From the IMG/VR virus record IMGVR_UViG_3300030098_006942, positions 1 to 30,465 of that record: a stretch of 30,465 bases of DNA; one strand, given 5' to 3'. This document shows positions 1 through 30,465 of the stretch, one piece after another. The translations under genes were made by a program, and so were the position numbers. Source of the DNA: a virus. The notes under the pieces were generated by a model, which saw only the letters and a list, made by a program, of their open reading frames with translations, was not told where the DNA came from and ran no database searches. The stretch's first letter is position 1. The number at the start of each line of letters is the position of its first letter.

Positions 1-69
1 CGCAAGGATTATCACAATCCTGGTCAAAGCCTATCAAAAGAAACCTCCAAGTTATATAAAATATTATGA
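1..69 (+). CDS. 3' end of an unidentified gene
   Basis: An open frame runs in from the left edge and stops with TGA at 67-69. Only 22 residues are visible (ending KLYKIL), too few to name. Its stop overlaps the ATG of the radical SAM gene as ATGA, so the two are probably translationally coupled. In phages of this layout a terminase or other packaging gene often lies upstream of the portal, but nothing visible proves that here. Confidence 0.6.
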   Translation, partial: RKDYHNPGQSLSKETSKLYKIL

Positions 70-953
70 AAATTGGTCTTTTTGATGTTGATAGTAAAAT
101 CCCTAATTTAGCATTAATGAAAATAAGCAAATGGCATAAATTAAATGGTGATGAGGTTGAACACTATATGCCACTAGCTCATTCTATTTACGATAAAATT
201 TATGCTTCTAAAATATTTAACTTCTCAGATGGTTCTAATTTACAAGATGATATGATTGTTGGAGGAACTGGTATTGATCTTAATATTTCATTACCTAATG
301 AGGTTGAAGAAATGGAACCTGATTATACATTATACAATTATCCCCATAATATAGGGTTTGCTCAAAGAGGGTGTAGATTTAATTGTTCATTTTGTGTTGT
401 TCCTAGGAAGGAAGGTAAGCCAAAATCTGTTAATACTATTGAAAAATTATGGACTCAAAGATCATCCAATTTTCTTGTGCTTCTAGATAATGACTTCTTT
501 GGTAATCCAGAATGGGCAGACCGAATTGATGAAATTAAAGAGTTAAATCTTAGAGTTAATTTTTCTCAAGGGTTGAATATCAGAATTATTTCTCAAAAAC
601 AAGCAGAAGCATTAGCATCTGTAAAATTCAGAAACATCAATAATACTGGGAGTCAAGTAACATTTGCTTGGGATCAGATCAACGATGAGAAGGTAATCAA
701 AAGGGGTTACCAGAGAGTTGTTGATGCTGGCATAAAACCATATCAAATGCAGTTTTATGTACTTATCGGTTATGACACAACTCCAGAGGAAGATATGCAT
801 CGAGTTATGATGTTGAAAGATTGGGGTTGTGATCCATATGTAATGCCTTATGATAAAACTGATCCTTACCAAAAGAAATTTGTTAGATGGGTTAACAGGA
901 GACAAATATTTAATTCATGTACTTTTGAAGAATATTTAAAAATTAAACGATAG
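66..953 (+). CDS. radical SAM domain protein
   Basis: A 295-residue protein with the radical SAM cluster motif CxxxCxxC at C103, C107 and C110 (RGCRFNCSFC), which in this superfamily binds the [4Fe-4S] cluster that cleaves S-adenosylmethionine. The first ~90 residues (start MKIGLFDVD) look like the short N-terminal region that precedes the barrel in B12-binding-type radical SAM proteins, but are too short for a full cobalamin domain. Residues 110-260 fit the barrel: DNDFFGNPEW, NFSQGLNIR, FYVLIGYDTTPEED. The substrate is unknown. It overlaps the preceding gene by 4 nt and sits directly before the portal gene, so it is carried with the packaging/head block. It is a candidate host-modifying or auxiliary enzyme, or a nucleic-acid or protein modification enzyme. 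The fold assignment is secure, the role is not. Confidence 0.88.
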   Translation: MKIGLFDVDSKIPNLALMKISKWHKLNGDEVEHYMPLAHSIYDKIYASKIFNFSDGSNLQDDMIVGGTGIDLNISLPNEVEEMEPDYTLYNYPHNIGFAQRGCRFNCSFCVVPRKEGKPKSVNTIEKLWTQRSSNFLVLLDNDFFGNPEWADRIDEIKELNLRVNFSQGLNIRIISQKQAEALASVKFRNINNTGSQVTFAWDQINDEKVIKRGYQRVVDAGIKPYQMQFYVLIGYDTTPEEDMHRVMMLKDWGCDPYVMPYDKTDPYQKKFVRWVNRRQIFNSCTFEEYLKIKR

Positions 954-975
954 CACCATAAATCACTTATTCTAG

Positions 976-984
976 TGATATAAT
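976..984 (+). promoter_or_regulatory. extended -10 promoter before the head genes
   Basis: TGATATAAT is a perfect TATAAT at 979-984 with the TGn extension. No good -35 box lies 16-18 bp upstream (about CCATAA), which is tolerated by extended -10 promoters. It falls in the 102-nt gap between the radical SAM and portal genes, the largest gap in the head module. Confidence 0.5.
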
Positions 985-994
985 GTAAAAAATG

Positions 995-1012
995 CCTATG
1001 CCCTAGCATAGG
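995..1012 (+). promoter_or_regulatory. leader hairpin before portal gene
   Basis: A 7-bp perfect stem, CCTATGC/GCATAGG with loop CCTA, about 43 nt before the portal start. No U-tract follows, so it is not a standard terminator. It would form in the 5' leader of a transcript started at the 979-984 box and might stabilise the mRNA or influence portal translation. Confidence 0.45.
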
Positions 1013-1055
1013 AACCATCAAAAAAATTCTACACAGACAGATCTGAGACCTCAAA

Positions 1056-3200
1056 ATGGCACAATACTCACCAGAAATTGAAGAAGATGATGAAATTGAA
1101 GAATCTGATTTAGATTTAAATCCCCTGGAAGCACCTGAAGAAATGGATGAAACAGAGGTTTCTGCTTTTGTTGGTCAGTTAATAGATGATGCCATTGATT
1201 TTACTGACAATGAGTTAGCTCAAGATAGAATTAAATCAACTGATTACTTAAAAGGGAAACTTCCGAAGCAGGATGATCAGGGAAGGTCTGCAGTGGTATC
1301 GTTTGATGTGGCAGACACAGTTGCTCAGATTATGCCTTCACTAATGAGAATTTTTTATGGTTCCAAAAATATAATGCAGTTTATCCCAAAAAGTGCAGAA
1401 GATGTAAAAATGGCAGAACAATGCACAGAATATATTTCTCACATTATTACTGAGGAACAGGGGGATTTTATGACTACATTAATGTCCTGTTTCAAAGATG
1501 CACTTGTTCGGAGAACAGGAATTTTAAAATATTGGTACGAAGAAAAAACAGAAGTAGAGACAACAAAATATACTGGTCTTGATGAAAATCAGGTGGAGTT
1601 GTTAGCAGGTGGTGAGGATGTGGAAGACCTGGAAGCAGAATCGATTTCTGAAGAAGGAGAAATACCTCTTTTTGATGTCTCAGTAAAAAGAAGAAAAGAG
1701 AATGGAAGAATCAGAATTGAAGCTCTTCCTCCAGAAGAGTTTTTGTTGGATCGCAGGGCTAAAGATTTAGACTCTTCAAGAATAGTTGCACATCGATGTT
1801 GGAAAACTAAATCAGATTTAATTGCACTTGGATATGATGAAGAATTGTTGGATGAAGTAGGAACTGGAAAAGATGGAACATTTGGAACTAATCAGGAATT
1901 TATTCAGCGACACTCTCAAAGTGCAGACCGAGGATCAAATAATGTTGAGCCAGGTTCACAGACAATTCAATATATAGAAGCATATGTTTTTCTGGACGTT
2001 GACCAGGATGGAATTTCAGAAAGAAGAAGGATTGCAACCCTCGGGAATTCCCACAAAATAGTGTTGAATGAACCATGTGATTATCAACCTTTTGTTATGT
2101 TCACTCCTGATCCTGAACCTCACTCTGCAATTGGAAACAGCATCACCGATAAAATTGCTGATATTCAAAGAATAAAGAGTGGACTCCTAAGAAATTGTAT
2201 GGATTCCCTCGTAATGTCAGTTTCTCCAAGATTACTTGTAAAAGAGAATGCTTGCAACCTCTCCGATGTTTTAAATACAGAAGTCGGTTCAATTATCAGG
2301 ACCAGAGAAAATGGTGCAGTTGTTCCACTTGAATCTCCATTTGTCGGTAACCAGGTTATTCCAATATTACAAATGCTTGATGATATTAAAGCAACAAGAA
2401 CTGGAATAACAAAGGTCTCTCAGGGTCTTGATACTGAAAGTTTAACATCAACAGCAAGAGTAGGAATCGATGCTTCAGTCAAAGCATCAATGGCACATAC
2501 AGAACTGCTTGCAAGAATTTTTGCTGAAACAGGATTAAAACAGCTCTACAAAGGTGTTCTAAAACTAGTAGTTCGGTATCAGGATAGGGAAAGGATTATC
2601 AGATTAAGAAATGAATGGGTTCCAATTGATCCGAGGGAATTTGATGTCAACATGGATTTAATGGTTGACCTTCCTCTTGGAGCAGGTACTGATATGGAAA
2701 AAATGCAGTTCTTAAACACAATTATTCAGAAGCAGGAAACCCTATTGAATCAACTTGGTCCTGAAAATCCTCTTGTCAATTATCAGCAATATTTCAAAAC
2801 CCTGTCTAAGATGGCAGAACTAGCAGGATATAAAGATCCAAATCAATTTTTCACTGATCCTTCTCAATACCAGGCTCCACCTCCTCCAGATCCTGAAACC
2901 CAAAAAAGTGCAGAAGAAAAGTTTATTGAATTGCAGGGGCAAAAAATAATGATGGATGCTCAAATTGATGCACAAAAACTGGAGCTTGAAAAAGAAAAAA
3001 TGATTAGATTGGATGATCGGGAAAAAGATCGAATCGAATCGCAAACAGAGCTTTCAATTATGGAGATGCAGGAGAAATACGATACAACTGTTGATTCTGC
3101 AAAAATTCGAGGTTTGATGGAACGAGATCGTGAAAAAATAAAACAAGAAGCAATGATTGCCAAAACTAGGATGGCACAAAGGAATTTGCCTAATGCCTAA
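1056..3200 (+). CDS. portal protein, P22-like
   Basis: A 714-residue protein that fits the portal of podoviruses: the ring at the capsid vertex through which DNA is packaged and ejected, and on which the tail is built. The N-terminus (1-35) is very acidic. The middle holds typical portal-like segments: SVKRRKENGRIRIEALPPEEFLLDR, a body resembling P22-type portals (SAIGNSITDKIADIQRIKSG, QGLDTESLTSTARVGID) and a long helical stretch. Residues ~620-714 are a highly charged, Q/E/K-rich coiled coil. Length agrees with P22-type portals (about 700 residues). No strong Shine-Dalgarno is seen before ATG 1056. The order portal, scaffold, capsid downstream supports the call. Confidence 0.85.
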   Translation: MAQYSPEIEEDDEIEESDLDLNPLEAPEEMDETEVSAFVGQLIDDAIDFTDNELAQDRIKSTDYLKGKLPKQDDQGRSAVVSFDVADTVAQIMPSLMRIFYGSKNIMQFIPKSAEDVKMAEQCTEYISHIITEEQGDFMTTLMSCFKDALVRRTGILKYWYEEKTEVETTKYTGLDENQVELLAGGEDVEDLEAESISEEGEIPLFDVSVKRRKENGRIRIEALPPEEFLLDRRAKDLDSSRIVAHRCWKTKSDLIALGYDEELLDEVGTGKDGTFGTNQEFIQRHSQSADRGSNNVEPGSQTIQYIEAYVFLDVDQDGISERRRIATLGNSHKIVLNEPCDYQPFVMFTPDPEPHSAIGNSITDKIADIQRIKSGLLRNCMDSLVMSVSPRLLVKENACNLSDVLNTEVGSIIRTRENGAVVPLESPFVGNQVIPILQMLDDIKATRTGITKVSQGLDTESLTSTARVGIDASVKASMAHTELLARIFAETGLKQLYKGVLKLVVRYQDRERIIRLRNEWVPIDPREFDVNMDLMVDLPLGAGTDMEKMQFLNTIIQKQETLLNQLGPENPLVNYQQYFKTLSKMAELAGYKDPNQFFTDPSQYQAPPPPDPETQKSAEEKFIELQGQKIMMDAQIDAQKLELEKEKMIRLDDREKDRIESQTELSIMEMQEKYDTTVDSAKIRGLMERDREKIKQEAMIAKTRMAQRNLPNA

Positions 3201-5103
3201 ACAGTTGTATGATCAATATCAATCAGAATTGACTCAAGGGGAAGAAAAGCCTTGGTACGATTTTTCTGACTTACCAGTTTGGAGTGGAACCCTACCTGGG
3301 ACTCCAGAAGATGCATCCCATATAACAACAGAACTTGCAAAAGATATGTCTCCAGTAGTTGGACCATATCGGTCTGGAGTCAGGTCTACCAAAGAATATA
3401 ATAAAATGATGGGGTTACTTGATGAAGGTGATTACACAGGGGCAATTTCCCCTGCAATTTGGTCACTTTTAGAATCAGCAGATGTTGGACTTTCAGCCCT
3501 TCCCATTCTTGGTGGAGTGTTATCTACTCCGATTGATCTTGCAAGAGCCTTTACAAATTTAACACCTGTAAGACCTGTTCCAAAAAAGATTCATGGGGGT
3601 GATGGTGCTTATTTAGGACCTGATAAAAATGAGATATCTGGTTCTTTTACTTCAGGGAGAGTAAATGTAGAAGATGGAATTAAGTTTGGAGTTGGTACTC
3701 CAACAAAAAGTATTATTGATGATAAAAGTGCAGGTAAGAAAGTAAAAGTAAATTTATTTAAGCAAAAAGCAGGTTGGAAATGGATTGGGGAACCTCCTGT
3801 TGACACACCAACTATAATTTCAGTAGAACAGGGGAATAAACATTTCTACACATTAGATTCAGACATAGGTAATGTTGATCTTAGTAAATATCCTAATCAG
3901 AAATCTGAACCAAGATTAAGACCATCATCAAGAGGTGAATTAGAGTTTGGGGAAGAAGTAGGTAAAATAAATCTCAGAGGTAAAGAACATCCTGTATATG
4001 CTTCTATCAAAATAGTCCCAAAAACTAATTCTAATCCTGTTGCTCCTGTTGTAAAAACAACTAGACCTTATAAAGACCCAACTGGTTTACTTGATTTTAA
4101 AAAATTAGATACAGATTACCCTCCTGTCAAACAAACAAGGGAGCCTCTTTTTGTCCCACAAAAAAAAGAAATTTCAGATGAACTAAAAATTTTTAAAACT
4201 AAAGAACAACAGGAAAAATTAATTGATTGGTTTGATGAAGGAGTTAAAACTGGTGGATTGGCATGGTATAACACAAATCCTTTAAGAAAATATGCAATTT
4301 CAGAATTTGGAAATAAAAAGGGATTAGAATTATATGATAGATTTTTAAGATATGTAGGTGCAACATCTCCGAATACAAATCCTATGTCTAATATTAAACA
4401 GGCATCTTATTATAATTATTTAGATCAACAGGGTGTACCAATTGTTGATGATTTATTAACTGGAAATTTAAAAATTCCAAAAGGCTATGGAAGGATGTCT
4501 TTATCAGGTATAAAAAATACTTTAGCAAGTGCAGGTGCAGGTACAAAAGGTCCTGTTTTAGTTGGGGGTAAAGATATAAAATTAGATAGAATACCATTAT
4601 ATGGGCATAATTATACAGGGACTTTCCCTGCAACTGCTCCAAAAGTTGGAAGATTTTATGAAAATTTAAAAGGTAATATTGAACAAATGGCTACTTTAGA
4701 TGCAGGTGCTATGAGAGCAATAGCAGGTAAAAAAGGTGGCAAGGGTAAGAAAGCAGAAAATCTTAGGGAATCAGCATCAAAAGAAATATATGATCAAATG
4801 GAAGTTGCATTTAATAAATTTGCAAACCAACTTGGAGTTACCCCTGCTCAAGCACAAGCATCAATTTGGTCTGGGTCTGCACCATATACGGGAGTTGGTA
4901 AATCAACTGGTGACCTCCCTCTTGGTGCAACATTTATGGAAATGTTAATGGAGAAAGTTTCTCAAACTGCAAGAATAACAGGGCAATCTCCAAAAGATGT
5001 TTTATCAGGATTACTAAGTGGAAATCAATATTTAAAAGGTATAATTGCCCCTTTTGCAGTTACAGGGGGTTTAAGTGGTTTATTATCAGAACAAGAAATG
5101 TAA
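3193..5103 (+). CDS. large putative virion protein downstream of portal
   Basis: A 636-residue protein using ATG 3193, which overlaps the portal stop by 8 nt and has AAGGAA upstream; a longer frame reaches 3157 but would lie deeper in the portal gene with no better ribosome site. It has a hydrophobic Gly/Leu/Pro stretch (about residues 100-130, ALPILGGVLSTPIDLARAF), a low-complexity basic middle and a conserved-looking C-terminal half (WFDEGVKTGGLAWYNTNPLRKY, GATSPNTNPMSNIKQASYY, GVTPAQAQASIWSGSAPYTG). I do not recognise a named family. Position between portal and scaffold and its size suggest a virion or maturation protein, possibly injected. A role as an enzyme cannot be excluded. Confidence 0.7.
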   Translation: MPKQLYDQYQSELTQGEEKPWYDFSDLPVWSGTLPGTPEDASHITTELAKDMSPVVGPYRSGVRSTKEYNKMMGLLDEGDYTGAISPAIWSLLESADVGLSALPILGGVLSTPIDLARAFTNLTPVRPVPKKIHGGDGAYLGPDKNEISGSFTSGRVNVEDGIKFGVGTPTKSIIDDKSAGKKVKVNLFKQKAGWKWIGEPPVDTPTIISVEQGNKHFYTLDSDIGNVDLSKYPNQKSEPRLRPSSRGELEFGEEVGKINLRGKEHPVYASIKIVPKTNSNPVAPVVKTTRPYKDPTGLLDFKKLDTDYPPVKQTREPLFVPQKKEISDELKIFKTKEQQEKLIDWFDEGVKTGGLAWYNTNPLRKYAISEFGNKKGLELYDRFLRYVGATSPNTNPMSNIKQASYYNYLDQQGVPIVDDLLTGNLKIPKGYGRMSLSGIKNTLASAGAGTKGPVLVGGKDIKLDRIPLYGHNYTGTFPATAPKVGRFYENLKGNIEQMATLDAGAMRAIAGKKGGKGKKAENLRESASKEIYDQMEVAFNKFANQLGVTPAQAQASIWSGSAPYTGVGKSTGDLPLGATFMEMLMEKVSQTARITGQSPKDVLSGLLSGNQYLKGIIAPFAVTGGLSGLLSEQEM

Positions 5104-5123
5104 ATTTAAAATGGAGAATAAAT

Positions 5124-5390
5124 ATGACTGAAGCTGAAGAAATAAAACAAGCAGAAAGAGCAAAAGAATTATTAAAAGACCCAGTTTTAATTGGTGCTTT
5201 GGAGACTATGGAGCGTGAATATCACGAGAAGTGGAAAGACACTCAACCTGAAGATACTCAAGGTAGAGAAATTCTTTGGCAACTTTTGTGGGCAATAGGA
5301 GAGTTTCGTTCTCATCTTAGTGTTATAATGCAAAGAGGAGAATTCCACATTAATCATTTGGATAAAGTTCTCAAACGAAAAAAATCATAA
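5124..5390 (+). CDS. small conserved phage protein
   Basis: An 88-residue, charged, mostly helical protein (KELLKDPVLIGALETMEREY; PEDTQGREILWQLLWAIGEF). Such short genes recur just before the scaffold in many podovirus genomes, without a known function. GGAGAATAAAT precedes ATG 5124. No membrane segment or metal motif. Confidence 0.75.
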   Translation: MTEAEEIKQAERAKELLKDPVLIGALETMEREYHEKWKDTQPEDTQGREILWQLLWAIGEFRSHLSVIMQRGEFHINHLDKVLKRKKS

Positions 5391-5411
5391 ATCTTAAAAA
5401 AGGAGCAACCT

Positions 5412-6371
5412 ATGGCTATGGAAGACCCTGGACTCCAAAAAGCAGAAGAAGCGTTTTCAAGTATGTTGTCCTCCTCTGGAGAAAAACAACAGTCAGTTGA
5501 AGAAGCAGACGTTGCAGAAGCTGAAGATAGCAGTCCTGATGTTGAAGAAACTTCTGAAGAATTAGAAACATCTCCAGAAGAAGAACATGCAGAAGAAGAA
5601 CCTGATGAGGAAACTTACTATCCAATTAAGTTGGATGGGGTAGACCATGAGATAACTCTTCAAGAAGCGTTAAATGGATATCAACGTCAATCTGATTACA
5701 CAAAGAAGACCCAAATGCTTGCACAAGAAAAGCAAGTAGTTGAAGCAGAAAGAGCTAAAGCTGAAAATGATCGTTTAGCATATCAGCAAAAATTGGAACA
5801 ATTAGTTTCTAATCAGTCTTCTGTTGAGGAAGAACCTGATTGGGACCAATTGTATCAAGATGACCCTTTAGAGTGGATGAAAAAAAAGGAAGATTTTCGT
5901 TCAAAAAAGGAGAAACAACAGGAGTTGAAAGCTGAATATGCACGAGTTCAACAGCAAAAACAAATTGAGTCTCAAAATCAAATGAGACAATTTATTGCCC
6001 AACAGCACGATCTTTTACTCGATGCGATTCCTGAGTGGAAAGATCCAAAAGTAATGGCAACTGAAAAAGCTCAAATCAGAGAATATGCTAAAAAACATCT
6101 GCAATATTCAGATGCCGAGTTGAGTCAAATTTTTGATGCCAGGGCTGTTTTAGCTCTCAAACAAGGGATGATGTCAACGAAGATTGCATCGAAAGGAAAG
6201 GCAAAGTTAAAAACTAGACCTGATGGTATTCGAGCAGTCAAGCCAGGTTCTGCAGGTAATCAACGAAAAAAAGGGGATTCTTTATCTAAAGCTAAAATTC
6301 GGTTAGCAAAATCTGGTTCAGTCCAAGATGCAACCGAAGTGTTTAAACAACTGTTAAGTAAAAAAAACTGA
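5412..6371 (+). CDS. capsid scaffolding protein
   Basis: A 319-residue protein directly upstream of the capsid gene. The N-terminal ~75 residues are extremely acidic (runs of Glu/Asp), followed by YYPIKLDGVDHEITLQEALNG and QRQSDYTKKTQML, then a long coiled coil rich in Q, E and K (about 105-215), and a basic C-terminus (KGKAKLKTRPDGIRAVKPG). This acid-coil-basic layout is that of phage scaffolds, whose basic end docks the capsid protein during prohead assembly before the scaffold leaves. AAGGAG precedes ATG 5412. An in-frame ATG at 5418 is a weaker alternative start. Confidence 0.8.
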   Translation: MAMEDPGLQKAEEAFSSMLSSSGEKQQSVEEADVAEAEDSSPDVEETSEELETSPEEEHAEEEPDEETYYPIKLDGVDHEITLQEALNGYQRQSDYTKKTQMLAQEKQVVEAERAKAENDRLAYQQKLEQLVSNQSSVEEEPDWDQLYQDDPLEWMKKKEDFRSKKEKQQELKAEYARVQQQKQIESQNQMRQFIAQQHDLLLDAIPEWKDPKVMATEKAQIREYAKKHLQYSDAELSQIFDARAVLALKQGMMSTKIASKGKAKLKTRPDGIRAVKPGSAGNQRKKGDSLSKAKIRLAKSGSVQDATEVFKQLLSKKN

Positions 6372-6389
6372 CTGTTTTTAGCAGTTTTT
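6363..6389 (+). terminator. possible terminator/attenuator before capsid gene
   Basis: AAAAACTG pairs with CAGTTTTT across an 11-nt loop, and U residues end the stem. It overlaps the last codons of the scaffold gene. The stem is AU-rich, so it is probably a partial terminator or an mRNA processing or stability element that sets capsid expression. Confidence 0.35.
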
Positions 6390-6421
6390 CAAAATTTTAA
6401 ATTTTTTATTAAAAGGTAATT

Positions 6422-7381
6422 ATGGCTCAAGCAACTGGAGCTATGGACACCTATGAAGTTTCAGCAAATCGGGAGGATTTATCAGACATAATATACGATA
6501 TATCTCCAGAGGAAACTATTTTTGTATCTTCCATAGGTAAAAGGTCCGTTAGTTCAACAAAATTCGAGTGGCAGGTGGAGGATCTTCCTGCAATTTCAAC
6601 CACAGCAATTAGAGAAGGAGATGTTGTTGATGTGGATAATCCTAACAACTCGGTAAGACGTTCAAATATGTGTCAGATTCTAAGAAGATCTGCTTCAGTA
6701 ACAGGAACTCAGCAAGCAGTCAATCGTGCAGGGGTTTCAGATTCTCATGCTCATGCAACTGCAGTGTTAGCTCGAGCAATGAAGCGAGATGTTGAATCTG
6801 TTTTATTATTAAACCAGGCATCAAATGAAAGCAGTGCAGATGCTTCTACAGCAAGATTAACTGCAGGTATGGGTGCTTGTATTATGACCAATGTTGATAA
6901 AGCATCAGATGGTTCAAACCCAACTGCATTTGGTACTGATGCAAGAAACGATGGAACTGCCAGAACTCTGAATGAAACGATTCTTAAATCGACCCTCAAA
7001 TTAGCCTATGACAATGCAAACGATCAACCAAATATGATTATCGTTGACTCAGCAAATAAACAAATAATCAGTGGATTTGCAGGTAGGGCATCTGCTACAT
7101 CAGTAGTAGCTCTCCCAGGTAAAGGAGATGAGGTACAGGCTTCAGTAGCAGTGTATATTGGCGATTTTGGAACGTATAATGTACACACTTCAAGGCATGT
7201 CAGAGCTTCCGATGGATGGATTATCAATCCTGAATATGCAAAAGTGGCACAACTCAGACCTTATGAGTTGAAAGAGTTGGATCAACTTGCAGATAGTAAA
7301 GCTTCCTTCTTAATTTGGGAAGGGGGGCTTCAGGTAGATAATGAAAAAGCTCATGCTTTAATGGCTGATCTTGGTGCATAA
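6422..7381 (+). CDS. major capsid protein
   Basis: A 319-residue protein that looks like the DUF5309-type HK97-fold major capsid proteins of many podoviruses. Typical stretches are SANREDLSDIIYDISPEETI at the N-terminus, EWQVEDLP, IRREGDVV-like (IREGDVVDVDN), then QILRRSASVTGTQQAV and a C-terminal NPEYAKVAQLRPYELKELD. Many copies form the icosahedral shell. It follows the scaffold gene immediately, with an AAAGG ribosome site before ATG 6422, and ends in a GC-rich hairpin at 7405-7423. The family match is by pattern memory; the position makes the function near certain. Confidence 0.9.
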   Translation: MAQATGAMDTYEVSANREDLSDIIYDISPEETIFVSSIGKRSVSSTKFEWQVEDLPAISTTAIREGDVVDVDNPNNSVRRSNMCQILRRSASVTGTQQAVNRAGVSDSHAHATAVLARAMKRDVESVLLLNQASNESSADASTARLTAGMGACIMTNVDKASDGSNPTAFGTDARNDGTARTLNETILKSTLKLAYDNANDQPNMIIVDSANKQIISGFAGRASATSVVALPGKGDEVQASVAVYIGDFGTYNVHTSRHVRASDGWIINPEYAKVAQLRPYELKELDQLADSKASFLIWEGGLQVDNEKAHALMADLGA

Positions 7382-7404
7382 TCTAAACTATTAACCCTAA
7401 CAAA

Positions 7405-7423
7405 CCCCCCTCCTTGAGGGGGG
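7405..7423 (+). promoter_or_regulatory. GC-rich hairpin holding the next gene's ribosome site
   Basis: CCCCCCTC pairs with GAGGGGGG across a CTT loop (8 bp). The sequence after it is ATCTTAAT, without a U-tract. The 3' arm (GAGGGGGG) is also the only purine-rich stretch at Shine-Dalgarno distance from ATG 7432, so folding would hide that ribosome site. It may also protect the 3' end of capsid mRNA. Confidence 0.55.
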
Positions 7424-7431
7424 ATCTTAAT

Positions 7432-7740
7432 ATGCCTAAAATGACAACAGTCCTCTCGAATGAGGGGGGTATTTTTACTACTGCAAATACCGAAGATGGC
7501 ACTGGGAAAATGTTTATCCAAAAATATCAAAATATAAAACCTACTCTTGATTATGTAAAGAGTCATTTTGATACTCCAATTGATAAAAGTTCTCCCTATC
7601 GTAAAGTTGCTGAAATTCCTGAAGTATTGGTTCCAAAATTATTGAGATTAGGAATCTTGAACGACACAAAAAAATTATTAAAGTGGTTAGATTTACATGA
7701 AAATAAACCATTTAGGACATGGGAAGGTAGATTGACATAA
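7432..7740 (+). CDS. small conserved protein after capsid
   Basis: A 102-residue protein. ATG 7432 is chosen; the frame also opens at a TTG at 7414, but that codon lies inside the hairpin. The C-terminal half (RKVAEIPEVLVPKLLRLGIL, then LDLHENKPFRTWEGRL) resembles a short protein often found right after the capsid gene of marine podoviruses. Function unknown; a virion-assembly role is suggested only by position. Confidence 0.75.
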   Translation: MPKMTTVLSNEGGIFTTANTEDGTGKMFIQKYQNIKPTLDYVKSHFDTPIDKSSPYRKVAEIPEVLVPKLLRLGILNDTKKLLKWLDLHENKPFRTWEGRLT

Positions 7741-7742
7741 AC

Positions 7743-8378
7743 ATGGCAATAAGCACTTACTTAGAATTGAAAAACGCAGGACAAAACTGGTTAAATCGAA
7801 GTGATTTGACTGATAGGATTCCAGAATTTATTCTTCTGGCAGAAGCTCAGTTAAATAGACGTTTACGAACTCGACAAATGCTAGTGAGGACAACCTCTAC
7901 TGTGACTTCTCAGTATGTTTCTTTGCCAACTAATTTTTTAGAAGCACAAAATGTTGAATTAACCTCAACTTCTCCTCCCAAAAGACTTACATATTTGACA
8001 TCTGATAGAGCTGATGATCTAAGAAATCAATTTTCAAATACAACAGGAACTCCTAATTATTTTACAATTCAAGGAGAAGCAATTGAATTACTAAAAACAC
8101 CTGATACAAGTTACACACTTCAAATTAATTATTACAAAAAATTAGACTCAATAACAACCCAGGGAGACTCAGGGACTACATGGCTATTAACTTCTCATCC
8201 AGACATTCTATTGTATGGACTTTTAATGCAAGCAGAACCTTTCCTGATGAATGATGAAAGAATAAATATTTGGAATTCTCTTTTAGAAAAAGCACTTGTT
8301 GAATTAGAATTTTCTGATGATAGATCAAAATACAGTGGAGCAACACTAATAGCTAAACCTAAATTTATTTACACATGA
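7743..8378 (+). CDS. head-to-tail adaptor protein
   Basis: A 211-residue protein with the layout of phage head-tail adaptors (P22 gp4 / T7 gp11 type): an N-terminal helical part with IPEFILLAEAQLNRRLRTRQM, then YVSLPTNFLEAQNVEL, and a C-terminal helix near HPDILLYGLLMQAEPF. In such phages the adaptor binds the portal ring and carries the tail. Its place after capsid and before appendages fits. Its stop overlaps the next start as ATGA. Confidence 0.75.
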   Translation: MAISTYLELKNAGQNWLNRSDLTDRIPEFILLAEAQLNRRLRTRQMLVRTTSTVTSQYVSLPTNFLEAQNVELTSTSPPKRLTYLTSDRADDLRNQFSNTTGTPNYFTIQGEAIELLKTPDTSYTLQINYYKKLDSITTQGDSGTTWLLTSHPDILLYGLLMQAEPFLMNDERINIWNSLLEKALVELEFSDDRSKYSGATLIAKPKFIYT

Positions 8379-8542
8379 ATGAAACCTGGATCGATGAAAC
8401 TATTATTAATACAGTTATCACATACGGTGAGGGTGTTTTTGGAGAAGGAAATTACGATAATTATGTATTTTTTGAATCCGAGAATCCAGAACAAACATGG
8501 ACTATACAAACTGCAGAAAATGTAACTTATACTGAGCAATAA
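8375..8542 (+). CDS. 55-residue conserved-looking small protein
   Basis: A small reading frame starting at the ATGA overlap with the adaptor gene and ending two nucleotides before the next ATG, so it fills the gap exactly. The product (MNETWIDETIINTV...YGEGVFGEGNY...FFESENPEQTW) has a repeated GEG motif and no membrane segment. It is probably a real gene in the same operon; function unknown, perhaps a small tail or joining protein. Confidence 0.7.
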   Translation: MNETWIDETIINTVITYGEGVFGEGNYDNYVFFESENPEQTWTIQTAENVTYTEQ

Positions 8543-8544
8543 AA

Positions 8545-9357
8545 ATGGCAAATACGTTTACTTCAAATTATGCGATGGTTAAATCAGAAATTGGTGGTGA
8601 TAACCAGAATTGGGGACAAAATGCTCACTTAAATTGGGATGAAATTGATTCTGAGCTTGTCAATAAAGTTGATAATTTGAATTTAAAATCTTGGACCTCA
8701 TCAGGAATTACATTTACAAATACAGGTTCAAGTACAGGAACAATGGCAGTAGCTTCAGGGGATCTTTTTCAAGATTTTAAAATTGGAGATAAAATTAATG
8801 TTTCTGGAGCAACAAATGGAGCTAATAATGCTACACACACTATCACAGCAAAAACCCAAAATACAATTACTGTTTCAACAGGTTTAACAACTGAAGAATC
8901 TGGTGCTTCTGTTAGAGTAGCATTAATTATTGAACCTTATCATCTTTCATCAAATATAACTGATGTAGTGACACTGACAGTGTCAGGTGTTTCAACTCTC
9001 AATGGTGCAGTAGCGATTGGATCAGATTCGGCTGATGATATTACTATTAATGGTTCTCTAAATTCAAATTTAATTCCGAAAACCACTAATAATATTGACC
9101 TTGGATCATCTTCTAAAAAATTCAAAGATCTTCATATAAGTGGAACTTCAAATATAAATGCTTTGGTTGCTGATGGAACATTTGCATTATCAGGTTCAGG
9201 CACAATAGCAGGATGTTCATCATTAACCACTACTGCATCTACTATTGCAATGAGTGGTTATACAATCGGGACAAATGCTAAAGGTAATCGGCATCTGAGT
9301 AATTCTGCACCTACCTCTTCTGATGGTGCTGATGGAGATGTTTGGTATGAGTATTAA
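8545..9357 (+). CDS. tail fibre/appendage protein
   Basis: A 270-residue protein with an N-terminal anchor-like region (QNWGQNAHLNWDEIDSEL) and a Ser/Thr/Gly-rich beta-type body (SGATNGANNATHTITAKTQ; VSTLNGAVAIGSDSADDITI; NNIDLGSSSKKFKDLHISGT), typical of trimeric fibres. It ends DGDVWYEY, a motif seen at fibre ends. The anchor is similar to that of the gene at 10233, so the two are probably paralogous. Likely in the adsorption apparatus; the receptor is unknown. Confidence 0.7.
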   Translation: MANTFTSNYAMVKSEIGGDNQNWGQNAHLNWDEIDSELVNKVDNLNLKSWTSSGITFTNTGSSTGTMAVASGDLFQDFKIGDKINVSGATNGANNATHTITAKTQNTITVSTGLTTEESGASVRVALIIEPYHLSSNITDVVTLTVSGVSTLNGAVAIGSDSADDITINGSLNSNLIPKTTNNIDLGSSSKKFKDLHISGTSNINALVADGTFALSGSGTIAGCSSLTTTASTIAMSGYTIGTNAKGNRHLSNSAPTSSDGADGDVWYEY

Positions 9358-9359
9358 TA

Positions 9360-10229
9360 ATGGGAAATCTTCATGCAAAAGATGGCTCCGATTGGAGAGA
9401 AATACTAGAACCATATGTAAACATTGATGGTTCTTGGAAAACTGTCCATGCGATCCACATCAAAGATGGCTCCGATTGGAGAGTTATTCATAGAACAGCT
9501 TTTTCACGTTACAATCAAGATTCTGATAATGTAATCACTACAACTGGAGATGGATCGTACACTGTACCTAATAATGGAACCAGATATTTAAAAGTTCAGT
9601 TAGAAGGTCAGGGTGGAGGAGCAGGTGGTGGTATTAAAACAAGTGGTGCAGGAGGAACTGGTAGCCACTTCAATTGTTCCCCTGGTTTTTCAGCACCGAT
9701 GTACACTGTTTCAGCAACTGGTGGTCAAGGTGGTGATGGTGGAAAGATAGTAGTTATCCTTAGAGTTGCACCAGGAGATTCTTTTTCATGGACTATCACT
9801 GATGCAGGTTCTGGAGGTGATAAGGGTGATCCTATGGAATTAATTCAATCTACATATGAATCCACTCCTTATTCTGCAAGTTCTACAAAATATGGCAGTG
9901 ATGGAACGGATGGAGGAGATACTGTTTTTACAGGATCTAATTCAACTTCTATAATAGCATATGGTGGTGTTAAAGGTGGAGGTGGGTTTGTAAGAGTGGA
10001 TGCAACTTGTGAAAATTCTGCAGGTCAATCCAGAGGATGGTCTGCCTCACAACACACTGGTTCAACTGGTGCAGGAGGTGGAACTTCAGCATCCAGTTCT
10101 AATTTAATATCAACTGAATCAACAGGAACTGTAGGTAGTACTGGTGGTTCAGGTAATGAAAATGCAAATGGTGATGATGGAACTGGGGGGAGAGTTATAA
10201 TCACACCATACAAACCAAATTTATACTGA
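9360..10229 (+). CDS. glycine-rich tail fibre protein
   Basis: A 289-residue protein. The N-terminal 45 residues carry a duplicated KDGSDWR motif. The rest resembles the glycine-rich region of phage tip proteins (GQGGGAGGGIKTSGAGGTG; GGGTSASSSN), ending GTGGRVIITPY. Glycine-rich tip domains on other fibres bind the cell surface, so this is a candidate receptor-binding protein. It starts 2 nt after the previous stop. Confidence 0.65.
   Translation: MGNLHAKDGSDWREILEPYVNIDGSWKTVHAIHIKDGSDWRVIHRTAFSRYNQDSDNVITTTGDGSYTVPNNGTRYLKVQLEGQGGGAGGGIKTSGAGGTGSHFNCSPGFSAPMYTVSATGGQGGDGGKIVVILRVAPGDSFSWTITDAGSGGDKGDPMELIQSTYESTPYSASSTKYGSDGTDGGDTVFTGSNSTSIIAYGGVKGGGGFVRVDATCENSAGQSRGWSASQHTGSTGAGGGTSASSSNLISTESTGTVGSTGGSGNENANGDDGTGGRVIITPYKPNLY
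9378..9483 (+). repeat. 22-nt direct repeat in fibre gene
   Basis: AAAGATGGCTCCGATTGGAG plus two bases occurs at 9378-9399 and again at 9462-9483, 84 nt (28 codons) apart and in frame. Both copies encode KDGSDWR. The near-perfect nucleotide identity suggests a recent duplication. Confidence 0.8.
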
Positions 10230-10232
10230 CTT

Positions 10233-11045
10233 ATGGCAAATCCAACAACAAACCTCAATATCACTTTACCTGTTCCAGGCTCTGCTTCAACCAAAGGGAC
10301 CTGGGGAACAACTATTAATAATGCTTTTCAAAGTGTTGACTCTGCAGTAGCTCAAAGATCAGTCCCGAGTGGTGGAGATGATAACCAAGTTTTAACTAAG
10401 AATGGCACTGATGACTATGAAACAGATTGGACCACACCTGTTCAATCGGTGGGAATTAACGGAACGGATGGAATTGAAATTGACTCTGGAAGTCCGATTT
10501 CATCAGGTTCAGGGTCAATTCAACTTGGGATTAATGCTAGTGTTTTAAGAACACATATAAATGTGGCAGATGGGGCAACTGTAGCCCCTACTTCTGCAGA
10601 GGTAAGGACCCTTGTTGATAATGCTAGTGATTGTCATGTTTTTACTGATAATGACCACACTAAATTAAATGGCATTGAAGCAAATGCTGATGTGACCGAT
10701 GCAACAAATGTTGGTAATGCAGGTGGAATTTTACATACTTCTATTCCTGATTCAGATACAGGTTTTATAAAAAGAACAGGATCAGAAACTTATGATGTGG
10801 ACACTTCAACATATTTAACAGGGAATGAAACAATTACAGCAACAGGAGATGCAACAGGTTCGGGAACTACCAGTATTGAACTAACTTTAGCAAATTCTGG
10901 TGTGTCTGCAGGATCATATGGCACTGCTAGTTTAATACCTACGATAACAGTTGATGCAAAAGGAAGAGTGACATCAGCAAGTACTTCATCATTCACAGGT
11001 GCTACAATAGATGATACTACAGCTTTAGCAATTGCTCTAGGATAA
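10233..11045 (+). CDS. tail fibre protein
   Basis: A 270-residue protein whose start (MANPTTNLNITLPVPGSAST, GTWGTTINNAFQSVDSAV) is the fibre anchor seen in many podoviruses and resembles the one at 8545. The body is Ser/Thr/Gly-rich, with GIEIDSGSPISSGSGSIQLG, then NDHTKLNGIEANADVTDA and ITVDAKGRVTSASTSSF, patterns common in trimeric fibre shafts. Likely attached to the virion by the N-terminus. Confidence 0.72.
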   Translation: MANPTTNLNITLPVPGSASTKGTWGTTINNAFQSVDSAVAQRSVPSGGDDNQVLTKNGTDDYETDWTTPVQSVGINGTDGIEIDSGSPISSGSGSIQLGINASVLRTHINVADGATVAPTSAEVRTLVDNASDCHVFTDNDHTKLNGIEANADVTDATNVGNAGGILHTSIPDSDTGFIKRTGSETYDVDTSTYLTGNETITATGDATGSGTTSIELTLANSGVSAGSYGTASLIPTITVDAKGRVTSASTSSFTGATIDDTTALAIALG

Positions 11046-11046
11046 A

Positions 11047-11400
11047 ATGGCAAATACATTCCGATTAACAACTGAATCAGGCATAACTTCAAGTCTGGAA
11101 AATATATATACAGTACCAAGTAGCACAACTACGATTGTGCTTGGAATTATGTTGACTAACACAACTACATCAACTGTTAATGCAAGTGTTCAGATTGTTT
11201 CAACAACTGCAACATCTGAAAATTCTGGAGGAGAAAATGCAAATGAAAGTGTTTATTTAGTCAAGGATGTTCCTATTCATAGTTCATCTTCTCTGGAAAT
11301 TATGTCAGGAAATAAAATCGTTTTACAAACAACCGATATTTTAAAAGCCTCTGCAACTGCAGGGTGTGATATTTTGGTTTCATACATGGAAATTACATAG
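11047..11400 (+). CDS. small beta-rich appendage protein
   Basis: A 117-residue protein, a compact beta-strand pattern (IYTVPSSTTTIVLGIMLTN; STVNASVQIVSTT; SLEIMSGNKIVLQTTDIL). Its pattern resembles the 131-residue product at 11808, suggesting a shared fold. No named family recognised. In the fibre operon, so probably a tail-tip or fibre component. Confidence 0.6.
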   Translation: MANTFRLTTESGITSSLENIYTVPSSTTTIVLGIMLTNTTTSTVNASVQIVSTTATSENSGGENANESVYLVKDVPIHSSSSLEIMSGNKIVLQTTDILKASATAGCDILVSYMEIT

Positions 11401-11410
11401 TCAAAACTTT

Positions 11411-11806
11411 ATGCCTTACCTCGGGAAACAAGCAGATGAATCGGGTGCAGTTATAAATTCTTATGAGTTTTTACAAGGTACAGACACATCTTCAGGCACA
11501 ACTGCTTTTTCAGTCTCATCTAATGAAGGTGATCATGTTGAAGTGTATTTAAATGGAATTCTTGTGGTGGAAGGGGGTTCAAATGATTATACCCGAACAA
11601 CTACTGCGATTACATTTGCAACAGCTCCATCAGATGGAGACTCCATAATAATAAATATAATAGGTTCAATAACTATATTTGATACTGTCCCCAGTAGTGG
11701 AGGAACATTTACAGGTGATGTATCAATAGATAAAAATTCAAAACTTAAACAAAAAGGTGCTTTTATGCAAAGTAGTATACACCAAGCATGGGTATTAGGA
11801 GGTTAA
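11411..11806 (+). CDS. tail fibre-like protein
   Basis: A 131-residue protein. ATG 11411 is chosen rather than an earlier ATG at 11366, which lies inside the previous gene. It contains a module widespread in fibre and appendage proteins: VEVYLNGILVVEGGSNDYTR and AITFATAPSDGDSIII, followed by SSGGTFTGDVSID. No clear ribosome site precedes it, so reinitiation after the stop at 11400 is possible. Confidence 0.6.
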   Translation: MPYLGKQADESGAVINSYEFLQGTDTSSGTTAFSVSSNEGDHVEVYLNGILVVEGGSNDYTRTTTAITFATAPSDGDSIIINIIGSITIFDTVPSSGGTFTGDVSIDKNSKLKQKGAFMQSSIHQAWVLGG

Positions 11807-11807
11807 C

Positions 11808-12203
11808 ATGAGTGGAATTCCAAGTGGGTCGGGTTCAGAAGTTTTAAAAAGTGGGACAATCCATGAACTGAGTAATACTATCACAGAGTATAAATTAGAT
11901 GGTTCTTATGAGACTGCATCTGGAAACACTTCTAATTCGGCAGTCCCAACAAATCACATCATAACTATATTAAACATTATAATAGTTAATCATGCAGATG
12001 ATGCCGATGAAAAGGTAAGTCTATTTGTATACAATGGTAGTACTGATATTTGGTTATTAAATGAACAAACTCTAAATAGACAGGATACGTTTGTTTGGGA
12101 TGAGAAATTAGTTCTTCAACCAACATGGAAATTAAAATCAAAATTAATGACAGCAGGAAATGTTGATATTACTTATAGTTATATAGTTCAAAATTGGAGT
12201 TAA
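11808..12203 (+). CDS. small beta-rich appendage protein
   Basis: A 131-residue protein with strands such as IITILNIIIVNHADDADEKV and DTFVWDEKLVLQPTWKL. Similar in length and strand pattern to the product at 11047. Starts after AGGAGGTTAACATG, a good ribosome site overlapping the end of the previous gene. Function unknown; probably a tail-appendage subunit. Confidence 0.6.
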   Translation: MSGIPSGSGSEVLKSGTIHELSNTITEYKLDGSYETASGNTSNSAVPTNHIITILNIIIVNHADDADEKVSLFVYNGSTDIWLLNEQTLNRQDTFVWDEKLVLQPTWKLKSKLMTAGNVDITYSYIVQNWS

Positions 12204-12204
12204 T

Positions 12205-12801
12205 ATGTCAGGATTAATGGGGTCATCAAAAAATAAAAGTGGAATAATAGGCCATATTTTTGAATCATTAGATTCTACTACTGATGCAGGTGGAACAGTA
12301 CTCTTTGCTAATTCACATTCTACTGTAGAAGCTGGAGATGAAGTAATGAGAATTCAGTTCTCAGGAGATGGAGATGCAACTGGTGGACATTTTATCAATT
12401 TTTTCGATTCTGCTGGAGACATAGGAAGAATAAATGTTGCTTCTACTTCATCCACACAATACTCAACTTCTTCAGATTATAGATTAAAAGATGTGGTATC
12501 AACTATATCAGATGCTTTATCAAAAGTTAATTCTTTAAAACCAATAGTTTTCAAGTGGAAGAGAGGAGGAGATAGTCTAGAAGGATTTTTGGCACATGAG
12601 GTTCAAGAAGTAGTTCCAATCGCAGTTTCGGGTGAAAAAGATGCAGTAGATAAGGATGGAAACATCGTAAAACAACACATGGATATGACTTATTTACTAC
12701 CTATTGTAGTAAAAGCTATTCAAGAATTATCTGTTGAAAATACTGAGTTAAAAACCAAACTAGACTCTCTTGAAGCGAGAGTAACTGCATTAGAAGGATA
12801 A
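12205..12801 (+). CDS. S74-type self-cleaving fibre chaperone domain protein
   Basis: A 198-residue protein. Residues ~86-198 are the peptidase S74 intramolecular chaperone: SSDYRLKDVV, then NSLKPIVFKWK, GFLAHEVQEVVP, YLLPIVVKAIQEL and a terminal coiled coil ending ARVTALEG. In this family the Ser-Asp pair (here S90-D91) cuts just before the Ser after helping the fibre trimerise. The passenger is only ~89 residues, far shorter than usual for fibres with this domain, so either this is a short appendage or the domain helps fold the neighbouring fibres in trans. Starts 1 nt after the previous stop. Confidence 0.85.
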   Translation: MSGLMGSSKNKSGIIGHIFESLDSTTDAGGTVLFANSHSTVEAGDEVMRIQFSGDGDATGGHFINFFDSAGDIGRINVASTSSTQYSTSSDYRLKDVVSTISDALSKVNSLKPIVFKWKRGGDSLEGFLAHEVQEVVPIAVSGEKDAVDKDGNIVKQHMDMTYLLPIVVKAIQELSVENTELKTKLDSLEARVTALEG

Positions 12802-12810
12802 GGATAAATT

Positions 12811-13398
12811 ATGACACGAGCAAGAGATATCGCAAATCTTGGAACACAAGCAGGATCAGGACTAGATGCTTCTGATATAACGACTGGAACTATGGGTGCT
12901 GTAACATTAGGAGATTCAGTAGTTTTCCCTGCAGGTCATGTTGTGCAGACTGTTTATGGAAGTTCTACTGCAGTTACATCAACGACTTCTACTTCATCAA
13001 CTACTATTAATGCAAGTCACCTAACTAAAGATATTCAAATTACGGCTGGGAATACTGTAAAGTGGACATTTAATTTTGCTCACAACATGATGGCGACTGA
13101 TGGTAGTGCTTATCAGGCTTGTAAATGGTATATGTATCATAAAGTAGATGGAGGAACTTTTGCAGATATTTATAATGGCGATTATGTTGGAAGTTTTTAT
13201 CAGGATGTCAATGGTAATCTTCCTTCTTATACTACTCTGACTGCTAATAATAATTTTACAGGAATACACACACCATCATCAGGCACACATCACCATTATA
13301 CGTTATATTATAAATTTGAAGTGGGGTGGTTTTTTGAAATGGGAATTACAGCAGGAGCTAACCAACAACATGTTATTTTAGAGGAGATACAAGCATGA
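12811..13398 (+). CDS. tail fibre tip protein
   Basis: A 195-residue protein starting MTRARDIANL, an opening found in many marine phage fibre and tip proteins, followed by DASDITTGTMGAVTLGDSVV and a beta-rich C-terminal domain with aromatic residues (KWYMYHKVDGG, HHHYTLYYKFEVGWFF). A likely receptor-contact protein, judged by position at the end of the fibre array. AAGGATAAATT precedes ATG. Overlaps the next gene by 4 nt (ATGA). Confidence 0.65.
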   Translation: MTRARDIANLGTQAGSGLDASDITTGTMGAVTLGDSVVFPAGHVVQTVYGSSTAVTSTTSTSSTTINASHLTKDIQITAGNTVKWTFNFAHNMMATDGSAYQACKWYMYHKVDGGTFADIYNGDYVGSFYQDVNGNLPSYTTLTANNNFTGIHTPSSGTHHHYTLYYKFEVGWFFEMGITAGANQQHVILEEIQA

Positions 13399-13712
13399 GT
13401 GATTATCCTAGATATATAGATTCAGACCTAGCTGTAGTAACTGCATTGATTGGTGGAGTTACAAAAGTTGGTGATGAATGGGTTCTTCCTGACGGTAAAA
13501 CTTTACCAAGCCAATCTGAAATTGATGCTAAAAGAAAAGAATTAAGAGATGATTTTGATTCAAAATCCTATCAAAGAGACAGGCAAAAAATTTACCCAAA
13601 TTTAGGGGAACAGCTAGATATGCTCTTTCACGACATGACATCAGGAAAAGGAGATAAAACAGGAGATTGGTATAAAGCAATAGCAAAAGTTAAATCAGAT
13701 AATCCAAAATGA
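13395..13712 (+). CDS. small tail-associated protein
   Basis: A 105-residue protein. An N-terminal segment (IDSDLAVVTALIGGVTKVGD) precedes a charged helical part with DRQKIYPNLGEQLDMLFHDM and DWYKAIAKVKSDNP. The latter motif is common at the ends of fibre-assembly or tail-accessory proteins of XkdW type. Chained by ATGA overlaps to both neighbours. May be a fibre chaperone. Confidence 0.6.
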   Translation: MSDYPRYIDSDLAVVTALIGGVTKVGDEWVLPDGKTLPSQSEIDAKRKELRDDFDSKSYQRDRQKIYPNLGEQLDMLFHDMTSGKGDKTGDWYKAIAKVKSDNPK

Positions 13713-14083
13713 AATTTATTTTATCATTAATTTTTTTAATATCGGCATATACATATACGTTGGGTGAACCTCCTTTGGAAGAATATGTTTCAACTCGAAA
13801 TCCTCATTATGACAACCCAATGGAAAAACAGGAAGATTTGGTAACCAAAACTGCAAATCTGATTTTGTCCCAAGGTTTTTCAGGAGCAATTATTGTTTGT
13901 CTGTTTTTTTATATTTGGAGAAATGAAAAATCAAACAGAAGTACTAATCAAGAAAATTTTAACAAATTTATTGAATTATCTGAAAAAACTTCAGAACACA
14001 TGGCTAAGATGGCTTCTGCGATGAGTGGAGTTGAAAGAGAGCTTGAACAGACTAAGACTATGGAAATGCTTAGAAAAGGATGA
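13709..14083 (+). CDS. membrane protein with coiled coil (lysis cassette)
   Basis: A 124-residue protein. Residues 1-19 look like a signal peptide (MKFILSLIFLISAYTYTLG), residues ~56-70 are a membrane segment (GFSGAIIVCLFFYIW), and 71-124 are a charged, Gln-rich coiled coil. This could be a holin or an inner-membrane spanin-like protein. Starts at an ATGA overlap. Its place just before the peptidase puts it in the lysis cassette; the exact role is inferred. Confidence 0.6.
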   Translation: MKFILSLIFLISAYTYTLGEPPLEEYVSTRNPHYDNPMEKQEDLVTKTANLILSQGFSGAIIVCLFFYIWRNEKSNRSTNQENFNKFIELSEKTSEHMAKMASAMSGVERELEQTKTMEMLRKG

Positions 14084-14259
14084 GTTATGTCAAAATCATT
14101 ATTGTGGAAGTGGCGATTGCGATATTGGTATGTTCTTGTTCTGCAACAAATGAAGTCTCACAAGACAAAGGTTATTGGGTGGATGGAAGAAAAAGTAAAG
14201 TTGCAAAATTTCAATGTATAAATGAGAAATTTTTAAATATTAAATGCAAGAAAAAATGA
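14080..14259 (+). CDS. small lipoprotein-like protein
   Basis: A 59-residue frame opening at an ATGA overlap. Residues 4-17 are hydrophobic (VKIIIVEVAIAILV) and are followed by cysteines C18 and C20 (LVCSCS), a lipobox-like site, then a short polar tail with two more cysteines. The layout suits an Rz1-type outer-membrane spanin or another small lipoprotein. The only other opening, ATG 14087 in another frame, gives 44 residues without a lipobox and was not chosen. Confidence 0.6.
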   Translation: MSYVKIIIVEVAIAILVCSCSATNEVSQDKGYWVDGRKSKVAKFQCINEKFLNIKCKKK

Positions 14260-14423
14260 TTTCACAAAACATACTTTTAGTTGTAGGGGGTTTAGTGATA
14301 GCAAGTATTTCTTGGCTCATGGTAACAGTCTCAGAATTATCAGGAGATGTAAAAGTTATTAAATTTCAAGTTAATCAAAATTCAGAAAAATTAAATCAAT
14401 TAAAAAATGGAGAAATGAAATGA
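14256..14423 (+). CDS. small single-span membrane protein
   Basis: A 55-residue product with one membrane segment (residues ~6-23, ILLVVGGLVIASISWLMV) and a short polar, Gln/Asn-rich coiled-coil-like tail. Opens at ATGA overlapping the previous stop, and its own stop overlaps the next ATG. Resembles small holin, antiholin or XhlA-like proteins in layout only; the family was not identified. Confidence 0.65.
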   Translation: MISQNILLVVGGLVIASISWLMVTVSELSGDVKVIKFQVNQNSEKLNQLKNGEMK

Positions 14424-14602
14424 TTGGACTATTAGCACCAGTAATCACGACAACTGTGAAGACCCTATGTATGTCGATGTTGAGTGAGAAACTTTTAATC
14501 GAATGTACCTTTATCCTATTGAAATCATTGACTAAATCTACAAAAAATGAGTTAGATGATAAGATTTTGAAGGAGTTTGAAAAGGTATATCGCAGTAAAT
14601 AA
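14420..14602 (+). CDS. small protein upstream of the endolysin
   Basis: A 60-residue product (MIGLLAPVITTTVKTL...LLIECTFILLKSLTKSTKNELDDKILKEFEKVYRSK). Short hydrophobic N-terminus, charged helical C-terminus. Similar small genes with a KTKNxLDDxI-like ending precede M15 peptidases in other marine phages. Probably lysis-associated; function unknown. ATGA-coupled to its upstream neighbour. Confidence 0.6.
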   Translation: MIGLLAPVITTTVKTLCMSMLSEKLLIECTFILLKSLTKSTKNELDDKILKEFEKVYRSK

Positions 14603-14672
14603 TAATTCCTTGATAAAAGGTCTTATTTTTACTCGAAGAAAATTTTTTAAAAAAGTAATCGTTTGGATAGGT

Positions 14673-15092
14673 ATGGCTATAAACTGGAACTTATATAAAA
14701 ATTTTACATCTTCAGAATGGCAGTGCAAGTGTTGTGATGATACAAATGTGAACCCTGATTTTGTTGCTAAAATTCAAGAGCTGAGAGATAGATGTGGTTT
14801 TGCTCTCCCCATAACCTCTGGAGTTAGATGTCCTAAAAATAATTCAGTTTCAAATGGGCATAAAAATTCTGCACATTTATCAACCACACCTGGTGGAGCT
14901 TGTGCAGTTGATTTGGGTGTTCAATCATCAGTTGCGAGGATCGTTTTGCAACATGCTTTGGAGATGGATTGTTTTGATGGGATAGGAATATCTCAGAGAG
15001 GTTCTAAATTTCTGCATTTAGATATGAAACCAAGAGGAGAACCTGATCCAAAAACTGGCAAAGGACCTAAAGTATTATGGAGTTATGCTTGA
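14673..15092 (+). CDS. M15-family peptidase, probable endolysin
   Basis: 139 residues from ATG 14673; an in-frame TTG at 14577 would add 32 basic residues but overlaps the previous gene, so the shorter start is preferred (usual length of this family is about 130-150). It carries the zinc and catalytic pattern of D-Ala-D-Ala carboxypeptidase-like M15 proteins: SGVRCPKNN, then SAHLS (H68), AVDLG (D80) and FLHLDMKP (H115, D117). Such enzymes cleave peptidoglycan peptides and serve as phage endolysins. Several cysteines (C18, C20, C21) near the start are unusual. No signal peptide, so it relies on the neighbouring membrane proteins. Confidence 0.85.
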   Translation: MAINWNLYKNFTSSEWQCKCCDDTNVNPDFVAKIQELRDRCGFALPITSGVRCPKNNSVSNGHKNSAHLSTTPGGACAVDLGVQSSVARIVLQHALEMDCFDGIGISQRGSKFLHLDMKPRGEPDPKTGKGPKVLWSYA

Positions 15093-15424
15093 AGTTGAAT
15101 TTGAAATTGATATTGATGGGGATATTTATGATGTGGTTTTTACCCCTGAATGCTTGCGAGAAAACTTCAGCGACTTCTCTAAACTTAAATGGATACTCAG
15201 TGAAAAGTCTGAGGGAACTATGGGAGTCTTGTGCCAGCTCTATCAGAATGACACATGGAACAAAAGCAAGTCCCTTATTGATCCAAATCAGTTGCGATTG
15301 TTACCTCCAATGGACGATTGAAAATTATGATTTAAAGACTTTGGATTCTATAACTCCAGGGTCTAAAAAAGCAAAAGAATATGCAACTTTGATGAAACTG
15401 AAATGTAATAAATACAGGTATTAA
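15077..15424 (+). CDS. predicted lipoprotein overlapping a second ORF
   Basis: A 115-residue frame with a hydrophobic segment ending in a lipobox-like LNAC (C27): LILMGIFMMWFLPLNAC. The mature part has four more cysteines (SCDCYLQW, LKCNKYRY) and a charged C-terminus. It ends 2 nt before the next gene's start and so fills the gap exactly. The last third (15322-15424) is not shared with the other frame and still looks coding. A possible outer-membrane spanin or superinfection protein. It overlaps the end of the peptidase gene by 16 nt. Confidence 0.6.
   Translation: MELCLKLNLKLILMGIFMMWFLPLNACEKTSATSLNLNGYSVKSLRELWESCASSIRMTHGTKASPLLIQISCDCYLQWTIENYDLKTLDSITPGSKKAKEYATLMKLKCNKYRY
15085..15321 (+). 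CDS. 78-residue ORF in another frame of the lipoprotein gene
   Basis: An acidic product (MLEVEFEIDIDGDIYDVVFT...) read almost entirely inside 15077-15424. It lacks membrane segments. Its composition and lack of rare-codon clusters look as plausible as those of the outer frame, so it may be a true overlapping gene; otherwise it is a chance frame. A GGAG at 15079-15082 is only 2 nt from its ATG, which is too close for a good ribosome site. Confidence 0.35.
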   Translation: MLEVEFEIDIDGDIYDVVFTPECLRENFSDFSKLKWILSEKSEGTMGVLCQLYQNDTWNKSKSLIDPNQLRLLPPMDD

Positions 15425-15426
15425 AT

Positions 15427-17541
15427 ATGTCAACACTTATACCATTCACACCTCCCCCAGGAGTTTATAGAAATGGGACTGCTTACGAAGCTAAAGGTAG
15501 ATGGTATGATTGCAATCTTGTTCGATGGAAAGATGGTAGATTACAACCATTGGGAGGTTGGGAAAAAACAGTAGGTGCAACTTTAACTGGAATTGGCAGA
15601 TCGATGATGACATGGAGAGACTACTCAGGTAATCGTTGGTTAGCTATTGGTACTAATTCCAAACTCTATATTTTTGACTCTCTTGCAGGGGAGCCTAGTG
15701 ATGTAACCCCAAGTGGGTTGATCGAAGGTAATGTTTCTGCTTTCCTTGGCCTTGGATTTGGTACAGGTGGATTTGGTGGAACTGCAATTGTAAAATCAGT
15801 GACTAGAACAGATGTCTCAGTAGCTCAATCAACTGATACAATCACCTCTGCAGATGCCAGTTTTAAATTTTCTGATTATTTTGCTGTAGGTGATGAAATT
15901 CAAATTACTGGGTTTACAGAGGATGACAATAATAAAGAATATCCCAATTCTCACAGAGTCACTGCAGTTTCAAATAATGTAATTACTTTAGGTCCAACTA
16001 ATGGTCTCGGGAATTATAATTCTGTTAATGGATTAACAATTACAAATGGTGGCACAGGTTATTCTGCAGGGACACTATCAGCATCAACTGGAGGATTTAC
16101 AGGTACTTATACAGTGGATGGTAATGGTACGATAGATTCAGTGACTATAACTGCAGTTGGATCAGGTTATACCTCTCCTCCAACTATTTTAATTTCAGAT
16201 TCAGGTGGTTCTTCTGCAGTTATTACTGCAGATACAAATGATTCTCTAGTAGATGAGTCTGCAGGAGATTCAGTTGTGTTTTCAAGAGCAAGAAGATTTG
16301 GTAATGAAAATGTTGTTTCATCTTCTTTAGTTTTGACTGCAAGCACTTGGATTTTTGATTTGTGGGGAGAAGATTTAGTGGGAATGAGTACTGCAGATGG
16401 AAAACTTTACGAGTGGAATCCTGCTACTGATGGTGCATCCACTCCAATGGGTGTTGCAACTGTTATTACAAATGCACCAATTAATAATAGTGCTATGATG
16501 GTTAGTAAAGAAAGGCATTTATTTGCCCTGGGAGCAAATGGTAATCCCAGGTTAATAAAATGGAGTGAACAAGAAGATCATGGAACATGGACTGCAACCT
16601 CCAGTAATCAAGCAGGGCAATTTTTTCTTGATACTAAAGGAAAAATTTTATCAGGAAAGATTGTAGGAAACAGAATCTTGATATGGACTACGACTGATGT
16701 TCATGCAATTGACCACGTTGGGAGTCCTTTTATTTATGGTAGAAGAAAAATTGGTGAAAGTTGTGGGGCAATATCATCTAGATCAATGATTGCCATTGGA
16801 GATAGTGCTTATTGGATGTCCCCAGGAGGTTTTTGGCAATATCAGGGGTCTGTACAGCCTTTAAAATGTGATGTTTCAGATTTTGTTTTTTCAACGATGA
16901 ACAGAGTTCAAGATTCAAAAATTTATGCTTCTTCTAATGCAGAATTTTTTGAAGTCACCTGGTGGTATGCTTCTTTAGGAAATGATGAAATCGTGAGGTA
17001 TGTTACATTCAATTACAAAGAAGGATGGTGGTCAATAGGTGAACTCTGCAGAACAGCATTTGTAGATGCAGGTGTTTTTGAAGACCCAATAGGAATTTCT
17101 GATGATAATACACTTTATGTACATGAGCAAAGTGCTTCTGAGTCAGAAAGGACTACTCAAACGATTGCAACAACTTCAGCAGATGTTTCTGATTATGATA
17201 GAAAACTTGTCACTGGGACTGATGCAACTAATGATGTTGGACTTGTTTTTGCTGAAACTGGAGGAATGGAAATTAACAATGGTGAAGGTATTACACACAT
17301 CAAACAATTGATTACCGATTCGACTCAAGGATCGAATGGATTAAGATTTAAATTTAAATCAGCGTTTGCTCCAAATTCAACTGAAACAGAATCTGAAAGT
17401 TTTGATATTCAACCTGATGGATACACTGATATTAGAGGAGTCTCAGGAAGACAATTTAAATTACGAGTTGAATCAGGGTGGGATCAAGATTGGAGACTAG
17501 GAACAACTAGAGCAAATATTACACAAAATGGAAGAAGATGA
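15427..17541 (+). CDS. tail hub/stabilisation protein, P22 gp10-like
   Basis: A 704-residue protein. The N-terminus (ARGRWYDCNLVRWKDG-like: AKGRWYDCNLVRWKDGRLQP) with GGWEK, WRDYSGNRWLAIGTNSKLYI and later GNPRLIKWSEQEDHGTW, then GRRKIGESCGAISSRSMIAI is the signature of P22 gp10-type tail proteins. In P22 gp10 plugs the portal-adaptor channel and stabilises packaged DNA. Residues ~190-270 are a Gly/Thr-rich beta-repeat insertion (ITNGGTGYSAGTLSAS; AVGSGYTSPPTILI). It begins 2 nt after the lysis cassette, an unusual place for a structural gene. Confidence 0.8.
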   Translation: MSTLIPFTPPPGVYRNGTAYEAKGRWYDCNLVRWKDGRLQPLGGWEKTVGATLTGIGRSMMTWRDYSGNRWLAIGTNSKLYIFDSLAGEPSDVTPSGLIEGNVSAFLGLGFGTGGFGGTAIVKSVTRTDVSVAQSTDTITSADASFKFSDYFAVGDEIQITGFTEDDNNKEYPNSHRVTAVSNNVITLGPTNGLGNYNSVNGLTITNGGTGYSAGTLSASTGGFTGTYTVDGNGTIDSVTITAVGSGYTSPPTILISDSGGSSAVITADTNDSLVDESAGDSVVFSRARRFGNENVVSSSLVLTASTWIFDLWGEDLVGMSTADGKLYEWNPATDGASTPMGVATVITNAPINNSAMMVSKERHLFALGANGNPRLIKWSEQEDHGTWTATSSNQAGQFFLDTKGKILSGKIVGNRILIWTTTDVHAIDHVGSPFIYGRRKIGESCGAISSRSMIAIGDSAYWMSPGGFWQYQGSVQPLKCDVSDFVFSTMNRVQDSKIYASSNAEFFEVTWWYASLGNDEIVRYVTFNYKEGWWSIGELCRTAFVDAGVFEDPIGISDDNTLYVHEQSASESERTTQTIATTSADVSDYDRKLVTGTDATNDVGLVFAETGGMEINNGEGITHIKQLITDSTQGSNGLRFKFKSAFAPNSTETESESFDIQPDGYTDIRGVSGRQFKLRVESGWDQDWRLGTTRANITQNGRR

Positions 17542-17816
17542 TATTACCTCCAGTTTCAAATGAGTATTTACCAGAAGTTCAATCTGAAATACAAACTCAA
17601 ATCAGGGAAGCTGATGAGAATAATTTAAAAAAAAATAAAGATAATTTTTTTGATTTAACAAAAGGAAGTTTAGTTTTAAAAAGTAGCAATGGTAACTGGT
17701 ATCGTCTAGGAATTGATGATTCAGGCAATTTAACCACTAGTCTTCTTTCAGGATCTCAATTAGATTCTTCTGGAAGACCACAAATCGCTACTGATAACCC
17801 ATATGTAGGAGCTTAA
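17538..17816 (+). CDS. small unknown protein
   Basis: A 92-residue product: charged N-terminal helix (EVQSEIQTQIREADENNLKK) then a beta segment (GNWYRLGIDDSGNLTTSLL). ATGA-coupled to the gp10-like gene. Short proteins following gp10-type genes are common; function unknown. Confidence 0.65.
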   Translation: MILPPVSNEYLPEVQSEIQTQIREADENNLKKNKDNFFDLTKGSLVLKSSNGNWYRLGIDDSGNLTTSLLSGSQLDSSGRPQIATDNPYVGA

Positions 17817-17821
17817 TTAAA

Positions 17822-18844
17822 ATGCCCATTCAACAACTTGTAGGAGGAGTAGAAAATCTTTTCAAAAAACCTGATAAAAAAAGAACATCAACTCAAGGAA
17901 CGAGTTATGACCCTTGGGTTACTGATGCAACGAAGGATATATCTTCTCAATGGCAAGGGCTTTTAGGTTCGACTCCAACTTTTCAAAAAACTGATCAGTA
18001 TGGTAGAAAATTTGATGTAACTGGTCAGGATATGGTTGGAGAGGATACAGAATTTCAGCTTGCTCAAAAAGCAGGGTTAAGAGATATGATGGGAAATTTT
18101 CAGGGTCCAGGTGGTAATTTTCAACAGGCTTCTAATACTTTTAGAGATGCTTCTCAATTCAGTGGTCCACAAATTGGTCCTCAATCATGGTTATCAGGAC
18201 CAGGGTTGCAGAAATATATGCAACCAACTCAGCAATGGAGAGATGAACTGGATGAAAGGGATCTAGAAAAAGCACTTGCAATAGGTAAAAGAAATTTGAA
18301 TTTGGGTGCAGGTAATGTTGAGTCTTCAGGTTGGAGTAATAGACCAGGTTTTGAAAATTCAAGACTTGGTGGGGCATTATTGGGAGAAATGACTGCAAAT
18401 GTCATTGATGATTCTTTAAGAAGAAAAAGTGCCCGTGATGATAACTTAACAAATCTTGCTATGAGAATGAAAGGAGATGATTTAGGATTTGCACGTTCAA
18501 GAGATATTCAAAATCGTCAATTCGGTCTTCAGGACCTTGGTCAGAGGATGGCAGGGGCAAGTTATCTGCAGAATACTGGTCCTCAAATGAATTTTCTTTC
18601 AGGACTTGGAAATGTTGGTCAATATGACAGGTCACAATATCAGAGTGGAATGCAGTTTGATAAAGGATTATTTGATCAAATGAACCAAATGAAACGTCAG
18701 GATCTTGCAAATTATGGAAATTTTCTAGCTCAAATGCCGAAGAATACCACTGGGTTTTCTGAACAAAAAGGGAAAGGGAAATCGGTAGGTGAACAAGCAA
18801 TCGGAGCAGGGTTAGCTCTAGCTGGTATCCCAGGAATTGTTTAA
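17822..18844 (+). CDS. putative internal virion/ejection protein
   Basis: A 340-residue protein rich in Gln, Asn, Gly, Met and Arg, with little predicted globular character. It contains LNLGAGNVESSGWSNRPGFE and a C-terminal hydrophobic stretch AIGAGLALAGIPGIV, a possible membrane-active or amphipathic segment. This layout is seen in ejection proteins of podoviruses, placed between gp10 and large internal proteins. Inferred from context. Confidence 0.55.
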   Translation: MPIQQLVGGVENLFKKPDKKRTSTQGTSYDPWVTDATKDISSQWQGLLGSTPTFQKTDQYGRKFDVTGQDMVGEDTEFQLAQKAGLRDMMGNFQGPGGNFQQASNTFRDASQFSGPQIGPQSWLSGPGLQKYMQPTQQWRDELDERDLEKALAIGKRNLNLGAGNVESSGWSNRPGFENSRLGGALLGEMTANVIDDSLRRKSARDDNLTNLAMRMKGDDLGFARSRDIQNRQFGLQDLGQRMAGASYLQNTGPQMNFLSGLGNVGQYDRSQYQSGMQFDKGLFDQMNQMKRQDLANYGNFLAQMPKNTTGFSEQKGKGKSVGEQAIGAGLALAGIPGIV

Positions 18845-18866
18845 TAGTTAAAGGAGTTAATATATT

Positions 18867-19709
18867 ATGTTTGGCCCACAATACGATTATATAAAAGATA
18901 TTAAAGGGGAAGATGAAGCTAATAAATGGTTTCAACAAAAAACACATGAAGACCTCTGGAATCAGAAAATGATTAATCAATACAGACCTTCTTTTTCTCC
19001 AGAAGAAATGGTTAGGTTAGCTCAACAATCTCAAGGAATAGTCCCTGGTGGAATTGCTTCTGAGGAAGGTGCAGGAATAATGGCCCCTAAGATTCCTTTA
19101 AATGATCCAAGATATATGACAGAAGGACCAGAAACAGCTAACCTTCAGCTAACCCCTCCTGAATTAGCTAGAAGAGCTAGGTTGGAAGCAGAAATTGATA
19201 GGGAGCTAGTTGATCCAAATTTTGTTTCTCAAGTTAATCAAATGGAGAAAGATGCTCTTGATGCAGAAAATAAGAGAATGTTAGTAGGTAGTCCTCCTAG
19301 CTATGATCCTGAATTAGAGCAAATGTTGACACAAGAACAGAGATATCTAAGTGATACTTTAAGGGGACCTCTCGGGAAAGAGACTTGGGAAATGCCTAAT
19401 CTACAGAATCCAATGTTGGGTAGTATAGAACACAATCCACAAGATTATGCCCAATTTGGTCTCTTAGAAGAGCAACCTGCTTTTATACCTGGACCAGATA
19501 ATATTTCAGCGATGGAAGGATTTGATCAATTAAACCAAATGAATCAAATGAATCAAATGAATCAAGAAAATTATCCTCCTGGGTCTCCAGAATTAAGTGG
19601 AGGAGTAGTAGCTCAAAATAATCAAAATACAGGTTGGGCTATGAATGATGATTTAAGAAAATTTATGTTAGAACAAGGATTAAATATGTTTAATGATGAG
19701 GGGTGGTAA
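18867..19709 (+). CDS. putative internal virion protein with NQM repeat
   Basis: A 280-residue, Glu/Gln/Pro-rich, low-complexity protein. It starts MFGPQYDYIKDIKGEDEANK after a clear AAAGGAG ribosome site and contains helical LTPPELARRARLEAEIDREL and a tandem MNQ repeat near residues 225-235. No family recognised. A virion role is inferred from its location between predicted ejection proteins. Confidence 0.55.
   Translation: MFGPQYDYIKDIKGEDEANKWFQQKTHEDLWNQKMINQYRPSFSPEEMVRLAQQSQGIVPGGIASEEGAGIMAPKIPLNDPRYMTEGPETANLQLTPPELARRARLEAEIDRELVDPNFVSQVNQMEKDALDAENKRMLVGSPPSYDPELEQMLTQEQRYLSDTLRGPLGKETWEMPNLQNPMLGSIEHNPQDYAQFGLLEEQPAFIPGPDNISAMEGFDQLNQMNQMNQMNQENYPPGSPELSGGVVAQNNQNTGWAMNDDLRKFMLEQGLNMFNDEGW
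19533..19568 (+). repeat. 9-nt tandem repeat
   Basis: About four copies of the unit AATCAAATG (the first has AACCAAATG) encode NQM. The motif is a likely site for slippage in multiples of three codons, changing only repeat number. Confidence 0.75.
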
Positions 19710-19710
19710 T

Positions 19711-20988
19711 ATGGCACTATTAGATTATCCAGATTATGCAATGATGAGGAATAAGGAGGGGAAGAAAATCGCAAAACCCTGGGTAGCAGGACCATCTCCT
19801 ATTTCTCAGGGGCTTTTAGCAACTGGATTGGCAATGTTAGCTGATCCAGGGTCTGACTGGGTTCAAGAAGGTGGAATTGATTTATCAGGTCTAGGAAGAG
19901 CAGGTTTAACTGGTTTAAGTGCATATAATAAAGCAAATGAATCTTTGCAAAAACAGAGACAAGATTATTTTAATGCAAAAGTTCAACAACAAGAGACTGC
20001 ACTGAAAAATGAAAAATTTTTTACAGAAGATGAAAATCGTAAACTTCTTTTAAAAAGAAGAGAAGATAAAATAAAAGCCTTACCAGGCTTACTTGATAAA
20101 ATGGGTAAAATGAATACCCCTGGTATTCAGGGGCAAATAAATGCTATCCAGGCAATGGCATCAGGTGGAGATATTCATTCAGCTTATCAGACTGCAGTCA
20201 ATATTATTTCTCAAAAACAACCTATTAAATCTGATATCCAGTATAAAAAATTGGATAATGGTGGTTATATAATTTTTGATAATGTTTCTGGAAAATATTT
20301 GGGATCTTTGGCAGGAGCAAATACTGGCAAACCTTCAACATTAGTTGGAATAAAAGCTCTTGCAAAAATTAGACAAACTAATCCAGATTTTAAAGTTCAA
20401 GGGAGAGTAAATAATTTAATTGCAAAAGTAAATCCCGATGGTTCTTTAGGAGATATTAAATATTCAGAAGCTCCAAATGCTTGGAACAATAGACAAATTA
20501 CATTACTTAATAAAACACTTGATACATATGCAAAACATCCAGAAGTTGTTAAAGCAGATGATTTAGTTGGGAATTTTCTGGCTTTACAAAATATCAGTGC
20601 CCATGCAACAGGTAAAGTAATTGGAGTTGCTGATTTTGGTTTGATTTATAATTTTATGAAAAGTTTAGATCCTAATTCAGTTGTTCGAGAATCGGAATAT
20701 AAATCGGCATCTGAAGCAGGGTTAAATGTGCCTGATAGGCTTTATAGGATTTTTTGGGATTTGAAAAAAGGTTCTCCACTCTTGCCTAAAATAAGAGATG
20801 AAATATTGGAAGTTGCAAAAAGTGCAACATTAGCTCGAGGTTCTATTGTTAACAATATTAGAAAATCATATTTAAACAGGGCTAAAAAATTAAATTTAGG
20901 AATTACTGATGATGAGCAAGCAGATTTTTTTAGGAATCCTTTTGATTTAATCAATAATTCCGATAAAGATATTTTTGAGAATTTATAA
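19711..20988 (+). CDS. putative internal virion protein
   Basis: 425 residues from ATG 19711, preceded by GAGGGGTGG; an alternative in-frame start at 19693 lies inside the previous gene and adds only six residues. N-terminal part hydrophobic/glycine-rich (SQGLLATGLAMLADPGSDW, LGRAGLTGLSAYNKA), then a long coiled coil with ENRKLLLKRREDKIK, then a helical C-terminal half (YNFMKSLDPNSVVRESEY is a motif seen in podovirus internal proteins). Inferred ejection/core protein. Confidence 0.6.
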   Translation: MALLDYPDYAMMRNKEGKKIAKPWVAGPSPISQGLLATGLAMLADPGSDWVQEGGIDLSGLGRAGLTGLSAYNKANESLQKQRQDYFNAKVQQQETALKNEKFFTEDENRKLLLKRREDKIKALPGLLDKMGKMNTPGIQGQINAIQAMASGGDIHSAYQTAVNIISQKQPIKSDIQYKKLDNGGYIIFDNVSGKYLGSLAGANTGKPSTLVGIKALAKIRQTNPDFKVQGRVNNLIAKVNPDGSLGDIKYSEAPNAWNNRQITLLNKTLDTYAKHPEVVKADDLVGNFLALQNISAHATGKVIGVADFGLIYNFMKSLDPNSVVRESEYKSASEAGLNVPDRLYRIFWDLKKGSPLLPKIRDEILEVAKSATLARGSIVNNIRKSYLNRAKKLNLGITDDEQADFFRNPFDLINNSDKDIFENL

Positions 20989-23310
20989 ATGGATGCTACA
21001 GAAATTTTAAGAAAATATAAATCTGGATTAGAAAAAGGATATTCTACAGAAAGATTAAAAGAAATTTTCATGGCAAATGGAATTAACTTAGATTTATATT
21101 TAAATTCTGAAGAAGAATTTCAAAAAGATTCTCCTGAATCAGAAATAATAGAATTAATAAAACCAAAGGAGAAAAAACCTGATCCCCAATTTGTTGATAT
21201 TTGGGACCCTAAATATACTGGTCAAGGTGGTAAAGAAAAATTATTATCTGATATTAAATCAACTGAATTTGATGATATTACTGGGAAACAATTATTTGGA
21301 ATTGCCAGGAATATTTTACAAGGAGCAACATTTGCTTATGGTGATGAAATTGAAGCTCGGTTGAGATCAGTGGTTAGAAATCAGATGGGAGTAAAAACTT
21401 CATATGATTTAGAGTTAGATAAAGTTCGTAAAGAAATGGAAGAATTTGCAAAAGAAAACCCAATTTCTTCAATAGCAGGAGAAGTTGCAGGTGGATTTTT
21501 GGTCCCAGGATTTTTAACTGCAAAATTAATAAAATACTTACCTAAAGTTGGAAAAATCCAAGAAGGACAAATGCTTATGAATGCTCTCAGAAGATCCTTA
21601 TATGGGGCTTCTGGTGGTTCTGTTGCAGGAGGACTTTATGCGAGTGGTATGTCTACTGGTGAAGTTGGTTCTGAAGAATTTTGGGAGGATACTGCAGAAG
21701 GAGCTAAATGGGGTGGTTTGACAGGTGCAGTTGCAGGTCCAACATTAGGTTTGGCAGGAGAAAAAATAACAGAGCTTTATCAGGATATTAAAAAACCACT
21801 AAAAGATCATGTTGATGTTGGGTTAAAAGGGAAGGCTGATAAGGATGTTAAAAGAGAAATGCTTGTTGCAATCCAGGCACAAGATTCTGGTATTGATGAT
21901 TTATTAAAACAGCTTGATGAATATGAATTGGAAATGCCAAATAATACAACTTGGGTAAAAGACCCACTTCTTAGAGAAACAATTACTGTTGGTGATTTAA
22001 TGGATACTGGGTCAGTGGGTGAATCAATGGTTGATTTGACTCAGCAATTTCCAAGTATGGGGTCTAAAAATATATCTGAAAATTTCATCAATCGAGGAAA
22101 AGAATTCCCAAGAATGACTGAAAAGCTGATTGGGAAGCACATCGGGAAACAAGTTAAAATTGATCCTGAGAGATTTTATAAAAATTTGGAACGTATGGGG
22201 GAAATAAAATCAAAAAAATTTTATAATATTGCTGACCCTGTTGAATTTAATTCATTAGATTTAATAAATGCTGTAAACAGACATTGGCACAAAGGATCAA
22301 AAACAGAAGAAGTTGATTCATCAAAAATGATTAAAAAAGCATGGATTGATACTATTAAAAGAATCCCCAAAATAAGAAAGAAAAAAAATATTCCAGGTCA
22401 TAATTTTGGTTCAAAACCTGGTAGTTATCTTCAAGGGACAAAGACTTATGAAAAAGATCAAATTCTGATGTGGGATACATTTAGAAAACAATTAAAAAAA
22501 AGGAGAGATAAACTACCAGATTCTCCTAAAGGCTTTGATCGAATGGATGCAGATGATCTTAATGATTTGATAAAAACAATCTCAACAAAATTAGAATCAG
22601 TTTCAGGGGATTATAAAAAAGCAAAGGACTTATGGTCAACAGGTCCTAAATTTAAAAAAGCATTTGAAAAAGGAATGAAAGCTGAAAAAAACAAAAAAAT
22701 AACATCTACAGAAATGATTAAACAACTTCAAGGAATGAGTGATGGTGAAAAAAATATGTTTAGACTAGGTTTTGCTCACAACTTATATGCAAAAATTCAG
22801 ACTCCTAATTTTAAGTTGAAACCAACTCCTGAAAAACTTCTAGGTCTTTTATCAGATCGTCAAAATGAAAAAATTAGAGTTTTATTTAAAACAGAAGAAT
22901 TAGCAAATGAAGTATTAAAAAAGATAGATATAATTTCTAGAATGGATGCTAAATCAAAATCATATTGGGGAAATTCTGCAACAGCGAGAAGACAATTTGC
23001 AAAAGAAACTATGGAGAAAAAACCACACCTAGTGGGTAAGGCTATTGAGACTTTTCAAGACTTGAGAGGTGGTCTTGGTAATCGTTCTGCTACGAGATTT
23101 TTAACTTCTTCCAGTGATATTAATAGAAATACTGCCAGGAATCAATTGTGGAATAGACCAGGGGTTGAATCTTCAAGGCAAACGCTGAAAAATTTACAGG
23201 ATCTTCAGCGTTTTGACCTTGAGAAGGTAGGAGTGAGACCTCAATTCCCTGCTTTTATGGGTGGGTTGTTAGCTCCTGGTACTGCTAGAATGGGATGGTC
23301 TGAAGATTAA
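20989..23310 (+). CDS. large putative internal virion/ejection protein
   Basis: A 773-residue protein. A region near residues 95-115 (QGATFAYGDEIEARLRSVVR) and hydrophobic glycine-rich segments (IAGEVAGGFLVPGFLTAKL; LYGASGGSVAGGLYASG; GGLTGAVAGPTLGLAG) follow a pattern that I associate with large internal proteins of podoviruses. The rest is highly basic and helical with many KKIP/KKKN runs. The glycine-rich hydrophobic stretches could form transenvelope channels. It begins directly at the previous stop and ends 1 nt before the convergent stop at 23312. Confidence 0.65.
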   Translation: MDATEILRKYKSGLEKGYSTERLKEIFMANGINLDLYLNSEEEFQKDSPESEIIELIKPKEKKPDPQFVDIWDPKYTGQGGKEKLLSDIKSTEFDDITGKQLFGIARNILQGATFAYGDEIEARLRSVVRNQMGVKTSYDLELDKVRKEMEEFAKENPISSIAGEVAGGFLVPGFLTAKLIKYLPKVGKIQEGQMLMNALRRSLYGASGGSVAGGLYASGMSTGEVGSEEFWEDTAEGAKWGGLTGAVAGPTLGLAGEKITELYQDIKKPLKDHVDVGLKGKADKDVKREMLVAIQAQDSGIDDLLKQLDEYELEMPNNTTWVKDPLLRETITVGDLMDTGSVGESMVDLTQQFPSMGSKNISENFINRGKEFPRMTEKLIGKHIGKQVKIDPERFYKNLERMGEIKSKKFYNIADPVEFNSLDLINAVNRHWHKGSKTEEVDSSKMIKKAWIDTIKRIPKIRKKKNIPGHNFGSKPGSYLQGTKTYEKDQILMWDTFRKQLKKRRDKLPDSPKGFDRMDADDLNDLIKTISTKLESVSGDYKKAKDLWSTGPKFKKAFEKGMKAEKNKKITSTEMIKQLQGMSDGEKNMFRLGFAHNLYAKIQTPNFKLKPTPEKLLGLLSDRQNEKIRVLFKTEELANEVLKKIDIISRMDAKSKSYWGNSATARRQFAKETMEKKPHLVGKAIETFQDLRGGLGNRSATRFLTSSSDINRNTARNQLWNRPGVESSRQTLKNLQDLQRFDLEKVGVRPQFPAFMGGLLAPGTARMGWSED

Positions 23311-23311
23311 A

Positions 23312-23641
23312 TTAATAGGATCTGACTCTCCACAGACCTCTATAAATAGGACCATTCCATTCCCAACCATTTTCTTCAACCCAGTGATCTCTATCCTCTG
23401 GAGATTTGACCCAATTCAGATTTAATTTCTCTCTGTATTTTATTATTTTATTAGGAATTTTTTTCACTATTTTTTTAATTTTTGTACAGGTGGGACAATA
23501 CTCTTTAGGTGTTTTTGCATTAGAGTATACTGCACATCCAGTGACTCTCTCACAGACATATTCATAGTCTGATGGTAGTTCATTCCCAAAAGAAAAAAAT
23601 GGTGCAACAGAGAGGATTATAATAATGATTATGTGTTTCAT
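23312..23641 (-). CDS. exported small protein
   Basis: A 109-residue product with a clear signal peptide (MKHIIIIIILSVAPFFSFG) followed by four cysteines (CERVTGC, CPTC) that could form disulphides or bind a metal, and a tryptophan-rich end (WEWNGPIYRGLWRVRSY). GAGGAAG precedes its ATG. Last gene of the leftward unit, ATGA-coupled to 23638. A secreted or envelope-located lysogeny protein is plausible; family not recognised. Confidence 0.65.
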   Translation of the reverse strand: MKHIIIIIILSVAPFFSFGNELPSDYEYVCERVTGCAVYSNAKTPKEYCPTCTKIKKIVKKIPNKIIKYREKLNLNWVKSPEDRDHWVEENGWEWNGPIYRGLWRVRSY

Positions 23642-23988
23642 ACTTCCTCTTCATCTAAGTCATAATGCCATTGATCTCTTGGGATTAAGCAAAATGGTTC
23701 ATGCTCTGCCTTAGAGTCTATTATCTGGTCACCCAAAATGTGAGTGTCATCCCAACTTGTGACACCCAATTTATTTACAGGTTCATTGTTTCCAAAAGAT
23801 GGGAATTTTGTGTCATACCAGAAAGTGGAATACTTAAAGTATAAGTCCCTTTCAGCATTTGTACCCTCCAAATATTCATCAGTAGGTAACTCATTCGAAA
23901 TTTTATTCAACACATCACACAATTCTTGCAAATTGGTGGTACTGTTGATTTCTTTTCGTAATTCCCTTTTTGATCTGGGCTTTTTCAT
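23638..23988 (-). CDS. unknown acidic protein
   Basis: A 116-residue product: basic start (KKPRSKRELRKEIN), then NLQELCDVLNKISNEL and an acidic tail (HYDLDEEEV). No recognisable domain. The first 60 residues could be helical. In the leftward accessory unit. Confidence 0.65.
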   Translation of the reverse strand: MKKPRSKRELRKEINSTTNLQELCDVLNKISNELPTDEYLEGTNAERDLYFKYSTFWYDTKFPSFGNNEPVNKLGVTSWDDTHILGDQIIDSKAEHEPFCLIPRDQWHYDLDEEEV

Positions 23989-23990
23989 AT

Positions 23991-24146
23991 TTACTCTCCT
24001 TTCTCTTTTTTAATTAAATCGTTACAGGCTTTTTCAACCCATGAAGATATAAAAACTTTGTATTCTTTTTCTTCTAGATGATTAATTATTTTATTATAAA
24101 CTTCTTCACTTACTGTAAGATGTTTAAAATTCTTTTCTCTACTCAT
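23991..24146 (-). CDS. small ribbon-helix-helix-like protein
   Basis: A 51-residue reading frame: MSREKNFKHLTVSEEVYNKI, then a charged turn and ISSWVEKACNDLIKK. The strand-helix-helix layout and spacing fit Arc/MetJ/CopG-type DNA-binding proteins that bind as dimers, where the strand residues touch DNA. Overlaps the upstream gene by ATGA and precedes 23638 by 2 nt. It may autoregulate this leftward unit. Confidence 0.55.
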   Translation of the reverse strand: MSREKNFKHLTVSEEVYNKIINHLEEKEYKVFISSWVEKACNDLIKKEKGE

Positions 24147-24403
24147 GAAACCTCCAAAATGTATGGGTTACCCGATTTTGTTTGATGCCTTGGAATCTCA
24201 GCATAAGTGCCTGAATCTGAAATTAAAAAAAATGGGACCCCTTCACAAGTTGTTCCTAAATCTTCTGGATAGGAGCAATTATTAATGAACCACTCATCAA
24301 AAAGTTTTTGGTTTGCAGGGTTTACTCTATATTCTTTTTTGACAACCCTGTTGTGTTCTAACCTTAAATTATTTAAGGTCTTTTTATTTAATTTTTTTCT
24401 CAT
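24143..24403 (-). CDS. unknown small protein
   Basis: An 86-residue product with a very basic start (MRKKLNKKTLNNLRLEHNRVVKK) and a mixed C-terminal half (DLGTTCEGVPFFLISDSGTY). AGGGGGAAT precedes ATG 24403. Gap to the recombinase upstream is 11 nt. No family recognised. Confidence 0.6.
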   Translation of the reverse strand: MRKKLNKKTLNNLRLEHNRVVKKEYRVNPANQKLFDEWFINNCSYPEDLGTTCEGVPFFLISDSGTYAEIPRHQTKSGNPYILEVS

Positions 24404-24414
24404 ATTCCCCCTAA

Positions 24415-24984
24415 TTAAAGATTAATAGATTTAGCTAATTCTAAAGCAGAATTATCACTCACTCCAAGATATGCAGATGTTGCAGTAATACTACTTTGTC
24501 CAAGTAATCTCCTTACAGCATCTACATCATGTGTTTCTTCATAAATTGCTGATGCTTTACTTTTTCTCAACGAATGAGTTGAGTATTCATCTATATTTTC
24601 AATACCGATACTCTTCATCCAACACTTTACAATCCTTGCATACTGTTGAGATGTGATGGATTTCTGAGTATATATTGATTTAGACCCAGTAAAAATAAAA
24701 TCATCCTGGGATTTATTTTTTAAATACTTCTCAATAACTCTTTTGGAATTTTCTAAAAGTGGAATTGCCAGAGTGGTTTTACCTGTCTTTTTTTGCTTCA
24801 CACTAACAGCATCTTTCAATTTTCCAGAAGTGTGGATTACATCGGATACCCTCAGTGCTAAGAGATCTGAGGATCTGAGCATTAAATCAATACCCAGGTT
24901 TAATAGAAGTTCGTGTAGAGGATTCCCCTTCACGATTATTCTGAGTTTTTCTATTTGATTTTTTGTTAGTGGCTTTTTTCCCAT
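24415..24984 (-). CDS. short tyrosine recombinase
   Basis: 189 residues from ATG 24984, which has GGAGAG at ideal distance; an opening at 25029 is inside the upstream hairpin and was rejected. It is only the catalytic domain of a tyrosine recombinase, without the N-terminal core-binding/arm-binding domains. Visible residues are R37 (LMLRSSDLLALR), K66/K67 (KQKKTGKTT), H137 and R140 (THSLRKS), and Y172 (TSAYLG). The usual second His/Trp position is Q163 (LLGQSS). The size is like the Fim-type invertases. A role in inverting or resolving DNA, or helping excision, is possible. Confidence 0.82.
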   Translation of the reverse strand: MGKKPLTKNQIEKLRIIVKGNPLHELLLNLGIDLMLRSSDLLALRVSDVIHTSGKLKDAVSVKQKKTGKTTLAIPLLENSKRVIEKYLKNKSQDDFIFTGSKSIYTQKSITSQQYARIVKCWMKSIGIENIDEYSTHSLRKSKASAIYEETHDVDAVRRLLGQSSITATSAYLGVSDNSALELAKSINL

Positions 24985-25011
24985 ATTGCTCTCCATTCTT
25001 ATGTGTAGTTT

Positions 25012-25029
25012 ATGCCCCCGAAGGGGCAT
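25012..25029 (-). promoter_or_regulatory. hairpin with UUCG loop
   Basis: On the minus strand ATGCCCC and GGGGCAT pair around TTCG. C(UUCG)G loops make very stable hairpins. It sits between the stop at 25036 and the recombinase start, with no U-tract, so it may be an RNA processing or attenuation element rather than a terminator. Confidence 0.55.
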
Positions 25030-25035
25030 GGTTGG

Positions 25036-25320
25036 TTAACAGTGATTAGCGTTGTGAAAATCGACAAAAGCAATAGCGTCTTCTTTATTGCCAAAAAAAC
25101 AAAAGTTATCGAGTTCACCTGCAAATTCAACAATCCACTCAGCAGTCTCAGGATGTTGACCAAGAATATTTGCAACACCAAATTTTTTAAGGATTTCAAG
25201 TTGATTGTCTTTTGCTCCTCTTTCAATTTCGTAAGTGCGGTTACCAAAGTTAGAATCATAACTTGAGTAACTATTACGGAAATCTTCTCCGGCTAAGTTT
25301 AAAGTTGTTGGGGGGTTCAT
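25036..25320 (-). CDS. unknown protein, first gene of leftward unit
   Basis: 94 residues from ATG 25320, with GGAGAATAAT in front; an opening at TTG 25332 lies inside that ribosome site. The C-terminal part (GQHPETAEWIVEFAGELDNF, AIAFVDFHNANH) appears globular; family not recognised. First product of the strong leftward promoter, so probably well expressed in lysogeny or early infection. Confidence 0.65.
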   Translation of the reverse strand: MNPPTTLNLAGEDFRNSYSSYDSNFGNRTYEIERGAKDNQLEILKKFGVANILGQHPETAEWIVEFAGELDNFCFFGNKEDAIAFVDFHNANHC

Positions 25321-25368
25321 ATTATTCTCCAATCAAGTTAAATAAGGTTAAATTTAATTGTTTAAATT

Positions 25369-25397
25369 ATTTTAAAATTATTTAAACTTTATGTCAA
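25369..25397 (-). promoter_or_regulatory. strong leftward sigma70-type promoter
   Basis: Minus-strand TTGACA (25397-25392), 17-bp spacer, TAAAAT (25374-25369). Upstream on the same strand (25398-25440) are phased A-tracts resembling an UP element. It lies ~50 nt before the first gene of the 25320-23312 unit. Confidence 0.8.
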
Positions 25398-25466
25398 GTC
25401 TTTTTTTAACTTTTTTTTATTTTTTTTTTAATGTATGATTTTTTTACTTAAAAAGTGGAGATTTTT

Positions 25467-25540
25467 GATCGCATTCAAATCGCATTCAGATACAAAAAAC
25501 CCCCAAAAAAGGGGGTATGATCGCATTGATCGCATTCAGA
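25467..25540. repeat. left arm-type repeats of attP (four copies)
   Basis: The core ATCGCATT occurs at 25468, 25479, 25520 and 25529, with most copies extended to GATCGCATTCA. They come in two close pairs, 11 and 9 bp apart. With the two copies at the right they flank the tRNA core, as integrase arm-binding sites do. A terminator lies between the two pairs. Confidence 0.75.
25494..25515 (-). terminator. rho-independent terminator, leftward
   Basis: On the minus strand CCCCC, TTTTTT, GGGGG followed by TTTTTTG: a 5-bp GC stem with a U-tract. It is 165 nt beyond the integrase stop (25680), across the tRNA core, and so would end the integrase message only when attP is intact. Confidence 0.8.
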
Positions 25541-25561
25541 ATTAATACCCCATATACCTTC

Positions 25562-25574
25562 TAAGTCATTGATA
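25562..25574 (-). promoter_or_regulatory. IHF-consensus site, left of core
   Basis: The minus strand reads TATCAATGACTTA, a full match to the IHF consensus WATCAANNNNTTR. It lies between the arm repeats and the tRNA core. Confidence 0.65.
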
Positions 25575-25578
25575 TTAT
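25570..25578 (+). promoter_or_regulatory. possible promoter for the rebuilt tRNA
   Basis: TGATATTAT is an extended -10 element ending 6 nt before the G that would be tRNA position 1. No convincing -35 is present. It overlaps the IHF site by 5 nt. It would drive a tRNA rebuilt after integration. Confidence 0.35.
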
Positions 25579-25584
25579 AGGTGT

Positions 25585-25627
25585 GGGTCGGTAGCTCAGC
25601 TGGTAGAGCATCTGACTTTTAATCAGA
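25585..25627 (+). tRNA. 5' portion of tRNA-Lys(TTT): attP core
   Basis: 43 nt match the first part of a bacterial tRNA-Lys: acceptor arm GGGTCGG, D-arm GCTCAGCTGGTAGAGC, anticodon arm TCTGA-CTTTTAA-TCAGA with anticodon TTT at 25618-25620. Identity ends at the 3' side of the anticodon stem; there is no variable loop, T-arm or acceptor 3' strand afterwards, so this is a fragment and not a working tRNA gene. It is the probable crossover region shared with the host's tRNA-Lys gene. The 5-bp inverted arms around a 7-nt loop fit the core sites of a tyrosine recombinase. Confidence 0.88.
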
Positions 25628-25641
25628 ACACACTCTAAAAA

Positions 25642-25654
25642 TATCAATAACTTA
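25642..25654 (+). promoter_or_regulatory. IHF-consensus site, right of core
   Basis: TATCAATAACTTA is a full match to WATCAANNNNTTR. It is the inverted partner of the site at 25562-25574: a 19-nt arm at 25637-25655 is nearly the reverse complement of 25561-25579. Confidence 0.65.
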
Positions 25655-25671
25655 GGCAGTTATTTTGGGGG

Positions 25672-25693
25672 GATCGCATTCAGATCGCATTCG
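25672..25693. repeat. right arm-type repeats (two copies)
   Basis: GATCGCATTC at 25672 and 25683, 11 bp apart. The second copy encodes the last codons of the integrase on the minus strand (N-A-I) and its stop codon lies within the first copy, so the coding end has been shaped by the arm sites. Confidence 0.75.
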
Positions 25694-26861
25694 AGTTCTG
25701 ATACTCTTCTAGTTTTTTCATTTCCTCTAAAAGATGAACTGGGAATGTATGCTTATATTTTTTAAGCATAGCATCAGTTTTGTGACCTGACACATCTTTA
25801 ATATAATCATCTTTCATACCAGAGTGCATCATATCTGTTATGCCTGTATGCCTCAAATCATGCCAATGGAAGTCCTCAAGACCTGCTTTTTCTCTTGCTG
25901 TTTCAAAAGCCTTTCTGAGACTTTTTGGCTTGTTAATATATTTAAATGTTCCTTTCCTTTTATTCCCTTGAGATGCAGGAAAAACATATTGAATCCCTTC
26001 CTGTTTATTTTTATACAATTTTTTGAACGTATCCCAAATTTGCTGATTCAAAATTGGAACTGTTCTAGGAGATCCATTCTTAGTATCTGTAAATACTAAC
26101 CACTGATTTTCAAATACAACATCATCCCATTTTAATTTCCATATTTCCCCTTGCCTTGCAGATGTTTTAATAGCCAGAATTACTGCAAATCTTAATTCTG
26201 GTCCACAACAAAATAAAAAATCTTTTCTTTGTTGTTTGGTGAGTGGTCTTGTTCTCTCGGGGGGTTCAGGCTTCCTGATAATATCTTTCCAAGAACAAGG
26301 ATTGTGGGTTATCCAAGGGGGTTTAAATTCTCTGCAGTATTTCCCTAAGAGTGATGAAAGAATTGCAGTGTATCGATTTATGGTTGAGTTGGATCTCTCA
26401 GGAGTTTTTAACTTTTCTAGCGTTTCTTCAATAATTTGAGAAGTTATTTCAGAGAGTTTAAGATGTCCTATTTCTTTTTCCCAAACACCCAACTGTTGAA
26501 TGGCTGAATCTTTATATTTTTTAGATTTTAAATCAATATAACTACCTTTAGTTTCGGTAGCTTTTTTAATAGCATCAGAAAGAGTGTGTCTATCTGCTTC
26601 CTCAGTTACTTTCTCTAAGACATACTTCTCTAGTTCTTTTTCTATTTCTTGTTGTTTTATAAACCACAATTTAGTCAATTCTGCTTTGAAATCTTTTGCA
26701 GTTTTAGGAAGCTTATCCAGACTAATCAAGTCCCTTTCTGGAGATCTTCCCCCAGGTTTCCTATATTTAGGAAATCTCCCTTTCCACCAGATTTTACCAT
26801 TTTTTTTGGTGTACTCGAAGTAGAGATTCCCTCGATTCATTTTTCTTTTTTTATTTCTCAT
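25680..26861 (-). CDS. int: tyrosine integrase
   Basis: A 393-residue phage integrase. The N-terminal ~80 residues (basic, with FEYTKKNGKIWWKGRFPKY) look like an arm-binding domain, ~90-190 is the SAM-like core-binding domain, and the catalytic domain follows. Catalytic residues are visible: R236 (TSARQGEIWKL), K261 (TDTKNGSPR), H334 and R337 (HDLRH), H360 (SGHKT) and Y369 (KKYKHTF). It would catalyse integration at the adjacent tRNA-Lys fragment. GGAGAG precedes ATG 26861, and the gene overlaps the upstream gene by 11 nt. It ends inside the right arm repeats, as is usual for int next to attP. Confidence 0.95.
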   Translation of the reverse strand: MRNKKRKMNRGNLYFEYTKKNGKIWWKGRFPKYRKPGGRSPERDLISLDKLPKTAKDFKAELTKLWFIKQQEIEKELEKYVLEKVTEEADRHTLSDAIKKATETKGSYIDLKSKKYKDSAIQQLGVWEKEIGHLKLSEITSQIIEETLEKLKTPERSNSTINRYTAILSSLLGKYCREFKPPWITHNPCSWKDIIRKPEPPERTRPLTKQQRKDFLFCCGPELRFAVILAIKTSARQGEIWKLKWDDVVFENQWLVFTDTKNGSPRTVPILNQQIWDTFKKLYKNKQEGIQYVFPASQGNKRKGTFKYINKPKSLRKAFETAREKAGLEDFHWHDLRHTGITDMMHSGMKDDYIKDVSGHKTDAMLKKYKHTFPVHLLEEMKKLEEYQNSNAI

Positions 26862-27177
26862 AACTCTCCATTTTGTATTTTAAATTATTAATAATTGGCA
26901 ACATCAAATGAGCATTTGATTCAACCACTTCCATTTTAACAATTTCCCAATCAAACCCTAGTTCAAGGGCTTTTTTCTTTACAGCAATTATTCCATTTGA
27001 ATAATCAAACATAGTTACAAATTCTGCTGTACAAAATTTTATTCTTTTTGCATCATCAAAACTTATATTAGAAATTTTCACATTATATTCTTCAAATATA
27101 TTTGTGAAAATATTGCTAGATTTTTTATATTGTCTAAAATCACCTCTCAATAGATGGATTTTTGCCGATATTATCAT
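26851..27177 (-). CDS. small protein coupled to integrase
   Basis: 108 residues from ATG 27177, which has GGAG eight nucleotides upstream; an ORF opening at 27228 has no ribosome site. The sequence (MIISAKIHLLRGDFRQYKKS; FDDAKRIKFCTAEFVTMFDY; FDWEIVKMEVVESNAHLML) has no recognised domain. It overlaps the integrase start, so may be a directionality or expression-control factor for integration. Confidence 0.6.
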   Translation of the reverse strand: MIISAKIHLLRGDFRQYKKSSNIFTNIFEEYNVKISNISFDDAKRIKFCTAEFVTMFDYSNGIIAVKKKALELGFDWEIVKMEVVESNAHLMLPIINNLKYKMESYEK

Positions 27178-27247
27178 TATTTTATCTCCTAAATGGTCTT
27201 TCCAGTTGGTTTCAACGATTGACAACATTGACTTCCCGAAAAGAAGA

Positions 27248-27532
27248 TTATTTTTTGATTAAATTTTCGAGAACTTGAATTTGAGTTTTCAAATACTCGA
27301 GGTCTTTTTTGGTGATATTTATAAATTCCATATCACCTTCACCAGTTAATACCCAATTAGTTGAGTATCCTAATTGAGCTATTCCTAATAGCAGTCTATG
27401 ATTAACTGCTTTTTTTGCTTCATTTAATATTCCATGAAGCTCATTGGGGGTCATCCCACATTGTCTAGCAAACTCTGCTTGATTTCCCCCTCTTGACTCA
27501 ATTAATTTTTTTACTCTTTTTTTCTGTTCCAT
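27248..27532 (-). CDS. CI/Cro-type repressor
   Basis: 94 residues. The HTH is near residues 14-36 (NQAEFARQCGMTPNELHGIL), followed by the conserved NWVLTGEGDM loop of HTH_3 repressors and a short coiled coil (KKDLEYLKTQIQVLENLIKK) that may dimerise it. No LexA-like cleavage domain is present, so it is a short repressor, unlike full-length lambda CI. It is transcribed away from the early operon and is the likely lysogeny regulator. No clear Shine-Dalgarno precedes ATG 27532. Confidence 0.8.
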   Translation of the reverse strand: MEQKKRVKKLIESRGGNQAEFARQCGMTPNELHGILNEAKKAVNHRLLLGIAQLGYSTNWVLTGEGDMEFINITKKDLEYLKTQIQVLENLIKK

Positions 27533-27561
27533 AATTTTTTTAAAGTAAGAGATTTTTGGTT

Positions 27562-27591
27562 TTTAGACAGGCTGAACTAAATCTCTGTAAA
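27562..27591 (-). promoter_or_regulatory. weak candidate promoter for the repressor
   Basis: Minus-strand TTTACA (27591-27586), 18-bp spacer, TCTAAA (27567-27562). It would give a leader of about 22 nt. The rest of 27533-27684 shows no other gene or clear motif. Confidence 0.3.
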
Positions 27592-27684
27592 TCTGCCTCA
27601 GATTAATTGATGGGGAATTTAAAACCAGAAGCCCTTCAGTCTTATGTAATAAAATTTAAACATAATATTTTTTTAATTTAATGG

Positions 27685-27713
27685 TTGACAGGCAATGTAA
27701 TTGCATATATATT
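27685..27713 (+). promoter_or_regulatory. rightward early promoter
   Basis: TTGACA (27685-27690), 17-bp spacer, TATATT (27708-27713), upstream of all rightward early genes. A palindrome, GCAAT-GTA-ATTGC (27692-27704), sits inside the spacer and could be an operator for the repressor. Confidence 0.8.
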
Positions 27714-27735
27714 AAAACTGTGAGTTAATAAGTAC

Positions 27736-27769
27736 ACACGTTAAGTGTATATTAGTTAACGTGTTAACT
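27736..27769. promoter_or_regulatory. palindrome cluster downstream of early promoter
   Basis: ACACGTTAA (27736-27744) and TTAACGTGT (27756-27764) form a perfect inverted pair, and AGTTAAC-GT-GTTAACT (27754-27769) is a second overlapping palindrome. They lie about 16-50 nt after the expected start, where binding would block elongation or initiation. The bound protein is unknown: repressor or the 27840 protein. Confidence 0.55.
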
Positions 27770-27839
27770 AGTTTGAAATTGTAATAATAAACTCACTTTT
27801 TTTTAAGTCAAGATTTTTTTTTATATGGAGATAAAAAAA

Positions 27840-28025
27840 ATGGACAAAGAAAAGAATGGCATCCCAGGATGGCTTCAAACTCATGAAGCATCTCACATCT
27901 TAGGTCTTACCGATAGTCAATTTCGTAGGCAACAATCAAAGTTTAAAAGCATTCAACTTCATAAAAATGGTCCACGTTTCTATGAAGAAGGAGAAATTTT
28001 AAAATATAAAAATGAAAATGGATAA
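27840..28025 (+). CDS. small MerR/excisionase-type HTH protein
   Basis: 61 residues from ATG 27840, nine bases after GGAG; the earlier ATG at 27825 would place the start inside that ribosome site. WLQTHEASHILGLTDSQFRRQQ followed by GPRFYEEGEILKYKNE resembles the winged helix HTH_17 proteins, which include Cro-like regulators and excisionases (Xis). First gene from the early promoter. Confidence 0.7.
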   Translation: MDKEKNGIPGWLQTHEASHILGLTDSQFRRQQSKFKSIQLHKNGPRFYEEGEILKYKNENG

Positions 28026-28203
28026 AGAATTGATGTCAGTTATAAAGTTACTGATAAATGAAATTTCTCTACTCAGAGAAGATTTGAGACCTGAACTAAA
28101 AAAAACAGCGATTTTATACGAGCATGAGATTGTTAAGAGAAAATTAGAGGATGATTTGGATGAAATTATAAGGACCCAGGAAGGGGAGTCGGCTCATGGA
28201 TGA
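28012..28203 (+). CDS. unknown small helical protein
   Basis: 63 residues, charged and helical (MDKELMSVIKLLINEISLLR...KRKLEDDLDEIIRTQEGESAHG). It overlaps the previous gene by 14 nt, and ATG 28018 is an alternative start. Its stop lies in a terminator stem. Unknown. Confidence 0.55.
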   Translation: MKMDKELMSVIKLLINEISLLREDLRPELKKTAILYEHEIVKRKLEDDLDEIIRTQEGESAHG

Positions 28204-28218
28204 GCCATTATTTTTTAT
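28191..28218 (+). terminator. rho-independent terminator
   Basis: GGCTCAT-GG-ATGAGCC followed by ATTATTTTTTATG. The 7-bp stem spans the stop codon of the preceding gene (28201-28203). It separates the first two early genes from the recombination genes, so antitermination or a second promoter would be needed past it. Confidence 0.75.
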
Positions 28219-28243
28219 GTGTTTAATTTTATGAAAGGAAAAA

Positions 28244-28540
28244 ATGAGTGATTCATTTGAGATAAAAGGAAAAATCGCTGAAATAAGCGATATAAAACAG
28301 GTTAATGAAACATTTAAAGTTCGGGAATTTGTTCTTGTACATGATGAAAAATATCCAGAAGAACTTAAGATGCAGGTTAAACAGGACCTTTGTGAGGTTC
28401 TGAATAGTTACAACCCTGGAGAAGCTGTTCATTGTCATTTTAATATTCAAGGTTCCAAGAGTGAACGGGATGGGAGGGTTTTCAGGTTTAATAATTTAAA
28501 TGTCTGGAAGATTCAAAAAGCTGACGATCTTCCATTTTAA
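28244..28540 (+). CDS. DUF3127 single-strand-binding-like protein
   Basis: 98 residues from an AAAGGA-preceded ATG. The body (EIKGKIAEISDIKQVNETFK, KREFVLV-like VREFVLVHD, LNSYNPGEAVHCHFNIQGSK, FNNLNVWKI) matches the DUF3127 pattern, an OB-fold single-strand DNA-binding-like family. The C-terminus ADDLPF (residues 93-98) is like the acidic DDxxPF tail of bacterial SSB, which recruits repair proteins. It lies beside a RecE-like nuclease and ERF, so is likely the phage SSB. Confidence 0.8.
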   Translation: MSDSFEIKGKIAEISDIKQVNETFKVREFVLVHDEKYPEELKMQVKQDLCEVLNSYNPGEAVHCHFNIQGSKSERDGRVFRFNNLNVWKIQKADDLPF

Positions 28541-28564
28541 ATATTAACTAACAAGGAGAGTAAA

Positions 28565-29380
28565 ATGTTAGAGCCAGACCTAAGTTTTGAAGACTATTTA
28601 AGTAGGGAAAATCATATACATTCAAGTGATTTAAAAAAAATATTTGAATCCATGAATCATTATGAAATGCCTAATATTGATAAAAGTGGTTACAAAATAG
28701 GGACTTTTGGACACGTAGCTCTCCTTGAATTTGCAGAAATTTTTAAACGATATTTATCCCTTCCCCAAGAATACTCAATGATAAAAGATAAGAGGTCAGT
28801 TAAAGCAAGGGATTTAAAACAGGCTTATCAGGATAAAGCTACTGAAGAAAATAAAATACTGGTCACTTTCGATGAGTGGACTGAAGTATTGAAGTGGAGA
28901 GAAAATATACTAGCAGACCCAGTTGTTGGTGAACCTTTTGAAAAAAATCTCGGGCAAAACGAGGTTTCTGGTTTTTTTGAGCATCCTAATTTTCCAGGGA
29001 TAAATGGAGCCTTCAGGATGGATAAATACCTACCAGATTTAAACTTAATAATTGATTTAAAATTTATGCTTTCTGCAAATCCGAGATCATTCTTTTACGA
29101 TTGCAGAAAATATAGATACGACATCCAAGCTTCTTGGTACATGGATGGTATCAAAGCCCTAACAGGGGAGGATTATGATTTTATATTTGTCGTGTGTGAA
29201 AAATCCCCCCCAAATAATGTACAGGCATTCAGGCTTAATGATAAGTCAATAGAGAGAGCTAGAGCTGATATTAGAGGTATAATTAATAAATATCAAGAAT
29301 TTCAAAATGCTTCACCGAAACGTCAAAAAATGCTGTCAGGTTACTATGATGGCATTTACACACTAGACCTATGGAGTTGA
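28565..29380 (+). CDS. RecE-like PD-(D/E)XK exonuclease
   Basis: 271 residues. YLSRENHIHSSDLKK and GTFGHVALLE (G46 to E55) are the start of the exodeoxyribonuclease VIII-like domain; D153 (RMDKYL), D164-L-K166 (IIDLKF) and Q188/Y192 (DIQASWYMDG) are the nuclease core residues. Such enzymes digest one strand of DNA ends to give the 3' tail that an annealing protein uses. AGGAGAG precedes ATG. Paired with ERF at 29572. Confidence 0.85.
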   Translation: MLEPDLSFEDYLSRENHIHSSDLKKIFESMNHYEMPNIDKSGYKIGTFGHVALLEFAEIFKRYLSLPQEYSMIKDKRSVKARDLKQAYQDKATEENKILVTFDEWTEVLKWRENILADPVVGEPFEKNLGQNEVSGFFEHPNFPGINGAFRMDKYLPDLNLIIDLKFMLSANPRSFFYDCRKYRYDIQASWYMDGIKALTGEDYDFIFVVCEKSPPNNVQAFRLNDKSIERARADIRGIINKYQEFQNASPKRQKMLSGYYDGIYTLDLWS

Positions 29381-29384
29381 TGAC

Positions 29385-29588
29385 ATGGTTCAAATAGATT
29401 GCCCATACTGTAATTCTAAAAATGATGTCCCAAATATATCCACTATAAGTGGGTTTGGAACTATTATTTGTGGAGAAGATTTAAAAGAGGGGTGCAAAAG
29501 AAGAATTTTTATTCAATGGGTCCATGAGAACCCAAAAATTCAAGTTTTTAAATTAGTACATGGAGAAAAAAATGGAAGCAACAAATGA
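29385..29588 (+). CDS. small zinc-ribbon protein
   Basis: 67 residues with C6, C9 (DCPYCN) and C29, C37 (IICGEDLKEGCKR) as probable zinc ligands. It overlaps the ERF start by 17 nt and follows the nuclease by 4 nt. A DNA- or RNA-binding accessory protein in the recombination set is likely. Confidence 0.7.
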   Translation: MVQIDCPYCNSKNDVPNISTISGFGTIICGEDLKEGCKRRIFIQWVHENPKIQVFKLVHGEKNGSNK

Positions 29589-30198
29589 AAATAATGCCTC
29601 TCAGTTTGAGATGGCAGGAAAAGTTACAGATTTAATGAAATCATTAATAAGTGCAAGAGAATCTCTTGGTTCAGTTCTAGCAGAAACTGGTCAGAATTCT
29701 CACTTTAATAATAAGTTTGTAGAACTCTCTCATCTTCTGAAGCATGTTAATCCTATCTTAGCAAGGAACGGTCTCGGGATTACTCAGTTTCCAACAGGGG
29801 ATACATTAGTCAGTATTCTGTTTCATAAGGATACAGGATCTTATATTAAATCAGTCTATAAATTAATCCTCACTAAAAACGATTCTCAAGGTCAGGGTTC
29901 TGCAATTACATATGCTCGTAGGTACTCAATCGAATCGATGTTAGCGATGGCAGGGGGAGAAGATGACGATGGTAATGCTAATTCAATTCCACCAAAAAAA
30001 CTTCCTGAACCACTTCCTCCAGGGAAAGTTACTAAAGATAATGCTGTAAGGATTGCTAAAGAAGTTTTAAAGGAGTTTACCTCAGTAGATCAGATGCAGA
30101 AATATTTTTCTGGATGTCCACAAGTTATGAAAAACTCGGCTGAAGTAGTGGAAATGTTTAAGACCAGAAAAGCAGAACTACAATTAAAATCAAAATGA
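29572..30198 (+). CDS. erf: ERF family single-strand annealing protein
   Basis: 208 residues from ATG 29572, chosen because GGAG lies 6 nt upstream; ATG 29560 would lie in the ribosome site. The ERF core is plain: GQGSAITYARRYSIESMLAM then GGEDDDGN, with NNKFVELSHLLKHV earlier. ERF proteins such as P22 Erf form rings on single strands and anneal homologous DNA, aiding circularisation and recombination. The C-terminal third (after ~140) is variable. Confidence 0.92.
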   Translation: MEATNENNASQFEMAGKVTDLMKSLISARESLGSVLAETGQNSHFNNKFVELSHLLKHVNPILARNGLGITQFPTGDTLVSILFHKDTGSYIKSVYKLILTKNDSQGQGSAITYARRYSIESMLAMAGGEDDDGNANSIPPKKLPEPLPPGKVTKDNAVRIAKEVLKEFTSVDQMQKYFSGCPQVMKNSAEVVEMFKTRKAELQLKSK

Positions 30199-30465
30199 AA
30201 TTAACAATATCATTAGGAAAGGATTCCTGTTTTTGGGATAAGAATCTAACCCCTGTTTTGTTGAAGGTTTTTTTGTATATTCTGGCAAAAGCCCAAACTT
30301 ATAAATCTAAGCTTATTTATTGTCCTGTTTCTGAGATTGCCAAGGTTATGAAATTAGACTCAAGTAATGTATCAAAATATATAAATACATTAATAAGTCT
30401 CGGTTATATAACCAGAAAAAACATGGGTAATAAATACCCAAACATGGGTAATAAATACCCAAACC
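30195..30465 (+). CDS. replication initiator, 5' part
   Basis: 90 residues before the window ends. Starts at an ATGA overlap with erf. A winged-helix domain is suggested by the opening (MKLTISLGKD, LTPVLLKVFLYILAKA, IYCPVSEIAKVMKLDSSN-like helices, VSKYINTLISLGYITRK), as in the phage replication proteins of the RepA/lambda-O type. Two iterons lie inside the reading frame at its visible end (NMGNKYP twice). The 3' end is outside the window. Confidence 0.75.
   Translation, partial: MKLTISLGKDSCFWDKNLTPVLLKVFLYILAKAQTYKSKLIYCPVSEIAKVMKLDSSNVSKYINTLISLGYITRKNMGNKYPNMGNKYPN
30420..30461 (+). repeat. iterons inside the initiator gene: probable origin
   Basis: A perfect 21-bp unit, AACATGGGTAATAAATACCC plus A, repeats at 30420-30440 and 30441-30461 and is cut off by the window end. 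Each contains TGGGTA/TACCCA inverted arms. The period of 21 bp is two helical turns and exactly seven codons. Lambda O carries comparable iterons inside its gene as the replication origin. Confidence 0.75.

Follow-up and report, generated by a model that had tools for sequence, protein, structure and literature searches.

A tRNA-Lys(UUU) 5' half as the probable core of a lambda-type attachment site in a podovirus-like phage

Results

The tRNA-Lys fragment and its surroundings

The DNA considered here, an IMG/VR virus record with 30,465 bases and 35% G+C, was analyzed over its whole length (the window). Its structural genes are podovirus-like, with kin among marine, spring-water and Pseudomonas phages. 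They lie to the left of the locus described below; an integrase gene, a regulator and Erf/RecE-like genes lie to its right. HTVC106P is a structural relative in which no integrase is annotated. The phage, of about 30 kb, also carries a gene for a Radical SAM domain protein (66-953, plus strand; PHROG 9298, 1e-77) upstream of its portal gene.

Between the two groups of genes, the plus strand at 25585-25627 reads GGGTCGGTAGCTCAGCTGGTAGAGCATCTGACTTTTAATCAGA and corresponds to positions 1-43 of a tRNA-Lys(UUU), the core region of the attachment site proposed here. The acceptor 5' strand (1-7), T8, A9, A14 and G18G19 can all be recognized, the D stem GCTC/GAGC is perfect, and the anticodon stem TCTGA/TCAGA encloses the loop CTTTTAA with anticodon TTT. 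The Rfam tRNA model (RF00005) gives the fragment 31.6 bits, above the gathering score, aligned over model positions 1-71, and blastn finds phage tRNA-Lys genes with about 91% identity over 42-43 nt (E of about 1e-6 to 1e-7). Directly 3' of 25627 the DNA is ACACACTCTAAAA in place of GGTC and a T-arm, so the tRNA identity ends before the 3' half. The initial annotation had claimed that the phage holds the 5' part of a tRNA-Lys and not the 3' part, with a match from G1 to the end of the anticodon stem. Both statements are borne out: the fragment is exactly positions 1-43, every stem present in it is intact, and a continuation over the 3' half, which would have contradicted them, is absent. The further claim of identity to the target was drawn from the tRNA consensus; that annotation never made a comparison with a host sequence. 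The exact 43-mer has no match in genome_contigs, and a 38-mer has none in viral_contigs; since no genome of genome_contigs holds the 43-mer, identity to the host tRNA is what we infer. Searches of genome_contigs with the exact 43-mer and with integrase peptide patterns gave no host, lysogen or empty site. Neither ARAGORN nor the Rfam tRNA model finds a complete tRNA gene in the 30,465 bases of this record, which may be incomplete.

The integrase

The adjoining gene on the minus strand (25680-26861) encodes a tyrosine integrase of 393 aa (PF00589, 8e-23; PHROG integrase, 4e-53), in whose alignment the catalytic residues R236, K261, H334-x-x-R337, H360 and Y369 are all present. From its sequence, the recombinase that a lambda-type site needs is intact, with the full R-K-HxxR-H-Y set. 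The gene reads leftward to the attachment site and the tRNA fragment reads rightward; int ends at 25680, outside 25585-25627. Peptide patterns of this integrase find no close relatives in viral_contigs or genome_contigs. A second tyrosine recombinase of 204 aa, consisting of the catalytic domain only (24415-25029, minus strand; PF00589, 1e-19), lies about 550 bp from the attachment site; it could serve DNA inversion or act as a partner of the main integrase.

Arm-type sites, IHF sites and the inverted repeat

The fragment is embedded in a set of short repeats. The motif ATCGCATT occurs in six exact copies in the window, all on the plus strand within 25468-25691, against 0.37 expected, and none of 100 shuffles reaches six. 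Four copies lie to the left, as a pair at 25468 and 25479 (25468-25486) and a pair at 25520 and 25529 (25520-25536), and are the candidate P-arm sites. The two on the right, at 25673 and 25684 (25673-25691), are the candidate P'-arm sites and merely overlap the int stop. Nearer the fragment, two exact matches to the IHF consensus WATCAANNNNTTR lie in inverted orientation: TATCAATGACTTA on the P side (25562-25574, minus strand), of H type, and TATCAATAACTTA on the P' side (25642-25654, plus strand), of H' type. These are two of the eight exact matches in the window on both strands, and the simulated chance of finding both so oriented, within 60 nt on each side, is 2.5e-5 at the intergenic base composition. 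Measured from the centre of the anticodon loop, the arm sites stand at -147, -136, -95, -86, +57 and +68, and the IHF sites at -51 and +29.

In lambda, attP comprises P1/P2, H1/H2, core, H' and P'1-3, and the region runs int, attP, sib. The spacing of arm and IHF sites in the window is close to that layout. A lambda-type attP needs repeated arm-type sites to the left and right of its core, and IHF sites between arms and core; putative sites of both kinds are present here, and together with the adjoining integrase the locus looks like a complete attP of this type. The anticodon loop (25616-25622, plus strand) would, from its place in the tRNA, be the overlap region for strand exchange, with the arms of the anticodon stem as the core-type sites.

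The fragment is bounded by the arms of a 28-nt inverted repeat (25561-25588 and 25628-25655), the top-scoring one in the window for a 43-nt spacer. Each arm includes an IHF site, and the repeat consists mostly of these two sites in inverted orientation. No other 105-nt segment of the window folds as stably as the corresponding minus-strand RNA (25556-25660; -39.1 kcal/mol, z -7.6). Its outer stem has 16 pairs and would be split by integration. A terminator function for this hairpin was considered and rejected, as a U-run follows it on neither strand. A hairpin with a T-run resembling an intrinsic terminator is found farther along, at 25499-25516 on the minus strand, downstream of int and beyond attP (two such elements found against 0.2 expected).

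Related attachment sites

Among kin whose genomes are substantially complete, the nearest is IMGVR_UViG_3300030098_004691 (hereafter G004), whose portal protein is 56% identical. There an integrase gene is followed by the 3' half of a tRNA-Phe(GAA) with its CCA (locus L174, 3750-3797, minus strand) at the same genome position, which marks it as the place of attP in this lineage. The G004 site has direct repeats on either side, and the IHF consensus is absent from it. The integrase of the window matches nothing in 50 kin records, and among the 38 of these 50 examined with PF00589 and tRNA models, an integrase together with a tRNA fragment is found only in G004. In the wider integrase family, T-arm fragments occur alone, some 70-200 bp beyond int and on the other strand, and no D-arm-only fragment is left once one apparent case (L085), a prophage adjoining a complete host tRNA-Thr, is explained. 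L224, another rejected candidate, is a full tRNA with a changed T-loop.

How common is the use of a 5' half? Two scans of viral_contigs for the 5' and the 3' sequence of tRNA-Lys(UUU), with 120 stretches each among the matches listed, give at least one true 5'-only and, judged by eye, at least 17 true 3'-only fragments. A complete scan of viral_contigs (IMG/VR), filtered for a tRNA position 46 other than G and a position 48 other than C, gives 21 contigs. Five of them have full tRNAs, seven are isolate-derived records in which a 5' half is orphaned, and nine have 5'-only fragments. The seven are left out of the count as probable non-reconstructing integrations. Each of the nine fragments has an integrase gene at a distance of no more than about 1.3 kb; this gene is upstream on the same strand in five (L365, L367, L369, L371, L374), downstream on the same strand in three (L363, L366, L380), and convergent, as in the window, in L191. 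Those of L191, L363 and L366 are near contig ends and could be integration junctions. That nine other environmental contigs turn up, and that int takes at least three arrangements in them, suggests a recurring class, and the tRNA-Lys 5'-half attP design is rare, recurrent and partly precedented.

Two of these contigs allow a closer comparison. In L365 (7742-7784, minus strand) and L369 (2663-2705, plus strand) the tRNA-Lys 5' half follows int inside a phage genome, and the open reading frames beyond attP include primase- and DNA-polymerase-like genes of T7-like appearance. Both IHF sites recur in L365 in the orientation of the window, including the one on the P' side, and L369 has the left one exactly. 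On the right flank, ACACACYCTAA and the IHF motif are common to both contigs and the window, and L365 also shares ACACACTCTAA joined to the IHF motif. The attP-spanning hairpin is seen in neither contig. The right flank of L365 carries in addition GGCTCAGTTGG, which resembles a second D-arm piece. In L363 (at 10437) and L366 (at 8912, minus strand) the 5' half lies upstream of int, and farther on there is a protein whose end is like that of a single-subunit RNA polymerase; here, integration could let the host tRNA promoter read into int.

Discussion

A proposed route of integration at the anticodon loop

We consider it probable that the locus serves a temperate podovirus-like phage as a lambda-type attP whose core is a host tRNA-Lys(UUU) 5' half, and that integration would rebuild the tRNA behind the phage P arm; this reading is drawn from the arrangement of motifs and genes. 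IHF would bend the DNA so that Int is brought into place, and Int would exchange strands within the anticodon loop. On the B-O-P' side, the host 5' half, with the host promoter ahead of it, would then be joined to the int end and left as an orphan. On the P-O-B' side, the phage 5' half and the host 3' half would form the sole complete tRNA-Lys at the locus. Given the orientations of int and the tRNA fragment and an exchange in the anticodon loop, the complete tRNA has the phage P arm upstream of it, and its transcription would have to come from the phage side. The rebuilt copy could be dispensable if the host had a second tRNA-Lys gene.

A candidate promoter for the rebuilt tRNA

That the working tRNA would be transcribed from the phage side had been proposed in the initial annotation, together with an extended -10 box as the promoter. 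The topology supports the former if the crossover is in the anticodon loop; the promoter is not secured, and which promoter drives the rebuilt tRNA is the weakest step of our explanation. The extended -10-like motif TGATATTAT is indeed present 6 nt upstream of G1 (25570-25578, plus strand); over the whole window this strand has only 13 motifs of the form TGnTATAAT with at most one mismatch (0.43 per kb). The stretch from 23310 to 25585 contains no plus-strand gene and offers no candidate source of read-through, so transcription of the tRNA would need a promoter in the P arm or farther upstream. Against the motif being a promoter, it has no -35 element, and a sigma-70 consensus scan of 25330-25700 gives no plus-strand promoter. 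It also overlaps the exact left IHF site, which is mirrored on the opposite flank and conserved in related 5'-half attPs, and so may be part of an IHF motif and not a -10 box; TGATATTAT itself is not kept in L365 and L369. That it is a genuine extended -10, and that a phage promoter thus drives the rebuilt host tRNA-Lys, is plausible, though we lean slightly against it. Because the candidate overlaps the IHF site, tRNA expression may be in competition with the excision complex for this DNA.

We also put forward a larger scheme, as speculative and rather unlikely. The P arm would serve as the 5' control region of the host tRNA, shared by the IHF, Int and excision complexes and by tRNA-Lys transcription. 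Lysogeny would couple the supply of tRNA-Lys to the state of the prophage, and the hairpin split by integration would be a sib-like switch for int, much as lambda sib is parted from int upon integration. The sib-like role stays conjecture, because the inverted IHF sites explain much of the hairpin and L365 and L369 do without it.

Alternative readings

The fragment might instead mark a lysogeny in which the host tRNA-Lys is broken and not rebuilt, a complete phage tRNA-Lys takes over, and the 5' half is incidental. Such tRNA-dependent lysogeny is known for actinobacteriophages: for Fionnbharth, attB is a tRNA-Lys-TTT and a whole phage tRNA replaces the broken host tRNA, the core being about 10 bp long (PMC10865867). 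The seven isolate-derived records of our scan (56-103 kb) are probably of this kind, with an orphan tRNA-Lys 5' half beside tRNA-Glu, tRNA-Asp and tRNA-Phe genes and, in most of them, a complete tRNA-Lys(UUU)-type gene, in one case (G102) about 140 bp past the orphan. The window would share with these cases the tRNA-Lys target and a lysogen whose tRNA supply depends on phage DNA. It differs in having no complete tRNA of the same isotype, although in a linear and perhaps incomplete record such a gene may lie outside. The published cases, moreover, have only about 8-10 bp in common with their targets (PMC10865867), against 43 nt here with D and anticodon stems intact. We judge this reading improbable.

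A further reading takes the fragment for the remnant of a tRNA-Lys gene that the phage once encoded, or for a tRNA-like RNA lacking a T-arm, at a place that is no attachment site; this would fit the Rfam alignment over model positions 1-71 and the strongly folding region in which the fragment lies. Decay would, however, have to have removed the 3' half entirely and left every remaining stem intact, and arm sites and IHF sites surround the fragment, int adjoins it, and homologous phages have the same layout. The T-armless gene was rejected because arm sites, IHF sites and int mark an attP, and we regard the reading as a whole as very improbable. Least credible of all is that the fragment is host flank at the junction of an integrated prophage. 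Such orphan 5' halves exist in IMG/VR, but here phage genes stand on both sides of the fragment, and G004 has its attP at the same place.

Comparison with known attachment sites

The lambda-type attP with a tRNA 5' half as its core can be set beside several known systems. Like lambda, the window has int, then attP, then a terminator-like hairpin on the int strand; it differs in that its core is half a tRNA gene and in that a host tRNA would acquire the P arm as its 5' flank. With the canonical 3'-half sites it shares the tyrosine integrase, the core at the anticodon loop, one tRNA half in the phage, and the direction of the tRNA relative to int seen in its integrase-family relatives. The difference is that the window carries the 5' half, which lies across the crossover from int, and the T-arm and 3' end are absent. 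A review of archaeal tyrosine recombinases describes bacterial tRNA genes as keeping their original promoter after integration with very few exceptions, and pTN3-like integrases as using the 5' half (PMC8371274); 5'-half cases are, in its passage citing Williams 2002, seldom encountered in bacteria (PMC8371274).

For pTN3 and TKV4 of Thermococcales (Int-pTN3), attP and attB have 41 bp of a tRNA-Leu 5' half in common, and integration of pTN3 rebuilds an intact tRNA-Leu away from its original promoter (PMC5495485; PMC8371274). The window attP likewise has a tRNA 5' half without the 3' half. The pTN3 system is archaeal, and its attP lies within the integrase gene, so that int is split upon integration and its promoter comes to lie ahead of the tRNA. 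In the window, attP is outside int and convergent with it, with IHF sites and repeated arm sites as in lambda, and we therefore do not file it as pTN3-type in the strict sense. Among marine podovirus-like phages, the T7-like cyanophages S-TIP37 and P-SSP7 have int followed by an attP that matches a tRNA, and integration has been demonstrated (PMC8776855). The window is likewise podovirus-like, with an attP that matches a tRNA after int; the target of the cyanophages is tRNA-Leu.

Implications

In the usual account, the phage takes the 3' half of the tRNA and the host promoter is kept, and a 5'-half attP reverses this arrangement. The phage of the window and its 3'-half relative G004 form a natural pair, with which one can test why 3' halves are the dominant choice. 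If the proposed route is true, transcription of an essential host tRNA would hinge on phage DNA, and a prophage whose P arm is lost or decays could be lethal to the cell.
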